A DNA stretch of 64,000 nucleotides from positions 248,001-312,000 of the forward strand of contig NZ_ABCK01000005.1 in the NCBI RefSeq assembly GCF_000170755.1. Reading direction: 5' to 3'. The position numbers and the translations under genes are program-made. Shown here piece by piece: positions 1 to 64,000 of this stretch. The DNA is from Lentisphaera araneosa HTCC2155 (GTDB lineage: Bacteria; Verrucomicrobiota; Lentisphaeria; Lentisphaerales; Lentisphaeraceae). The stretch's first letter is position 1. Each line of letters opens with the position of its first letter. A model generated the notes under the pieces. It did not search any database. It had not been told where the DNA came from and was given only the letters and a program-made list of their open reading frames with translations.

Positions 1-988
1 CAATAAGATTAGAGTTTCTTACACCCTTGGGAATCGACTTCGGCCAGGTCGCGATAAAAGGAACGTGAGTCCCCCACTCGATGGGCTGGCTTTTTGAACC
101 GATAATTTCTTTTTCTCCCATCATAGAAACAATGGGCTTATCCGTACCATTGTCGCCAGTAAAAATAACTAAAGTATTCTCTCTTAGCCCAAGGCTCTCA
201 AGTTTATCAAGAATTTTGCCTACTATCTTATCCGTATAGGCCATCATATCGGGGAAGTACATTGCATCCCCTTTATAAGTGGGGCTACCAGTATTTTTTG
301 TTGCCCAATCCGGTGAATCTGGCGTCACATCAAAGGGGCAATGAACTAAGGCCATTGGATAATAGAGGAAAAATGGCTTGTCTTTATTTTCTTCAATGAA
401 CTCACAAGCGAAATCAGAGGTGAGGTCTGGGCCATACATCTTGGGGTACTGTTTAGCTTCTGACTTGATTTTTCCATCGATTTTCTGAGTGTGCTGAATC
501 CAAGGGCTAGCAAATCTTGAATCGCGCTTTTCGCCCGTAAAACCCATGACTGAGCTCTTTAATTTATGTCTCCACAAAAAGGCTTCATCAAAACCGAAGT
601 GAAGTGGTGAGTCATCCTCTGTACCAAGTTGCCATTTCCCTGTGATTGCCGTTGCGTAGCCCGCTTCCTGAAAATAATGGCCAAAAGTTTTTTCTCTTCT
701 GTCGAGCTTACCGAATTTCATGTAATTGACCACATTGCTCGTACCAGTCATAATCTTTACCCGTGAAGGAGTGCAAACTGCCTGGGCATGACATTGCTCG
801 AAAAGGATGCCCTCCTCGGCCATTTTATCGATGCGGGGTGTTTTGTAGGAAGTTCCGCCGTGGGCTCCAATACATTCATAGCCCATATCGTCCGCCATAA
901 TTAAAACAATATTGGGGCGAAGATCCTTTGCGTTTACCGCAAAAGCGAAAGCAAAAATGCATAAAATTCTAAAAGTTATATTGTTCAT
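1..988 (-). CDS. Secreted Cys-type sulfatase, 3' end cut by window
   Basis: Translating the minus strand from the ATG at 988 gives an open frame to the window edge (329 codons seen, no stop). It begins with a signal peptide (MNNITFRILC then a hydrophobic stretch ending VNA) and the sulfatase start RPNIVLIMADDMGY, whose two Asp would bind calcium. C72 lies in VCTPSR, the C-x-P-S-R motif whose Cys is oxidised to formylglycine. GKWQLG and FTGDNGTD follow, matching the conserved lysine and second metal-site regions of alkaline-phosphatase-fold sulfatases. It should hydrolyse sulfate esters outside the cytoplasm; the substrate is unknown. The C-terminal part lies outside the window, so tail and operon partner are unseen. 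Confidence 0.93.
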   Translation of the reverse strand, partial: MNNITFRILCIFAFAFAVNAKDLRPNIVLIMADDMGYECIGAHGGTSYKTPRIDKMAEEGILFEQCHAQAVCTPSRVKIMTGTSNVVNYMKFGKLDRREKTFGHYFQEAGYATAITGKWQLGTEDDSPLHFGFDEAFLWRHKLKSSVMGFTGEKRDSRFASPWIQHTQKIDGKIKSEAKQYPKMYGPDLTSDFACEFIEENKDKPFFLYYPMALVHCPFDVTPDSPDWATKNTGSPTYKGDAMYFPDMMAYTDKIVGKILDKLESLGLRENTLVIFTGDNGTDKPIVSMMGEKEIIGSKSQPIEWGTHVPFIATWPKSIPKGVRNSNLI

Positions 989-1242
989 TTAAATCTCGTT
1001 GTTAAATCTCTTATAAGTTTTACACACAAGCCTTCTCCCCGATGGGACACAGTTAAAACAAATTATTAACATTATAATTCGCGAGCTTGTCGTACTTAAA
1101 GATTAATCGACAGTAAAGCAGCGCTTATATACAAATAAGATGCGCTTTGTTGTGATTTTTATCAGACGAATGAAAAATGAGCGGTGAATAAGAAGCCCAA
1201 GGGCCTAGCTATAACAATTAGAAATTGTGGTAGCTGTGTAAC

Positions 1243-2307
1243 TTATCTCTCCAAAATGATCATTGGGCCACCCCTAATCTTGAGTTCTTTGAAGAATTTT
1301 AATGCGCCATCATTATTGATATGATAAATAATAGTAGACTTATCTTTCTGTGAGGAACTGTATAAAAACTTTCCAGATCGATCAACTATTATCTCTCTAG
1401 AGTTCATCGCCTTATTAAGATAAACTCCAACTCTTTTAAGTATTTCCCCCGTATCAATATCTAAACTGAATACTGCGATACTTCCTTGATTGCCATCCTT
1501 GCCAGCTCTATTTGATATGAAAAGGAAACGACCATCATGACTTAAGGCAAGCTTTGATGGATTAGCCAAAGTAGCTTCTCTAACAGTTGAAAATTCCTGC
1601 CATATTTCAAGACCATCTTTATCGTATTTCAGAGAAACAACTCCACCACCTTTTTCGTAAGTACAGTAAAGCACCTTCTGCTGAGGATGCTGAACTAAAC
1701 TACGAAAATTGGCATAGCCCTTTTTTTCCAAATCAGGTCCCGTAATAAAAGGTTTAGCTAAAGGACTTAACTTGCCGGACTCCTTGTTGAACTTAAACTG
1801 GTACAATCGATTATCCCAATTATGGGGCACAAAGACAAAGTCACCATCATTCGAAAATTTAATATCATGTGGATGGTCTGTTGTAGTGAGCAAATCAACT
1901 TGTTTCCCAGTAGAAACATAGTCCCTCATTGCTTGTACCGACACTTGATTAGCACGGTAATGATACATGACATAATAACGGCCATCAGCTGATAATTGCC
2001 CCGCACCACTTAATGAGACTTTTCCTGTACCTTTCACAGTTAAGCTCCCCTTTTCACCAACAGAAAGAGTTTGTAGTTCAGAATTTGAAATCGTGTAAAT
2101 ATACTTCCCATTATTTGCTGGTGCCAAACTACTAAGGCCCTTCTTAAACTTTAAGCTTTTGATGAAAGTCAAATCGCCGTTTTGATCTTGAATTAGGTAT
2201 TGATCAATAGATTTACCTTTTTTATTCAAAAGGTAAAAATATTGTTCCGCATAAACCGTCGGTCCTAAAAAAATAAGCGCGATCAGAGCATTAAGTAAGT
2301 ATTTCAT
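1243..2307 (-). CDS. Secreted beta-propeller protein, YncE/lactonase-like
   Basis: A 354-residue protein with an N-terminal signal peptide ending about PTVYA. The rest consists of repeated strands of the type DGRYYVMYHY, GDFVFVPHNWDN, PQQKVLYCTYEKG, DGRFLFISNRAG and SGKFLYSSS, spaced about 45-50 residues apart. This is the usual pattern of a seven-bladed propeller of the 6-phosphogluconolactonase/YncE type. Export argues against a role in the cytoplasmic pentose phosphate pathway, so it is better called a secreted propeller of unknown ligand. No transmembrane segment or heme motif was seen. It is a single gene, convergent with nothing close and about 340 bp from the divergent DUF1080 gene. 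Family call is fairly secure; function is open. Confidence 0.75.
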   Translation of the reverse strand: MKYLLNALIALIFLGPTVYAEQYFYLLNKKGKSIDQYLIQDQNGDLTFIKSLKFKKGLSSLAPANNGKYIYTISNSELQTLSVGEKGSLTVKGTGKVSLSGAGQLSADGRYYVMYHYRANQVSVQAMRDYVSTGKQVDLLTTTDHPHDIKFSNDGDFVFVPHNWDNRLYQFKFNKESGKLSPLAKPFITGPDLEKKGYANFRSLVQHPQQKVLYCTYEKGGGVVSLKYDKDGLEIWQEFSTVREATLANPSKLALSHDGRFLFISNRAGKDGNQGSIAVFSLDIDTGEILKRVGVYLNKAMNSREIIVDRSGKFLYSSSQKDKSTIIYHINNDGALKFFKELKIRGGPMIILER

Positions 2308-2649
2308 GTTTTTGTTTTGTATCTATCCCAGTTTTTTGCTGTAAACTTGTATTTCATCCAGCTTATAAGTCAGTCATTATTCTTATTAAGAATTAACTTC
2401 ATTATAAAACCTCATGCACTGTTAAACAAAATATTATAAGCCTTCACTCAATCTAATTAAAACATGGGACGCCATTTTCCATTATATCTTCAAGAAAAGC
2501 TCATAAACCTCTACAAGACTTCTTAGTTAATAGAATTTAATTTGACGGGTGAGTGTCCAAATGTGTAAAGATCTCTTGTGTATATTCGATAAATATTTTC
2601 GAATGCCTTCCGGGCACTCATACTACTCACATAAGTAAGGACAAAAGCT
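2308..2649. other. Divergent intergenic spacer
   Basis: A gene-free stretch between two divergently transcribed genes, so both promoters should lie here. AT-rich throughout. A purine-rich AAGGA sits at 2637-2641 before the ATG at 2650. I see no convincing operator, ORF or structured RNA. Confidence 0.5.
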
Positions 2650-3321
2650 ATGCGATCATTTTTAATTCTCAGTCTCTTCAGTTTCTCCATTTTTGCAGCG
2701 GAGATGAATACCCTCAGTGATGAACAAAAGAGCGAAGGCTGGCAACTGCTTTTTGATGGTAAGACAACAAATGGCTGGGTTAATTACCAATCTGACAAAC
2801 TCAACCCCCTATGGGTTGCCGAAGATGGCTGCTTAAAGCTAGTAAAAAAAGGTGGTGGCCACATGCACAGCACATCTTCATTTAAAGATTTTGAGCTCAA
2901 ACTGCAGTGGAAGATCTCTGCAGGTGGCAATAGCGGCGTCTTCCTCAGAGTTACTCCCAAAAGCGCTTCCGGCAGCCCCGAAATGCAGGTCCTCGACAAC
3001 GAAAAGAATGGCAATGGCAAAGACCCAAAGACCTCTGCTGGCGCACTCTACGGCATCATTGCTGCACCCAAAGGAGCCGTGAAAGCTCAGGGTGAATGGA
3101 ATCAGGTACATATTATCGCCAAGGGCAAACACTATCAATTTTTCCTCAATGGTGTAAAAACTGCTGATTTTGATATCGATAGCGAGGAATTTCAAAAACT
3201 AAAGAGCCAAGGAAAAATGGCTAAGAAAAAGACTTATGGCAGTAATACCGAGGGTCACATTGGCCTTCAAGATCATGGTAAAGAAGTTTGCTTCCGCAAC
3301 ATTATGATTAAGGAGCTCTAA
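2650..3321 (+). CDS. Secreted DUF1080 (3-keto-disaccharide hydrolase-like) protein
   Basis: A 223-residue exported protein: signal peptide MRSFLILSLFSFSIFAA, then one DUF1080 domain. The signature GWQLLFDGKTTNGW lies near residues 30-45, followed by FKDFELKLQWKISAGGNSGVFLR and a terminal GHIGLQDHGKEVCFRNIMIKEL. The fold is a concanavalin-like beta-sandwich; some members act on 3-keto sugars, others may only bind glycans. The stop codon directly abuts the start of the next gene, a sulfatase, so the two are almost certainly cotranscribed and coupled. That context favours a job in sulfated-glycan breakdown. ATG 2650 has an AAGGA upstream. Confidence 0.85.
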   Translation: MRSFLILSLFSFSIFAAEMNTLSDEQKSEGWQLLFDGKTTNGWVNYQSDKLNPLWVAEDGCLKLVKKGGGHMHSTSSFKDFELKLQWKISAGGNSGVFLRVTPKSASGSPEMQVLDNEKNGNGKDPKTSAGALYGIIAAPKGAVKAQGEWNQVHIIAKGKHYQFFLNGVKTADFDIDSEEFQKLKSQGKMAKKKTYGSNTEGHIGLQDHGKEVCFRNIMIKEL

Positions 3322-3324
3322 TTG

Positions 3325-4908
3325 ATGAAGTGTTTCTTATTCGCACTGCTTTTTTCACTTTTTGCGATCAAGGCTAACGAAAAGCCCAATGTACTTCTTA
3401 TCCTCGTGGATGATATGGGATACTCGGATATCGGCTGCATGGGCTCAGAGATCCCCACCCCGCACCTCGACTCACTAGCCAGTAATGGCATGCTCTTTAC
3501 CCAAGCCTACAACACGGCTAAATGCTTCTCAACACGCGCCTCACTCCTCAGTGGAGTTTATTTTCAGCAGACCGACAAAGACTTCACCAACACAAACCTC
3601 ATTGCAGAAGTCCTTAAGCCACAGGGCTACACCAGCCTCTGGGCCGGCAAACACCACGCCAGTTTTGACCCGCGCACGAGGGGTTTCGACCGCTTTTACG
3701 GTTTCCTCGGTGGAGCGGTCAGCTTCTGGAACCCCAGCATGGTTCAGCGAGAAGGTGTAGGCAAACCTGCCAACATCGGTGAATCTCCTTGGATTCTCGA
3801 CAGCGATGAAAAAACCCTGCCTTTCACGCCTGATAAAGATTGGTATGCGACAGATGCTTTTACTGACAAAGGCATTGCTTGGCTGGAAGAATACAAAGAT
3901 GATAAACCTTTCTTCCTCTACATGGCTTATAACGCTCCGCACTGGCCCCTTCATGCTCACAAAGAAGATATCGACTTATTCAAGGGCAAGTACGACGCTG
4001 GCTTTGAAGCCATTCGTGCGGCTCGTTTCAAACGCCAAATGGATGAAAATATTCTCGGCCCATCTGTAAAAGAATTAGCCGTACCAGATTGGAATGAAAT
4101 TTGGTCAGAACTTAGCCCCAAAGAAAAAGAGCAGTATGCTCGCCGTATGGAAATCCATGCAGCGATGATGAAAAACCTCGACGACAATATTGGTCGCCTC
4201 GTGACTAAACTTAAAGAACAAGGTCGCCTAGATAATACCCTCATCTTTTTTCTTGGCGATAATGGTGCCAGCCCCGAAAGCCCTGACGGTCGTGTTAAAA
4301 ACTTTGATGTGAATAACTTATCCGGTGATGAAACGAGTTACCCTTCCATTCGCAAAAGCTGGGCTGTAACGGCAAATACACCACTCAATCTCTATAAGTC
4401 TTCTTCTTTCGAAGGAGGAACCAATACGCCAATGATCGTTCATTGGCCCAAAGGAATTAAAAAGACAGGGACAAATAACCATACTCCTGTGCACTTAGTC
4501 GACATTATGCCCACACTTGTTGAACTTGGTGGTGCTGAATACAAAGCGAGTGAAAAAATCCCTCCCATGCAGGGGGTTTCCATGACTGCTCTATTCAAAG
4601 GCGAGTCCATCAATCGCGAGAATCCGCTCTTTTTTCAGTATGCTGGCGGTTCAGCTCTTCGCGATGGTGATTACAAACTCGTAAGAAGAAACTACAAAAA
4701 ACCCTGGGAGCTTTACAAAGTGTCCACTGATCGTGTTGAAAAACATAATCTCGCCAAAGAAATGCCTGAAAAAGTTGAGGCCATGAATAAAGCCTGGCAG
4801 CAAAAATTCAAAGATATGACTGGCAGCTCCTTTACGGATCACCTCAAGGAAAATGAACAGAAAAAGAAAGAAAAAGCCGCAAAAATTGCGAAAAGAAAAA
4901 AGAAATAA
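3325..4908 (+). CDS. Secreted sulfatase with atypical CFSTR active-site motif
   Basis: 527 residues from ATG 3325; a TTG three bases earlier is also possible, but AAGGAG at 3310-3315 is well spaced for the ATG. Signal peptide, then KPNVLLILVDDMGYSD with the calcium-binding Asp pair, GKHHASFD, APHWPLHA and FFLGDNGASPES. The active-site Cys (residue 67) lies in AKCFSTRASLLSG: the position normally Pro (or Ala) two residues after the Cys is Ser. Close relatives at 12044 and 22764 have KCAPTR there, so a single C-to-T change in the codon would explain it. Whether the Cys is still converted to formylglycine is uncertain. The C-terminus is very Lys-rich. It follows DUF1080 directly. Confidence 0.92.
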   Translation: MKCFLFALLFSLFAIKANEKPNVLLILVDDMGYSDIGCMGSEIPTPHLDSLASNGMLFTQAYNTAKCFSTRASLLSGVYFQQTDKDFTNTNLIAEVLKPQGYTSLWAGKHHASFDPRTRGFDRFYGFLGGAVSFWNPSMVQREGVGKPANIGESPWILDSDEKTLPFTPDKDWYATDAFTDKGIAWLEEYKDDKPFFLYMAYNAPHWPLHAHKEDIDLFKGKYDAGFEAIRAARFKRQMDENILGPSVKELAVPDWNEIWSELSPKEKEQYARRMEIHAAMMKNLDDNIGRLVTKLKEQGRLDNTLIFFLGDNGASPESPDGRVKNFDVNNLSGDETSYPSIRKSWAVTANTPLNLYKSSSFEGGTNTPMIVHWPKGIKKTGTNNHTPVHLVDIMPTLVELGGAEYKASEKIPPMQGVSMTALFKGESINRENPLFFQYAGGSALRDGDYKLVRRNYKKPWELYKVSTDRVEKHNLAKEMPEKVEAMNKAWQQKFKDMTGSSFTDHLKENEQKKKEKAAKIAKRKKK

Positions 4909-4972
4909 GTTCTCACTCTTGTGAGCAGGAAGTTAAGTCTGTATAATTCCAGTGACAATAACGGGAGCCAAA

Positions 4973-5593
4973 ATGAGCGATAAGCCAGACCAATTTCTCA
5001 CAAGAGAAACACTACTTAGCCGTGCAAAGAACCAGGACGATGCCACTGCATGGGAAGACTTTGTTAATTACTACAAGGATTTCATATTCATTGTCATTCG
5101 GCACATGAATATTCCTTACAATGATTGTGAGGACTTGATCCAAGAAACCTTGCTCAAAATTTGGAAAAACCTACAAAAATTTGACGTGGATAATGACCGC
5201 GCCAAATTCCGCACTTGGTTGAGTACGGTGGTTCGAAACACTGTTCTCAATTATATCGACAAGAAAAATCGCAACTACAAGAAGCAGGAACGCGTTCGCG
5301 AAGAGCAAGAAGTACGACCCGAATTATTTAATCAATCTAAGGATGGGCAACTCGACGAATTTATCGAAAAGGAATGGCAAGTTTACGTCACTAACTTGGC
5401 GATGAAAAAGATCACGCCCCTCTTCTCTCCTCAAGCAATAGAAGCTTTCCAAAGAAGTTTGGATGGCGAGAGCACCGAAAGTATTGCCGAAAAACTCAAC
5501 ATTAAACCTAACTCAGTTTACAAACTCAAGAACCGCGTCAAAGGTCGCCTCATTCTTGAAATCAAAGCCCTCAAACGCGAACTCGAGCCCTAA
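4973..5593 (+). CDS. ECF-type RNA polymerase sigma factor
   Basis: 206 residues from ATG 4973, chosen over an upstream in-frame ATG (4952) because GGGAG lies just before it. Region 2 is clear: an acidic-aromatic helix WEDFVNYYKDFIFIVIR, the core-binding DCEDLIQETLLKIWKNL, and KFRTWLSTVVRNTVLNYI for -10 recognition. Region 4 is the C-terminal SIAEKLNIKPNSVYKLKNRVKGRL helix-turn-helix. It sits 26 bp before a membrane Ser/Thr kinase, so the pair is probably one transcript. No anti-sigma gene is nearby. ECF factors linked to Ser/Thr kinases are known from Planctomycetes; by analogy the kinase may control this factor. A second factor of the same type is at 45387. Confidence 0.92.
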   Translation: MSDKPDQFLTRETLLSRAKNQDDATAWEDFVNYYKDFIFIVIRHMNIPYNDCEDLIQETLLKIWKNLQKFDVDNDRAKFRTWLSTVVRNTVLNYIDKKNRNYKKQERVREEQEVRPELFNQSKDGQLDEFIEKEWQVYVTNLAMKKITPLFSPQAIEAFQRSLDGESTESIAEKLNIKPNSVYKLKNRVKGRLILEIKALKRELEP

Positions 5594-5619
5594 GCTTTAG
5601 GTCTAAAGCACTTTCCCCC

Positions 5620-7644
5620 ATGACAGATAACAAAGTAGATATGGATTACCGTCTTCTCGACTTCTACGATGAAGTCGATGAAGACGAAAGTGCTCTTCTA
5701 GAGGACTCTGCCCCCATCTACTATGAGCTCATGGGGCTTCCCAAGCGCTATACCGATTTTTCATTCCTCGCCAAAGGGGGTATGAAGCAGGTATCAAAAG
5801 TTTTTGATCAAAAATCCAATCGTCATGTGGCTTATGCTCAGCTCCTTCCCGAATCACCTCGCGAGCTCTACGAACCCTTCTTGAGAGAAGGTCGCCTCAC
5901 AGCTTTACTCGAACACCCCAATATTATCACCATCCACGATGTGGGAGTCGACCGTAATGAGCTTCCTTACTTTACGATGGAAATCATGACTGGTCAGACC
6001 CTTGCCGAGATCATAAAACAACTCAATGCCAAAGACCCGACTTGTCAATACAGTCAGGATGACCTCCTGCGAATTTTTATTAAAATCTGCGATGCGATTT
6101 CCTATGCTCATTCTAAAGGCGTCTTGCACCTAGATATAAAACCCGAAAATATTCAGGTGGGCCAATTTGGTGAAGTGATCATCTGTGATTGGGGACTCGG
6201 TAAAATCATTGGCTCAGAAGAGGAAGAAGAAAAAGATTTTGATGAGCTCCTACTGAATCCCGATCTTCTGAACAACATGACCCTAGATGGCGTCATCAAG
6301 GGAACGCCAGGCTTCATGGCCCCTGAACAAATCCACAAAATGTGTGATATGTCTGAACAAACCGATATCTATTCTCTCGGATCAATTCTCTACACAATTC
6401 TTTGCCTCAAGAGTCCCATTGAAGCAGAAAATACCAAGGAAGCGCTGGCAAAAACAACCCAGGGAGAATTTTTACTCCCCAGTGAACGCCTGCCGGATTC
6501 TCCTGTGCCAAAAAGTTTGGAAGCGGTCATTTCAAAGGCCATGGAAAGAAATCCAGAAGATCGCTACGAATCTTGTGTGCAACTTAAGAGTGAACTAGAA
6601 AAATACCTCTCTGGTCATGCCACCCATGCAGAAAACGCCGGTATCATCAAACTCTTAAGCCTTCTCTACAAACGTAATAAAACCTTGTCAATCACCATTA
6701 TCAGTGCCATCACTTTGTTTACCATCGGCGTGATCATTTCTTTCAAATCACTCAAACAGCGTGAGCAAGTTGCGCAGAACGCAAAATTACTTGCCGAAGA
6801 AAACCTCCAAAAATACAAAATCTCTCAGGAAGAAAAAGAAAAAGTTCGAGCTCGGCTACAAAGTAATCTCTTGGAAAACTTTAAAGAATTTCGCTCCACT
6901 GCAAACCTTAGAGTTTCCGCGAAAAAAATGCAACAAGCCATACTCAATGACCCAGAAAACAAAAAATTGTGGCTGGAACTAGGCAATACTTATTTTATGA
7001 TGCAGGATTTTGAGAAAAGTATCGAGGCTTTTGAAAAGTCAGGTGCCAAGAAAGATTTTTTACTTATGCGCATCGCGAAAAAATATAAAGATCGCAAAGG
7101 CAATAGACGCTTATTGAGTGGTGATGATTTAGGGGCGTTATTTCGCGATATAAATAATCCTATTCGTTGGCCGGTAAAGCGCACCATGCTCTTATTTGAT
7201 TCAATTACCCGTGCAAATCACGATGACCATACAGTGGTGGTCAAATCTCTATTGGAAGAATTTAACCCAGAATGGAATGGCGCCTTTAAATATAGTGTCA
7301 GGCACTCACTCCTTATCACGGGTCCCCATTTAAAAACACTCGCTAAATTTGATCACCAAAACACCCCCTATTGCTTATTAAGCACTCTGAAAATCAATTC
7401 ACTGCACCTCTACAAAACATCTTTTTCTGACCTGCATCAAATCCGTGGTCTCAACATCAATAAACTGGATATACGAGGTACGAAAGTCAGCGACTTAAGT
7501 CCTCTACAATTCCAAACAAAAATTCGTATCTTAATTATTCTGCCGGGTCAATTCACTAAAGAACAGCTCAAGCAGCTCCCTTCCTGGATTGCCTATCGTC
7601 AAGAAACTTATGAAAAGTCCCCGATTAAAGGACTTAATAAATAA
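5620..7644 (+). CDS. Membrane Ser/Thr kinase, WNK-like lysine position
   Basis: 674 residues: acidic N-terminus (1-45), kinase domain (about 48-330), one membrane span (356-375), a charged coiled coil, a TPR-like unit (about 440-475) and a short leucine-rich tail (about 590-640). The catalytic loop HLDIKPEN keeps D172 and N177 but has Leu for the HRD Arg; DFG is DWG (190-192); GTPGFMAPEQ is intact. The beta-3 motif is VAYA, with Ala73 where VAIK has its lysine, and the glycine loop is AKGGMKQV, with K56 at the third glycine. That is the WNK-kinase arrangement, so activity is plausible. The kinase domain should be cytoplasmic and the tail periplasmic. No good ribosome site precedes ATG 5620; translation is perhaps coupled to the sigma gene. 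Confidence 0.88.
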   Translation: MTDNKVDMDYRLLDFYDEVDEDESALLEDSAPIYYELMGLPKRYTDFSFLAKGGMKQVSKVFDQKSNRHVAYAQLLPESPRELYEPFLREGRLTALLEHPNIITIHDVGVDRNELPYFTMEIMTGQTLAEIIKQLNAKDPTCQYSQDDLLRIFIKICDAISYAHSKGVLHLDIKPENIQVGQFGEVIICDWGLGKIIGSEEEEEKDFDELLLNPDLLNNMTLDGVIKGTPGFMAPEQIHKMCDMSEQTDIYSLGSILYTILCLKSPIEAENTKEALAKTTQGEFLLPSERLPDSPVPKSLEAVISKAMERNPEDRYESCVQLKSELEKYLSGHATHAENAGIIKLLSLLYKRNKTLSITIISAITLFTIGVIISFKSLKQREQVAQNAKLLAEENLQKYKISQEEKEKVRARLQSNLLENFKEFRSTANLRVSAKKMQQAILNDPENKKLWLELGNTYFMMQDFEKSIEAFEKSGAKKDFLLMRIAKKYKDRKGNRRLLSGDDLGALFRDINNPIRWPVKRTMLLFDSITRANHDDHTVVVKSLLEEFNPEWNGAFKYSVRHSLLITGPHLKTLAKFDHQNTPYCLLSTLKINSLHLYKTSFSDLHQIRGLNINKLDIRGTKVSDLSPLQFQTKIRILIILPGQFTKEQLKQLPSWIAYRQETYEKSPIKGLNK

Positions 7645-7999
7645 ATTTAAGAGTACCCAGTTAACGATGTATATATATCTACAGCATAGGTAAATTATGG
7701 TGAAACCATTAAACTTTAATTAGCTTAGGGCAAAGCCCTAAAATAAACGAAGGGAGGAAGATATCATGCCTCTAGGTATGAAACTGAGAAGGCTGTTGAA
7801 GTAGTGTACCTAAAGGCACACAATTTTTCACCTTTGTACAAAACCCCACATTATATGTGGGGCTATTTAAAGTGACATCGCTTTGCGATGTGAGTTCTCA
7901 TCGTTAATTGCTTAATCGTAAATAAATTTAAGGTTCAAGGCAGCAAAGCAGATCAATTCTAATGACTATTGCTTATATCAACTAAATTGATGAGAAGCT
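7645..7999. repeat. Spacer with a series of mini-hairpins
   Basis: A gap of about 355 bp between the convergent kinase and pseudopilin genes. It holds several short perfect hairpins: GGTGAAACC near 7700, TTAGGGC-AAA-GCCCTAA near 7727, the terminator-like hairpin at 7844, and ACATCGC-TTT-GCGATGT at 7875-7891. Between them, GGGAGGAAG near 7752 is followed by ATG at 7766 and a 12-codon frame (MPLGMKLRRLLK); I cannot say whether it is translated. Confidence 0.5.
7844..7862 (+). terminator. Hairpin terminator after kinase gene
   Basis: CCCCACAT-TAT-ATGTGGGG is a perfect 8-bp stem with a 3-base loop, followed by CTATTT. The T-run is short. It lies 200 bp past the kinase stop and could end transcripts from either side of this convergent pair. 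Confidence 0.5.
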
Positions 8000-8758
8000 T
8001 TATTTCCAGCAATCCCACAGTGTCTCTTGAACATCACTAGTCGACCAAGCGTCAAACAGAGGGAAAGTGGTTTGCATAAAGTTTATATACCGAACGGACC
8101 CGTCACTCATGCCCCAATTGGTTTTATAACCATCATGTAGCCAAAAATCTAGGTCACTCACTTTATCTTGAAAATCATCGATTTGAATATTGGCATTTGA
8201 TCCCGTCCCAATAACTTTTTCCACACCTTCCCCAATCATGAGCGCATCATTATTGAGCTGAGTAATTTTCATACTTACTTGTGTACCATCATGGTCACCA
8301 GCCATCCATCCCCTGTGCTGGGCTTTAACGTTACCTGAATTTGTTAGGCCATACTTCGTTGGTCCATAGGAGGTTATAGGATGGCTTGGGTTATTACCTG
8401 AAGGCACAAATTCAGGACAGGCAAAAGTAGGAAAACTTGTGACTTGATTTTTTCCTTCGCTAATACCTGGTGAACGATTTTTATACTGATTGTCAGTTAA
8501 GTCTATATTTAAGTAGGAAAAAATCCTATCTGTCCAACCAACATTGTCACCCGTCCCTGTCGTATAATTAGTTGGAAAATATTGGTCATGATCATCAGTG
8601 TACATAAATAAAGCAGTCACAATCTGTTTATTATTATTGACACATATCGCTTTCATTGCTGTCTTACGTGCCTTTCCTAAAGCTGGTAAAAGTAAAGAGG
8701 CTAAAATTCCTATGATGGCCACGACTACTAAGAGTTCAATTAAGGTGAATTTTTTCAT
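8000..8758 (-). CDS. Type II pseudopilin-like protein (prepilin N-terminus, DGSV family)
   Basis: 252 residues. It opens with [19 protein letters not shown], a type IV prepilin/pseudopilin N-terminus: F+1, E+5 and a long hydrophobic helix serving as membrane anchor and assembly surface. The usual Gly just before the cleavage site is Lys here. The globular part has [25 protein letters not shown] and ends with H-x(10)-DGSVRYINF, like the large PVC family of DUF1559-type pseudopilins with an H-x-DG motif. It should be an inner-membrane or fibre subunit, but no secretion or pilus genes are adjacent. A close paralog is at 17163. The DNA identity at the 5' ends of the two copies is high. Confidence 0.85.
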
Positions 8759-8871
8759 AATTATAAATCCCGTTTTATATAATCACTAAGTTCCTAAAAA
8801 TTTTAGGACATCACTGACTTCATTTTTCATAAAAACCTGACATTCTTATCAACTGAGAATATCAAAGCTAT

Positions 8872-10359
8872 TTACTTTTTGTTTTTCTTCGATTTATCGC
8901 GTTTCACCATGACCACGCGCTCATCTGGAACTTCGTAGTAATCGCGGATGCTAGTGTATTCCTCTTTCATTTCTTTAATCTTAGACGCCATCTCGGGATT
9001 ATTGTAGAGATTATTCATTTCAGCGGGATCATTTTTAAGGTCATAGAATTCCCAATGATCTTTTCCTTTGGCTTTTTTACCATAGAATTTAATGAGTTTA
9101 TAATCACCAGTACTTACGCCATCGTGCATCGTCACGCCATGACCCTCCATGTAATAATGGTAGTAAAGGCTCTTGCGCCAGTCTTTCGGTGTCTCACCCT
9201 CAAATAGGGGCACTAGACTTTCTCCCTGCATATCACTAGGCGCCTCAACACCTGCAATGTCTAAAAACGTTTCCGCGAAATCAATATTCTGACAAAGATC
9301 CGTGTTAACGCTTCCCGGCTTGGTCACACCCGGCCATTTCACAATGTAAGGAGTTCTAAAAGATTCTTCATACATCCAGCGCTTATCAAACCAGCCATGC
9401 TCTCCAAGATAAAAGCCCTGATCTGAACTGAACATGACAATAGTGTTGTCATCAATGCCGTCTGCTTTGAGTTGATCGAGCAAGCGCCCCACGTTTTCAT
9501 CAACACCAGCGACACAGGCAAAATAATCTCTCATGTAAGCTTGGTACTTCTGACGTGTCAACTCTTCTTTAGATAGGTCTTTATTTAACAAATATTTTCT
9601 GTGTTCCCAAATATTTGTTTTCAAGTCTTTTTCCAGATTCATATGCTCGCGAATGCCCATAGAGTGTTGCACGGCCATATCGCGAGTTTTGTAATCGTCA
9701 AAAAGAGTCTTGGGCTCAGGAAATACCGTATCTTTAAACTTTTCGACAAAGCGAGGCGCAGGAATCCATGCACGGTGAGGAGCCTTATAATGAACCATCA
9801 ACATAAAGGGTTTATCTTTATCGCGCTTTTCATTGTACCATTCAAGAGCCCGATTAGTGATCACATCAGAGGAATGTCCCTCATGATTCACTTTGCCTTC
9901 AGCTGTTAGTAAGGCTGGGTTGATATACTTGCCATGACCCGGGAGGGTTTCCCAATGATCAAAACCTTGAATCTCTCCCTGCAAATGAGTTTTTCCAAAT
10001 AAAGCTGACTGATATCCGCCTTTGCCAATCAATTTCTGAAACTGCATCTGATCGTGATTAAACTTTTCAACGTTACCGTACTTACCGTTTTTGTGACTGT
10101 GCTTACCTGTGAGTAAGGCCGCGCGACTTGGAGCACACACAGAATTACAAACATAAGTTTTATCAAAGCGCATGCCTTCTCTAGCAAGTCCATCAATATT
10201 TTTGGTCATATTCATCTCGGCAAAGCGACTGCCGTAGGCGCCGATGGCATTGACTGCCATGTCATCACAAAAAAGCCATAGAATATTTGGTTTCTTACTC
10301 TTTGCGTCTTCCGCAAAAACTAAGCCAGAAAGCAGAATCATTATAAAAAATCGAGTCAT
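8872..10359 (-). CDS. Secreted sulfatase (CAPSR), Lys-rich tail
   Basis: 495 residues. Signal peptide MTRFFIMILLSGLVFA, then KPNILWLFCDDMAVNAIGAYG. Active-site Cys75 lies in SVCAPSRAALLTGKHSHKNGK, a standard C-x-P-S-R formylglycine site. GKTHLQG, HYKAPHRAW and MFSSDQGFYLGEHGWFDKRWMYEES follow; the last is the GEHG-x3-DKR block typical of N-acetylglucosamine-6-sulfatase-like S1 enzymes. This is a family resemblance, not proof of substrate. It ends VKRDKSKKNKK. Its closest relative in the window is the pseudogene at 25876, which shares the same architecture and shows what that gene has lost. AGGGA precedes the ATG. It is transcribed divergently from the sulfatase at 10466. Confidence 0.95.
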   Translation of the reverse strand: MTRFFIMILLSGLVFAEDAKSKKPNILWLFCDDMAVNAIGAYGSRFAEMNMTKNIDGLAREGMRFDKTYVCNSVCAPSRAALLTGKHSHKNGKYGNVEKFNHDQMQFQKLIGKGGYQSALFGKTHLQGEIQGFDHWETLPGHGKYINPALLTAEGKVNHEGHSSDVITNRALEWYNEKRDKDKPFMLMVHYKAPHRAWIPAPRFVEKFKDTVFPEPKTLFDDYKTRDMAVQHSMGIREHMNLEKDLKTNIWEHRKYLLNKDLSKEELTRQKYQAYMRDYFACVAGVDENVGRLLDQLKADGIDDNTIVMFSSDQGFYLGEHGWFDKRWMYEESFRTPYIVKWPGVTKPGSVNTDLCQNIDFAETFLDIAGVEAPSDMQGESLVPLFEGETPKDWRKSLYYHYYMEGHGVTMHDGVSTGDYKLIKFYGKKAKGKDHWEFYDLKNDPAEMNNLYNNPEMASKIKEMKEEYTSIRDYYEVPDERVVMVKRDKSKKNKK

Positions 10360-10465
10360 TTTATTTTTTCCCTGTATATATTTTTCATTTCGATACGATT
10401 AATAGAAGTACACCAAGCCTAGGAATTAAGCTGGACACATAAAACGAATTAAATAGGGATCATAC

Positions 10466-11923
10466 GTGAAACTCATTCTCACTTTTTTATTTTTCACTCT
10501 TTCAAGCCCGCTCCTGTCGGACCAGCGCCCAAATATTGTCTTTGTTTTAATCGACGACCTTGGCTGGAATGGACTGAGTTCATATGGCAATAAGTATGTG
10601 CAGACCCCACATCTAGATAAACTGGCAAAAGAAGGCGCACGCTTTACCGATGCCTACGGAATGGGGCAATGCTCACCTGCCCGCTTTGCATTTCTCACTG
10701 GACAATCGGCTGCGCGCACGAATCACACCGCCGTGGTTCTCGAAAAACATCTGCTACCCAATGCTCGCCTCATCCAACCTGAATCTAATCGTACTCTTGA
10801 CCCTAAATCAATCAATATTGGCCGAGAACTCAAAAACACTGGCTATCGCGTCGGTGTCATCGGCAAATGGCATATCGATGTAGAGGAAAGCCGAGTGCGC
10901 GCTCAAATGGGTTCCCCAAAGTATATTGCTCAGTGGGGCTTTGATCACATCAAAATGAAAAAGCAACCAAATGATCCCAAAAGTGTCATGGCTTATTCAC
11001 AGGCAGTTATTGACTATCTCAAACAGGATCAATCCAAGCCAACTTTTGCCTACCTCGCACACACCACATTGCATACAGCTTTAGCGGCGCCTGCTGAACT
11101 TATACAAAAATATGTGGCTATGGGCTACAACAAAAGCCCTGATAAAAAAGGCAGCTGGGAAGATCGTCCGATTGCGGATTACTTCGCGATGATTGATTAC
11201 ATGGATCAAAGCATCGGCCTTTTGATGAAAGGCATCGAGGAAATGAAAAGTGATCGCGAAACCCTCGTCATTTTCATGTCAGATAATGGTGGCCTCTCAC
11301 GAGTTTGGGAAAACGAACCACTTCGTCGTGGCAAAGGCTCTGCTTATGAGGGTGGCATTCGCGTCCCTCTTATCATGCACTGGCCTGAAAGGATCAAAGC
11401 TGGACAAACGATTTCTGAACCTGTTCACATAACTGACTTATTTCCTAGTTTTTTAAGCATTGCAGATACCCCCATCCCCGCCAATCATCCCCTCGATGGT
11501 ATGAACATCATGCCCCTAGTAAATGGTGGGAACATTGAAAGAGAGTTCTTCTGTATTCACATGCCCGTCTACGTCCCTCATTACAGCCACACCCCAAGTA
11601 GTGTAATTCGCATGGGAGATTATAAATTAGTGAAGTTCTTTGGCGATTATATTGCGGACCCCGCAAGTAAAGAAATCACCGCTGAAGGACGAATTGAACT
11701 CTTCAACTTGCGAAATGATCTCGGCGAAACAAAAGACCTCTCAAAAGAAATGCCAGAAAAAGCTAAAGAGATGGAACGAAAATTAATGAACTGGCTCGCT
11801 GAAAGAAAGGCATATATGCCGAAGATTAACCCCAAATTCAATGCTAAAAAATGGAGTGACTCTATCGCTAGCAAAGTGGATTCCTACGGCAAAAGCATCT
11901 ATAAAAAAGATCAAAAGAAGTAG
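10466..11923 (+). CDS. Secreted sulfatase (CSPAR)
   Basis: 485 residues from a GTG start at 10466 with AGGGA just upstream. Signal peptide, then RPNIVFVLIDDLGWNG. Cys69 lies in GQCSPARFAFLTGQSAARTNHT; the core C-x-P-x-R is kept though the fourth position is Ala, not Ser/Thr. GKWHIDVEES, HTTLHTALAAP and FMSDNGGLS give the other catalytic and metal-binding regions, and GGIRVPLIMHWPE is the usual arylsulfatase A-like block. It ends with a short Lys cluster (YKKDQKK). The stop codon lies in a small AAGTAG/CTACTT stem followed by a short T-run, a possible terminator. Sulfate ester specificity unknown. Confidence 0.94.
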   Translation: MKLILTFLFFTLSSPLLSDQRPNIVFVLIDDLGWNGLSSYGNKYVQTPHLDKLAKEGARFTDAYGMGQCSPARFAFLTGQSAARTNHTAVVLEKHLLPNARLIQPESNRTLDPKSINIGRELKNTGYRVGVIGKWHIDVEESRVRAQMGSPKYIAQWGFDHIKMKKQPNDPKSVMAYSQAVIDYLKQDQSKPTFAYLAHTTLHTALAAPAELIQKYVAMGYNKSPDKKGSWEDRPIADYFAMIDYMDQSIGLLMKGIEEMKSDRETLVIFMSDNGGLSRVWENEPLRRGKGSAYEGGIRVPLIMHWPERIKAGQTISEPVHITDLFPSFLSIADTPIPANHPLDGMNIMPLVNGGNIEREFFCIHMPVYVPHYSHTPSSVIRMGDYKLVKFFGDYIADPASKEITAEGRIELFNLRNDLGETKDLSKEMPEKAKEMERKLMNWLAERKAYMPKINPKFNAKKWSDSIASKVDSYGKSIYKKDQKK

Positions 11924-12011
11924 TTAAAACTACTTTTAAAAATTTACCCCCCCCTTCTTAGTTTCCATTATTTTGGCCATCCTCATGTCCATATTATATC
12001 TTTAGCTATGT

Positions 12012-12026
12012 GTATCGAATCGATAC
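12012..12026. promoter_or_regulatory. Perfect 15-bp palindrome upstream of a sulfatase
   Basis: GTATCGA-A-TCGATAC: two 7-base arms around one base, 17 bp before the ATG at 12044. Size, symmetry and place suit an operator for a dimeric repressor, but I found no second copy and no regulator gene nearby. Confidence 0.35.
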
Positions 12027-12043
12027 TAATAAAGGATATAATT

Positions 12044-13699
12044 ATGAATTGGAAAATCACTCAAAGCACCGCTTTAGCACTGACTTTTGTCGCATCTTGT
12101 CTATCATTAACGGGTAAAGAGCTCCCCGCAAAGAAGCCTAATATCGTCATTATCCTTGCCGACGATATGGGCTATTCAGATCTTGGCTGCGTAGGCGGTG
12201 ATATTCAGACCCCAAATCTCGATAAATTGGCGAAAGACGGCTTGCTCTTCCCCAATTTTTATAACAATGCAAAATGTGCTCCTACCCGTGCATCGCTCAT
12301 GACGGGTGTTTCGAATCATAAAACAGGTGCCGACCACGGCTCTGGTAATGTCATCGACTATGGTGGACTAAGCATCGCAGAAGCTCTTGAGGGTGAATAT
12401 GTCAATCTCATGATCGACAAATGGCATATCACTCCCAAGCCCATGGACCTTGGTTTTTCTCGCTACTTTGGCAGTCCTCTTTCAGCAATCTTTTATTGGC
12501 CAACTGAAGATAAAAAGAAAGATGCTGGAAAAATGAGAATCGACGACAGGCAGTACACTGTTGAAGATATGGAAGTACCCCTCGAAGAATGGTACCTAAC
12601 GACAGAAGACACCCGTTATGCTAATCGCTTTATAGAAGAAGAAATCATTCAAAAAAAGAGTGATAAACCCTTCTTTATGTATTATGGATCACATGCCCCT
12701 CACTGGCCTTTGCAAGCCCTGGAAGAAGATGTACAACTCTACCTAGATGTCTTTAAAAATGGCACCGATGACGTTCGTCAAAAACGTTATCAATACATGA
12801 TCAAAAATGGCATTTTCGATGCCGAAAGCTGTAAACTTGAACCGGCTGTAAATGCCTGGAAAGACTTAAGTCCTGAACGCAAAAAATATTACCAGCGCGC
12901 TTTAGCCGTGCATTACGCCATGGTTCACCGCATGGATGTGGAACTCGGACACTTCTTTGATTACCTAAAGAAAAATGATCTTTGGGACAATACCCTGATT
13001 TTCTTCATGTCGGATAATGGCGCCAGCGGTGAAGGAAGCGAGACAATGATCCCGAAAGGTGGCAAACTAGGCGCCCGTGGAACGCGCGCAAGAATTGATG
13101 GAATCGGAGCGCAAATGTGCAACACTCCATTCCGCGGAAATAAATCTACTCTCAATGAAGGCGGTGTTGCTACTCCCATGATTGCTCACTGGCCAGCTGG
13201 CTTCGGCAAGCCTGGTAAAATTAACCGTCAGGTTGGTCATATTATTGATCTCATGCCGACAATTCTCGATATCACAGGAATCGAGTACCCAGAAACTTAT
13301 AAAGGTCGTAAAATACTCGATCTCGATGGTGTGAGCCTCCTTCCTGCTTTACTGGAAGACAAAGAATTTGAACGTTCTTTTGTTCAGTACTATGAAGGAC
13401 ACGAAAATATTCACGATGGCGAGTGGAAGCTCTATCGAAAAAATAAAAAACAGCCAAATGCTCCAAAATCCCCCTGGCAGCTCTATAATTTAAAGAGCGA
13501 TCGGACTCAGCAAAATGATCTGGCTGCGAAATTCCCTGAACGAGTCGCTGAACTCGAAAAGAAATACCAGAACTGGGAAAAAGAAGTCGCGGCTATCCAA
13601 GCTGAAGTTTATAAAAAACATCCCAAATATTCACCCGAAGAGAAGTATAAATCGAAACTTGCCAAGGGAAAAATCAAAAATAAGAAACCAAAGAAATAA
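12044..13699 (+). CDS. Secreted sulfatase (CAPTR), Lys-rich tail
   Basis: 551 residues from ATG 12044, preferred over an in-frame ATG at 12008 because AAAGGA lies 8 bases before it and a proper signal peptide (MNWKITQSTALALTFVASCL) then begins at residue 1. KPNIVIILADDMGYSDLGC is followed by NAKCAPTRASLMTGVSNHKTG with Cys78 as the formylglycine site. DKWHITPK, GSHAPHWPLQA and FFMSDNGASGEG complete the active site. It belongs to the same long arylsulfatase-like subgroup as the genes at 3325 and 22764, which share the NxAKC context and a large insert before the DNG block. The tail is KGKIKNKKPKK. A palindrome just upstream may be a control site. Confidence 0.95.
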   Translation: MNWKITQSTALALTFVASCLSLTGKELPAKKPNIVIILADDMGYSDLGCVGGDIQTPNLDKLAKDGLLFPNFYNNAKCAPTRASLMTGVSNHKTGADHGSGNVIDYGGLSIAEALEGEYVNLMIDKWHITPKPMDLGFSRYFGSPLSAIFYWPTEDKKKDAGKMRIDDRQYTVEDMEVPLEEWYLTTEDTRYANRFIEEEIIQKKSDKPFFMYYGSHAPHWPLQALEEDVQLYLDVFKNGTDDVRQKRYQYMIKNGIFDAESCKLEPAVNAWKDLSPERKKYYQRALAVHYAMVHRMDVELGHFFDYLKKNDLWDNTLIFFMSDNGASGEGSETMIPKGGKLGARGTRARIDGIGAQMCNTPFRGNKSTLNEGGVATPMIAHWPAGFGKPGKINRQVGHIIDLMPTILDITGIEYPETYKGRKILDLDGVSLLPALLEDKEFERSFVQYYEGHENIHDGEWKLYRKNKKQPNAPKSPWQLYNLKSDRTQQNDLAAKFPERVAELEKKYQNWEKEVAAIQAEVYKKHPKYSPEEKYKSKLAKGKIKNKKPKK

Positions 13700-13822
13700 G
13701 CCCTGTTTTTTGAAGCTGAATTAGCCTATTTCTTAACTGTGATCAACATATTAACTAAATAATTGTAATCCCGAGTCATTTTTTATAAAATTCGGGGTGT
13801 ATAAAAAGAAAAAGGCTTTTTT

Positions 13823-15187
13823 ATGCTCAAGTTTATTCTCATTTCGTTTTTCAGCGTCTTTGCGCTCTCCGCAAAAACTCCCAACATAGTCATTCTGCTT
13901 GCAGATGATCTTGGCTACAAAGATATTGCTTGTTATAAGGGTCCAGTCGAAACTCCAAACATTGATTCTCTGGCTGTAAAAGGCACCAAGTTCGAGACCT
14001 TTTATTCTGGTAGCGCCGTTTGCTCTCCTTCGCGAGCCACCCTCATTACTGGGCGTCACCATATAAGAACGGGAATATATAGCTGGGTTCACGACGCCAC
14101 CCAAAAAACTCATCTACTCGAAAGAGAAATCACCCTCGCTGAAATGCTTAAAGAAAAGGGCTATATGACGGCTCACTTTGGTAAGTGGCACCTCGGTATG
14201 ACAGGTAAAAAAGCGAAAAAACCAAATCCCGATGCCCACGGTTTTGATTATTGGTTTGCCACGGGAAACAATGCTGCTCCGAGTCACAAAAACCCCAATA
14301 ACTTTGTTCGCAATGGCAAAGAAGTTGGTCCTTTAGAAGGTTATTCAGCTCAGCTTGTTGTGGACGATGCCATCAACTGGCTCGATAAGCGTGAAGATAC
14401 AGAATCTCCTTTTTTCATGAATGTTTGGTTTCACGAACCCCACAAAAAAATGGCCGCTCCAGAAGACATCATCAAAAAATACAAAGATCAAAAAAAGTCT
14501 AAAAACGAAGACCTCTACTCAGCTACGATCGACAACACGGATCAAGCTGTTGGACGATTGCTCAACAAACTTGCGGAAGTCGCAAAGCCTGAAGACACAC
14601 TCATTATCTACAGTTCCGATAACGGCAGTTTTTTAAGCGAACGCACTGAACCTTTTTTAGGTAATAAAGGAAGCAATTACCAAGGCGGCTTACGCGTCCC
14701 AGGAATTATTTCTTGGCCAGGTCATGTCAAAGAAAGTCAAGTCGTTCAAGAAACCGCAGCCTTGGTAGATATCATGCCCACATTAAGAGCGATTGTAGAA
14801 AACCCCAACCCATCAGGCCTTCACTTGGATGGTACTGACCTCAGCCCCCTACTCTTTGCGGAACCCGCAAAATTTGAACGTCAGCAAGCTCTCTTTTGGC
14901 ATCTTCACAAAGCTAAGGCCATTGTTGCTATGCGTCAGGGTAAATACATGATACATGCCGCACCTGATTACGACATGAAAAAAGCCAACCTCTTTGATGA
15001 AAAGCTTATCCCCATCGTAAAAAGTGGTAAGTACAAAGACTTTGAGCTCTTTGATTTAGAGCTCGATCCGGGTCAAGAAAAAAATATTGCTAGTCAAAAT
15101 CCCGAGCTCACTCAAAAGCTCATCAAGCAGCTTTACCAAATCAACGATAGCATCATGGCTGACGGCACAGACTGGCATTTAAAGTAG
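13823..15187 (+). CDS. Secreted sulfatase (CSPSR), arylsulfatase A-like
   Basis: 454 residues. Signal peptide MLKFILISFFSVFALSA, TPNIVILLADDLGYKDIACY, then Cys67 in SAVCSPSRATLITGRHHIRTG. GKWHLGMTG, FHEPHKKMAAP and IYSSDNGSF supply the other conserved residues, and GGLRVPGIISWPG is typical of the arylsulfatase A/N-acetylgalactosamine-6-sulfatase-like group. Unlike most neighbours it has no Lys-rich tail (ends DGTDWHLK). The AAAGG before the ATG is a modest ribosome site. The 120 bp to the previous sulfatase holds no clear terminator, so the run 10466-15187 may be partly cotranscribed. Confidence 0.95.
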   Translation: MLKFILISFFSVFALSAKTPNIVILLADDLGYKDIACYKGPVETPNIDSLAVKGTKFETFYSGSAVCSPSRATLITGRHHIRTGIYSWVHDATQKTHLLEREITLAEMLKEKGYMTAHFGKWHLGMTGKKAKKPNPDAHGFDYWFATGNNAAPSHKNPNNFVRNGKEVGPLEGYSAQLVVDDAINWLDKREDTESPFFMNVWFHEPHKKMAAPEDIIKKYKDQKKSKNEDLYSATIDNTDQAVGRLLNKLAEVAKPEDTLIIYSSDNGSFLSERTEPFLGNKGSNYQGGLRVPGIISWPGHVKESQVVQETAALVDIMPTLRAIVENPNPSGLHLDGTDLSPLLFAEPAKFERQQALFWHLHKAKAIVAMRQGKYMIHAAPDYDMKKANLFDEKLIPIVKSGKYKDFELFDLELDPGQEKNIASQNPELTQKLIKQLYQINDSIMADGTDWHLK

Positions 15188-15352
15188 TTTTCATTGGGTA
15201 AAAGGCTAGCAATAGCAAGCCCTTCAAAGGAAGTTGAGGGATTCGTCCCTCATCATTTAATCAAATCATAATAGTCAGCAAATATTTATGCACCGTTCCT
15301 ACAGCACGGTAGAGCTTTACGCAAAATCTCCTATGGTTAAAACCATAGGCTA
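15188..15352. repeat. Mini-hairpin zone left of the IS
   Basis: Non-coding. It holds GAGGGA-TTCG-TCCCTC near 15235 and CCTATGGTT-AA-AACCATAGG at about 15330-15349. The latter recurs with a slightly different loop at about 37504-37524 (CCTATGGTT-TTT-AACCATAGG) and is immediately followed by the insertion point of the IS. Confidence 0.6.
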
Positions 15353-15419
15353 GATGCACTCCGACAGTTCATTCAAGAGGCTCATAAATAATAGCTTTAA
15401 AATGTATTTATTTGTAAAA

Positions 15420-15477
15420 AATTCCGCCTAAAATGCTATATTGTAGTTCTTTACAAAAACAAATAGCAGGCGGAATT
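15420..15477 (+). promoter_or_regulatory. Hairpin that would hide the transposase ribosome site
   Basis: AATTCCGCCT (15420-15429) pairs with AGGCGGAATT (15468-15477). The right arm contains the purine-rich AGGCGG just before the ATG at 15482. A transcript entering from outside the IS would include both arms and could fold to block translation; one starting between the arms would not. Such read-in protection is known for some IS elements; here it is inference. Confidence 0.45.
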
Positions 15478-15481
15478 CATC

Positions 15482-16927
15482 ATGAACGATACTCTTTTTT
15501 CCGAATATTTCATCGGGGAACTACAACAAACGGCAGGAATTTTAAGCGGTCCGCTGAAGATTGCGGGGGAAATCATACTTCTTCCTGAATTTGAAGGGAT
15601 CCGAAAAGCGATTGAGAGTGATCAATTCCAGTTGAGTATGGATAGGGCCGCTACTAAAAATCGCGAATTTAAAAATGGCAATACCAAAAAGCATCCACCA
15701 GCGGAATTAGTGGTTGCCTTGTTCATAGCCCGTCACTTTTATAATAATTGTTACGGGGAACGCGGCTATAGCATGTTATGTGAGAACAGTTCATTACATC
15801 AATTTATCGGGCGCCTAGGCATCGGGAAGTTCCCTTCACGCAATACGATTCATGAACAGATTTCTGCACTTTCTGAACATACCCTTACACTTTTTCATCA
15901 AGCTATTTTGAACTGTGTCAAAGCATGTGACTTAGATGATTTCTCAGCAGTAATCATTGATTCCACAGCCATCAAAGCCGATTCGTCCTGGCCGGTTGAT
16001 AGTGCATTACTGAAGAACCTTAGTTGTAAAGTTATGAAAAATATTCAGAAAGTACATGATAAGCTCCCTTGCCTTGAACGTAGAGGAATCCCTCTCAAAC
16101 GTCTACAGAATTACTGTGATGATATGAGTAACTTGGATTTTGTGATTTCGATGTTTAAAGGGAAGAAAGGAGCCAAGAAAATGAGGTATAAGTCTTATAC
16201 ACAAGAACTTTTGCCGAGGTGTCGAAAATTTATAACACGCCTGGAAAAGGTTCTACCTAAAATCAAACAGCACTGTAGCAGTATAAAGTCCTCGATGCTT
16301 GATGAAGATTTTTCTCGCTTTATTGATAAAGTTTTGATGGTTGAGCACCGCTTTAAGATGGCTCCTGAGGACTACGATGCCAAGACGGCAAGAAAAATTT
16401 ACAGTATGAGTGATGACGACGCTGCCTTTATCAAAAAAGGCGGTCGTGAAACAGTTTTTGGTTATCGTCCAAACTTTGCTTTTAGTGCCAATGGTTTTCT
16501 GACTTCTTTCATTTTGGAATCTGGAAATACCAGTGACAGTAAAGTCTTTGCAGATTGCCTTGTGGAAAATAAAAAAATGACTGGAGAATCCGCTATGATG
16601 GTCAGTGTTGATGATGGATATAGCTCTGCAACGAATTTGGATTACGCCATAGAACAGGGAGTGGAATTAGTCAGTATCAGCGGTTCAAAGGGCAAGAAGC
16701 TTCTGGGAGAAGAAATTTATGAAAGTGAAAACTATCAGCTGGCGAGAAACATCCGCTCAATCTCTGAAGCGGGGATTTCAAAGATGAAGAACTATCACAA
16801 TCTTGAGAGGTTTACCGTTTGTGGCTTAAAGAGAGTTCGACAGGAAACGCTCATAAGCACTATAGGGTTCAACTTGGAGAGACTCTACCAGTTATTATCT
16901 CAAATCGAACTTCAAGTTGCTGCGTAG
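15482..16927 (+). CDS. DDE transposase of the 1591-bp IS
   Basis: 481 residues filling the IS. The N-terminal region (about 60-150: GNTKKHPPAELVVALFIARHF, YGERGYSMLCENSSLHQFIG, FPSRNTIHEQI) resembles the DNA-binding part of IS5/IS1182-like transposases. The catalytic core shows a first Asp in SAVIIDSTAIKADSSW (about 160), a second in MMVSVDDGYSSATNLDYA (about 380), and a candidate Glu in RSISEAGISKMKNYHNLERF (about 430-445). Two long basic segments in the middle (220-270) may be a linker or insertion domain. The frame is intact and the ends are perfect, so the element may still be mobile. Confidence 0.88.
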   Translation: MNDTLFSEYFIGELQQTAGILSGPLKIAGEIILLPEFEGIRKAIESDQFQLSMDRAATKNREFKNGNTKKHPPAELVVALFIARHFYNNCYGERGYSMLCENSSLHQFIGRLGIGKFPSRNTIHEQISALSEHTLTLFHQAILNCVKACDLDDFSAVIIDSTAIKADSSWPVDSALLKNLSCKVMKNIQKVHDKLPCLERRGIPLKRLQNYCDDMSNLDFVISMFKGKKGAKKMRYKSYTQELLPRCRKFITRLEKVLPKIKQHCSSIKSSMLDEDFSRFIDKVLMVEHRFKMAPEDYDAKTARKIYSMSDDDAAFIKKGGRETVFGYRPNFAFSANGFLTSFILESGNTSDSKVFADCLVENKKMTGESAMMVSVDDGYSSATNLDYAIEQGVELVSISGSKGKKLLGEEIYESENYQLARNIRSISEAGISKMKNYHNLERFTVCGLKRVRQETLISTIGFNLERLYQLLSQIELQVAA

Positions 16928-16943
16928 AATGTCGGAGTGCATC

Positions 16944-17162
16944 AGGCTAGAATATGCTCCGTACCCTTGGCACGATAATTCTAAACTATTTTGATTTTTT
17001 AGGTACAGCGTACCGAAAGACAAAAGCGTGCGGAGTCCACGCTTCAGCGTTTGGGAGAGAAAATTATACCTGCATATCGCCCACGCTTTAGATCAGTCTA
17101 CCCTTAAAAAAAGCCTTCATGACCTTTAAGCCACAGGCATTCATTGTTATCAAAGAAAATTT
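16944..17162. repeat. Mini-hairpin spacer right of the IS
   Basis: Begins with the AGGCTA target duplication. It contains GGTAC-AGC-GTACC near 17001 and AAGCGTG-CGGAGTC-CACGCTT near 17026, in the same style as spacer hairpins elsewhere in the window. No gene seen. Confidence 0.45.
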
Positions 17163-17930
17163 CTACTGCCAACAATCCCACAGTGTCTCACGCACATCAT
17201 TAGTGCCCCAGGCATCGTACAGTGGTAAGGTTGTCTGCATAAAATTCATATACTGAACTGATCCATCCGCCATTGTCCAGTTTAATTTATAGCCCTCATG
17301 TAGCCAAATCGTTGGATCATTTTGCTCGCTCTGATAATCTGTAATTTCCACATCCGTATTAGATGCTGTACCAAGAACCTGCTCTTTGCCTTCTGCGATT
17401 AATATCGACTTATTATTAATTTCATTTACAGTCATACTCACCCCATCAGTTGCATCCTTTACCCAAGGAGCCATCCAACCTCTTTTTTTACCTTTGACAT
17501 CGCCACTATTAGTCAGTTGAAACCTACTCGGGTTGTAAGCTGTGACAGTTAAATCTGCATAACCAGCATTACTCGGAATCAATTCTGGACATGAAAAAGC
17601 TGGATAACTCGTCACTTGGTTCTTACCATCTATGATTCCAAAATCTCTGTTTTTTATTTGCGTTTCAGTCAAATTTAAACTGAGGTAAGTTGAGATACGA
17701 TCAGCCCAACTGATATTTTTTATAAGATCACCAGATGTATTAATTGGAAAGTGTCCATTTGAATCATCTGTGTACATAAAAAGAGCTGTTGCAATTTGTT
17801 TTTGATTATTCACACAAATAGCTTTCTTTGCTTTCTTACGGGCCTTACTCAATGAAGGCATGAGTAAAGAAGCCAAAATCCCTATGATGGCCACCACAAC
17901 TAAAAGTTCAATCAATGTAAATTTTTTCAT
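17163..17930 (-). CDS. Type II pseudopilin-like protein, paralog of the 8000 gene
   Basis: 255 residues, clearly a paralog of the gene at 8000: same [23 protein letters not shown] start (Lys, not Gly, before the mature Phe), [28 protein letters not shown] and a C-terminal H-x(10)-DGSVQYMNFMQTTLPLYDAW. The ends are most alike; the middle (residues 60-200) has diverged, suggesting different surfaces on a common fibre or anchor scaffold. It should be processed by a prepilin peptidase and sit in the inner membrane or a pseudopilus. No assembly genes are adjacent. It stands alone between the IS and the DUF1592 gene. Confidence 0.85.
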   Translation of the reverse strand: MKKFTLIELLVVVAIIGILASLLMPSLSKARKKAKKAICVNNQKQIATALFMYTDDSNGHFPINTSGDLIKNISWADRISTYLSLNLTETQIKNRDFGIIDGKNQVTSYPAFSCPELIPSNAGYADLTVTAYNPSRFQLTNSGDVKGKKRGWMAPWVKDATDGVSMTVNEINNKSILIAEGKEQVLGTASNTDVEITDYQSEQNDPTIWLHEGYKLNWTMADGSVQYMNFMQTTLPLYDAWGTNDVRETLWDCWQ

Positions 17931-18085
17931 ATATTCAACCTTATATATTTACTATTCTTACAAAAGATTCATCGATAATAACTCGTCACCAATGAGATTA
18001 ACTAAGGACATAAAATCTCAAGGCCAAAACCTTAATGATCATTTTTATAATATTTTTATCTAAAAACGCCTTTTTTCCTCATTTT

Positions 18086-21037
18086 TCACTTCCGGCGAAA
18101 TAAATCAGATTTCACAACCGCCATAACAAGATCTCTAAAGTTTTCTTTTCTTCGGCCAATGCTGGCGACTTTTGCTTTTTCAAAAGAACGAACTTCGCGC
18201 CCTAAAGCATAAGTAAGAAGTTTTGTCGTTAAGGCCTGAGTAAAGACATCTTGCTTGGAGATAAGGATTTTTTTAAAGTCCACGATATCATCAAAGCGTT
18301 GACCTCTTGCCATTCTTCCAGAAGCATCCACTGGCATGACCTGCATTTTCTTACGGTTTTCATTATAGTTATCACGCCAACGCCCTACATGATCAAAGTT
18401 TTCCAAGGCAAAACCCGGCGGATCAATTTTATCGTGGCAAGAAGCACAATTTTTATCCGTCGTATGCTGAACTAAAAGCTGACGAATGGTTTTTGCCCCT
18501 CTGATATCAGGCTCAATCGCAGGAACTCCAGGGGGTTCTTTTAAGTGCTCTCCAAAAATATTTTCTACCACCCAAGCACCTCGAACAACCGGAGTCGTAT
18601 CAATGCCGTCTGCCGTTGCTGTGAGCAAACTCATTTGTCCTAAAAGCCCACCTCTTCGTGGATCTGACAACTTCACTTTTTTATAGGCATTGTACTTAAA
18701 TGAGGAAACATCTTTTCGACCATAAAAAGTCGCTAAACCTCTGTTCATAAAGGTGTAATCTGAATTGAGGAAGTTTCTTATTTTCCCATTGCTATACAAC
18801 AAGTCTTTAACAAAATGAAGTGTTTCTTGACGCCCGGCATGCTCTAAGTCATTGACGTAATAATCAACATTCTGCTTGCGGTCGGGAGGCATCGTTCCGA
18901 GTTTATTGAGTTGCAGCCAACCATCCGAAAAATTATTAATAAAGCCCTCAATCTTGGGACTTTTCATCATGCGTATAACTTGCTTTTCTAATATGCTTGG
19001 GTGACGTAACCTCCCGGCTTTCGCATAAGCCATTAACTCTTTATCAGGCATAGATGACCAAAGAAAGTAAGAAAGGCGATTTGCTAAGGCATAATCATTT
19101 AAGGTGCCTTCATTTTCCTGTAAGTAAAAGAATTGGGGTGAAGACAGGACCGCTACTAAACCTGCCTTAATACTTTCTTCTTTCGTGAAACCACTACTTA
19201 ATAAGCGTTTCATCATTGCTTTAATCGCTGCAGTATCTTCAGACTTAATCGATCTCCTAAATGCTCGGCTCGCAAATGAATCAATCGCTGTGTTGATATT
19301 GATTTCGTTTAAAGTCTTTTTAGCAAATAGATTTTTATGTGATGCAATTGGCCATTCGTCATAAAAAGGTCCCTCAATCTTGTACTCAAATACCCGAACA
19401 ACTGGACCGTGATCCCTCATAACGTCCTGAGCTGCTAAAAATCCACCAAAAGGACCTGTTCTGCCTTTATAGAATTTTTTAAATTTCTTACGATCAAATT
19501 TGCCTTTTGCAGGCTTGAAGAATGGGATAGAATTGGGAAAACCTATTTTCGCTGTGTAACCCTTATCGATCCAGTACTTACCGGAAACCTCCATGACTTT
19601 TTCATCTTTAAGTTCAAACTCTTGTGCCGTTCTATCTGAAGCCGTGAAATAATTGGAGTCCCCTGTTCGTGGGTCCGTCAACACAATGGAGGCTCTGAGT
19701 AACTGATCCTGTGGGACTTTGAAGGACTTGGGATTAAGATCGTGCTTACGATTGCGGGCCTGAACTTTTGCCGTCACCTTATAATAACCAGACTCAGGCA
19801 CGCCACTGAGTTGCTCCGGGTGAAAAGCGTAAGAACGTTGCTCCACAAGGTCCATAAACTTATCTTTGCCTAAAACTCTTGCAGCTTTTAAAACATTATT
19901 ACTTTTTGAGTACGGGGGACGAAAAGTATTCGTTTGAATTTCTGGCTTATCGCCAAAATAGACCGCTTTATTTATGGCCTCCTCTGCTGCCTCTATATAT
20001 GCCTCTAAGTGAAATGACGACACCTGAAGGGCTTCACCATTATTCTTAAAATTTTCTTTAAGCTCATCAGTGGGGAAATTTCTACTTAGATCGAGCAAGG
20101 AGGTATCAATTTTTAGCAAATCGCCAACTGTTCTGTTATACTCATTGTTATTAAGTCGACGCAAATGGGTATAAGTCGCCTTTTTCATATCTTCTTTGCC
20201 TGCGACCATCTGCTTCTGAATCCAAGCCATCATACTTTTTCGTTCTTGCTCACTCGGTTGATTTTCCTCTTCAGGAGGCATCTCGCCCTCTTTGATTTGA
20301 TCATATATATCATGCCACATTTCTAAGGTGTCTGCATTGGTATGAAAGCCATTGAGTTCTTCCAAATTCAACTCGCCTTTATCTTTGCTATTATTGTGGC
20401 AATCGAGGCAATATTGAGTTAAAAAAGGCTGAACTTTTTCATCAACTCCTTTGATTTCTGGAGGTCCTACAGGTTCAGGCTTCACGTAAGGGGCTGTAGA
20501 TTCGATCACTGCTGGCTCAGAATAATCATCTTCTTCAAATGAACTCTTATCTAACTCATTATTCTCCGACGCGCTAGCCTCTTCAGAGGCTTCTAAAGGC
20601 TCCCCTACTTTAGGTGCATTATTTTTAGCAATCTTCTGATCGTCCACCATCGCAGACTGGAATTTGTCTTTAAAGAAAAATATGGCCGCTCCAGTAAACA
20701 CAATAAATAGAAAAGCAGTGACCAGTAGGCCATTACCACTTTTTTGCTGAACACGAGTTTTTCTTCTTGTTGAACTCCGAGCTTTTGTAGGGTTAGATCC
20801 CCGCATCGTTTTTTTACGCGAAGGATTAGTTTTGGGGCGTTTCTGTGGCTGATTACTCGAGTCGACGACTTGAGGCTCACTTACTAATGGCTCCTGAGGC
20901 GTCACCTCTTCAGCTGCTGCCGCATTAGGAACAGCAATAGAACTTGCACACTGGGGACATTCTATATTTTGACCAGCAGCACTGTCTTCGCAAACCAACT
21001 TTTGGTCACAATGAGGGCAATAAAATTTTATATCCAT
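18086..21037 (-). CDS. Zinc-ribbon/DUF1592-family membrane cytochrome-like protein
   Basis: 983 residues. Residues 1-40 are a zinc ribbon with two CxxC pairs (FYCPHCDQ and ECPQCASS). A basic Ser/Lys-rich linker leads to one membrane span at about 105-125 (LLVTAFLFIVFTGAAIFFF). Beyond it come a CLDCH heme-type motif (QYCLDCHNNSKDKGELNL), TYTHLRRLNNNEYNRTVGDLL (DUF1587), FASRAFRRS (DUF1595-like), LANRLSYFLWSSMPD (DUF1592), GGLLGQMSLLTATADG (DUF1588) and a second CASCHDKIDPPGFALENFD with DUF1585 at the end. The family is typical of Planctomycetes and relatives and is usually paired with DUF1552, as here. The large part should be periplasmic, the ribbon cytoplasmic. Biochemical role unknown. Confidence 0.9.
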   Translation of the reverse strand: MDIKFYCPHCDQKLVCEDSAAGQNIECPQCASSIAVPNAAAAEEVTPQEPLVSEPQVVDSSNQPQKRPKTNPSRKKTMRGSNPTKARSSTRRKTRVQQKSGNGLLVTAFLFIVFTGAAIFFFKDKFQSAMVDDQKIAKNNAPKVGEPLEASEEASASENNELDKSSFEEDDYSEPAVIESTAPYVKPEPVGPPEIKGVDEKVQPFLTQYCLDCHNNSKDKGELNLEELNGFHTNADTLEMWHDIYDQIKEGEMPPEEENQPSEQERKSMMAWIQKQMVAGKEDMKKATYTHLRRLNNNEYNRTVGDLLKIDTSLLDLSRNFPTDELKENFKNNGEALQVSSFHLEAYIEAAEEAINKAVYFGDKPEIQTNTFRPPYSKSNNVLKAARVLGKDKFMDLVEQRSYAFHPEQLSGVPESGYYKVTAKVQARNRKHDLNPKSFKVPQDQLLRASIVLTDPRTGDSNYFTASDRTAQEFELKDEKVMEVSGKYWIDKGYTAKIGFPNSIPFFKPAKGKFDRKKFKKFYKGRTGPFGGFLAAQDVMRDHGPVVRVFEYKIEGPFYDEWPIASHKNLFAKKTLNEININTAIDSFASRAFRRSIKSEDTAAIKAMMKRLLSSGFTKEESIKAGLVAVLSSPQFFYLQENEGTLNDYALANRLSYFLWSSMPDKELMAYAKAGRLRHPSILEKQVIRMMKSPKIEGFINNFSDGWLQLNKLGTMPPDRKQNVDYYVNDLEHAGRQETLHFVKDLLYSNGKIRNFLNSDYTFMNRGLATFYGRKDVSSFKYNAYKKVKLSDPRRGGLLGQMSLLTATADGIDTTPVVRGAWVVENIFGEHLKEPPGVPAIEPDIRGAKTIRQLLVQHTTDKNCASCHDKIDPPGFALENFDHVGRWRDNYNENRKKMQVMPVDASGRMARGQRFDDIVDFKKILISKQDVFTQALTTKLLTYALGREVRSFEKAKVASIGRRKENFRDLVMAVVKSDLFRRK

Positions 21038-21074
21038 ACCGCATCCAAATTTACAGAGTTAAAGGACACCATAA

Positions 21075-22337
21075 TTAAACCATCCCAAAACTATTAATGG
21101 TTCCCGTACTATTTGAGAAGCGATCAATCTCTAAACCCAAAGACTGTAAAATAGTCAAGTAAAGGTTACACAAAGGGATTTTCTTTCCTGGCTCTGTTGA
21201 GTAGATTTTGTGCTCACCATGATTAAATCCACCTCCAGCCACAATGACTGGGAGACACTCATTACTATGCGGCGAACCATCGCTCATGCCACTACCGAAT
21301 AATACCACAGTGTCATCTAAGATTTGACTCTCTTTGAGCTTAGCAATAAAGTCCGACAATGTTTTCATAAGAAAGGTATCGACCTTTTTAAGGTCTGCGA
21401 CTATTTCAGGACTCTTACCGTGGTGTGAACAACCGTGGTAACCGCGATTGTCGACTCCTATCCCACTTAAATCAATTCCAAAGGGAACGTGAAAAACGGC
21501 TGATCTCGTTGAGTCCGTCGTTAAAGCTAAATGCAAGAGCTCAAAAAAGATGCCAAAAAGCTCATCTTGACTCCCTGCATTATTATTGAAGTCTCTCACT
21601 CGTGGTTTGTCCATATTAATCCATTTTCTACGGAGCTGAATTTTTTGCTCCAACTCGCGAATAGAAGTAAAATACTGATCCATTTTTTGTTGATCCGCAC
21701 GACCTAGCTTGGCGTTCATCGTCTTCGATTGAACTAAAACCGCATCTAAAATACTTTTGCGAATATCGGTTTGGCGGAGGTTCTGCTGAATCTGATCTGG
21801 GCTATCTTGTTTGAACAACTTATTAAAAAGAATCAGTGGATCTTCGATGTTGGGCACCGCAATACCGTTTTTCGTCCATGTGGTCGTATTCATTAAACCC
21901 AAGCGATTTTTCTCTGATGGGCATACCGCAAATGAATGAAAACGTGTCTTGTGCCCTACCGCGTCGGCAAATTTTTGATCGAGGCTAATATTCTTTTCGG
22001 GATAAAGAATATTAGATGTAGCATCTTGTAACTTTACTCCGCTCAAAAAAGCGTGTATACCCTTGTGCCCACCTCTTAAACCGTGGTCTAAGTTTTTAAA
22101 AATCGTGATATCTTTTTTGTGAGCTTCCAAGGGCTGAGTCGTTTCTGTCAGTTGGTAATCCTTTCCGCCTCTCTGAGGGAAAAATGTGGGTGGATAAACT
22201 CCTAAAGGGCCACAGAAGCCTACGAAACGCCTGATTTTCTCAGGTTTTTTCACATCGGCAAACAGCTCTAAATTAGGCAAAGCTAGAGCGACACCGGCGC
22301 CTCTCAATAAAGTTCTTCGATTCATTCTAAGACTCAC
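21075..22337 (-). CDS. Tat-exported DUF1552 protein
   Basis: 420 residues. The N-terminus NRRTLLRGAGVALALP is a twin-arginine signal, so the protein is probably exported folded, perhaps with a cofactor. The rest is a DUF1552 domain: FVGFCGPLGVYPPTFFPQ, GGHKGIHAFLSGV, SLDQKFADAVG, YHGCSHHGKSPE and VVLFGSGMSDGSPHSNECLPVIVAGG, the last resembling the alkaline phosphatase/sulfatase-like fold. It lies 37 bp before the DUF1592 gene on the same strand, forming the two-gene operon seen in many PVC and myxobacterial genomes. No substrate is established for the family. Confidence 0.9.
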   Translation of the reverse strand: MSLRMNRRTLLRGAGVALALPNLELFADVKKPEKIRRFVGFCGPLGVYPPTFFPQRGGKDYQLTETTQPLEAHKKDITIFKNLDHGLRGGHKGIHAFLSGVKLQDATSNILYPEKNISLDQKFADAVGHKTRFHSFAVCPSEKNRLGLMNTTTWTKNGIAVPNIEDPLILFNKLFKQDSPDQIQQNLRQTDIRKSILDAVLVQSKTMNAKLGRADQQKMDQYFTSIRELEQKIQLRRKWINMDKPRVRDFNNNAGSQDELFGIFFELLHLALTTDSTRSAVFHVPFGIDLSGIGVDNRGYHGCSHHGKSPEIVADLKKVDTFLMKTLSDFIAKLKESQILDDTVVLFGSGMSDGSPHSNECLPVIVAGGGFNHGEHKIYSTEPGKKIPLCNLYLTILQSLGLEIDRFSNSTGTINSFGMV

Positions 22338-22763
22338 GATAAATATTCATCCTATAATTATATACGGCACAAAAATAAACTGATAGAATCAAGGATTATG
22401 CACATCACTGATTCCAGGTCTTATCTCGCCTAGCTTGTTGAAAGCAAGAAGAAGAAAAGTAGATACGACATCATCTCAACCTATGTAATAATTCATTCAC
22501 AGAGCGATACAGAACTTATGGACACGACTTAAAAAGAAAATGAATAATTAATTCAAAATACTTAGAGAGCTGTAGATTTACCTTAAAAAAATAAGGTGTC
22601 GAAGGCTTGATCCTCACCCCATTTTGAATGGAATGATGTATAAATTATGATTCTATCTCTAATCGATAAACCCTTGATTTATTATTTAGCCCTGTCCAGA
22701 ACTCAAGTTATCTTTGGTGTAGGTATGTAAACATTTCACCCAAATTTAGAAAGGAAATTAAAT
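22338..22763. other. Divergent spacer, 426 bp
   Basis: AT-rich region between the divergent DUF1552 and sulfatase genes, so it should hold both promoters. The only structure I see is the hairpin ACCTTA-AAAAAA-TAAGGT near 22578-22595. No ORF of interest. Confidence 0.4.
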
Positions 22764-24404
22764 ATGCGCGCCTTCAGTCAGGTCCTGATTATCGCCGGTC
22801 TTTTTATACTCAGCGTCCACTCAAAAGAAAATACAAAAACAAACGTAATCATCATTTTATTTGATGACATGGGTTATTCCGATCCCGAATACATGGGAGG
22901 CGAAGCTCAAATGCCCCATATCTCAAAACTCGCTGATGAAGGCGCCACTTTTCTAAACTGTATGAATAATGCCAAATGTGCACCCACCCGCTGCGCCCTC
23001 ATGTCGGGAATGAACTCTAAACGATTGGGCATCCAAGGTGAAGCAGGTGGAGATTTTATTGAAAACAAGGCCGCCTGCATTGCCGAAGTCCTGGGTGACT
23101 CAGGTTATACCACCATACTCTCTGGCAAATGGCATATTCGCACAGAACCAATGGAGGCAGGTTTCCAATTTCGTTTCGGTGAACGCTACAGAGCCTCATA
23201 TTTTAAGGACTCAGTGAAGCAATTAATGCATCAGGATCAATCCATTGATAAAAGTAGTCTGCCCGATGACTGGTACAGCACCATTGCCTACACTGATCAC
23301 GCCATCAAAACGGTCAAAGAAGAAGCCATTGATAAAAATAAACCTTTCTTTTTGTACTATTCAGTTCACACACCTCATTTTGATTTTCACGCACCTAAGA
23401 AATATGTCGACAAATACAAGGGCCGCTATGATGCTGGCGTCAGTGAAATGAGCAATCAAAGATACCAGACAATGGTGGGTAAAGGCATTATTGATCCGGC
23501 GACCTGGAAGCTCCCTCCACTTTCACATGATGGCGAACAAAGCAAAGTATTTAACTGGGATGACTTTAACAGCAAGGAACAAAGGCTCTATACTCGTAAG
23601 TTAGAGGTCATTGCGGGCATGCTCGATGTAGCTGACGAACAAGTAGGTAGAATCATCACTATGCTCAAAGAAACGGATCAATATGAAAATACGCTAATAT
23701 TTTTCCTCTCAGATAACGGTGCCTGTGCAGTGCGTGGAAAATACGGCAATACAAAATTGGATAAGATGGAAATGGAAGAAATCGCTCAACTGGGCGTCCC
23801 TCCTTATGCCCATGCAGGCGATAGTGGCTCAGTAGTCGCCGCTTTCCAAAACACTCCATTGCGAGGAGCCAAACAATCTTTATGGGGAGGAGGAATGCGC
23901 ACGTCCATGATTGTTAACTGGCCTGGGAATATGGCAAAATCTGCCACAGAGGCATATGTCCGTGAACCTGTACAAATCATGGATATAGCTCCAACTATCT
24001 ATGCGGCAACAGCAACAAACTACCCAAAAAACATCGGCGAACGCACTCTCAATCCAATGGATGGATCAAATATTTTACCGCTCCTGAAAGGTGAGTCAAT
24101 TCTTGATCGGGAATTCGTCTTTTCTTACAAACATTACCGCATGGCAAGAAAGGGTAAATGGAAAGTGATTGCTTCAATGAAAGACGAAAAGAAATATCCC
24201 GAGGGTCACTGGCAACTTTTTGATCTTGAAAATGACCCTGCAGAAATGACTGACCTCTCTGCAAGTATGCCTGAAATCACTAATGAACTACGCCAAAAAG
24301 CCATGGATCTACACAATCAGTACCCTACTTTAGAACGAAAAAAGCGTAAGAAACCTAAAAAAGATAAAAAGTCTAAAGAGAAAAAAATAAAGCAATCTCA
24401 ATAG
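22764..24404 (+). CDS. Secreted sulfatase (CAPTR), strongly Lys-rich tail
   Basis: 546 residues; AAAGGA lies before ATG 22764. Signal peptide MRAFSQVLIIAGLFILSVHS, then NVIIILFDDMGYSDPEYMGG and Cys72 in NAKCAPTRCALMSGMNSKRLG. SGKWHIRTE, SVHTPHFDFHAP and FFLSDNGACAVRG follow. Same long arylsulfatase-like subgroup as 3325 and 12044. The last 25 residues are the most basic tail of the set, with Lys clusters KKRKKPKKDKKSKEKK. An IS3 element begins about 130 bp after the stop, and beyond it lies a broken sulfatase on the same strand; the insertion may have split an older sulfatase cluster. Confidence 0.95.
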   Translation: MRAFSQVLIIAGLFILSVHSKENTKTNVIIILFDDMGYSDPEYMGGEAQMPHISKLADEGATFLNCMNNAKCAPTRCALMSGMNSKRLGIQGEAGGDFIENKAACIAEVLGDSGYTTILSGKWHIRTEPMEAGFQFRFGERYRASYFKDSVKQLMHQDQSIDKSSLPDDWYSTIAYTDHAIKTVKEEAIDKNKPFFLYYSVHTPHFDFHAPKKYVDKYKGRYDAGVSEMSNQRYQTMVGKGIIDPATWKLPPLSHDGEQSKVFNWDDFNSKEQRLYTRKLEVIAGMLDVADEQVGRIITMLKETDQYENTLIFFLSDNGACAVRGKYGNTKLDKMEMEEIAQLGVPPYAHAGDSGSVVAAFQNTPLRGAKQSLWGGGMRTSMIVNWPGNMAKSATEAYVREPVQIMDIAPTIYAATATNYPKNIGERTLNPMDGSNILPLLKGESILDREFVFSYKHYRMARKGKWKVIASMKDEKKYPEGHWQLFDLENDPAEMTDLSASMPEITNELRQKAMDLHNQYPTLERKKRKKPKKDKKSKEKKIKQSQ

Positions 24405-24576
24405 CTACTCGAGCGACATAGATCAAGAACTTATTTTCCCCCGTCAATAGATATAAAAACCCCAAGCTTATCATACATTTATCTGGCCTCTTGCGTCACA
24501 TAAGTCGTCAGTGGCCTGTGCAAGGTAGTAATTGTCTTGTCCTGATATAGGTTGTCATCTAAAATAGGAAAAACCT

Positions 24577-24960
24577 ATGAAAGATACAATAAGATATAGT
24601 GAATCATTTAAACAAAAAGTGGTAAACGAGATCTCCAAAGGTAAATTTATAAGCTGTGGAGAAGCGAGCCAAGCTTATGGGATATCAGGCTCTTGTACAG
24701 TAAGAGCCTGGGTCAAAAAGTATGGTAGAACAGACTTATTACCAAAGGTGATTAAAGTGGAAACAGAAAATGATATTGATGAGATTAAAGCTCTTAAAAA
24801 GCATATTGCTGAGTTAGAGAAAACAGTAACCGAACTAGCGATAAGTGATGTTATGAATAAAGCTTACTTTGATATAGCTTGTGATGAGTTCGGCGTATCT
24901 GATAAAGAAGCCTTCAAAAAAAAAGTCGGTGTGAAGCGGTCAAAAGAGTCAGATCAATGA
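24577..24960 (+). CDS. IS3-family transposase OrfA
   Basis: 127 residues. A helix-turn-helix at residues 1-50 (RYSESFKQKVVNEISKGK, GEASQAYGISGSCTVRAWVKKYG) for binding the IS ends, then a heptad-rich segment (IDEIKALKKHIAELEKTVTELAI, about 64-86) like the leucine zipper of IS3 OrfA proteins. Its stop overlaps the OrfB start as ATGA at 24957-24960, so OrfB may be made by translational coupling as well as by frameshifting. TAGGA lies before the ATG. Confidence 0.92.
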   Translation: MKDTIRYSESFKQKVVNEISKGKFISCGEASQAYGISGSCTVRAWVKKYGRTDLLPKVIKVETENDIDEIKALKKHIAELEKTVTELAISDVMNKAYFDIACDEFGVSDKEAFKKKVGVKRSKESDQ

Positions 24961-25793
24961 ATAGCCACTTTACTGTTAAACAACTTTGTAATCACCTCCA
25001 TATGAGTCGGCAAAATTTCTATAAAAATAAATCTTTAAGCACCAAAAAAGAAGTAGATAGAAAACTTGTGATCGATCTTATTAAAGAACAACGTTGCATT
25101 CAATCTGAGCTCGGAATTCGAAAGCTGCAGAATATGTTAGTAGATAACTTCAAAGAGAATTCTATACAGATAGGACGAGATCGCTTATTCGATATAGCTC
25201 GCGAAGAACGCCTATTAATCAAAAGAAAGAGGAAGTACTGTCGAACTACTGACTCTAGGCATCGTTTTAAAGTCTACAAAAATCTAATAAAGGATAAGGT
25301 GTTAACCGCACCTAACCAGGTGTGGGTTTGTGATATAACCTACATCAGAGTTGCAAAAAGCTTTGTTTATCTAGCGTTAATCACAGATGCCTTCTCTAGA
25401 AAAATTATTGCTTATAATGTGGGAGAGAGTTTAGAAGCTGTAGGATGTATCAAAGCATTAAAGATGGCTTTAAAAAGTCTCCCAAAAGGGTCATACCCCA
25501 TCCATCACTCTGACCGTGGGTCTCAGTACTGCTGTCACGATTACATTGAAATCTTGACGAATAGAAATCTTCCTGTCAGTATGACTGAAGAAAACCATTG
25601 CTATGAAAATTCAAAAGCTGAAAGAGTCAACGGAATACTGAAGTATGAATATCATTTACGCGAAACATTTAAGAACTTTAAAGATGCTAAAAAAGCAATT
25701 AAGCAGGCTATTTACTTATACAATAATTGTCGCCCTCATACAGCTTTGGAATATTCATTTCCAAGTGTTGTTCATGAAACACAATGTGCATAA
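24957..25793 (+). CDS. IS3-family transposase OrfB (DDE integrase domain)
   Basis: 278 residues. An N-terminal helical part (IRKLQNMLVDNF, IGRDRLFDIAREERLLIKRKRK) leads to an rve-type integrase core with all three catalytic residues in place: Asp in VWVCDITYIRVAKSFVYLALI (about 126), Asp in YPIHHSDRGSQYCC (about 187), and Glu in NSKAERVNGILKYEY (about 222). YNNCRPHTALEYSFPSVV is the usual IS3 ending. The frame is intact, so the element could be active. Start ATG 24957 overlaps the OrfA stop. Confidence 0.95.
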   Translation: MNSHFTVKQLCNHLHMSRQNFYKNKSLSTKKEVDRKLVIDLIKEQRCIQSELGIRKLQNMLVDNFKENSIQIGRDRLFDIAREERLLIKRKRKYCRTTDSRHRFKVYKNLIKDKVLTAPNQVWVCDITYIRVAKSFVYLALITDAFSRKIIAYNVGESLEAVGCIKALKMALKSLPKGSYPIHHSDRGSQYCCHDYIEILTNRNLPVSMTEENHCYENSKAERVNGILKYEYHLRETFKNFKDAKKAIKQAIYLYNNCRPHTALEYSFPSVVHETQCA

Positions 25794-25875
25794 ATATTAG
25801 TCAATTAACATAAACAAAAGTGACAACTATTTTTCAGGACTTGACAATCACTAAATTTAACAATGAGGAAGCTCT

Positions 25876-27347
25876 ATGAAAAAAGCTCTAGTCTTTTTAT
25901 TCCTGCTCCTAAGCGGAGTCAGTTTCGCTAGCGAACGCCCTAATATTCTTTGAATGTTTTCCGATGACCATGCCTTCCAAGCTATCGGTGCTTATGGTGG
26001 GCGATTTAAAGATCTCAATTTAACTCCAAATATCGATCGTATTGCTAAAGAAGGAATGACTTTTGATAGAGCTTATGTGGGGAACTCCATCTGTGCTCCA
26101 AGCCGTGCCACTCTCTTGACTGGCAAACATAGTCATATTAACGGTAAGACGACCAATGGCGGCCCCTTTGATCACGACCAGCAACAGTTCCAAAAATCCT
26201 TCAAAAGCAAGGCTATCAAACGGCCATGATTGGGAAAATCCATTTAAAAGGTGCCATGCAAGGCTTCGATTATTGGGAAGTTTTACCTGGGCAGGGCAAG
26301 TACTGGCATCCTGAATTTGTAACTACTAACGGAAAAACTACTTACAAAGATGAACACTCCACAGATGTGATCACTAAGCGCGCTAAGAACTGGTTACAAA
26401 ATGATCGTGATCAAGAAAAGCCTTTCATGCTTATGGTTCATTACAAAGCCCCACATAGAGCTTGGCAACCAACCACACGTTGGAAAGAAAAATTTAAGGC
26501 GATGACTTTCCCTGAGCCAGATACACTTTTTGATGATTACCAAGGACGTGGAACTGCCGCTAATAAGCAAGATATGTCGATTGACGTAACCATGCGTATG
26601 AGCCGTGATGTAAAATCAAAACTTCCCGAACGTACAGAAGAGTTGAGCAAAATAGACCCCTATGACAAAAAAGCTTTAATCCGCTTAAAATATCAGTGGT
26701 ATATGCGTGATTATTTAGCCTGTATCGCAGGTGTAGATGAAAACATTGGCTTCTTACTCGATTACCTAAAAGAAACTGGTTTAGATAAAAATACCATTGT
26801 CATGTACTCAGCAGACCAAGGCTTTTACTTGGGGGAGCACGGCTGGTTCGATAAACGCTTTATGTATGAAGAATCATACCGCACGCCATTTTTAGCTCAT
26901 TGGCCAGGAGTCACTGCACCTGGATCACACAATTCCGATCTAGTTCAAAACATTGATTTCGCTGAAACTTTTCTAGCCATGGCAGGCATTAAGGCTCCAG
27001 AAGATATGCAGGGCGAGAGCTTGGTCCCCTTACTCAAAGGCGAGACTCCTGCGGACTGGAGAAGTCACCTTTACTACCATTATTACGAGTATCCCGCGGT
27101 CCATAGTGTCCGACGACATGAAGGCGTCTCTGGCAAGCGCTTCAAACTCATTCGTTTTTATGGTATTGATGTGCCAAATGGCGAAGAATGGGAGTTTTTT
27201 GATCTGAAAAATGATCCCAAAGAAATGACGAGTCAATACGGCAACCCTGAATACGCTGCGGAAATCGCAAAGCTGAAAATCGAATTAGCCAATCTTCGAG
27301 AAAAATACCAAGTCGTAGAAATCCCTCAAAAAGTACGTAAGAAATAA
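25876..27347 (+). pseudogene. Broken sulfatase: nonsense codon plus 1-bp deletion
   Basis: ATG 25876, with GAGGA upstream, opens a signal peptide (MKKALVFLFLLLSGVSFA) and reads ERPNIL, then TGA at 25951-25953. The paralog at 8872 reads NILW there, so TGG has become TGA. The same frame continues with GRFKDLNLTPNIDRIAKEG and an intact SICAPSRATLLTGKHSHING. At the A-run 26192-26196 one A is missing compared with the expected FQKILQKQGYQTA, and the frame moves by one; from 26226 the rest (MIGKIHLKGAMQGFDYW to KVRKK, with the GEHGWFDKRFMYEES block) is well preserved. TGA is used as a stop elsewhere (24960, 61765), so recoding is unlikely. The decay looks recent, and the IS3 element sits just upstream. 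Confidence 0.92.
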
Positions 27348-27356
27348 GCACATTCA

Positions 27357-27716
27357 GTGCCGAAGGTACGGCATAGAGCTCTATGTCATGCCCTTGGCAT
27401 TCCAAATGAGCAGTTTTGAGTACCTAAGGTACGGCATACGCTAGCCTGGCTCGTGAGAGCTAGGAGATAAGGTCGATAAAAAAAGTGAGTGCCGAAGGTA
27501 CGGTATAGAGCTCTATGTCATGCCCTTGGCATTCAATTTGAATCGTGCATTCCGTCACCCAAGGCTACCGCCATTGGGCTATATTATACCATGCCTTCGG
27601 CATTCCAAATGAGCAGTTTTGAGTACCGAAGGTACGGCATAGAGCTCTATGTCATGCCCTTGGCATTCAATTTGAATTGTGCATTCCGTCACCCAAGGCT
27701 ACCGCCATTGGGCTAA
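27357..27716. repeat. Repeat cluster, left of group II intron
   Basis: About 133-bp modules repeated in tandem. Landmarks: GTGCCGAAGGTACGGCATAG at 27357 and 27489 (the latter with one change) and a variant GTACCGAAGG at 27623; then AGAGCTCTATG, TGCCCTTGGCA, and between copies GGCTCGTGAGAGCTAGG. A side block with CCCAAGGCTACCGCCATTGGGCTA occurs at about 27560 and again at about 27690, where the intron interrupts it. Many pieces are small palindromes (TGCC-TTC-GGCA). No coding content. Confidence 0.8.
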
Positions 27717-27760
27717 GTATAAGGGTAGGGAAGACTCCTTGCGGAGTCTCCCCTCCTTCC

Positions 27761-27793
27761 GAACCGTACGTGCGGTTCTCCCGCATACGGCTC
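27761..27793 (-). ncRNA. Group II intron domain V
   Basis: Minus strand begins GAGCCGTATGCGGGAGAA and closes CCGCACGTACGGTTC: the conserved catalytic hairpin of group II introns, with the AGC-like triad region (GAGCCG start), a GAGA-type tip and pairing GCCGTA/TACGGT. It lies 6 nt after the maturase stop codon, on the same strand. Confidence 0.9.
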
Positions 27794-27798
27794 TCCAG

Positions 27799-29139
27799 TC
27801 AGTGCTTACTCCGAAGAGACTGAAATTCCAGTTTCCAAGCTTCTTCCAGTGAAAAGAAGCCTAGATCTGTAAAGTAGGCTTTATTGTATTTACGAGTATC
27901 AATCATGCGATGAGAACCTTTCTTGCGATTATATTTGGCTATAATGCTGCGCAGTCTTCTGCGTGTAAATTCATCTATACCTCGCATTGCATACACAGTG
28001 GAGTGCTTGAAGTATTGATACCATCCGACAAGATTTGGCCGAAGGTAAGCAATTATGTCCTCTATTGAGTCCTTATTGCTTCTCCTCGTTTTCTTGCGTA
28101 TGGCATCTTTGCATTTCTTCAGGCTCTGCTTCCTTGGCCAACGTTTAATGCGATGTGTATTTCGCGTTCTCTCGAAATGGTATCCGAGAAACTCGAAGTA
28201 CTCGCACTTCTCTGTCATGTCGGCAATTCGCGTTTTTTCTGGATGAAGTTTCAGCCCATTGGCTTTCATCCACCTTCGCGTTTTGCGCAATGCCCTTTTG
28301 GCTGATTCTTTACTTTTACACATGATCAGGAAATCGTCTGCATAGCGCACTATCTCGAATCCAGCCTCGGTCATCTTGTGATCAAAGGGATCAAGATAGA
28401 TATTTGCTAACAGAGGACTGATAATTCCTCCCTGCGGTGTACCTTCTTCAGGTTCCCAATGTTTGAGACCATCAAAGATATTGGCTTTGAGGAATTGTTC
28501 GATCAGATCAAGAATTTTACCATCAATGATCTTTTCCTTGACTCGACTCATGAGTTTCTCATGTGGTATAGTATCGAAGTAGCTTTGGATGTCGGCATCC
28601 ATAACATAGAGATAGCCCTGCTTTAACAATTCATTCACTCGTCTAAGTGCATCCTTGCAACCCAGCTTTGGACGAAATCCAAAACTGTAGGGCGAGAAGT
28701 CGATATCGAATATCGGCTCTATCACATGTTTCAGAGCTGTTTGAACTACTCGATCACGCACTGTGGGTATTCCCAGAGGTCTGGTCTTTCGACCATCACC
28801 TTTTGGGATTTCCACTCGGCGCACTGCACTGGGATCATACCTTCCGTCTTGCAGTTCTTCGAGAAGCTTAGCATTATTATACTCCAGCTCTGATTCGTAG
28901 CGCTCGATTGATACCATGTCCACTCCATGTTTGCCCTTATTTGAACACACTTTCTCCCAAGCCTCCATAATATTATTCTTACGCATCAGCTTATCTGATA
29001 AGCTGTACCACTTGCCTCTTTCAACTCCTCTATGAAGAGTTTTCAGCATCTGATCCGTCCAGACAGAAGGTGACGCCCACGCTTGTATTTCAACAAAGCG
29101 TTCATCTCGTCCTAATATTTGTTTAGCCATTTCTGACAT
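27799..29139 (-). CDS. ltrA: Group II intron reverse transcriptase/maturase
   Basis: 446 residues. RT blocks in order: GDGRKTRPLGIPTVRDRVVQ, YSFGFRPKLGCKDAL, YLYVMDADIQSYFDTIPH (first catalytic Asp), EEGTPQGGIISPLLANIYLD, then FEIVRYADDFLIMCKS with the YADD metal-binding pair, and EKTRIADMTEKCEYFEFLGYHF. A maturase domain X follows (VGWYQYFKHSTVYAMRGIDEFTRRRLR, about 365-400). There is no HNH endonuclease at the C-terminus, so mobility would rely on endonuclease-independent routes such as priming at replication forks. AAGGA lies before the ATG. The frame is intact, so the intron may be active. Confidence 0.95.
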   Translation of the reverse strand: MSEMAKQILGRDERFVEIQAWASPSVWTDQMLKTLHRGVERGKWYSLSDKLMRKNNIMEAWEKVCSNKGKHGVDMVSIERYESELEYNNAKLLEELQDGRYDPSAVRRVEIPKGDGRKTRPLGIPTVRDRVVQTALKHVIEPIFDIDFSPYSFGFRPKLGCKDALRRVNELLKQGYLYVMDADIQSYFDTIPHEKLMSRVKEKIIDGKILDLIEQFLKANIFDGLKHWEPEEGTPQGGIISPLLANIYLDPFDHKMTEAGFEIVRYADDFLIMCKSKESAKRALRKTRRWMKANGLKLHPEKTRIADMTEKCEYFEFLGYHFERTRNTHRIKRWPRKQSLKKCKDAIRKKTRRSNKDSIEDIIAYLRPNLVGWYQYFKHSTVYAMRGIDEFTRRRLRSIIAKYNRKKGSHRMIDTRKYNKAYFTDLGFFSLEEAWKLEFQSLRSKH

Positions 29140-29627
29140 TCTTATATTCCTTCTATTCTTTTCTTCTCAGTTTCACCTTCCTGCCCCCCTTTGCTCCAGT
29201 GACTTTCACCACCTTCATCGCTACTATGAGGGCTCTGACTCCTGCGTGGCGGATTAATCCGTACTGCCCACACAGGTCTCCCTACTTGATCCACAACACC
29301 TTCACACCATTCCGTCACCAAACACCTGTCAGCGTCTATACACCGCTTTTCTTTCCGCCTTTCTTCAGCGTGTATAACTTGAGCAGTTGGCTTACTTCGC
29401 CCTCAGGCTACGCAGCTCTTCCTCCCACTCTCTGGTCTTCGCCATGATATAGCAGGCTCGACACCCTGACCGGCCGAAACGCGTTCGTCATCCTACGGAC
29501 TGATATTTCGTCTAGGCCCTACTACCCACCCCGTTTCACAACGACGCAGTTGACTTCGACTACAGGGCTGACGGTCAACCCTGACGAGGTCTTTCACCTC
29601 GCTGATGTTGTGTACGCATAGGCGTAC

Positions 29628-29755
29628 TATATCATGCCTTCGGCATTCAATTGAGCAGTTTTGAGTACCGAAGGTACGCCATAAAGAAGCTTGGCTCGTG
29701 AGAGCTAGGAGATAAGGTCGATCAAAAACGTGAGTGCCGAAGGTACGGCATAGAG
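29628..29755. repeat. Repeat cluster, right of group II intron
   Basis: Continues the module cut by the intron: TGCC-TTC-GGCA, GAGCAGTTTTGAGTACCGAAGG, GGCTCGTGAGAGCTAGG and GTGCCGAAGGTACGGCATAG at 29734, matching the copies at 27357 and 27489. Confidence 0.8.
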
Positions 29756-29995
29756 AAAACAAAATTCATCCACAGATTCCCCAGATTAACACAGATAAAA
29801 CTGCCAACAGATAACTAATCACTTTTTTAAAGCAGGAAGGATTCCTGCGCTCCCAGCAAAAAAACCTGCAGGCCTCTTGCTTCTTTCAGCGTAGCGATCT
29901 TTCAGCGTAGCGATCTTTCAGCGTAGCGATCTTTCAGCGCAGCGATCTTTCAGCGTAGCGGTTTTTCAGCGTAGCGGTTTTTCAGCGTAGCGGTC
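29756..29995. repeat. Hairpin-GCTCCCAG repeat plus 7 x 16-bp tandem array
   Basis: First an AT-rich phrase (CATCCACAGATT, AACACAGATAAA) seen in variants at 37310-37960. Then GCAGGAA-GGA-TTCCTGC (29832-29848) followed by GCTCCCAG, with about 55 bp shared with 51746-51815. Then seven head-to-tail 16-bp units TTTCAGCGTAGCGATC (some GCGGTT/GCGGTC variants) filling 29884-29995 exactly and ending at the first base of the next gene's stop codon (TTA at 29996). Confidence 0.85.
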
Positions 29996-31909
29996 TTACT
30001 TCTTTTTCTTCTTACTTTTTTTATCTTTCTTACCTGTACTTATCTTCACTTCCAAACCCAAAGTCTCGGCAATTGCCATCTGCATCCGTGGTACATATCC
30101 CCCTGCTTTACTCGCAAGAGCTTGTTTGGCCAAAGGTCGACCTTGCTCACCCATCCAGTCAAGCACATTCAAAGCAAATAACAAAGCAGGAGCTTCCTTC
30201 TCGATAATCGCTCCGATAGTCTCATAGCATTTATCCGCATCACCAATTTTCAAAAGTGCCCATGCTGCAATGATGCGCACGTGATCTGATTCGTCATTTA
30301 AAGCCTTTATCAATGGTGTTCTTGCGGACTTCGCAGCTTCTTCAAGGAGAAGCAATCCCATAGCGCCCCAATAACGAAGTTCCGGGGACTGGTCCTCAAG
30401 TAAGTGAATGAGCTGCTCTAAGTTCGCGGGATCTTTCGCTAGTGCCACATCTATTGCATCCAAACACCCCGCATGATTAAACATTTTGGGATCACGAACT
30501 AAGTCATACATGCTTGTATTATGTTTTTCAGCTAGGCGTAGCATTTCATATTCAGGAAGAAGTCCCGCATCATAATACTTTTCCTGCGCATTTCGCAAAG
30601 CCTTACGCATCTGTACTGCTACTTCTTTAAACTCTGGGTGATCAATGAGGTTATTGATATTATCTGAGTCCGAGCTCCTATCATAGAGTTCTTCTGTATG
30701 CGTCTTTGCATGGAAAAAACGGCTACTGACTTCATTGGTATTTCCCGCTTTATGCTCCGCGACCCAGGACTGCGCGGCAGGCATTTTCCACAAATAATTT
30801 AACATCGCTCCTCGAGGGGCAAAGGGCATGTAGTTTCTAATATAAGTGTATCGGCCCTTGCGTACTGAACGCTCATTATCGACGCGTTCGTCCATGCGTC
30901 CACGGAAACTGAAGTGATACTCTGCCTCTGCTTCTTTCTCCTTTCCTAAAAAGACACGTCCCTGCATTGATTGTGGAATTTCTGATCCCGTAATACTCAA
31001 CCAAGTTTTGGGCATATCCACAAAGCTGACCAATTCTTTAATGCGTGCGCCTCGCTTCTCCGCTGGCCAGAGATGCTTATACTTTTCCGGAATACGAATA
31101 ATTAGCGGTGCATGAATTCCGCTCTCAAAGAGAAAGCGCTTACTCCGTGGTAAAACTCCACCATGATCGGAGCAATAGATGACAATTGTATCATCTGCTA
31201 AACCATCTTCTTCCAAAAGCTTCAAAGTATAACCAATTTCCGTATCCATCTTCGATATTTGGTCATGGTATTTAGAGTAATTTTGTCTCATTATGGGTGT
31301 GTCTGGGTGGTACTTTGCGAGCTGTACCTTGGCTGGATCAAGTTTGTAGTCCTTGAGGCCATGTGCCTTACTTTCGTGACTCGTCATCGTATTGATCACA
31401 CAGAAAAATGGTTGATCCTTCTTGCGCAGACGCCAAAAATGAAAGGTACTGCGGATGTCCTTGTTTTCTTTTTTCGATTGAAAGTCCCAAATCTTTTTAG
31501 TCGTGCGCCCCTTAGACCCCAAGTTATAATCTGTTTTAAATCCATTTGCGGTAAAATAACCTGCCTTCTGCAGCTGCTGTGGATAAAGTTTGATCTTGTC
31601 ATAGGGAATTGCATGCGAACTTCGCATTGGGTGCGTGCCCATAGAAACGGCATTCACACCTGTTAACCACGTGCAACGCGAGGGAGCACAAACGGGTGCA
31701 TTGGCAAAGGTATTCTCATACAAGAAGCCATCGGCCGCTAGCTTGTCAAGATTTGGAGTTTTGGCATTTTCGTTACCATAACAGCCCAACCAAGATGCAT
31801 TATTATCTTCACTCGTCAGCCATAGAATATTAGGGCGCTCTAGCTCAAAAGCTTGGCTGATTACAGATGAGGCACAAATTGCCCAAGTCACTAGAAGTTT
31901 TCTTAACAT
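29996..31909 (-). CDS. Secreted sulfatase with C-terminal HEAT-like domain
   Basis: 637 residues, the longest sulfatase here. Signal peptide MLRKLLVTWAICASSVISQA, then RPNILWLTSEDNNASWLGCYG and Cys74 in APVCAPSRCTWLTGVNAVSMG. NTMTSHESK and IYCSDHGGVLPRSKRFLFESG follow; the SEDN start and DHGG block resemble heparan N-sulfatase/sulfamidase-like S1 enzymes. From about residue 500 it has helical repeats (LIHLLEDQSPELRYWGAMGLLLL, LIKALNDESDHVRIIAAWALLKIG) of HEAT type, likely a protein- or glycan-contact domain. It ends in a Lys-only cluster (KKDKKSKKKKK). The stop codon abuts a 16-bp tandem array. Confidence 0.93.
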   Translation of the reverse strand: MLRKLLVTWAICASSVISQAFELERPNILWLTSEDNNASWLGCYGNENAKTPNLDKLAADGFLYENTFANAPVCAPSRCTWLTGVNAVSMGTHPMRSSHAIPYDKIKLYPQQLQKAGYFTANGFKTDYNLGSKGRTTKKIWDFQSKKENKDIRSTFHFWRLRKKDQPFFCVINTMTSHESKAHGLKDYKLDPAKVQLAKYHPDTPIMRQNYSKYHDQISKMDTEIGYTLKLLEEDGLADDTIVIYCSDHGGVLPRSKRFLFESGIHAPLIIRIPEKYKHLWPAEKRGARIKELVSFVDMPKTWLSITGSEIPQSMQGRVFLGKEKEAEAEYHFSFRGRMDERVDNERSVRKGRYTYIRNYMPFAPRGAMLNYLWKMPAAQSWVAEHKAGNTNEVSSRFFHAKTHTEELYDRSSDSDNINNLIDHPEFKEVAVQMRKALRNAQEKYYDAGLLPEYEMLRLAEKHNTSMYDLVRDPKMFNHAGCLDAIDVALAKDPANLEQLIHLLEDQSPELRYWGAMGLLLLEEAAKSARTPLIKALNDESDHVRIIAAWALLKIGDADKCYETIGAIIEKEAPALLFALNVLDWMGEQGRPLAKQALASKAGGYVPRMQMAIAETLGLEVKISTGKKDKKSKKKKK

Positions 31910-32009
31910 TTTATATTCCTTTTTCCCTTCACCTTTTCAGCAAAAATTTTCATTCGGATCAATTAATATTTGTAATATAAGCACCGACGAAATGCCATTT
32001 TGGGACAGT

Positions 32010-32054
32010 GAAAATAAAAAAGCTCCATCAATCAGCATGAATGATGGAGCTTAA
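32010..32054 (-). terminator. Rho-independent terminator
   Basis: On the minus strand AAGCTCCATCA pairs with TGATGGAGCTT around a short loop, followed by TTTTTATTTT. It lies 23 bp after the stop of the sulfatase gene ending at 32077 and separates it from the HEAT-sulfatase gene downstream. Confidence 0.85.
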
Positions 32055-32076
32055 TGAAATGATTATGAAGAGATCT

Positions 32077-33564
32077 TTAGCGAATGGACTCTTCGGGCAA
32101 TTCCGTTTTAATGCCTTGATCAATCGGCATCTTATCGGGATTAGCTCCCGTAGATTTGAGAGTTTTTGCCAACTCCATGGCAAGCATGGATTTAATATCA
32201 GCGTATGCTGGATCCTCGGCTAAGTTACTGCTCTCTGAAGGGTCGCGCTCCATATTGTAAAGCTCTTCCATGTGACGCAATTTACCGCCATCACCATGTG
32301 GGTAAGCAACGTACTTCCATTTGCCATGGCGGATGCCGCGAACATTTGGCGTGTAAGGGAACTGAACCTCATAATTGTATTCATAGAGCCAAGTTTTACG
32401 CCACTCAGCATCTTTGGTGTCGTCGAGTAAAGTTGCCCAGGAAAGACCTTGAGCTGAAGGCATTTTCTTGCCGACTGTGAGTTCCATAATTGTTGGTGCC
32501 ATATCAATGGAAAGCACTTGCTCTTTAATCACTGTACCGCCTTTGATTTTCTTTGGGAAACGAACCGTGAGTGGAATACTGACACTCGCTTCATGCATGG
32601 TTCTTTTATCAATCATACCGTGCTCACCGAGGAGGAAACCATTATCAGAAGTAAAGATGAGAATGGTGTTATCCAAAATGCCCATCTCTTCCAGGTGATC
32701 ATAAATGCGACCTACGCTGTCATCTACCGAATTGATCGTGGCCGTGTAGCTGCGAACAAAGTGTTCAAAATCGACAATCGCAGAAGCTTTATCGTTGGGA
32801 AAGTCTTTACGGAAACCATAAAGAGGACCATAAATACCGTGCCAGGTTGGGAGACGGTCGACAATCCATTTTGGTTTATCGCCGAGCTTCCAAGAACTAT
32901 CGGGATAAGGAACTGGTGTATCGTTGTAAATGCTATCGTATTTGGCTTCCGGAATGAAAGGTCCGTGAGGAGCTTTGTGACCGAGACACAGAGCAAAAGG
33001 CTTGCTTTTGTCAACTTTATTGAGGAAGTCAATCGCCATGTCAGTCACTTTGTGAGCGTAGTAGCCTGGGACTTTCTTTCTTTCGCCATTAACATTGAAA
33101 GTGGTATCCCAGTACTTACCCTGCCCTTTGTGGGTTACCCAATAGTCAAAACCTGGGCGTTTGCTATCGTCTTCTTCTCCCATATGCCACTTGCCAATCC
33201 AACCCGTTGTGTAGCCTTCCTGCTGAAGTAGCAGCGGAAAACTCTTGAGGTCATGGGGGTAATCGGTAAAGTTATCGTACACTTTGTGTGTGTGAGTATA
33301 CGTTCCGGAAAGAAAGGCCGCGCGACTTGGGGAACAGAGAGAAGTTGTACAATACATATTCTCGAACTGCACACCCTCAGCTGCAATTTTGTTAATACTT
33401 GGGGTATCGATTCCAAGTAGAGGCTTCTTGTGATAACCTACTGCATCTCCACGCTGATCATCCGTAAGAATGAACACCACATTGGGACGTTGATTTTCTT
33501 TAGCACAAGCTGAAAGTGCCATCGCACCTAACATGCCTGTGAAAAGCAATTTCTTTAAAAACAT
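32077..33564 (-). CDS. Lipoprotein sulfatase (CSPSR)
   Basis: 495 residues from ATG 33564; a longer frame starts at 33606, but AGGAG lies just before 33564 and the signal then begins at residue 1. The signal ends MALSAC, a lipobox with Cys20, so it should be a membrane-anchored lipoprotein rather than free. RPNVVFILTDDQRGDAVGY, Cys77 in SLCSPSRAAFLSGTYTHTHK, GKWHMGEED, GHKAPHGPFIP and FTSDNGFLLGEHGMIDKRTMHEAS give the active site; the last block resembles N-acetylglucosamine-6-sulfatase-like enzymes. No Lys tail (ends LPEESIR). A terminator follows. Confidence 0.94.
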   Translation of the reverse strand: MFLKKLLFTGMLGAMALSACAKENQRPNVVFILTDDQRGDAVGYHKKPLLGIDTPSINKIAAEGVQFENMYCTTSLCSPSRAAFLSGTYTHTHKVYDNFTDYPHDLKSFPLLLQQEGYTTGWIGKWHMGEEDDSKRPGFDYWVTHKGQGKYWDTTFNVNGERKKVPGYYAHKVTDMAIDFLNKVDKSKPFALCLGHKAPHGPFIPEAKYDSIYNDTPVPYPDSSWKLGDKPKWIVDRLPTWHGIYGPLYGFRKDFPNDKASAIVDFEHFVRSYTATINSVDDSVGRIYDHLEEMGILDNTILIFTSDNGFLLGEHGMIDKRTMHEASVSIPLTVRFPKKIKGGTVIKEQVLSIDMAPTIMELTVGKKMPSAQGLSWATLLDDTKDAEWRKTWLYEYNYEVQFPYTPNVRGIRHGKWKYVAYPHGDGGKLRHMEELYNMERDPSESSNLAEDPAYADIKSMLAMELAKTLKSTGANPDKMPIDQGIKTELPEESIR

Positions 33565-33715
33565 TATTTCTCCTAATTTATAAATAATACTCTCTAATTT
33601 ATTCACTTGACCTGGGCTTAACTTAACAGCAATAAGCTTAATGTTTATAATTTAAATAAATATTCTCCTCAATAATCGCTTTCTTGCATGAGTTTCTGAT
33701 CAAGAAATAAAAAAA

Positions 33716-35404
33716 TCATAGTTTTTCTACTTCTATAAGGTGAAAGTGTACATCCTCATCTGAAAGTTTTTTAATGATGAAATCAGCAGGTTCCTCATTC
33801 GCCTTTGCACTAAATTCATAAATAAACTCGGCCTTCTTCCATTCTCCTGAGTTTTTGCATTCAATAGTCTTGAGACCGGCCTGAGGGGTTTTTACTCGCC
33901 AACGGCCAGTACCTTTGTCGAGATAGCTAATTGTCAATTTTAATTTTTTAGCCTTCTTCGCAAAAGCTTCATTCAGTTTAAAAAACATGCTGCCGCCCTT
34001 AATGCCAAATGAGCGGGTAAAACGCCCATAAAGCGAATTATCCACACTCCACCAGGGCTGACTGCTTTGATCGGGCTTCACTTGATGAACAAAACGTTCG
34101 TAATTACCTGAGATAATCCCCCAGCCCACATCATTAACTCCGGTACGATTGCGATTAGCCATGCCACCGCCCATAGCTGATTTAGTATCATTTTGCTGAG
34201 CTCCATAGGCTTGAAATTTTTCAGCAATATCCGCATAACGTTTTTTATCAAATCTTGCCATTTCTTTACCTGAACCAAATTCAGCTAGAGGAAATTCTTT
34301 TGTATCAGAGGCATCTAAACCTTTGCGAAGAGCGCAAAAACCCTTCTTAGATTTTTGCGGATCCCGCATGGGAGCGTACTCATTAAAAAACTCAAATGCA
34401 TGAGAATTATCCGAATCTACCAAGGCACCCTGAGGGATATTCCACACATCCAAGTTCATGTGCAGCGAAAAGAGTCCCGACCAATAGAGAACTATAGGAA
34501 CATCTCTTTTTGACCAATTCATCTTGTAGAGTTCACCATCCATTTCACCTCGAGAAAAGTGGTGCCCATTACTCGCCTTTGTTTGTTCCCAGGCTTTTAA
34601 GCGGTCCCTATTTTCACTAACGTGATAACCATGACTCGACATTCCCATTTTCAATCCATAATCACCTAAATTCTGCTCTAACCAAAGATTAGATTTTTCA
34701 GTATTTGCATCGGAGTTCACCGCTATGGGCAGCGGCCTCTTTACTTCTTCCTGAAAATACTTTTTCATCTTGCCCCAAACCTTGATGCGATAATCATCCC
34801 ATTGCTCACGGCTAATAGCGTACTTTTTATCCAAGGGATTGCCTTTATAGCCCCAACCGTCACCCGTCGAACCTTCGCAACTTTGAACAAAAAGAATGCG
34901 CTTGTGAAGTTCCTCGGGTAAAGCATCAATATATTGGGCCCAGGCCTTCAGTAATTTGAAGTACTTTTCCTGGTAGAGCGCATCAAAATAATAGGGAAAT
35001 GCGGTTTGATTCGTCGCTTCACCCAAAGCATTAGTTTTACGATCCGTCTCGACTTTGGGAACTCCGATTTCATAGAGCCATTTAGGTGTCCCTGGTGCCA
35101 CCCAAATCATGGTGTGCACGTAGTAATCATTCTCATGAGCTTGCTTGAGTAATTCACCAAAGCGCTCATCAAATTTATACTCACCCTCACGTGGCTCCAG
35201 TTTTCTCCAAGTTAAAACAATGGCAACCCCGCGTAAATCAGGTGCGGTCTGACGATTCGTTTTTCTAGGTGACCAATTGCACCAGGAATAAATCCCAGCC
35301 GCTTCATGAGGAAAAGTCGGCACTTGAACTTTGGTCTTTTTAAGTTCATCCGCACTTAGTGAAGCCACTAAAAAGAGTGCCGCAAAGATTATATTTTTAA
35401 TCAT
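33716..35404 (-). CDS. Secreted glycoside-hydrolase-like protein (TIM-barrel type), family unclear
   Basis: 562 residues with a signal peptide (MIKNIIFAALFLVASLSA). The N-terminal two thirds reads like a clan-A/GH42-type barrel: GVAIVLTWRKLEPREGEYKFDERFGELLKQAHENDYYVHTMIWV, then FVQSCEGSTGDGWGYKGNP, where the Glu is a candidate acid, and IPIAVNSD- and VLYWSGLFSLHMNLD-like strands. The last 130 residues (LKLTISYLDKGTGRWRV and on) look like a beta-sandwich. It shares this layout, weakly, with the lipoprotein at 48069. It lies 52 bp after a sulfatase on the same strand, so a role in sulfated glycan breakdown is likely. I do not recognise a named family. Confidence 0.6.
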   Translation of the reverse strand: MIKNIIFAALFLVASLSADELKKTKVQVPTFPHEAAGIYSWCNWSPRKTNRQTAPDLRGVAIVLTWRKLEPREGEYKFDERFGELLKQAHENDYYVHTMIWVAPGTPKWLYEIGVPKVETDRKTNALGEATNQTAFPYYFDALYQEKYFKLLKAWAQYIDALPEELHKRILFVQSCEGSTGDGWGYKGNPLDKKYAISREQWDDYRIKVWGKMKKYFQEEVKRPLPIAVNSDANTEKSNLWLEQNLGDYGLKMGMSSHGYHVSENRDRLKAWEQTKASNGHHFSRGEMDGELYKMNWSKRDVPIVLYWSGLFSLHMNLDVWNIPQGALVDSDNSHAFEFFNEYAPMRDPQKSKKGFCALRKGLDASDTKEFPLAEFGSGKEMARFDKKRYADIAEKFQAYGAQQNDTKSAMGGGMANRNRTGVNDVGWGIISGNYERFVHQVKPDQSSQPWWSVDNSLYGRFTRSFGIKGGSMFFKLNEAFAKKAKKLKLTISYLDKGTGRWRVKTPQAGLKTIECKNSGEWKKAEFIYEFSAKANEEPADFIIKKLSDEDVHFHLIEVEKL

Positions 35405-35456
35405 TTCTTTTCCTGTTCTAAAACTTGATCTAAAGCCATTGCTTTGAAAAATTTAA

Positions 35457-37019
35457 CTATCTTATACTGGCAACTTTAAGTACTTCTTGCATGATCTCAT
35501 CAACCATCTTTTTATATTCAGGGTTCTTGAGTAAATCTTTTTCTTCCTGTGGGTCATCTTCGAGATTATACAGAGCAAAAGGCTTATTATTAAGTGATTT
35601 GTCTTTCATATCCCAATGAACACAGAGCTTCCACTTGCCTTTGCGCATCATGCGAGCTTCTGGATCTTTTGAACCACCCTTTTTTGGCTTGCGTATACGA
35701 GCTTCGATTTTACCCTGCGAGTACATATACTCGCGAGTTGATTTAGAATCACCTTTTAATTGTGAGAGGAAACTAATTGAGTCCTGACCACAAGCGCCCT
35801 GTAGAGTAGATTGACCCGTTAATTCTGCGAGAGTCCCATAAATATCTTGCTGACCAATGAGGTTATCATTCACTGTACCCGGCTCAATAACCGAACCTTC
35901 TTTTGTACCATCTCCCCAAGCTGCAATGAAAGGAACGCGATGACCACCTTCCCAAATGGAACCTTTGAAACCAGAGTAAATCCCACTGGAGTCTTGACCA
36001 AAGGGATACGCCCCCGGAGATGCTCCATTATCTGCAGTGAAGATAATGAGAGTATTTTTGAGCTCACCCTTTTTTTCTAAATTCTCCATAATTAGACGAA
36101 GTGTTACGTCCGTTTCATAAACAAAGTCGCCATAAGAACAGAAGTTGTAATTCCCCTTTTTATCAGGATGACGCTCAGCCGTAATCCCTTCAACTTGAAT
36201 ACCATTAATTTCTTTAGCTGCCGTATTGGGCCCATGGATACTTTGGGTACAGAAATATAAAAAGAAGGGCTTATCCTCATTTTCTTTATAATGATTATCG
36301 ATAAAGCCAAGAGCTTTATTCGCGAGAGTTGGTCCCACCTGTAAAAAATCCCAATATGGCATGCCCACCTGATAGTAACCACGATGAGTATTTTGGCCTT
36401 TCGCTGCACGTGTCCAACGACCTTCCTGTAATCTCAAATCATCCTGATCGCCAATCATCACATCATTTTCAAAGTGAGCATAAGGCGATTCTTGGATACC
36501 ATTGGGCAGAATAAAGGAATAATCAAAACCCAAATCTAATGGCCCCATTTTAAAGGGACGGCTAAAGTCGAGTTTTTTATAGTCTTTCTCATTCTCCGCA
36601 AGCTTATCTGATCCACGCTCATAAAAAGTTCCGCCGATATGAAATTTTCCCAGCATAGCCGTGTTGTAGCCCGCCTGTTGCATGAGCTTACCAATAGTAA
36701 CTTTCTGATCAGGGAGGATCTGACTCTTGGTACTATAATTCCATACGCCGCGAGGATTTAAACCACGCTGAACATAGTTCCCCGTCAAAATACTGTAGCG
36801 CGTTGGTGCACAAGTTGATGCCGTCGTGTGGTGATCCGTAAAGCGCATGCCGCGAGCCGCGAGCTTATCTAGTGTGGGTGTGTAGAACTTCGAATCCGGA
36901 TTATAACAATTGACATCGCCGATGCCATAATCATCTGAATTAATCAAGATAACATTAGGTTTTTCATTGGCTGTGGCCGCCGAGGCCAAAAATAAGAGAG
37001 TAAGAAACTTTTTGATCAT
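35457..37019 (-). CDS. Secreted sulfatase (CAPTR)
   Basis: 520 residues. Signal peptide MIKKFLTLLFLASAATA, KPNVILINSDDYGIGDVNCYNPD, then Cys70 in ASTCAPTRYSILTGNYVQRG. GKFHIGGTFYERGS, CTQSIHGPN and FTADNGASPGAYPFGQDSSG complete the active site. The SDDYGIGDVNCY start and the N-terminal TPTLDKLAARGMRFTDHH are those of arylsulfatase A-like enzymes. No Lys-rich tail (ends KVASIR). It is the first gene of a likely operon with the GH-like gene at 33716 and perhaps the lipoprotein sulfatase at 32077. Upstream lies the 1.1-kb repeat zone. Confidence 0.94.
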   Translation of the reverse strand: MIKKFLTLLFLASAATANEKPNVILINSDDYGIGDVNCYNPDSKFYTPTLDKLAARGMRFTDHHTTASTCAPTRYSILTGNYVQRGLNPRGVWNYSTKSQILPDQKVTIGKLMQQAGYNTAMLGKFHIGGTFYERGSDKLAENEKDYKKLDFSRPFKMGPLDLGFDYSFILPNGIQESPYAHFENDVMIGDQDDLRLQEGRWTRAAKGQNTHRGYYQVGMPYWDFLQVGPTLANKALGFIDNHYKENEDKPFFLYFCTQSIHGPNTAAKEINGIQVEGITAERHPDKKGNYNFCSYGDFVYETDVTLRLIMENLEKKGELKNTLIIFTADNGASPGAYPFGQDSSGIYSGFKGSIWEGGHRVPFIAAWGDGTKEGSVIEPGTVNDNLIGQQDIYGTLAELTGQSTLQGACGQDSISFLSQLKGDSKSTREYMYSQGKIEARIRKPKKGGSKDPEARMMRKGKWKLCVHWDMKDKSLNNKPFALYNLEDDPQEEKDLLKNPEYKKMVDEIMQEVLKVASIR

Positions 37020-38127
37020 AATTCATTTTTCCTGTGTTTTAAAATCTACACCTTTAATCGTACACAACTGGGACGCTCTTTACATAGAAAAACATTATTT
37101 TTCAATATAAGCTCAAACAAACCCAAGTTTGAGCGTAGTGACAAGTTGCCTTAGGAAGCACCTGTCGGCTTAGGAAGCGCCTGTCGGCTTAGGTAGCGCT
37201 TCGCTTAGGTGACAGGAAACAGGTGTTTGATAAGCAGCTGGGAGCCCCGCATTCCAATGCGGCACCCTATTACGGACTCCGCAAAGATATTTTTTATAGA
37301 GCTAAATTGAACCACGGATAAACACAGAGAGATGTCGCTTCGCTCAAGGTAGCGGCAACAAGTTACCTTAGGAAGCGCACTGCGTTCTTAGGTATCTCTT
37401 CACTCAAGGTTTTCACAAAAAAACATATAAGTATTTTGGCAATTATTTTCATTCAAACCTAAAGCATTTAACTGTAATCGTGCCAAAGGCACAAAGCATA
37501 ATTCAGCCTATGGTTTTTAACCATAGGACCTTACATTTAAGCCCCATCCCGTTCTAAAGGAACGACGCATATATCATAAAACATTATTAATTAGGCGCTC
37601 GTATTACTTATGTAAATTCATTAGGATTCTTGTGCTTTTTTATGCTCTTTAGTGATTCGATTTTTTTCTAATATTAGATAATTTTATTTAACCACAGAAA
37701 ATCACAAAACAACACAGAAAATTTTAATCTGTCAAATGATTCCTGAAATCAAAGCGAAGCGCTACCTAAGCGAAGCGCTACCTAAGCGAAGTAGTCACTA
37801 CCTGGGTGAATCCGTGTGAATCTGTGGATGAAAAATTTTACATGTAGTTAATACCGCATTGGAATGCGGAGCTCCCAGCTGCTTATCAAACACCTGCTAC
37901 CTAAGCAAAGCAAAGCGATCCCTATCTGTGTTTATTCGTGTTTATCCGTGGTTGAATATCTTCACATGCAGTTAATGCCGATTAGCAATCGGCGCTCCCA
38001 GGTGTTGCCATAAGCCAATTAGTTTTTTATCTATCATCTGAAACCTAAGCGAAGCGCAACCTAAGCGAAGCGCAACCTAAGCGAAGCGCAACCTAAGCGA
38101 AGCGCTACCTAAGCACGAAGTGCGCTA
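37020..38127. repeat. 1.1-kb gene-free repeat zone
   Basis: No gene. It holds: (a) a 43-bp inverted repeat with one mismatch, 37220-37262 versus 37854-37896, each with CCGCATT-GG-AATGCGG and GCTCCCAG; (b) a related unit at 37978-38001, CCGATT-AGC-AATCGG then GCTCCCAG, with a shared left flank ACATG(T/C)AGTTAAT; (c) CCTATGGTT-TTT-AACCATAGG at about 37504; (d) linked short palindromes between TTAGG and AAGG spacers at 37140-37210 and 37330-37410; (e) 16-bp units CCTAAGCGAAGCGCTA at about 37750-37790, and four perfect CCTAAGCGAAGCGCAA/CTA units at 38044-38107 running into the stop codon at 38128; (f) several ATCCGTGGTT/ACCACGGATAAACAC phrases. Confidence 0.85.
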
Positions 38128-39612
38128 CTATTTTTTCTTAGGTTTTTTGTTACCATCGAATTTATTTATGGGTGAGGTCGGCTCATTAGTTTTGGGGACG
38201 AAAGCGTGCAGCCTCTTCTTTATGGATGCGAACTCGGGATTGCGAGCCTGATTGGTCCATTCCATTGGATCTGTTTTATGATCATAGAGTTCTTCGCCAC
38301 CCTTGTAGATAATGTAACTGTAGCGACCGTCATAGATGCGATGGTTGCCCATACCGTAAGTCGTTAAGGTAGGCTTATCCCAAGTCATATCCGGATTGTG
38401 TACCAGTTCAGCAAAGCTACGTCCATCATTTTCTGAGTAAGGAGGCAAACCACATAAATCGGCAAGTGTTGGGTACATATCAATGAGGTTAACCACACCA
38501 TTACAGCGCTTGCTCTTAGGCGTCACTCCAGGCACTTTAATCATCATCGGTACACGAGCCGATTCTTGCCAAAGCAATGTTTTACCATAGCGCTGTTTTT
38601 CACCTAGGTGCCAGCCATGATCTCCCCAGAGAATGACAATGGTATTATCTGCGTATTTACTCTTATTTAAACCCTCGAGTAAAACGCCTAAACAATCGTC
38701 GACAAATGAGACATTGGCCATATAAGCCTGCACCACCTCTTTGTGCTTATCAGCTTTTTCAAAACGTTCCCAGGTGGTACTTAAGGCATATAAGGGCTTG
38801 CCTTTATCGCTAATAATATCATCGCGGTCATTGGCAAGGGTTTTGGGAAGATCAATTTCATCCAGCGGATACATGTCAAAATATTTTTGTGGTACATACC
38901 AAGGCAGGTGGGGCTGACTGATTCCCAAGGCCATGAAAAAAGGTTTGCCATCGAAGTCGCGAGTATTGAACTGCTCTGAGGCCCATTTTACCGTATTGTA
39001 ATCTTTCATTTTTGTTTCATCATTACCTTGAGTGGCTCCCCAATCAAAACCGGTTCTATGGTAACCTCTTTCATGATCCAAGGGTTTGATGCCATTGGCT
39101 GGTCGCTGCTTATTAATTGGCGCTGCATAACCACTGGCTTTGTGCCATTCATCAAAAGCCCATTCTCCATGATCTAGTTTACCTGCCACGGCTGTGCCAT
39201 GTTTATGAAAAATCTTGCCCATGGATAAAGAATGATAACCATGCTTACTAAAGTATTCAGGGATCGTCAGCACATCTTTTGTCTTTGGTGCATCCTTAAG
39301 ATTAGTTTTATTGCCGTACACTCCGGTCTTGTAGCAGTGTTTACCCGTTAGTAGTGAGGAACGCGATGGACCGCAAACGGTGGATGAACAATGAGCGTCG
39401 AACATCACCATACCGCCATTGGCATTAAACTTATCAAAGTTGGGAGTTTTGATTTGAGGATTGCCTTCAAAGCAGCCGATCCAGTCGTTGAGGTCATCAA
39501 TGGCAATAAAAAGCACATTCATATCTTTTGTTGACTTGGCCTGCAGTGTATTCGCACCACACAAAGTAAAAAGCATTATTATCATTGAAATATTGAGCAG
39601 TTGTTTGTTCAT
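38128..39612 (-). CDS. Secreted sulfatase (CGPSR), iduronate-2-sulfatase-like
   Basis: 494 residues from ATG 39612, which has AAAGGG upstream; an in-frame TTG six codons earlier is less likely. Signal peptide, then MNVLFIAIDDLNDWIGCFEGNPQIKTPNFD and Cys80 in STVCGPSRSSLLTGKHCYKTGVYG. GKIFHKHG, GISQPHLPWYVPQKYFDMYPLDEI and LWGDHGWHLGEKQRYGKTLLWQES are the marks of the iduronate-2-sulfatase-like group, to which the gene at 43698 also belongs. Substrate on this basis would be a sulfated uronic-acid or similar glycan, but this is only family-level. Tail NKKPKKK; its stop codon abuts the 16-bp repeats. Confidence 0.94.
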   Translation of the reverse strand: MNKQLLNISMIIMLFTLCGANTLQAKSTKDMNVLFIAIDDLNDWIGCFEGNPQIKTPNFDKFNANGGMVMFDAHCSSTVCGPSRSSLLTGKHCYKTGVYGNKTNLKDAPKTKDVLTIPEYFSKHGYHSLSMGKIFHKHGTAVAGKLDHGEWAFDEWHKASGYAAPINKQRPANGIKPLDHERGYHRTGFDWGATQGNDETKMKDYNTVKWASEQFNTRDFDGKPFFMALGISQPHLPWYVPQKYFDMYPLDEIDLPKTLANDRDDIISDKGKPLYALSTTWERFEKADKHKEVVQAYMANVSFVDDCLGVLLEGLNKSKYADNTIVILWGDHGWHLGEKQRYGKTLLWQESARVPMMIKVPGVTPKSKRCNGVVNLIDMYPTLADLCGLPPYSENDGRSFAELVHNPDMTWDKPTLTTYGMGNHRIYDGRYSYIIYKGGEELYDHKTDPMEWTNQARNPEFASIKKRLHAFVPKTNEPTSPINKFDGNKKPKKK

Positions 39613-40027
39613 AGCTAACCCTTTTAGCAATCAAAGTTATTTATAGAATCACTGAGCATCATTATTAGTTCAAGACAATTGATGATTTTCAGCAAGTCAT
39701 TTCATCACTAAACGCAATCAACTATCCCCATCTATACATTCACCTTAAATTTTAAAGTGAATTAGTTCACAATGACAGATCCATTATTTATATTTTCTAG
39801 AAAAGTATCACTTTAGATCATCAGCCCATACAATTGTATTATAAAAAATTTATCTTTGTAAAGGTCTTATTTTTGGATGCGATTTATATATAAGTCAAAA
39901 TACGATTCTTGAAATGAAGTTTGGTTTTTCTCACACTGCATTTTGCTCAGCTCAAGCAACTATCTCCTCTTTTTATTTAAAACTATCTTTAAGCTCAAAG
40001 TACAAAAAACCGAAAACAAAGGACTCC
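39613..40027. other. Divergent spacer
   Basis: AT-rich region between the divergent sulfatase and aldo/keto reductase genes, expected to carry both promoters. AAAGGA lies at about 40018 before ATG 40028. No other feature seen. Confidence 0.4.
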
Positions 40028-41221
40028 ATGAACTCAAATAATTTTTCCAGACGCCGTTTCTTTGGCACTTCGGTCACCTCCACTCTGGGACTGACACTTG
40101 CACCCTCCATACTCAAAGCCCAAAGTCCTAACCCTGAGCCTGATCCTGTGGCAAAAGAATTTAAACCCGAAACCATAGAAAAAGTCTGGCGTAATAAGCA
40201 ATCCGATATGACTTACAGAATGCTCGGGCGCACCGGATTCATGGTCTCTGAAATCACCTTGGGCACCTTGCCTTTCAAGGAGCCGTCATTTATCCCATTA
40301 ATCGAAAAAGCAGCTGAACGAGGTGTCAATTATCTCGATACAGCTAGTGGTTATGCTAAGGGAAGAGTGGAAAACACTTTGGGGAATTATCTGAAAAACA
40401 CTACTGAGCGCGAAAAGTTTTTCATTTCGACTAAACTCAGTAATTATTATAAAAAAGTTGACGCATTAATAAAAGAAATGCTCAAAGGAGTTTCCGCTAG
40501 TAAACGTCAGCAAATGCATGACAAGGCACTGCAGATGATTGAAGAAAGAGCCGTTGCCAAACCGGGATATCATATCAATTATTTTCGTGGTCAGGAGAAA
40601 CAGTTTGAGAAAAGCTACTTCCGTCACGTCGTTTTAACTGAATACGGCTATAAAAAAGAATGGCGTGAGCAAATCAAAAACTCTGCACGTCAATTATTAG
40701 ATGAAAGCTTAAAACGCCTGCAGACCGATTACGTCGATATCCTTCACTTCCCCCACGGCTGTTCCATGCCGGAAATGATGGACGATGAAATTCTGCGTGA
40801 ATTATTTGCAGAATTTAAACAGCAGGGCAAAATTCGCGCCTCAGCTGTTTCCTTTCACAATGATGTTCAATACAATCTCGAAAAAACCATCGATGTCGCT
40901 TATTACGATGCCGTAATGGTCGCCTATAACATCGCCAATCATGCCGCACTGGAAAGACCAATCGCCAGGGCCAAAAAAGCGGGCGTTGGAGTACTGGCAA
41001 TGAAAGTGGCCAGAGCCCTCGTGAAAAATAATCCAGAATGGCGTATAGAAAAACTTAACTGCTCTATTGTCAAGGATAATCTGAGTAAGTTTTCCAAGGC
41101 CTATCTCTGGGGTTTGCAAAACCCTAATATAAGCTGCTGTGTTGCACAGATGGAAACCTTGAAAATGTTAGAGGAGAACCTGCAAATCGTCGATAAAAAG
41201 GTTGAGCTTACAAAAGAATAA
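40028..41221 (+). CDS. Tat-exported aldo/keto reductase
   Basis: 397 residues from ATG 40028. An upstream in-frame ATG (39914) would bury the signal, and AAAGGA lies just before 40028. The start NFSRRRFFGTSVTSTLGLTLAP is a twin-arginine signal, so it is exported folded, probably with NADP bound. The barrel has MTYRMLGRTGFMVSEITLGT, LDTASGYAKGRVENTLGNYL (Asp and Tyr of the catalytic tetrad), FISTKLS (Lys) and DILHFPHG (His). GVLAMKVARAL and AHALE-like NIANHAALERP follow. Tat-exported oxidoreductases of this kind are common in PVC bacteria beside carbohydrate genes; the substrate is unknown. It converges on the kinase at 41432. Confidence 0.88.
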   Translation: MNSNNFSRRRFFGTSVTSTLGLTLAPSILKAQSPNPEPDPVAKEFKPETIEKVWRNKQSDMTYRMLGRTGFMVSEITLGTLPFKEPSFIPLIEKAAERGVNYLDTASGYAKGRVENTLGNYLKNTTEREKFFISTKLSNYYKKVDALIKEMLKGVSASKRQQMHDKALQMIEERAVAKPGYHINYFRGQEKQFEKSYFRHVVLTEYGYKKEWREQIKNSARQLLDESLKRLQTDYVDILHFPHGCSMPEMMDDEILRELFAEFKQQGKIRASAVSFHNDVQYNLEKTIDVAYYDAVMVAYNIANHAALERPIARAKKAGVGVLAMKVARALVKNNPEWRIEKLNCSIVKDNLSKFSKAYLWGLQNPNISCCVAQMETLKMLEENLQIVDKKVELTKE

Positions 41222-41252
41222 AGCGTAGAAGTACATTCCGTTCTTTATCTTT

Positions 41253-41416
41253 AACCTGAATCCGTGAGCTGGCTTTGGAATAATCTCGTAGGTTTTTTAT
41301 TTTCAGAACTTTACAACTTTTTGCAGGAATACCCGTAGGTCTTTTGAAAAAAGTTGTAAGTCAATGAAGGTGATAGACCAAGATGATTAACTTAATGTAG
41401 CTCACGGATTCAGGTT
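41253..41416. repeat. MITE-like 164-bp element with 18-bp inverted ends
   Basis: AACCTGAATCCGTGAGCT (41253-41270) is perfectly inverted at 41399-41416. Inside, TTACAACTTTTT and AAAAAAGTTGTAA form a second, nested inverted repeat. There is no gene. It lies between convergent genes, so it may also work as a bidirectional terminator. ATGAAGGTGATAGA inside it also occurs in the 3' end of the kinase gene (complement at 41442-41455). Confidence 0.7.
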
Positions 41417-41431
41417 TAAGATCAAAAAGCT

Positions 41432-43504
41432 TTAATTACGCTCTATCACCTTCATCTTTTTAGGCTCAAAGTCCAATTGGCCTGGAAGAGTGATCATCGT
41501 TCCCACATTGGCGTACCTACAAAGTTCCTCCAGCTTAACTCTGGTGCCACGTACATCTAAAGTTTTTAAGTCGAGGGTATTCAGCGTGTTAATATTTCTC
41601 ACTTTGGTATTGCTGATATTCAGGGATTTTATATTTAAGGTGTCGAACATCGAACTTTGAGTAAAGTTCGGTCCTCCTAAGGAGGAGAGAATTAATAATT
41701 CGGGATTGTTGGAAAGATCTAAAGATCTCTTTTTCGGGTCATAGACAAAGTTAAAATCTTCTGGCAATTTAGGATTATTGAAACGCAAATAAAACTTCAC
41801 TAATTCAGCTTGTCTCATAGCATCTGGGTAATACTGGCTTTGATGATTCAGCACATACATTTTCAACCAGCCCCTACCTCGCGGTATGTCGGCGACATAT
41901 TGCTTTAAATCTTTTAGGCTAAGTTGCTCATTGTCATCAGGCTTAACACCAGAATATTTTTGAGTGACTCGTAGCAAAACGAAAATATGGGGTGACCGAG
42001 TCATACATTTGCTAAAGGCCTGATTTGCCGCATTAAATTCCTGGCGAATGAGATGTATAAAGCCCTTTTCTGCAAGCGCATTGGCATTATCCGGATCGTT
42101 TCTCAAAGCCAACTCGACCAATTCCAAAGCACCCTCGAAATCAAACTTTCGACTGCGTACAATCGAGGCACCTACCATGAGTTTATTAAAGTTTTCCTCA
42201 AGATTAGCATCGCCCTCAAATGATTTTTTGAATTCCAAAATCGCATCACCCATTTTGAGCCTAAGCATCTTGCGTCGTTTGCGTTCTTCTTCATAAAGCT
42301 CAAGAGATTTTTCAGCTTCATTTTTTGAGCTTATCGCATTCTCTTTTGCGGTCGTCGCATTTTCTTTGGCTGCAAGGGCTTTGAGTTCACTCGCTTTGAG
42401 CTGCTGAATAAAGGTAAAAGTTGAAGCTCCAATAATAACTAAGGACATGAGAATAATTTGGCAGCGGACCTTGTTCCTGAAGTAAAGTAATTTGAGTGAT
42501 TTTGCGAAACTCGCACTTTCTGCTTGAGTCGCAAAACCTCGAAGATATTTTTGGATTTCACTGCGGAATTCATTCACATCTAAATAGCGTTTTTCAGCTT
42601 CTAATTTGAGGGCCTTCATACACACGGCATTTAAACTTAAGTCAACTTTACAATTCGCGCGATCTTTGGCCTCTTGCACTTTTCCTTCACGGGTGTTTTT
42701 GAGAATTTCCTGACTATCTCCCCCCTCCACATGCGCCATTCCAGTCAGTACTTGATAAAGAATGGCTCCGAGTGCATAGATATCGGTCTGCTCAGTCTTA
42801 TCGCCCTGTAAACCGGCTTGTTCAGGAGCCATAAAACCGGGAGAGCCCTTGAGTTCTCCCAAGCGAGTCATGTCATTTAGTTCTTCAATGCCTACTTCCG
42901 ATTCGTTGAAATAAAGCTCGTCTGAATCGTGTATTATCTTTGCCAAACCCCAGTCAATGAGTACCACTTTCCCATGGGGAGCCACTAAAATATTATCCGA
43001 TTTTAAATCTAAATGAAGGATCTGTTTAGTGTGAGCATAAGCCACCGCATCGCAAACTTTAATGAGCACCTCTAATAAATCTTCTAAAACGCCCTCACTT
43101 TTGGAATGGTATTTATGAATCAAGTCCCCAAAAGATTCACCTCCCAAAAGCTCCATGGCATAATAAACCCTTTTGTCTTCATCTTGGTCAATGCGATAAA
43201 TGGGAATGATATTGGGGTGATCAAGACTAGCAGTAATTTGCGCTTCCCGCAAAAAGCGTTCGACGCCCTCTTTGGACTCATCTAGGGGACGGGCTATAGC
43301 CACCTTGCGTTTGCCTTTGTGATCGTAGGCACGGATAATCTTCTTTTCCCCCCCACGAGCAACTTCCTCTTCCTCAGTATAGATAACTGAATGAGCTAAG
43401 CCTTCTTGTAAAGGGAATAAAACAGCATCGTCGAAAGAAGAATCATCATCAAAGAGATCATCCAAGTTTTCATTGATATTGTTGACTAAATTTTCTAAAT
43501 CCAC
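41432..43504 (-). CDS. Membrane Ser/Thr kinase, WNK-like lysine position
   Basis: 690 residues with an acidic N-terminus (1-45), kinase domain (about 48-325), a membrane span at about 345-365 (IILMSLVIIGASTFTF), an alanine/glutamate coiled coil, TPR-like repeats (about 445-520) and a leucine-rich tail (LDLSNNPELLILSSL, LNISNTKVRNINTL). The glycine loop is ARGGEKKI with K54 at the third glycine; the beta-3 motif is VAIA with Ala71 in place of Lys. Catalytic loop HLDLKSDN (D166, N171), DWG at 184-186 and GSPGFMAPEQ are kept. Most like the kinase at 58095. The nearest sigma factor (45387) is two genes away across a sulfatase. Confidence 0.88.
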   Translation of the reverse strand: MDLENLVNNINENLDDLFDDDSSFDDAVLFPLQEGLAHSVIYTEEEEVARGGEKKIIRAYDHKGKRKVAIARPLDESKEGVERFLREAQITASLDHPNIIPIYRIDQDEDKRVYYAMELLGGESFGDLIHKYHSKSEGVLEDLLEVLIKVCDAVAYAHTKQILHLDLKSDNILVAPHGKVVLIDWGLAKIIHDSDELYFNESEVGIEELNDMTRLGELKGSPGFMAPEQAGLQGDKTEQTDIYALGAILYQVLTGMAHVEGGDSQEILKNTREGKVQEAKDRANCKVDLSLNAVCMKALKLEAEKRYLDVNEFRSEIQKYLRGFATQAESASFAKSLKLLYFRNKVRCQIILMSLVIIGASTFTFIQQLKASELKALAAKENATTAKENAISSKNEAEKSLELYEEERKRRKMLRLKMGDAILEFKKSFEGDANLEENFNKLMVGASIVRSRKFDFEGALELVELALRNDPDNANALAEKGFIHLIRQEFNAANQAFSKCMTRSPHIFVLLRVTQKYSGVKPDDNEQLSLKDLKQYVADIPRGRGWLKMYVLNHQSQYYPDAMRQAELVKFYLRFNNPKLPEDFNFVYDPKKRSLDLSNNPELLILSSLGGPNFTQSSMFDTLNIKSLNISNTKVRNINTLNTLDLKTLDVRGTRVKLEELCRYANVGTMITLPGQLDFEPKKMKVIERN

Positions 43505-43697
43505 ATCAGGCCGTATTAAGTTTATTTGATAAAAAGATAAGGCTCAAAACCATGATCCCAATAAGTTTCACTGATGAAGCCCTATCATTTCTCATTAAAT
43601 ACACCGCGAAATTATTTATTTTGGGATTTTCTTAAGCAAAATTGATAATATTGCCCTGCCTCCAGTCGATTAGTAGGTAAATAACTTTAGGAAAACT

Positions 43698-45092
43698 ATG
43701 AAATTTTTTATCACATTGCTCGTTCTAATGAGTTCCGCCTACGGGAAGTATAACATCCTTTTCATTTCTGCTGATGACCTCAATAATGACATTGGTCCCT
43801 ACGGCAATACTTTTGTCAAAACTCCAAATCTCGATCGCTTGGCAAAAATGAGTACCACTTTTACCAAAGCTTATTGCCAACAGCCCCTCTGCGGCCCCAG
43901 TAGAGCGAGTGTGATGTCAGGTTTGCGACCCAATACGAGCAAATGCTATAAGCTCAATGATAAAATCAGAGAGAAGGTGCCAGATGTCGTCACTCTACCT
44001 CAGTACTTCATGAAAAAAGGTTACTTCTCAGGTCGTGCGGGCAAGATCTATCACTACAACAATCCTGCTGGCATTGGCAGCGATGGTGCCGATGACGTGC
44101 TCTCTTGGCAGCAACGTCACAATCCTGTGGGCATTGATAAAAAACACGAAGAAAAAATCATTCGCTTCCCAGGTCATAAAAACGGCACAAAAGGTCAACT
44201 CGGCATTTCCATGTCTTACTGGGATCCTGTGAGTGAAGATGAAGAGCACACCGACGGCATGGTAACATCCAAAACTATTGAGATGATCGAAAATAATAAG
44301 GATATCCCCTTCTTCGTGGCCTGCGGATTTTTTCGCCCCCACTGCCCCTATGTGGCACCCAAGAAATACTTTGACCTCTACCCCATGGAGTCAATTGAAC
44401 TAGAAAACTTTAGTGAAGCGATAAAAGACTTAGATGATGTCCCTCCCATGGCACTTACGAAATCTGGTAAATACAAACACAGAGCCAATCACGAGCAAGC
44501 CAAAAAATGTAAGCAGGCTTATTATGCTTCGATCTCCTTTCTCGACGCCCAAGTCGGCCGCCTTTTAGACTGCCTTGAAGAAAATCACTTACTCGAAAAA
44601 ACCATCATCGTCTTTTGGTCGGATCACGGTTACTTCCTCGGCGAAAAAGGCCTCTGGTACAAAGCAAAGAACTTCGAACGTGCCCTGCTCTCGCCCATGA
44701 TGATCTCTATTCCCGGTCAAAAAGCCAACAAATTTGAGCAGCCTGTAGAATTATTGGATATCTACCCCACACTCATTGACGCTAGCTTCGATGAAGCCTA
44801 CGACAAGCTTGATGGAGAAAGCCTCGTTTCCTATATGAAAAATCCAAAAAAAGAGCGCTTGGCACCTGCCATTTCTCAAAATTACTACACCGTAGATAAG
44901 CAAGGCTACTCGATTCGCAGCCAGCGCTGGCGCTATACCGAATGGATGGAGGGCGATGCCGGCTTGGAGCTTTACGATCACAACAATGACCCGGAAGAAA
45001 AAGTCAACCTCGCCCAAAAGCCCGAGTACGCCTCAGTCATAAAAGAACTCAGTAAAGAACTCAGAAAGCATAGTCAGATGTCGATAAAATAA
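43698..45092 (+). CDS. Secreted sulfatase (CGPSR), iduronate-2-sulfatase-like
   Basis: 464 residues. Short signal peptide (MKFFITLLVLMSSAYG), then YNILFISADDLNNDIGPYGN and Cys65 in QPLCGPSRASVMSGLRPNTSKCY. GRAGKIYHYNNP, CGFFRPHCPYVAPKKYFDLYPMESIELE and FWSDHGYFLGEKGLWYKAKNFERAL match the iduronate-2-sulfatase-like group, as for the gene at 38128. No Lys tail (ends SQMSIK). TTAGGA precedes the ATG. Followed by repeat-rich spacer and an ECF sigma gene on the same strand. Confidence 0.94.
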   Translation: MKFFITLLVLMSSAYGKYNILFISADDLNNDIGPYGNTFVKTPNLDRLAKMSTTFTKAYCQQPLCGPSRASVMSGLRPNTSKCYKLNDKIREKVPDVVTLPQYFMKKGYFSGRAGKIYHYNNPAGIGSDGADDVLSWQQRHNPVGIDKKHEEKIIRFPGHKNGTKGQLGISMSYWDPVSEDEEHTDGMVTSKTIEMIENNKDIPFFVACGFFRPHCPYVAPKKYFDLYPMESIELENFSEAIKDLDDVPPMALTKSGKYKHRANHEQAKKCKQAYYASISFLDAQVGRLLDCLEENHLLEKTIIVFWSDHGYFLGEKGLWYKAKNFERALLSPMMISIPGQKANKFEQPVELLDIYPTLIDASFDEAYDKLDGESLVSYMKNPKKERLAPAISQNYYTVDKQGYSIRSQRWRYTEWMEGDAGLELYDHNNDPEEKVNLAQKPEYASVIKELSKELRKHSQMSIK

Positions 45093-45386
45093 ATCGGTAT
45101 CGGCTTCGCCTTAAAGTAGCGCTGCGCTCAAGGTAGCGCTCGTTCCGAGTTAGCTTGCGGCAACAAGTTGCCTTGGCTAGCGTCTTCGACTTAGGAAGCA
45201 CTCGCGATGCTCGTTTAGGTGGTAGTTTAAAATACACAGAAGGAACAGTGGTCAGCCCTCAGATAATTAATTCCTGCAACAGAATCCTAAGTTCATATAG
45301 CGATCCTTGAGGACGAAGTCCGATATGATAAACCTTGACGAACTAACTTTGTTTAATACACTAGGTTTATCTAATTAGGAGAAATC
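45093..45386. repeat. Spacer with linked short palindromes
   Basis: Starts near the sulfatase stop. It chains short palindromes of differing sequence (GGC-TTC-GCC, GCGCTGCGC, GCAAC-AA-GTTGC, GTC-TTC-GAC, GCA-CTCGCGA-TGC) joined by AAAGTAG, CAAGGTAG and CTTAGGAAG linkers. AGGAGA for the GTG start of the sigma gene lies at about 45378. No ORF. Confidence 0.65.
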
Positions 45387-45986
45387 GTGAGCAAAATTGA
45401 GCACTCAACGCGACTAACACTTATTCAACGAGTTCAAAGCCAAGATGACGAAGCCGCTTGGAACGAGTTTGTTGAGTTTTATAAATCTTATTTTTACGTC
45501 ATTATTCGTCGTATGAATATCAACGCAAGTGATTCAGAAGACATCTGTCAGCAGATTTTCCTGAAAGTTTGGAAACAAATCCCAAAATTCGAATACGATC
45601 GGGAACGCTCAAAATTTCGTACATGGTTGACCACTTTAGCTCACGGTACTGCAGTAGACTATATTCGCAAAAAAGTACGTGACTCCAACAAGCACGATAA
45701 AGCACAAAACGAATGTGAAACGATTCGTTCTTTCTCTCAACCAGAAATTGACTCTATGGCTGAAAAAGAATGGAAAATCTTTATTACCAACATGGCTTTG
45801 GAAAACATTCGTAAAAGCTTTTCAGGCAAAGCTGTGCAGGTTTTTGAAATGAGCATGAACGGTCAATCCAATGAGAGTATTGCCGAAGAACTGGAGATAA
45901 AAATCGAATCAGTTTATCTCCTTAAAAATCGCGTCAAAAAGAAAATTACCGACGAAATCAAACGTCTTAGAGAGCATTATGAATAG
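45387..45986 (+). CDS. ECF-type RNA polymerase sigma factor
   Basis: 199 residues from a GTG start at 45387 with AGGAGA 4 bases upstream. Region 2: DDEAAWNEFVEFYKSYFYVIIRRMN, DSEDICQQIFLKVWKQIPKFEY and KFRTWLTTLAHGTAVDYIRKK; region 4: SNESIAEELEIKIESVYLLKNRVKKKI. It is a close paralog of the factor at 4973 with the same spacing and no anti-sigma partner nearby. The kinase at 41432 is convergent and two genes away, so a functional link is possible but not as clear as for the 4973/5620 pair. Confidence 0.92.
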   Translation: MSKIEHSTRLTLIQRVQSQDDEAAWNEFVEFYKSYFYVIIRRMNINASDSEDICQQIFLKVWKQIPKFEYDRERSKFRTWLTTLAHGTAVDYIRKKVRDSNKHDKAQNECETIRSFSQPEIDSMAEKEWKIFITNMALENIRKSFSGKAVQVFEMSMNGQSNESIAEELEIKIESVYLLKNRVKKKITDEIKRLREHYE

Positions 45987-46171
45987 GAAGCTGAGTGCTT
46001 GGGAATCAGGTTAAAGGTTCGGTCTGCGCCCTCAAAGTATCGCTTCTCTCAAGGTATCGCCTAGCGGCTTAAGGTATCGGACTTTGTCCTCAAAGTGGAA
46101 TTTAAAGTATTAAAAGTTTGAATTTAGTTCGGTAAGTTTGTTTATTTCTTTATAAAATGGAGGAGTAAATA
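45987..46171. repeat. Inverted-orientation repeat units upstream of four-helix protein
   Basis: About 46030-46100 carries units such as TCAAAGTATCGCTTCTCTC and CAAGGTATCGCC, which are reverse-complement relatives of the 17-bp unit in the array at 46526. The four-helix-bundle gene is therefore flanked by the same repeat family in opposite orientations. Confidence 0.6.
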
Positions 46172-46525
46172 ATGTATGCACGTTCTTTTGAAGAATTAAA
46201 TATTTGGCAAAGTTCTCAAGACTTATCAGTTCAAATTTATGCGCTTTTCAAAGCCTGCCATGATTACGGATTTAAAGATCAAATTCAAAGAGCTGCTGTT
46301 TCAGTAATGAATAATATCGCAGAAGGGTTTGAGCGGGAAAGCAAAGCTGATTTTGCCAGATTCCTCTTGATATCAAAAGCCTCAAGTGGCGAAGTAAGAA
46401 GTATGCTCTACTTAGCTAATAAACTTAATTATCTCACAAAAGACCAAAGTGATGGTTTAATTACTTCATACAAAAAACTATCTACTTCAATTCAATCACT
46501 AAGAAAATCCATTCTACAAAATTAA
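46172..46525 (+). CDS. Four-helix-bundle protein (23S rRNA intervening-sequence protein family)
   Basis: 117 residues, no signal peptide. The pattern SFEELNIWQSSQDLSVQIYALFKACH, FKDQIQRAAVSVMNNIAEGFERES, DFARFLLISKASSGEVRSMLYLANKL and a final helix is that of the S23/IVP family, once found in insertions of 23S rRNA. Members are common as stand-alone genes; a related fold is the accessory protein Avd of diversity-generating retroelements. No rRNA or such retroelement is adjacent, so its role here is unknown. GGAGG precedes the ATG. Its stop codon is directly followed by the 29-copy tandem array. Confidence 0.9.
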   Translation: MYARSFEELNIWQSSQDLSVQIYALFKACHDYGFKDQIQRAAVSVMNNIAEGFERESKADFARFLLISKASSGEVRSMLYLANKLNYLTKDQSDGLITSYKKLSTSIQSLRKSILQN

Positions 46526-47018
46526 CCTTGAGCGAAGCGATACTTTGAGCGAAGCGATACTTTGAGCGAAGCGATACTTTGAGCGAAGCGATACTTTGAG
46601 CGAAGCGATACTTTGAGCGAAGCGATACTTTGAGCGAAGCGATACTTTGAGCGAAGCGATACTTTGAGCGAAGCGATACTTTGAGCGAAGCGATACTTTG
46701 AGCGAAGCGATACTTTGAGCGAAGCGATACTTTGAGCGAAGCGATACTTTGAGCGAAGCGATACTTTGAGCGAAGCGATACTTTGAGCGAAGCGATACTT
46801 TGAGCGAAGCGATACTTTGAGCGAAGCGATACTTTGAGCGAAGCGATACTTTGAGCGAAGCGATACTTTGAGCGAAGCGATACTTTGAGCGAAGCGATAC
46901 TTTGAGCGAAGCGATACTTTGAGCGAAGCGATACTTTGAGCGAAGCGATACTTTGAGCGAAGCGATACTTTGAGCGAAGCGATACTTTGAGCGAAGCGAT
47001 ACCTTGAGCGAAGCGATA
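46526..47018. repeat. 29-copy tandem array of a 17-bp unit
   Basis: CTTTGAGCGAAGCGATA repeats with no change in length: 28 exact periods of 17 bp between the first and last copies. The first (46526) and last (47002) copies have CCTTGAG, all 27 inner ones CTTTGAG. It starts at the base after the TAA of the four-helix gene. There are no spacers, so it is not a CRISPR. The complementary strand reads through openly for 185 codons only because of the repeat. Confidence 0.97.
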
Positions 47019-47059
47019 CCTTAAGCTCTTAGGCGCCACCTTAAGGATAAATCCCGATC

Positions 47060-48064
47060 CTACTCACTCTTCGGAAACTTACCAATTTTCGCACTTGGAG
47101 TTGTGTCGGCTTCGATGTCCCCCATGGCGAATTGAATACCCGTGACCATATGCTGGAGAGCAATGGGATTTTCATAGGTAGATTGATTATGCCCGAGGTT
47201 GGTATAAAACACATTTGAGTTTTTGTAAGTTTTGACCCATGAAACGGGGTAGTCATTATCTTTACGTCTCATTTTATCGCGTTTCATTCCTGGTGCGAAA
47301 ATATCTAGGCTGACAAGTATGCGAAGCTTTTCGCGAGTAAAATGCGAATCATCTTCATACTGATAGATTTCATCATTAATCTGATAGCCTTGGGGAATCA
47401 TTTTTGAACAAGCATGGTCAGGGCATTCGTTGTAGAGTGTCACCGTTTCTTTGGCCCACCAAGGGTGACCATTAAATAAACCGCCTATGGCCTCTTTATA
47501 ATTGGCCCAATCCTTGTGGCAGTCGGTCGCTGCGTGAATGCCGATCAAGCCTTTTTTAGATTCAAAAAACTTTTCGAAAGCAGCTCGAGCTTTAGGAGAA
47601 ACAATCGCATTCTGAGTCGCATTAATAATCATAATGCCATCAAATTGCGCTAGTGATTCATCGGTAAAAATAGCTTCGTCTTCAGTGTGATAAATTTCAT
47701 AAGCACCCGTTTGTTGACCTACTGCCGTCAGCATTTTTGTGCCAAATTCAATGGACCCATGACGAAAGCCCGTAGTATGAGAATAAGCCAATAACTTTCT
47801 TTTCTTTTGAGGTTTAACGACATCGAGCTTAGCGATCATTTTTTCATATTCATGAGCATTTTCAATCATCCTTGCCTGAGCCAAGAGCTCACTACCTTGA
47901 GCCCTAAGCTTGTAGTACTTTACTTTGTCAGTTTCTTTGAGAGGCTTGGCCTTCTTCATAAAAGCTTGTCCCCTCTTTTTTAAGTCCGCCACCGATTCCT
48001 CAGCCTGTATAGAAATCAAGCTAAAACATAGCGATAAAGTAAGAATGAATTTGAGCACTTGCAT
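47060..48064 (-). CDS. Secreted ThuA-domain protein
   Basis: 334 residues at most. Signal peptide, then a helical segment (30-85) and a ThuA domain: LLAYSHTTGFRHGSIEFGTKML, YHTEDEAIFTDESLAQFDGIMIINATQN and GLIGIHAATDCHKDW, HPWWAKET and YPVSWVKTYKNSNVFYTNLGHN. ThuA is a glutamine-amidotransferase-like fold linked to trehalose and other sugar use. The ATG at 48064 directly abuts AAGGAG; a GTG at 48058 has the ideal spacing and may be the true start. Last gene of a three-gene operon (4-bp gap to the gene before it), so it probably works with the GH31 and GH-like enzymes. Confidence 0.85.
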   Translation of the reverse strand: MQVLKFILTLSLCFSLISIQAEESVADLKKRGQAFMKKAKPLKETDKVKYYKLRAQGSELLAQARMIENAHEYEKMIAKLDVVKPQKKRKLLAYSHTTGFRHGSIEFGTKMLTAVGQQTGAYEIYHTEDEAIFTDESLAQFDGIMIINATQNAIVSPKARAAFEKFFESKKGLIGIHAATDCHKDWANYKEAIGGLFNGHPWWAKETVTLYNECPDHACSKMIPQGYQINDEIYQYEDDSHFTREKLRILVSLDIFAPGMKRDKMRRKDNDYPVSWVKTYKNSNVFYTNLGHNQSTYENPIALQHMVTGIQFAMGDIEADTTPSAKIGKFPKSE

Positions 48065-48068
48065 CTCC

Positions 48069-49775
48069 TTAGGGGTTCACTTTGATCAAGCGAACAAATG
48101 AAAGGGGAGCTCCGCCTTCAATGATAATTTGCTGATCTTTAATTTCAGATTTTTTAATAAAATAGGTCACTGTTTTTAAATCATTTGTGCCTTTCAAAAG
48201 GACTTGGCTCTTATTAAAACCTTTGAGCTTTATTTCGCCGTTGTCCTGATCAAAATAAGATATTTTTAGGGCTATGTCTTCACCGCATTTTGCTAGCCAT
48301 TGGCTATCAATATTAAAAACTAATTGATCCGCTTTGCGAGCAATTAAGTCATAACTGCGGTCCTTGGGAGTCATCCATTGATGAACCCCATGGGAAACTT
48401 TTACGAGAGCTTCACTTTTGAATTCAGCTGTATCACGCTGTTTAAGTCCGCGTTCAAAATTCTTAACCGGTATAAATTCTTTATCTTTTATACTCTCAGA
48501 AAAGTAATCCTGTGGATAATTTCTAAAGCTCCATCTTTTAATATAACTTTCGCGAAGTGCGCACCAAATATCTGGACTATCGGCAATGGATTTCCCCATA
48601 CTTTGACCGACCCATACCAATTGCTCGGGCATGAGAGAAAAATCATTGTAAAGCAGGTAATTACTTCTCATTTGCAGGGCCCGCAAATTGGAGGTGAAGT
48701 AACGGTAAGAGAAAGAATTTGTATTCTTACCAAAGCGGAAGCCTCTTTTTGCACTTGCCCAGCTTTCTTCATATTCCTCATTTTCATCGCCGTTGAAACG
48801 GCCATCTACCGCAAAGCTATCTTCATCAACATCAAGGTGAAAATCCTTATCCAAAAGCTGACCCGATTCTTCGCTGGGAAGATGATAGAGATACATTTCT
48901 ACAAAACCCCGGCGCAAGCCAAAGCCTTTCTTAACACCAAGTTTTGACCAACCACCCATAAAGACCTTATTTTCGTAGTCCTTAAAAGCTTGAGCCCAAG
49001 CGTTAATTCGTTCAACAACATGAGGGATTTTATCGGGATCTTTGCCGTGCGGACCAATTCCTTCATCTCCATAACTCGGTGAAGCATAACCAAAAAATGT
49101 GCCCACTAAATTTGGGTTTTCAGCAATTTTACTTTTGCCCATAGCTTTAATAAATTTCAAATACCTAGAATGAAATTTTGGATGGTCAACCTGGTAGTTG
49201 ATTACTTTTGCAGCTTTGTATTCCTTTCGATGTGGGATCTTATATTTTTTAAGCCAATCGGGAGCAAAAACAGTAGCCGAAAATAAGGGGCGAAAAACGA
49301 CTTTATAGCCCTTTTCTGCAGCTTCATTAATTTTCTGATTGAGCAAATCAAAGTTATACTGGCCTTCAACAGGCTCCATATCCTTCCACTTTATCCATAG
49401 AGCTAAAACCGGTGTAACTGGTGCTTTGATTTCTTTTAAAGATTTTTCGGCCTTGTAGTTCAGGCGATTCAAACGCGCAATACACAGGCGCCCATTAGGA
49501 TCTGGTTTTACATGAGCCGGTAAGGACCAATCCCAGCCAGAGCTAATATGATCGCCTTCATGCCACTCAGCAGCCTTCATCTCCGTAACAGGAGTTTTTT
49601 CATACTTTGGCCAGTAGCGATAAGGGCCAGGACTCATACTTTGAGGAGGAGATGATAAATCCTTTAACACCGGTTTGGGAACTGAAGGTACTTGTGTTGC
49701 CTCTTTTTCTACACCCTTCATTCCACTATCACATGAAACAAAAGCTAAAATGATTAATAAACTGAGTACCTTCAT
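48069..49775 (-). CDS. Lipoprotein, glycoside-hydrolase-like, family unclear
   Basis: 568 residues with a lipoprotein signal ending FVSC. N-terminal barrel-type region: TPVLALWIKWKDMEPVEGQYNFDLLNQKINEAAEKGYKVVFRPLF, then TFFGYASPSYGDEGIGP with candidate acids, and YNDFSLMPEQLVWVGQSMGK. The C-terminal 120 residues (LALKISYFDQDNGEIKL and on) look like a beta-sandwich. Layout matches the secreted protein at 33716 (both have EP-x-EG-x-Y-x-FD near the first third), so the two may be distant paralogs of an uncatalogued family. It is 14 bp after GH31 and 4 bp before ThuA in one operon. Confidence 0.6.
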   Translation of the reverse strand: MKVLSLLIILAFVSCDSGMKGVEKEATQVPSVPKPVLKDLSSPPQSMSPGPYRYWPKYEKTPVTEMKAAEWHEGDHISSGWDWSLPAHVKPDPNGRLCIARLNRLNYKAEKSLKEIKAPVTPVLALWIKWKDMEPVEGQYNFDLLNQKINEAAEKGYKVVFRPLFSATVFAPDWLKKYKIPHRKEYKAAKVINYQVDHPKFHSRYLKFIKAMGKSKIAENPNLVGTFFGYASPSYGDEGIGPHGKDPDKIPHVVERINAWAQAFKDYENKVFMGGWSKLGVKKGFGLRRGFVEMYLYHLPSEESGQLLDKDFHLDVDEDSFAVDGRFNGDENEEYEESWASAKRGFRFGKNTNSFSYRYFTSNLRALQMRSNYLLYNDFSLMPEQLVWVGQSMGKSIADSPDIWCALRESYIKRWSFRNYPQDYFSESIKDKEFIPVKNFERGLKQRDTAEFKSEALVKVSHGVHQWMTPKDRSYDLIARKADQLVFNIDSQWLAKCGEDIALKISYFDQDNGEIKLKGFNKSQVLLKGTNDLKTVTYFIKKSEIKDQQIIIEGGAPLSFVRLIKVNP

Positions 49776-49789
49776 ATTTTCCCTTTTTT

Positions 49790-51430
49790 TTACTTACTTG
49801 CTACAGATTTTGCATTTTGAACTTTTTCATACCAAGGTAAACGCTCAAGCGGTACATTGATAGTTATAGTCTTGGGGCCGACAACAGTGGATCCGTCGTC
49901 TCCCTTCCAAGTACCTTTTGGAAAAACAACTTCACGTGAGCGAGCTCCCTGAGTTAATACTGGAGCCACCATTATCTTATCGCCAAGGATAAACTGGTCC
50001 TGAATGTTCTCATATTCACCTTCTGGGAAGAGGTATTCGAGTGACTTCACAATGGGCTCACCCGTTTTCGCAGATTTCTTTGCCATATCTAAAATGTCTT
50101 GACCAAACTTTGAGTGAAGAGTCGCCATATCCTTACAGATTTTAGCATTTTCAGGACTAAGAACTCTCCAAGGGGCTGCGGAAAACTGCATCATCGGCAT
50201 AAGTGCACTGCACTGCGCTGAACGAACGACTAATTCTTCGTCAATACTGTCCGCTTTTAGGAAGGACTGATACTCACCGCCTCCAATCATATCTGGACAT
50301 GTGAAGGCATAACCCATCAGACCTTGAGCAATGATGCCTGGAATGAGTTGTCCCATATCACCCCAATTATGCTTTTTATCACGAAGACGCTGCGCTAGTG
50401 GGCGTCCGGCAAGCTTCCAAGAAGCGCGGTATTCGTTGAGAGGGTAATGAAGACCGAGTTCAGAAAAGTAGATCGTGTGATCATTAGCGTGTGTATGATT
50501 TTTAGATACCACGCCCTTCTTATAAAAACGCGCATCACCAGCATCAAATTTAAAGCCATCTACGCCATACTCTTCAACGAGGTGATCGAGCTGATCTTTG
50601 AACCAATCCATTGCCTTCGGGTTACTTAAATCAAGACAAGCACTCGCGCCATTCCACCAGCGTACAATCGCTGGTTTATTCGATGTATTGGCCCAGAGGA
50701 TATTTTGAGTTTTACCTGGATCACGGAGAAGTAAATCTTCTTTTGCTAAGTGGCGGTAAGTTGCGCTATCCGCAGTCACAAAAGGGCAAACCCACATCAT
50801 CACTTTAAAGCCCATCTTGTGGAGCTTATCGATCATACCTTTAGGATCTTTGAAACGCTTTGCAGAGAATTCCCATACGCCGTAGTTTTCTTGCCAGTTA
50901 TCATCGATCATCAAGACACCCGGTGGGTAACCCTGATCAATAAGTTTTTGTGCATATTCAAGAATGTCTTCTTCGTTTTGGTCGTACATGAGCTCAATCC
51001 AAGTATTGTACTGAGGCTCAGTGAAAAGTAGTTCATCTGGAAGTTTACCATCAGATGGAAAGAAGTTTTTAGAAGAATACTCATAAGCATCTTTTAGTGT
51101 ATCACCTGCATCACCCCATTTAATCTCAGAAAACTGAGAGCTGACGACGAGCTTACCCTTCTTGTATTCATACTTCATGGGCTCTTCACACCAAACATAG
51201 CGACCGGTATTCGATACTAACAATGGCTGAGCCTGATTACCGTAATTATTACCGAGTAAATCTCTCGTATAATCCGTTTCTTCAACGTATGGCATCTTAT
51301 GACCATCAACACTTAAACCGCCCCACCAAGCTTCACCTTTTTCGAGGGGGATTTCCACTTTATACTCTTTGTCTTTTGCCTGTGCGGCAACAGCGCCTAA
51401 GGCCGCCAATGTAAATAATAATTTTTTCAT
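49790..51430 (-). CDS. Secreted GH31-family glycosidase
   Basis: 546 residues. Signal peptide MKKLLFTLAALGAVAAQA. After a beta-sandwich start, the barrel shows PPGVLMIDDNWQENYGVWEF, GFKVMMWVCPFV, then VDGFKFDAGDARF with Asp296 as the nucleophile and KHNWGDMGQLIPG with Asp358 as likely acid/base, both as in GH31. This family includes alpha-glucosidases, alpha-xylosidases and sulfoquinovosidases; the short N-terminus and Asn-Trp-rich loops do not fix the substrate. It heads the operon GH31 / GH-like / ThuA. A strong hairpin and a repeat lie upstream of its start, between it and the sulfatases at 51833. Confidence 0.85.
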   Translation of the reverse strand: MKKLLFTLAALGAVAAQAKDKEYKVEIPLEKGEAWWGGLSVDGHKMPYVEETDYTRDLLGNNYGNQAQPLLVSNTGRYVWCEEPMKYEYKKGKLVVSSQFSEIKWGDAGDTLKDAYEYSSKNFFPSDGKLPDELLFTEPQYNTWIELMYDQNEEDILEYAQKLIDQGYPPGVLMIDDNWQENYGVWEFSAKRFKDPKGMIDKLHKMGFKVMMWVCPFVTADSATYRHLAKEDLLLRDPGKTQNILWANTSNKPAIVRWWNGASACLDLSNPKAMDWFKDQLDHLVEEYGVDGFKFDAGDARFYKKGVVSKNHTHANDHTIYFSELGLHYPLNEYRASWKLAGRPLAQRLRDKKHNWGDMGQLIPGIIAQGLMGYAFTCPDMIGGGEYQSFLKADSIDEELVVRSAQCSALMPMMQFSAAPWRVLSPENAKICKDMATLHSKFGQDILDMAKKSAKTGEPIVKSLEYLFPEGEYENIQDQFILGDKIMVAPVLTQGARSREVVFPKGTWKGDDGSTVVGPKTITINVPLERLPWYEKVQNAKSVASK

Positions 51431-51596
51431 TTTTAATAACTCCAGTTGTTTTGAATTAATAACCGCTGAGTAAAAACGAACCTTTACAAGTCACATCAAT
51501 TTTATCGCTCTTTTATTTAAGAAATGATTTAGATAAGTACTCTTTCACATGCATTACACGGATAAAAAATGCCCCCGCCTAAGAGGCTTCTGTATA

Positions 51597-51636
51597 ATAA
51601 ATAAAGCATGCACCAAATGGTGCATGCTTTATTTAT
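51597..51636 (-). terminator. Long perfect hairpin terminator
   Basis: A 19-bp perfect stem around AA, containing AAAGCATGCACCA and TGGTGCATGCTTT, with A/T-rich outer pairs. It lies about 200 bp past the sulfatase at 51833 (minus strand) and before the GH31 gene, so it should separate the two transcripts; it is symmetric and could work in both directions. Confidence 0.7.
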
Positions 51637-51745
51637 ATTTTTGCATGACTAAACATGGACTACGTGCCCACTCTCAGGACTTTAAAAACTCTGCGCCCCA
51701 GCGCCTCGGCGTGATTTACTTTGTCTCACTACTGATCTTGCTTTA

Positions 51746-51832
51746 AAAGCAGGAAGGATTCCTGTGCTCCCAGCAAAAAAATCTGCAGGCCTCTTGCTTC
51801 TTTCTGCATAGCGGTCTTGCAGCGCAGCGGTC
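51746..51832. repeat. Hairpin-GCTCCCAG repeat with AGCG units
   Basis: GCAGGAA-GGA-TTCCTGT, GCTCCCAG at 51766-51773, then CTGCAGGCCTCTTGCTTC and two GCAGCG/GCATAGCGG-type units. About 55 bp match 29832-29890 nearly base for base. As there, the repeat ends exactly at the stop codon (TTA at 51833) of a Lys-tailed sulfatase. Confidence 0.85.
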
Positions 51833-53224
51833 TTACTTCTTTTTCTCCTTGGCGGGATCATAATTGGGATTTGCTGTTGGCATTTGTGCATCCACACTAA
51901 GGCGCCAAGCTTTAAGGTCCTTAAGTAATTCTGTTGCTTTTTCGGGCATCTTCTCGGCCAAGTTTTTTTTCTCTGACTGATCATTTTTCAAATCATAGAG
52001 TTCAAGAGATCCATCCTCAAAAAACTCAATCAATTTAAAATCACCTTTGCGAATTGCGCCATAAGGTTTTGTTTTATGGTAATGAGGATAGTGCCAAAAT
52101 AATGAACGTTCTTTAAGATGACCAGACTGCATTAGCAAGGGCTTCAAACTGACTCCATCTTGATGTTCTTCGAGCTTTAAAGGTAAACCTGCTAAATCGA
52201 GAATTGTAGGGTAAAAATCTGTCGCCATAACAGGAACGCTTGATACCCCAGGCTCAATGCCCGGACCTTTTATAAAAAATGGCTCTCGCACTCCACCTTC
52301 ATGCGACAATGCTTTGGCTCCTTTCAAACCCCCGCAATAATTTGTCCCTACAGCGCCATTATCTCCCGTAAAAATGACGATTGTATTATCGGCAATCCCC
52401 AATTCGTCTAACTTATCAAGAACGCGCCCTACACTCTCGTCTAAACTTTGAACCATGGCCGCATAAACGGGATTTTTATGTTTATACTTACCGCTCTGCC
52501 ATTTCTTTTTATATTTTTCAACTAAGTCCGGCTTAGCCTGAAGAGGTCCGTGTACTGTGTAGTAGGAAAAATACAGCAGGAACGGATCCTTTTGATGCTT
52601 TTCAATAAAATCGACGGCGTAATCAGTTAAGCGATCCGTTAGGTAATCGCCCTCTTTACTAGTCATATTTGGCATATCAAAGGGATGAAAATATATACCT
52701 CGCCCCTTAGGCTGACCCCATTCACGTCCACCAATATTTTGATCAAAGCCATGGAACTCAGGGTAGTGATCTTTCATTTTTTCTTTTTCATTGATTGGCA
52801 ATAGGTGCCACTTACCAATAAAGCTCGTTGCATAACCTGCTTCTTTGAGAGCTTCGGGAAATAGAATGCCTTCGTGCTCCATTTTCATGTTCCAATCGGG
52901 AACACTGAGTTTTGCGTATGGCCTCTTGTGACCCGGTATCCAATCAGTGAGATGTGTTCGCCCAGGGTAACGTCCTGTAAGAATGGCTGCTCGGCTTGGT
53001 GAGCATACAGTACAAGCGGCATAGCCATCGCTAAAAGCCACCCCGCTTTTAGCTAAGTTATCAATATTAGGGGTTTCATGAAAGTTACTGCCCATACTCG
53101 ACAAAGCTCCCCAACCAAAATCATCCACTAAAAAGAAAACAACATTGGGCTTAGCTTTTTCTGCCATTAGGAAATTCAGTGACATGATGATCATGCCAAA
53201 CATGGTAACAGTTTTAAAATTCAT
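51833..53224 (-). CDS. Secreted sulfatase (CSPSR)
   Basis: 463 residues from ATG 53224 (a longer frame to 53311 exists, but AGGAG lies before 53224 and the signal starts there). Signal peptide, PNVVFFLVDDFGWGALSSMGS, Cys74 in CTVCSPSRAAILTGRYPGRTH. GKWHLLPINEKE, YTVHGPLQAKP and FTGDNGAVGTNYCGG give the other sites; GGVREPFFIKGPG is typical of this arylsulfatase group. Tail DPAKEKKK, then the repeat. It follows the sulfatase at 53256 by 31 bp on the same strand, so the two are likely one operon. Confidence 0.94.
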   Translation of the reverse strand: MNFKTVTMFGMIIMSLNFLMAEKAKPNVVFFLVDDFGWGALSSMGSNFHETPNIDNLAKSGVAFSDGYAACTVCSPSRAAILTGRYPGRTHLTDWIPGHKRPYAKLSVPDWNMKMEHEGILFPEALKEAGYATSFIGKWHLLPINEKEKMKDHYPEFHGFDQNIGGREWGQPKGRGIYFHPFDMPNMTSKEGDYLTDRLTDYAVDFIEKHQKDPFLLYFSYYTVHGPLQAKPDLVEKYKKKWQSGKYKHKNPVYAAMVQSLDESVGRVLDKLDELGIADNTIVIFTGDNGAVGTNYCGGLKGAKALSHEGGVREPFFIKGPGIEPGVSSVPVMATDFYPTILDLAGLPLKLEEHQDGVSLKPLLMQSGHLKERSLFWHYPHYHKTKPYGAIRKGDFKLIEFFEDGSLELYDLKNDQSEKKNLAEKMPEKATELLKDLKAWRLSVDAQMPTANPNYDPAKEKKK

Positions 53225-53255
53225 TTTACTTCTCCTATACATATTTGAATATTGA

Positions 53256-54839
53256 TTAATCACGACCATGCTGATCTGAGTTGAGTTCAGTATATTTCTT
53301 GACCCGCTCATTCCATGAAAGCCCTTTGGGATTTAAAGGAAGTACATTATTTTTCTCGCCCCATTCCTGCCACTTTTTCTCTAAACTCATGACTTTTTCG
53401 GGATTATTTTTCGCTGAATTTATCTGCTCAAAGGGATCTTCTTTTAAGTTATACAACTCCCAATCCCTCGTACTACTCATACGCACCAGTTTCCATCCAT
53501 TGGAAATGATCGCACAAGAAGTTTGATGCTCAAAGAAAAAATCTCGTTGTGGCCACGCTTCATTTTTTATGAGTGGAAGTAAACTGATGCCATCAAGGGG
53601 AGCTATTGTTTCTTTGCGGAATTCTTTGGGGTATTCAATACCAGCCACATCCAAACAGGTAGGGAGCATATCTATGATATGAGCCTGCCCAGTGCGGATA
53701 CCCTTATTTTTCATTTTGGGATAATGAAAAATAAGTGGTGAACTAATACCACCCATAAAAGTTCTGGCTTTATAAGAGCGAAAGGGAGTATTGCTAAGGT
53801 CTGCCGCAAGTTGCGAAATTTGACCACCTTCATTAGTTGCGCCATTATCGCTTAGAAAAATAAAGCAGGTGTTTTCAAAATCCCCTCGGGATTTCAACTC
53901 CTGTATGATCTCACCGATACCATCATCCATGATCTCAATCATGGCAGCATAAGTGGCCATTTCTTTTACCCAGCTTTCTTTCAGTTCATCACTTAAAGAA
54001 TCCCATGAGGGGCGTTTTTTACCTTTATATTCGCTGATTTGAAGAGGCATTTGCTCTGTTTGTTTCAACAAGCCTAAATCCTTCAAACGATTAAAACGCT
54101 CTTCTAGTAGCTTATCATAACCAACTTCATATCGCTCCCTGCATTGATCGACTCTCTTTTTCGGAGCTTGGAGTGGACGGTGCGGTGCATAATGTGCTAA
54201 ATAGAGAAAAAACGACTTCTGAAAGTCGTGGTTTTTAATGAAATCCAAAGCGTTTTCGGTGATCGCATCAGTGTAATAATAATCTTTTTCATAAGTCGTG
54301 ATTAACTGCTCGTTGCGATAGAGTGATTTGGGTTTATAAAAATTACCCCCACCACTCATGGTTCCATAAAACTCGTCAAAACCTCTCTGTCTAGGGTAAC
54401 TCCCATTTGCTTGACTTCCCTTAGGCTTCCAAGCTCCATCCACGGTCACATGCCACTTCCCCGACATATAAGTCGAATAACCCTTTGCTTTTAAAACTTC
54501 CGCAATCGTAGGTATTTTATGAGTGATTTGACCACGATACCCGGGTCGGTGTTCGTCAACGGCAGTCATCCAGCCCAAGCCTACGGCATGCTGGTGACGC
54601 CCCGTCAACAATGAAGCTCGACTCGGACAACAACGCCCTGTGTTTTTAAAATTACTAAATTTGACTCCATCTTTAGCTAGGGAATCAATATGAGGTGTTT
54701 GCACTTCCCCCCCATAAGAACCGAGATCCGAATAGCCCATGTCATCACACATAATTAGTACAATATTGGGCTTTTGATTTTGGGCAAAAACAGCGCCTAG
54801 CAATAATAAATAAAAGATAATTATGTAATTTCGAATCAT
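53256..54839 (-). CDS. Secreted sulfatase (CCPSR)
   Basis: 527 residues. Signal peptide MIRNYIIIFYLLLLGAVFA, KPNIVLIMCDDMGYSDLGSYGGEVQTPH, then Cys70 in TGRCCPSRASLLTGRHQHAVG: the first of the two Cys has the C-x-P-S-R spacing and should become formylglycine. SGKWHVTVDG, AHYAPHRPLQAP and FLSDNGATNEGGQ complete the active site. The long insert before the DNG block and the EVQTPHIDSLA start are those of a common arylsulfatase group. No Lys tail (ends SDQHGRD). First gene of the two-sulfatase operon. Confidence 0.95.
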   Translation of the reverse strand: MIRNYIIIFYLLLLGAVFAQNQKPNIVLIMCDDMGYSDLGSYGGEVQTPHIDSLAKDGVKFSNFKNTGRCCPSRASLLTGRHQHAVGLGWMTAVDEHRPGYRGQITHKIPTIAEVLKAKGYSTYMSGKWHVTVDGAWKPKGSQANGSYPRQRGFDEFYGTMSGGGNFYKPKSLYRNEQLITTYEKDYYYTDAITENALDFIKNHDFQKSFFLYLAHYAPHRPLQAPKKRVDQCRERYEVGYDKLLEERFNRLKDLGLLKQTEQMPLQISEYKGKKRPSWDSLSDELKESWVKEMATYAAMIEIMDDGIGEIIQELKSRGDFENTCFIFLSDNGATNEGGQISQLAADLSNTPFRSYKARTFMGGISSPLIFHYPKMKNKGIRTGQAHIIDMLPTCLDVAGIEYPKEFRKETIAPLDGISLLPLIKNEAWPQRDFFFEHQTSCAIISNGWKLVRMSSTRDWELYNLKEDPFEQINSAKNNPEKVMSLEKKWQEWGEKNNVLPLNPKGLSWNERVKKYTELNSDQHGRD

Positions 54840-55088
54840 TTTTTTAACCTTTCAATTTTAGACAATTTAAATATTTCGTATACATAACGCAATTAAAAAC
54901 CAAACCTTTACAAGGATCTACATTTATTTTGATTCTTTATATTCCAGGCTTAAGTCTAAATTCATAAACTTTTTACATCAAAAAATAGACAGCCTCATTA
55001 AAGAAAAGCTTAGTTTTTTTATAAGAACTGATACAAAAGTTGCTTAGCAGTCGGTGTATTAGTGTAAACAATCTATTTAGGACTCAAT

Positions 55089-57665
55089 ATGAAATTTTCT
55101 TTTATTGCAAAATTAATGGCTTTTGCAACACTTTCCCAAATATGTTTTGCGCAATCCGCAAACACTATTAACCCAGATCCCGATGCGACCCCACTCAGTC
55201 CTCAGGAGTCTCACAAGCTCGTTAAAGTTCCAGAGGGATTCCAAGTCGATCTCGTTGCGGCTGAACCCATGGTTAACGAACCCATTGCTATGGCCTGGGG
55301 TGGTGATGGCGCCCTCTATGTCGTTGAACTACGTGGTTATATGCAAGATGCTGATCATACTGGCGCTCAGGATCCTGTGGGTCAAGTCGTGCGTTTAGTC
55401 GACACCAATGGTGATGGCATCATGGATAAACAAAGTGTCTTTGTGGACAAGCTCGTTGAACCCAGAACCATTGCCGCGGTCAAAGGCGGCATGCTTGTGG
55501 GAGCACCACCAGATATCTTCTTCTGCCAAGATACAACGGGTGATGGCGTTGCCGATGTACGCAAATCAATTTACGATAAGTTCGCTAAGCGCACAGGTAA
55601 CGTAGAACACAAAATCAATGGCCTCATGTGGGGCTTAGACAACTACATGTACAATGCCAAAAGCTCCGAAAAATTTACTTATGCCCCTGACGATCAAGGT
55701 GGAAAAATCACTAGTCACCGCTCTGTATTCCGAGGACAATGGGGCATCACTCAGGATAGCGAAGGCAACATTTATTCAACCGGCAATACCAACCCATGGT
55801 ATGGAGAACAATTCCGCCTAGATTATCTAGAGGCCGCCGGTCTTAGTAATGCGAATTTCATCAAGGATTTAGAAATGTTTGAACCCAACTTCAAAGAAGT
55901 CTTCCCAATTGTCGGAACCCCAGATGTACAAGGGGGCACAGGTGCTATTCGCCCCGAAGACAATACTCTGAAGAGCTTTACCGCCATCGGAGGTCAGCAC
56001 ATTTTCCGAGGAGATAAGCTGGGAGAAGATATGAAGGAGAGTTACTGGATTCCCGAACCCGTAGGACGCTTGGTGAGACGTGCCAAATTTGTCGAAGATT
56101 CTCAAGGGAACCGTAGGTTAATAAACCCCATGAAAGATCAAAAAGTTGAATTCATGGCTTCTACTGATCCTAACTTTAGACCCGTTCATGCTTACACTGG
56201 ACCTGACGGCTGTCTTTATATCGTCGATATGTACCGTGGCATTATTCAGGACGGCAACTGGGTAAAACCCGGCTCTTACCTCCGTCGAGAAGTGGAACGC
56301 CGCGACCTACAAAAAAATATTCAGCGCGGTCGCATCTACCGCATCAGCAAAAAGGGCATTAAGCCTGGCGCTGTGCCAAAGCTCGATGAATTCACCACTG
56401 CTCAACTCGTCGAAGCACTTGCCCATCCCAACGGTTGGTGGCGTGACGAGGCCCAAAAGCGCCTCGTACTTGCTCAAGATAAATCTGCTGTCAAAAGCTT
56501 AAAAACAATGGCACTCAATGACTCATCTCACTTTGGCCGTCTCCACGCCATGTGGACTCTTCATGGCCTTGGTGAATGGAATGCGGATCTCGCAAAACAA
56601 GCGATACAAGACAAACATATCTCAGTTCAGGTCAACGCTGTTCGCGCGAGTGAAGCATTCATGCAACAAGATCTGGCCTTCATTGCAGAAATTGCTAAGC
56701 TAGATAATTCTAACCCCAAACTCGCCAAGCAAATTGTGCTTTCTCTTGGTCTCTGTAATTCTTTAAAAGATATTGCTCAGGAAAATCGCGAAGCCGCGAG
56801 TCAACTCATTAGTAAAACAATCTTGAAACATCTGGATAACCGCGTCTTAGCGGTATGTACGATGACCGCCATGAAAGGCAAAGAAGAATTCGTTTTGAAA
56901 AATCTTTTGGCCCAAAACCCGGACCCCAAGCATGCCAAAGAATGGATTATTAGCATGACGCGCATGATCATGGTTTCTAAAAACAAGAAGCGTGCCCTCA
57001 ACTATTTAGACTACATCCTCAGCACTGATAAAAAATACCATGCAGCAATGATTCATGCTATGGAGAAAGCTCTCCCCATCACCAGAAAAGGCGATATAGA
57101 TTTTGCTCAACACGATGCATACAAGTTCACTAATAAGCCTGCTTCAGTCAGCAAATTAGAAGATTTAGCTAAGACTAACAAGGCCATGGATGCATTCATA
57201 ACGGAAGCTCTTTATTGGTTTACTTGGCCAGGTCAACCCGGCTACGACAAGCCACGCGTTGCGGTTCTTAAAGGCAAGGAGAAGAAACAATTTGATAAAG
57301 GCAAAATTATCTATGATAGCCTCTGCTACGCTTGTCATGGTAAAGATGGCATGGGCATTATCGGAACTGACGGTAAAAGCCTCCTTGCCCCTGCCCTCGT
57401 CAACAACCCACGCGTTAAAGGTCATCAAAATACTCTCATCAAAATCTTACTCCACGGTATGACTGGACCCATTGATGGGAAAACTTATAGTGGCCTCATG
57501 GCGCCAATGGGCTCTAATGACGATGAGTGGATGAGCGCGATCACAACTTATATACGCAATGCATGGGGCAATGGAGCATCCGCCATTCCAACTAGGCAGA
57601 TTGAAAAAGTCCGCAGTTCCTATGGTGGTCGCACAAAACCATGGACTCAACAAGAGCTTCAATAA
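55089..57665 (+). CDS. PVC-type membrane-bound dehydrogenase with HEAT repeats and C-terminal heme c
   Basis: 858 residues with a signal peptide (MKFSFIAKLMAFATLSQICFA). A six-bladed propeller comes first: VPEGFQVDLVAAEP, MAWGGDGALYVVELRGYMQDAD, VRLVDTNGDGIMDKQSVFVD and INGLMWGLDNYMYNA. Then HEAT-type helices (about 430-600: WWRDEAQKRLVLAQ, SHFGRLHAMWTLHGLG). Last is a cytochrome-like domain with SLCYACHGKDGMGI (CxxCH at about 740) and GLMAPMGS with a likely Met ligand. This layout is a PVC hallmark; it may oxidise sugars or alcohols in the periplasm and pass electrons on. Single gene with a clear terminator. Confidence 0.9.
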   Translation: MKFSFIAKLMAFATLSQICFAQSANTINPDPDATPLSPQESHKLVKVPEGFQVDLVAAEPMVNEPIAMAWGGDGALYVVELRGYMQDADHTGAQDPVGQVVRLVDTNGDGIMDKQSVFVDKLVEPRTIAAVKGGMLVGAPPDIFFCQDTTGDGVADVRKSIYDKFAKRTGNVEHKINGLMWGLDNYMYNAKSSEKFTYAPDDQGGKITSHRSVFRGQWGITQDSEGNIYSTGNTNPWYGEQFRLDYLEAAGLSNANFIKDLEMFEPNFKEVFPIVGTPDVQGGTGAIRPEDNTLKSFTAIGGQHIFRGDKLGEDMKESYWIPEPVGRLVRRAKFVEDSQGNRRLINPMKDQKVEFMASTDPNFRPVHAYTGPDGCLYIVDMYRGIIQDGNWVKPGSYLRREVERRDLQKNIQRGRIYRISKKGIKPGAVPKLDEFTTAQLVEALAHPNGWWRDEAQKRLVLAQDKSAVKSLKTMALNDSSHFGRLHAMWTLHGLGEWNADLAKQAIQDKHISVQVNAVRASEAFMQQDLAFIAEIAKLDNSNPKLAKQIVLSLGLCNSLKDIAQENREAASQLISKTILKHLDNRVLAVCTMTAMKGKEEFVLKNLLAQNPDPKHAKEWIISMTRMIMVSKNKKRALNYLDYILSTDKKYHAAMIHAMEKALPITRKGDIDFAQHDAYKFTNKPASVSKLEDLAKTNKAMDAFITEALYWFTWPGQPGYDKPRVAVLKGKEKKQFDKGKIIYDSLCYACHGKDGMGIIGTDGKSLLAPALVNNPRVKGHQNTLIKILLHGMTGPIDGKTYSGLMAPMGSNDDEWMSAITTYIRNAWGNGASAIPTRQIEKVRSSYGGRTKPWTQQELQ

Positions 57666-57685
57666 ATTTAGCTACATTTAAACGC

Positions 57686-57718
57686 AAAGGCTTCGGGGGA
57701 CTCCCTCGAAGCCTTTTT
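57686..57718 (+). terminator. Rho-independent terminator
   Basis: AAAGGCTTCG and CGAAGCCTTT close a stem over a GGGGA-CT-CCC centre, followed by TTTTT, 20 bp after the dehydrogenase stop. Confidence 0.9.
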
Positions 57719-57798
57719 AGCTTCTTCACGGAATTGCAGGAAAGGAGCTTTAATCACTTTCTTTTTGTAAGGACCCTTCCCCGGAGGGGGAGAATACT

Positions 57799-57974
57799 AT
57801 TAGCCCTAGGTGAATGCAATGAACCTGGGGAACTCTATAAATAAGAAGACCGTCCTCGAAGAGGGCGTACAGTCCTATTATTTCCACCCGGCTTGAGCTT
57901 GGCCCTCTTCTTCGAGGACCGAATATCATTTTCTAATGATTCACCTAGGTTTGCTATGCTCACCTAGGGCTAAT
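57799..57974. repeat. 176-bp long imperfect hairpin element
   Basis: ATTAGCCCTAGGTGA at 57799 is inverted as TCACCTAGGGCTAAT ending at 57974. The pairing continues inward: AACCTGG-like blocks, then CGTCCTCGAAGAGGGC (57851) against GCCCTCTTCTTCGAGGACCG (57903). There is no gene. It is probably a MITE-like element or a structured RNA; the gap 57719-58094 holds nothing else but minor hairpins such as CCTTCCCC-GGAGGGGG. Confidence 0.65.
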
Positions 57975-58094
57975 CAAAGTTTGCCACCTTCGGCGACAAT
58001 TGAGATAAGTCACTCTTAGTCAAAAGCCTGTTCAAGGATTTTGGCTCCGATCTCCCGAAAAAATGTAAAGAAGCCTTTTTAGTTAGGTAGAAGT

Positions 58095-60152
58095 TTAATC
58101 GGCGATAGAGATCACTAAGTCTTCTGGACAGCCAAGCTCTAAATGCTTGCGTGAGATCTTGAGCTTGGGTTTCACTTTAAAGTCATTGAGAACATGAAAA
58201 TTTCTCACTGGTGTATTAGCGATATTGATTTCTTCTAAACCTAATTGGCTCAAGTTCGTAATTCTGAGTAAACCCGTATGACTCACATTTAAAGTTTTTA
58301 AATCAAGCGTTCGTAAAATGGATAAATAAGGAAATTGCTTACCTCCCATATTCCTCAGTGACGTTAGCTCAGGGTTATGAGAGATATCCAAATGATTCCC
58401 CTCTGGCCTTTCTGTAAACTTATAATTAAAGTTCTCCTTGGTGAGTTCAGGGTTTAAAGATATGATATACCCTTTCACTAAGTCACTATGAGCTGTCATG
58501 GAAGGATTAACTTTGCGGTCATAAATCAGCATGTAACTTTTTAACCACGCACGATTATCTGGCAATTCTTCTAAAAAATTCAAAAATTGTTCATTGCTCA
58601 AGCGCTGCTCATCATTGGGCTTGAGTATGTAATAATTTCTCGCTACACGGATTAAATCATAAATGTGTGGTGAATGAGTTGAGCATTGTTGAAGAGCATC
58701 ATTTGCTTTGGTAAATTCATGTCTAATGAGATGAATAAATCCCTTTTCCGCAATCGCATTATAATCTTCCGGATTCTTCTTAATTGCCAACTCAGTTAGC
58801 GCCAGCGCCATCTCAAAATCCAGCTTGCGACTCGAGGCAATCGCCGAGCCCACGAGTAGTCGACTAAAATGCGCTTCAATTTTACTAGATGATCCCAAGT
58901 TTTCTTTGAAGTCCTGCAGCGAATTATCGAACTCAGCAATAATGCTCTCGCGACCACGCTTTTCTTTTTCATAAAGACTCAAGGCCTTTTCAGCTTTTTT
59001 TCTCGCCATAATCGCTTCTGCTTCACTCTCTCTAAGAGCCTGAATAAAGAGTGATGTCCCGACTAAACTGAAGAGTAAAAAACCAAATATAAGCTGACAA
59101 CGAATGCGGTTGCGCTGATAAATGAGCTTAAGCTGTTTTAAAAAACCCGCCTCTTCTGCCTGAGTGGCATAGCCGCGTAAAAAAGCTTGTATCTCCTGCT
59201 TTAAATCATCCACTGAATCATAGCGTTGCTGGGGATCTAATTGGCAGGCTTTATAAAAAACCGCTTTGAGGCCTATCGCAATGGGCTTCTTAAAATCTCT
59301 CAAATCTCCTTCACGTGTCCCCTTTAAATATTCCTCAATACAGTCTCCTTCAACATGAATTTCTCCTGTGAGAATATGATAAAGCAGTGCCCCTAGTGAG
59401 TAGATATCTGTTTTGAAGGATTTCTCCCCTTGTGAAACCGCCTGCTCAGGTGCCATAAAACCTGGGCTTCCTTTTAATATGCCAATCTGAGTCATATCAT
59501 TGAGCAAATCCATATCGAGTGTGGATTCATTGAGGTACAAATCTTCTTCTTTAGGATTATTAACAATTTTTGCCAAGCCCCAATCAATGAGCAATACTTG
59601 ACCAAACTCACCCACATTAATATTTTCTGGTTTTACATCGAGGTGCAAGACATTTTTTGAGTGGGCATAAGCAATCGCATCACAAACTTTCACAAAAACA
59701 TCCAACAATTGAGGCAGGTCATAAGTTTGATTTTCAAGTGAATGAAAATCTGTGAGTAAATCTTTTAGGGTCTGATCTTTAAGTAATTCCATGGTAAAAA
59801 AGGGCTGACTCGCGTCGTCGAGCTCAATATCATAAACGGGGATGATATTGGGGTGCTCTAGACTTGCGCTAATTCGCGCTTCTCGCAAAAAGCGTTCCTG
59901 ATGTTCTTTACTATCCCTGAGCGGACGTGCCAAAGCGATATATCGGTCAGATCGCGCATCAAAAGTTCGAAAAATCTTCTTTTCTCCACCTCGGGCTATT
60001 TCTTCTTTTTCAGTATAGCCGAGTTTATTTTGCAAAGATGCACAAAGTGGATAGACCAGCGATTCATCAATCTCATTTTCTTCCTGATCGTCGTATAAAG
60101 AAGTGAGATCTAAATCCAAATTTTCAGTAAAACTTTTAATATCTTTGGGCAT
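58095..60152 (-). CDS. Membrane Ser/Thr kinase, WNK-like lysine position
   Basis: 685 residues, the third kinase of the family. Acidic start, kinase domain (about 50-330), membrane span at about 350-370 (LIFGFLLFSLVGTSLFI), coiled coil (EAEAIMARKKAEKALSLYEKEK), TPR-like region (440-510) and a leucine-rich tail (LDISHNPELTSLRNM, LKTLNVSHTGLLRITNL). Loop ARGGEKKI with K58 at the third glycine; beta-3 IALA with Ala75 where Lys is expected; FLREARISASLEH keeps the alphaC Glu91. HLDVKPEN (D172, N177) and DWG (190-192) are present. No sigma gene adjoins. It resembles the kinase at 41432 over its whole length. Confidence 0.88.
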   Translation of the reverse strand: MPKDIKSFTENLDLDLTSLYDDQEENEIDESLVYPLCASLQNKLGYTEKEEIARGGEKKIFRTFDARSDRYIALARPLRDSKEHQERFLREARISASLEHPNIIPVYDIELDDASQPFFTMELLKDQTLKDLLTDFHSLENQTYDLPQLLDVFVKVCDAIAYAHSKNVLHLDVKPENINVGEFGQVLLIDWGLAKIVNNPKEEDLYLNESTLDMDLLNDMTQIGILKGSPGFMAPEQAVSQGEKSFKTDIYSLGALLYHILTGEIHVEGDCIEEYLKGTREGDLRDFKKPIAIGLKAVFYKACQLDPQQRYDSVDDLKQEIQAFLRGYATQAEEAGFLKQLKLIYQRNRIRCQLIFGFLLFSLVGTSLFIQALRESEAEAIMARKKAEKALSLYEKEKRGRESIIAEFDNSLQDFKENLGSSSKIEAHFSRLLVGSAIASSRKLDFEMALALTELAIKKNPEDYNAIAEKGFIHLIRHEFTKANDALQQCSTHSPHIYDLIRVARNYYILKPNDEQRLSNEQFLNFLEELPDNRAWLKSYMLIYDRKVNPSMTAHSDLVKGYIISLNPELTKENFNYKFTERPEGNHLDISHNPELTSLRNMGGKQFPYLSILRTLDLKTLNVSHTGLLRITNLSQLGLEEINIANTPVRNFHVLNDFKVKPKLKISRKHLELGCPEDLVISIAD

Positions 60153-60364
60153 ATCTATCCAGTTTGTTTTTACTATAATACACGAAAGCCAACGGAGTAT
60201 CTTACGGTTTTTAAGAAAAAAAGTGAATTTAACTGTAAAGAACAGGGTTCTACCCTTCGTTAGCTAATGAGAGTGAAAAAAGAAAACGAATTACACGGAG
60301 GGCACGTCCCATTCCACCTCGTTCTCTAGTGAAAGATTTTAAACAAAACGAATTAAGGAAACTT

Positions 60365-61765
60365 ATGAAACTTCTTAGCAAAAAATTTATTCTAACAGCA
60401 GGTGCATTACTCCTTGCATCTTGCCAGAGCTCAACATCGTCAAATGAGCAAATCGCTCAAACACCCCCTATGGGCTGGAACAGCTTCGATAGCTACGGCG
60501 TTTATATCCCTCAAGAAGCCGCCATCGCCAACTTAGAAGAATTTGCCGTAAAACTCAAACCTCACGGCTACGAGTACTTTGTCATCGACAATGGCTGGTT
60601 TGGTGAGTACAAGCTTAAACCTGGGACTAACTTGCCTAATGAAAAGCACGCACACGATATTGCTATCAACGAATATGGTCACTTCATGCCTTCAGAAACT
60701 TACTTCAAAGACGGCCTTAAACCCATCATTGATCGTTCCCATGAACTGGGAATTAAATTCGGCATTCACCTCATGCGTGGTATCCCAAGAAAAGCTTACG
60801 ACCTCAACCTTCCCATCAAGGGCACTAACTACACAGCACGTGATATCGCTAATACTGATCCAAAAGAAAACTGTACTTGGTGTAAATATAACTACGCAGT
60901 CGACATGACGAAACCTGGTGCTCAGGAATGGTATGACGGCCTCATGCAACACATGGCTGATATGGGCGTCGATATGATCAAGTATGACGACATTGTTCCC
61001 CACCCAGACGAAGTTGCGGCTGTCGCAAAAGCTATCAAAAAAACCGGACGCCCGATGATGCTCTCACTTTCTCCTGGTAATAATGCACCGCAAAACGAAG
61101 AGGCAGTTAAATCCTTTAAAATGGGTAACATGCTGCGCGTCACTGCCGATATCTGGGATGAACAAAAAGGTTTAGATCAATGCTTTGAGGCTTGGCGCAA
61201 ATGGTCAGGATATTCAACTCCTGGCTTTTGGATTGATATGGACATGATCCCCTTCGGTCAACTTCAATTAATGTCTCCTGCACCTGCAGTGAAAGAAAAG
61301 AAGCAAAAAGCTGTTCGTCTAGCTGGCCACGGTTACAAGCGTTGGTCGCAGTTCAGCACAGAACAAATGTATACCTTCATGACTATGCGCGCACTCTCCG
61401 CTTCTCCGCTTATGATGGGTGGTGATCTGCCAACTCTCGACGATTTCTCACTCGAACTTATCACGAACAAAGACATGCTTGCCTGTAACCAAAATGGTGT
61501 TCAAGGCACACTTGAATTCGAAGGCAGCGAAATGGAAACTTGGGTGACTCCAAATAAAATGGATTCATCAAAAGGCTGGCTCGGCGTCTTTAATCGCGGC
61601 ACTAAAACTCGCAAGATTAAACTCAGTAAGCATTACCTCGGTTTAGATTCCCTCGAAGGCCTAAGTCTCCGCGACATTTGGGGTGACAAAATGCTTCAAG
61701 AAGGCGATTGGGTCACTATCCCAGCAAACGGCTGCCTCTTTGTCGCTTATGGTGCTAAAAAATGA
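60365..61765 (+). CDS. Lipoprotein GH27-type alpha-galactosidase-like enzyme
   Basis: 466 residues from ATG 60365 with AAGGA upstream; an in-frame ATG at 60329 has no such site. The signal ends LLASC, a lipobox, so it is a lipoprotein. The GH27 start TPPMGWNSFDSYGVYI is clear, followed by GYEYFVIDNGWFGEY, LGIKFGIHLMRGIPR, DMGVDMIKYDDIVPHPDE with the nucleophile Asp in KYD, and FWIDMDMIPFGQL, SPLMMGGDLPTL. The family cleaves terminal alpha-galactose; specificity is not certain. Its TGA overlaps the next ATG (ATGA, 61762-61765), so it is translationally coupled to a sulfatase. Confidence 0.88.
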   Translation: MKLLSKKFILTAGALLLASCQSSTSSNEQIAQTPPMGWNSFDSYGVYIPQEAAIANLEEFAVKLKPHGYEYFVIDNGWFGEYKLKPGTNLPNEKHAHDIAINEYGHFMPSETYFKDGLKPIIDRSHELGIKFGIHLMRGIPRKAYDLNLPIKGTNYTARDIANTDPKENCTWCKYNYAVDMTKPGAQEWYDGLMQHMADMGVDMIKYDDIVPHPDEVAAVAKAIKKTGRPMMLSLSPGNNAPQNEEAVKSFKMGNMLRVTADIWDEQKGLDQCFEAWRKWSGYSTPGFWIDMDMIPFGQLQLMSPAPAVKEKKQKAVRLAGHGYKRWSQFSTEQMYTFMTMRALSASPLMMGGDLPTLDDFSLELITNKDMLACNQNGVQGTLEFEGSEMETWVTPNKMDSSKGWLGVFNRGTKTRKIKLSKHYLGLDSLEGLSLRDIWGDKMLQEGDWVTIPANGCLFVAYGAKK

Positions 61766-63141
61766 TCAAGTCCTTCTTCACTTTCCTTCTCATGCTAGGC
61801 TTTGGTTCCCTAGCATCAGAGAAACCCAATATCATCTACATTCTCGCAGATGATTTAGGAATCGGCGACCTGGGGACTTATGGTCAGAAAATTACTAAAA
61901 CCCCTCACCTCGACCAAATGGCTGCCGAGGGCATGAAGTTTCATCAGCATTACTCGGGTTCAACCGTATGTGCCCCCTCTAGATCTGTTCTACTCACAGG
62001 TAAAACTTCAGGTTACGCTCAAATCCGCGCCAATTCTCCCAACGGGAAATACGAATTTGGTCAAACCCCTTTAGCCGCCGGAACTCAGAGTATTCCTACC
62101 ATGCTCAAAGATGCGGGTTACGCAACAGGTGTCTTTGGTAAATGGGGACTTGGTTACACCCACAATAGCGGTAATCCCGCTCTCCATGGTGTCGATGAAT
62201 TCTACGGCTTCAAATGCCAAAAGCACGCGCATCACTACTACCCTGATTTCCTTTGGAAAAATAATGAAAAAGTTATGCTCAACAAAAAAGTTTACGCTCA
62301 CGATATCATTCATCGTGAAGCCGAAGCCTTCGTGCGCAAACACGCTGAAAACAAACAGCCTTTTTTCCTCTACCTAGCGGAAATTATTCCCCACGCCGAC
62401 CTAGATGTCCCTGCTGACTCCATGGCTGAGTACGAGGGTAAAATCGAAGAAACAAAAACATTTAAAGGCAATAGATTCTACTATCCACAAGACAAGCCCC
62501 GCACAGCTTTTGCTGGCATGGTAACACGCATGGATAAAGATATCGGCGTCCTCATGAACCTTCTCAAAGAACTCGGTATCGACGACAACACTATCGTTAT
62601 GTTCTCTTCAGACAACGGCTGTCACATTGAGGGTGGTGCTGATCCGGAATTCTTTGGCTCTAATGGTGCTTTCACTGGTCACAAGCGCGATTTTTATGAA
62701 GGCGGAATCCGTACACCTTTCATCGTTCGCTGGCCCGGCAAAATCAAAGCGGGAAGTGAATCCAATCACATCTCTGCTTTCTGGGATATCATGCCCACTT
62801 TTGCGGAGATCTCAGGAGCTCAAACACCTGCAGATATCAATGGCATTTCCATGACTCCAACGCTCTTTTCACAAGGTTCTCAGCCAGCTCACCGCAGCCT
62901 TTATTGGGAGATCGACCTCCACGAGAGTAAGCGCGCCCTTCGCATGGGTGACTGGAAACTGATCAAACTCTTTATCAATAATCCGGACAAGAAGAAAACT
63001 TTCCTCTTCAACCTCAAAAAAGACCCTGCCGAGCAAAACAACCTTGCAACTCAGTACCCGGAAATCGTACAAAAACTTGAAAAAGAAATGGATGCTAGCC
63101 GAGTACCATCAAAAGAATTCCCGCTCTTTTCTAAAAAATAA
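61762..63141 (+). CDS. Secreted sulfatase (CAPSR), coupled to GH27
   Basis: 459 residues; ATG 61762 overlaps the GH27 stop. Signal peptide MIKSFFTFLLMLGFGSLA, KPNIIYILADDLGIGDLGTYGQ, Cys70 in STVCAPSRSVLLTGKTSGYAQ. GKWGLGYTH, AEIIPHADLDVP and MFSSDNGCHIEGGADPEF give the remaining sites, and GGIRTPFIVRWPG is the arylsulfatase A-like block. It ends in a short FSKK. Direct coupling to an alpha-galactosidase suggests the pair works on a sulfated galactoside, the sulfate being removed before or after the galactose; this is inference from order. Terminator at 63167. Confidence 0.95.
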   Translation: MIKSFFTFLLMLGFGSLASEKPNIIYILADDLGIGDLGTYGQKITKTPHLDQMAAEGMKFHQHYSGSTVCAPSRSVLLTGKTSGYAQIRANSPNGKYEFGQTPLAAGTQSIPTMLKDAGYATGVFGKWGLGYTHNSGNPALHGVDEFYGFKCQKHAHHYYPDFLWKNNEKVMLNKKVYAHDIIHREAEAFVRKHAENKQPFFLYLAEIIPHADLDVPADSMAEYEGKIEETKTFKGNRFYYPQDKPRTAFAGMVTRMDKDIGVLMNLLKELGIDDNTIVMFSSDNGCHIEGGADPEFFGSNGAFTGHKRDFYEGGIRTPFIVRWPGKIKAGSESNHISAFWDIMPTFAEISGAQTPADINGISMTPTLFSQGSQPAHRSLYWEIDLHESKRALRMGDWKLIKLFINNPDKKKTFLFNLKKDPAEQNNLATQYPEIVQKLEKEMDASRVPSKEFPLFSKK

Positions 63142-63166
63142 TTTTTCGCAAGAAAACTAGCACATC

Positions 63167-63199
63167 AAAAAGCCCGTGGCTCACAGCATGGGCTTTTTT
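63167..63199 (+). terminator. Rho-independent terminator
   Basis: AAAAGCCCGTG and CATGGGCTTTT pair (one G-T) around GCTCACAG, followed by TTTC. It ends the GH27-sulfatase transcript. Confidence 0.88.
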
Positions 63200-63370
63200 C
63201 TTTCTGATTCCCCATAAAGCGGGACAAAGCCCAAGTCACCTGGTCAAGGGTTTTGTCAGAGAGGCGATAAAAAATATTTGCCTATACGGCAGTATCTTGT
63301 AGAGAGCGCGTTCGAAAGTGACCGCGCCTTATCCTATGATTTGCATCATGCCTCTGAGTAATCGCAATAC

Positions 63371-63428
63371 TAAAAAAGCGAGCTAAAAAACATTGTGTGT
63401 GGTATCCGACAATATTTTTTAGCTCGTA
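63371..63428 (-). terminator. Rho-independent terminator of the deaminase gene
   Basis: Arms 63379-63396 and 63409-63426 (CGAGCTAAAAAAYATTGT) match in 17 of 18 positions. On the minus strand the stem is followed by CTTTTTTA, as expected for a terminator after the stop at 63485. Confidence 0.85.
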
Positions 63429-63484
63429 AAATTTTGACCTCAGGGGAAAGTCAATTTTTTCCTAAACACACTAATAAACTAACT

Positions 63485-64000
63485 TTAGTGATAGGTTTGC
63501 CACTCGGGTTCATTTTCGAATATTCGATAATAATATTCTTTACCTTCGAGTTCTTCGGCTGCATCTTCATCGCAGATGATGACACAGTTGGGGTGCAATT
63601 GTAAGGCCGACGCAGAAATCATCGAAGTGATTGGCCCTTCTACGGCTTTGGCTAAAATACTAGCTTTCGTTTTTCCCGTCGCTAAAAGAATAATTTTCTT
63701 TGCATCGAGAATAGTTCCAACGCCCATGGTTAAAGCGCGTTTGGGCATTTCTTCGAGATCGCCAAACAAGGGACCATTTTGTTCCAGAGTAATGGGTGCG
63801 AGAGCCTTTTCTCTTGTTCTTGAGGCTAAGGAGGACAAGGGCTCGTTAAAGCCAATATGGCCAGTGTTGCCAATCCCTAAAAGTTGAATATCAATACCGC
63901 CCTTATCAATGATTTTTTCTTCATACTGCTGGCATGATTTTGCGAGATCCGCAGCCACGCCATTAGGCAAAAAGGTCTCTTCTAAATCAATATTAATTTT
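63485..64000 (-). CDS. nagB: Glucosamine-6-phosphate deaminase, 5' end cut by window
   Basis: 172 residues seen, open to the window edge. CQQYEEKIIDKGGIDIQLLGIGNTGHIGFNEPLSSLASRTREKAL, then ALTMGVGTILDAKKIILLATGKTKASILAKAVEGPITSMISASALQLHPNCVIICDEDAA, which follows NagB closely to the end. The enzyme turns glucosamine-6-phosphate into fructose-6-phosphate and ammonia in the cytoplasm. The GN-x-GHIGFNEP loop keeps the His and Glu; the position of Asp141 in E. coli is Thr, a site that also varies in other NagB proteins. It fits uptake of amino sugars from the sulfated glycans the window otherwise attacks. Only the C-terminal part is here. Confidence 0.92.
   Translation of the reverse strand, partial: KINIDLEETFLPNGVAADLAKSCQQYEEKIIDKGGIDIQLLGIGNTGHIGFNEPLSSLASRTREKALAPITLEQNGPLFGDLEEMPKRALTMGVGTILDAKKIILLATGKTKASILAKAVEGPITSMISASALQLHPNCVIICDEDAAEELEGKEYYYRIFENEPEWQTYH

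Follow-up and report, generated by a model that had tools for sequence, protein, structure and literature searches.

The 29-copy tandem array in the window (the whole stretch of 64,000 nucleotides analyzed here) is best explained, with a probability that we put at about 0.6, as the right arm of an IVS-like IVP element that lies outside rRNA and that has been expanded at this locus by internal duplication. At this locus an IVP gene stands between degenerate inverted repeat units on its left and the array on its right, and tandem repeats recur beside genes of this family in many phyla. The protein family, the rRNA IVSs and the heptamers of one such IVS are already known, and the interest of these results lies in the general pattern. 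The first-pass annotation of the array is partly supported: the internal growth that it proposed is retained, but it overlooked the array as an arm of a gene-centered element, along with the identity of the gene to the left, the degenerate inverted copies at 46030-46098 and the many sister arrays.

Structure of the array

A unit-by-unit cut of positions 46526-47018 confirms the earlier description of exact 17-bp units with differing ends. The region consists of exactly 29 head-to-tail units, of which 27 (units 2-28) are identical and the two end units (1 and 29) differ from them by a single base, CC instead of CT (Table 1). TRF reports a period of 17, 28.9 copies, 99% matches and a score of 977. 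A chance origin does not come into question; the copy number is that of an assembly in 81 contigs and of one strain. The first base of the array is the base directly 3' of the TAA of the plus-strand IVP gene, and its end lies 41 bases from the stop of the minus-strand ThuA gene, so that its placement between convergent genes had been rightly recognized. The 17 bases that follow the array (CCTTAAGCTCTTAGGCG) form a degenerate unit of its own family. The tandem, near-identical units are those of a minisatellite or VNTR; a CRISPR array was considered and rejected, the units running head to tail without spacers.

The spelling of the units bears on how the array arose. In 943,689 scanned bases of the genome, 20 of the 22 occurrences of the end-unit spelling GATACCTTGAG lie outside the window, in sister arrays, and the inner spelling GATACTTTGAG is found 27 times in the array, once in the left arm and once elsewhere (29 occurrences). 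Because the end spelling is the family spelling elsewhere and the inner spelling is almost private to the array, these data agree with the suggested expansion from inside the array, between a pair of older end units. A single unit variant would recently have been multiplied 27 times between these end units, and tandem arms may in general lengthen or shorten through slippage or unequal exchange.

It had also been argued that the unit is not kept for coding. This is reasonable for a 17-bp unit, yet the minus strand is open through the array: a 185-aa ORF (46482-47039) with a 17-aa repeat peptide spans all of it, an open frame that we take as mechanical. When folding is predicted for single-stranded DNA, every one of 200 shuffles outperforms the array's first 120 bases (z +2.65), which have no excess structure on their own; the term hairpin array is therefore wrong for the 17-bp unit, and selection for a hairpin in it is rejected. 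Units from 37 arrays of the sampled genome show a mild excess, with a longest stem of 3.16 per unit versus 2.55 after shuffling.

Table 1. Features of the window locus, related arrays and IVP genes of the same genome, and host genes with nested elements
Feature	Location	Strand	Evidence or remarks
IVP gene, 117 aa, 23S_rRNA_IVP / four helix bundle protein	46172..46525	+	PF05635 E 1.4e-32; TIGR02436 E 1.8e-31
ECF sigma factor, upstream neighbor (context)	45387..45986	+	TIGR02937 E 6.8e-21
ThuA-domain protein, downstream convergent neighbor (context)	47060..48064	-	PF06283 E 3.2e-42
Left arm, inverted degenerate units of the array family (CTCAAAGTATCGC, CTCAAGGTATCGC, CTTAAGGTATCGG and others)	46030..46098	-	Sequence, RNA duplex, MFE fold
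Right arm, 29 x 17 bp array	46526..47018	+	Unit CTTTGAGCGAAGCGATA, ends CCTTGAGCGAAGCGATA; TRF and unit cut
Degenerate outer end of right arm (CCTTAAGCTCTTAGGCGCCACCTTAAGGAT)	47019..47048	+	Sequence; 46991-47060 pairs with left arm, z -5.8
Sister array without IVP gene, 16 bp x 7.2 (TCTTTCAGCGTAGCGA)	29882..29997		TRF; nearly the unit after IVP gene L209 of G001
Sister array without IVP gene, 19 bp x 2.6-3.4	37150..37210		TRF
Sister array without IVP gene, 16 bp x 2.5	37752..37791		TRF
Sister array without IVP gene, 16 bp x 4.6 (AACCTAAGCGAAGCGC)	38042..38114		TRF; motif shared with array after IVP gene L011 (C14)
IVP gene with inverted arrays on both sides	L009, contig C20		
Long array right after IVP stop	L011, contig C14		
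IVP gene with 20-bp arrays on both sides	L012, contig C3		
BREX-1 pglX genes with nested IVP, host frame open throughout	L222 rc 4423-8409; L223 rc 6167-10735		

The IVP gene and its left arm

The gene that abuts the array also matches NF008912 above the cut-off, and the solved relatives of its product are 2gsc and 2rld. An Rfam scan of the whole window detected no rRNA, the neighbors of the element being the sigma factor and ThuA genes; the scan placed three Acido-Lenti-1 RNAs (RF01687), a family whose name points to a Lentisphaerota host, and one group II intron domain (RF00029) at 27419-27795 and 29664-29709.

The left arm is complementary to the array. The RNA duplex of 46000-46150 with 46526-46680 is predicted at -113.9 kcal/mol, versus -64.6 +/- 6.3 with a dinucleotide-shuffled left arm (z -7.8), and the direct orientation yields -39.6; the outer end of the right arm pairs likewise (Table 1). 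In the MFE fold of 46000-47060 the left arm is paired and the IVP gene lies inside the loop of the stem, and in silico the locus displays the complementary termini around an ORF that characterize an IVS. At other loci of the genus or family, the inverted-arm duplex has z -3.8 (L009), -3.1 (L209) and -5.8 (L012 with its far right arm), it is weak at L210-19450 (z -1.1) and L210-7151 (z -1.6), and the direct orientation gives more sharing than the inverted one at L011, L012 (near arms), L210-17178 and L220. Inverted arm symmetry is not universal. A search for proteins that bind AGCGAAGCG had been proposed, and the product of the neighboring IVP gene would be the most evident candidate.

Related arrays in the genome and genus

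Four PF05635 genes were found in the genome, and all four touch repeat arrays. Arrays of the same style also lie away from IVP genes, as do 19 of the 25 listed for this genome, and the window itself holds examples (Table 1). They are otherwise sparse, with four counted (L074, L225, L239 and L241) in a 560-kb sample made up of C5:1-200000 and the beginnings of C1, C2, C4 and C6, of which C1 was known beforehand to hold one array.

The first-pass annotation had made the occurrence of similar arrays in related genomes a check on its reading, and such arrays do occur: in a second genome of the genus (G001), 16- and 17-bp arrays directly follow two IVP genes, and clear tandem arrays (16 bp, 17 bp and one heptad) stand beside three of its four IVP genes. 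The 16-bp array, TTTCAGCGTAGCGTTC, comes close in its unit to the orphan array at position 29882 of the window, the 17-bp array after the second gene reads AAGCCGAAGGCGCTATC, and the third gene (L210-7151) has clear 7-bp repeats, GGCTGTT. Arms of 7 bp and of 16-17 bp thus coexist within one genus. The arm in the window shows a TRF period of 17 and not the 7-bp tandem periodicity, and our preferred explanation holds that arms consist of degenerate 7-bp repeats in most bacteria and that units in this genus have become 16-20 bp long, some with a small palindrome. At a locus in another genome (L104, G039), the IVP frame continues into the downstream repeat, giving a repetitive C-terminal tail of the PNTQHPT type.

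Repeat arms beside IVP genes across phyla

The wider survey comprises the best 80 of 558 confirmed matches to one conserved peptide, in named genomes from many phyla; being the best matches to a single peptide, these loci are not a random sample. Control ORFs were taken from a crude ORF finder. Among these best 80 of 558 matches, TRF repeat cover amounts to 22.0% at 0-150 bp from the IVP match, 6.3% at 150-300 bp and about 1.0-1.5% beyond. At least 20 repeat bases are present in the 150-bp flanks of 67/80 IVP loci versus 138/700 other ORFs, and intergenic DNA less than 400 bp from an IVP gene is 29.8% repeat versus 4.3% elsewhere.

The dominant period of these repeats is 7. Over 130 bp of flank, mean lag-7 identity is 0.366 on one side and 0.395 on the other, versus 0.257 far away, with further peaks at lags 14, 21, 28 and 35; it stands at 0.43-0.50 in the nearest 50 bp and reaches background (about 0.25) by about 150-200 bp. 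A second sample from related genomes, in which 23 of 29 loci were located and the other six were dropped as not located, gave lag-7 identities of 0.351 and 0.396 versus 0.277 and 0.278 in control ORF flanks. The control has a heavy tail because similar arrays exist elsewhere too, and its 95th percentile is exceeded on either arm by only 37 of 77 loci.

The two arms of a locus tend to be inverted copies. Arm-shared 7-mers are more frequent in inverted than in direct orientation at 53 of 77 loci (the reverse at 20, with 4 ties), and on average amount to 6.2% inverted, 4.1% direct and 1.6% in the other-locus control. Over 75 loci the mean arm duplex is -64.4, versus -47.4 with GC-matched arms of other loci (Wilcoxon p 2e-11) and -53.0 in direct orientation (p 7e-6); relative to distant segment pairs of the same loci (-56.8) the gain is small (p 0.006). 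The sequence of the unit is mostly locus-specific, with a weak AGTT preference common to both arms. A universal heptad consensus was set aside as only weak against column-permuted data, scoring 215 versus 186-214 on the left arm and 304 versus 247-266 on the right.

No rRNA was found by Rfam in the 15 of the 80 loci scanned, and in tblastn searches the IVP protein matched 25 plasmid records. Same-strand neighbors on both sides were called for 48/80 IVP genes versus 81/182 control ORFs, a figure from crude calls to which we give no weight because several upstream calls, at the cysD loci, are wrong.

Heptad arrays also occur without a gene. At 200 bp or more from the IVP gene, the 80 loci hold 64 lag-7 arrays, compared to 2 at lag 5, 13 at lag 8, 3 at lag 10 and 1 at lag 11; codon structure inflates the counts at lags 6 and 9 (27 and 26). 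Many of the distant lag-7 arrays resemble paired heptad arms with a short loop (L172:8611, L163:6902, L197:6050). With arrays less than 700 bases from an IVP motif excluded, and between families that are not matched, 0 heptad arrays were counted in 316 kb of 10 IVP-free genomes versus 17 in 593 kb of IVP-rich ones (binomial p 7e-4), lags 6, 8 and 9 showing no significant difference. At L157:739-842, gene-less inverted heptad arms surround what looks like an intrinsic terminator.

Insertion sites and host genes

Filled and empty sites can be compared at the junction of cysD and cysN, which holds four Pseudomonas IVP loci (L135, L145, L148, L199). In the genus of L148, where junctions were read by motif, 22 of 25 genomes are empty, with a gap from the cysD stop to the cysN start of 12 nt in 20 of them and of 11 and 14 nt in the other two; in the remaining three an IVP element fills the gap, which then spans 452-455 nt. 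The genus of L135 yielded an IVP match in 47 of 398 genomes, and each of the 30 loci fetched lies between cysD and cysN. The arms at this junction vary among clades and are still complementary by eye (L148, L199, L252). No target-site duplication is visible there. The IVP gene at this junction is under purifying selection, with a median dN/dS of 0.10 over 117 pairs. For the window locus an empty site was not found, only the ThuA-side genes aligning in the genome compared (G002).

Other elements lie inside coding genes. In one genome (G011) the IVP gene sits within pglX in a different frame, and pglX (1328 aa) is open across the whole element; in another (G047) a pglX of 1522 aa contains two IVP elements. 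BREX PglX profiles match such nested-IVP pglX genes (Table 1) in two and three separate stretches. At L098 (5-2692, minus strand, G003) the IVP gene is contained in an open frame of 896 aa whose UvrB-interaction, RID and DEAD domains come in an order that suggests an Mfd-like host, and at L095 it lies inside an open DNA-methylase frame. Over 111 IVP ORF rows, which include at least two duplicate pairs (L085/L223, L086/L222), alternative frames are open across the IVP gene in 7 of 222 cases versus 22 of 11,100 codon-shuffled controls; because of the duplicate pairs, the seven rows stand for five distinct elements, three in pglX, one in the mfd-like gene and one in the methylase gene. A host gene whose frame continues across a second, inserted gene would be of interest on its own account.

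Proposed mechanism and alternatives

Under the IVS-like reading, the element would sit in a transcribed region and behave like the 23S rRNA IVSs that carry the same gene. Its arms would pair in the transcript within the cell, with the IVP gene in the loop, and the resulting stem could serve as a substrate for RNase III-type cutting. Such an element would be kept where the host product is left unbroken, whether in rRNA loops, at gene junctions or in an ORF that stays open through it. In rRNA loops and between genes, a cut that is not rejoined should do no harm. Inside a pglX or mfd-like gene an RNase III cut would be harmful, so that processing could not be universal unless the ends were rejoined or the stem stayed uncut; the open host frame in these genes suggests read-through there. 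The element may also be mobile, and IVP may bind its arms.

Slippage in a neutral gap between convergent genes, with the adjacent gene incidental, would make the array a plain minisatellite. Its exact inner units, variant-free core and location outside ORFs agree with this, as does the abundance of sister arrays without an IVP gene, but we consider it quite unlikely in view of the contact of every IVP gene of the genome with such arrays, the complementarity of the left arm to the array and the enrichment of repeats beside IVP genes across phyla. The arms could also be DNA operators, repeated boxes that IVP, pentameric in its solved relatives, binds to regulate its own gene or its neighbors, pairing then being incidental. 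That the arms flank the gene on both sides, that their units are regularly spaced and that IVP is under purifying selection are all consistent with this idea, which is nonetheless unlikely for a unit that is mostly locus-specific, with just the weak shared AGTT preference, and for arrays that also exist without IVP.

Very improbable is a third account, in which the units are REP/BIME-like repeats mobilized by a RAYT (Y1) transposase and IVP is a passenger. The genome does have 16 Y1_Tnp matches, and the stem-bearing units superficially resemble REPs; however, the nine Y1 loci that were read, among ten fetched, carry palindromes or repeats of their own in their flanks and none with AGCGAAGCG units, and the heptad arms beside IVP genes are devoid of individual hairpins. 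No Y1 transposase gene lies within or next to the 17-bp repeats of the window array. The Y1 flanks at L114-L122 (G000) have their own palindromic repeat families, several of them tandemly multiplied.

Extending the IVS-like reading beyond the window, we tentatively propose, at somewhat less than even odds, that PF05635 marks an unrecognized, phylum-wide class of small mobile elements with no recognized transposase and with inverted arms of tandem 7-bp (here 17-bp) units. These elements would insert at operon junctions, in rRNA loops and, by means of an overlapping IVP frame, in housekeeping and defense genes (mfd-like, pglX) that remain open; paired heptad arms lacking IVP would be their derivatives, and IVP would drive arm spread or growth. 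Should the element prove widespread beyond rRNA, recognizable by its arms and accompanied by unoccupied sites and copies that lack the gene, its function and movement become testable in a tractable Pseudomonas. The proposal, if true, could account for a broad class of short tandem repeats, so far unexplained, in the intergenic DNA of bacteria. IVP genes appear in surveys of CRISPR-adjacent genes (PMC3936711, PMC10910872), and their presence there might be explained in the same way.

Comparison with known systems

In the open-access literature we found no paper linking non-rRNA IVP genes with flanking tandem repeats, the single paper found there to mention heptamers beside an IVP ORF being one on Coxiella (PMC4990558), and nothing on bacterial arrays in work on GCGAAGC hairpin repeats. 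With REP/RAYT systems and MITEs the present element shares the co-occurrence of a gene-bearing element and gene-less repeat copies in one genome; unlike them, it lacks a transposase gene and is built of short tandem units, and other repeats accompany the Y1 genes read here. PF05635 is described, in PMC10053308, as homologous to Avd of diversity-generating retroelements. Avd has a related fold and belongs to a related family, but its partners are a reverse transcriptase and template/variable repeats, whereas the arms in the window are short tandem units.

The closest counterparts are insertions in rRNA. IVP domains occur in 16S and 23S rRNA insertions of CPR bacteria, in a passage of PMC11270868 that concerns the same family and is silent on flanking repeats and non-rRNA sites. 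In Coxiella, PMC4990558 describes a 23S IVS with tandem heptamers before the S23p/IVP ORF, in two to three copies depending on the strain, and with inverted termini that pair into a stem of 28 bp, RNase III making its 5' cut at the first repeat, and it considers the functionality and origin of 23S IVS/IVP to remain unclear. These heptamers, stem and cut are what lead us to read the general element as an IVS-like unit. The window element resembles the 23S IVSs with an S23p/IVP ORF of Leptospira and Coxiella in its protein family and in the position of the ORF between complementary termini. It differs from them in lying between protein genes and in its arm of 29 units of 17 bp, and most of the elements surveyed likewise depart from the 23S IVS in their location at gene junctions, with a few inside coding genes.
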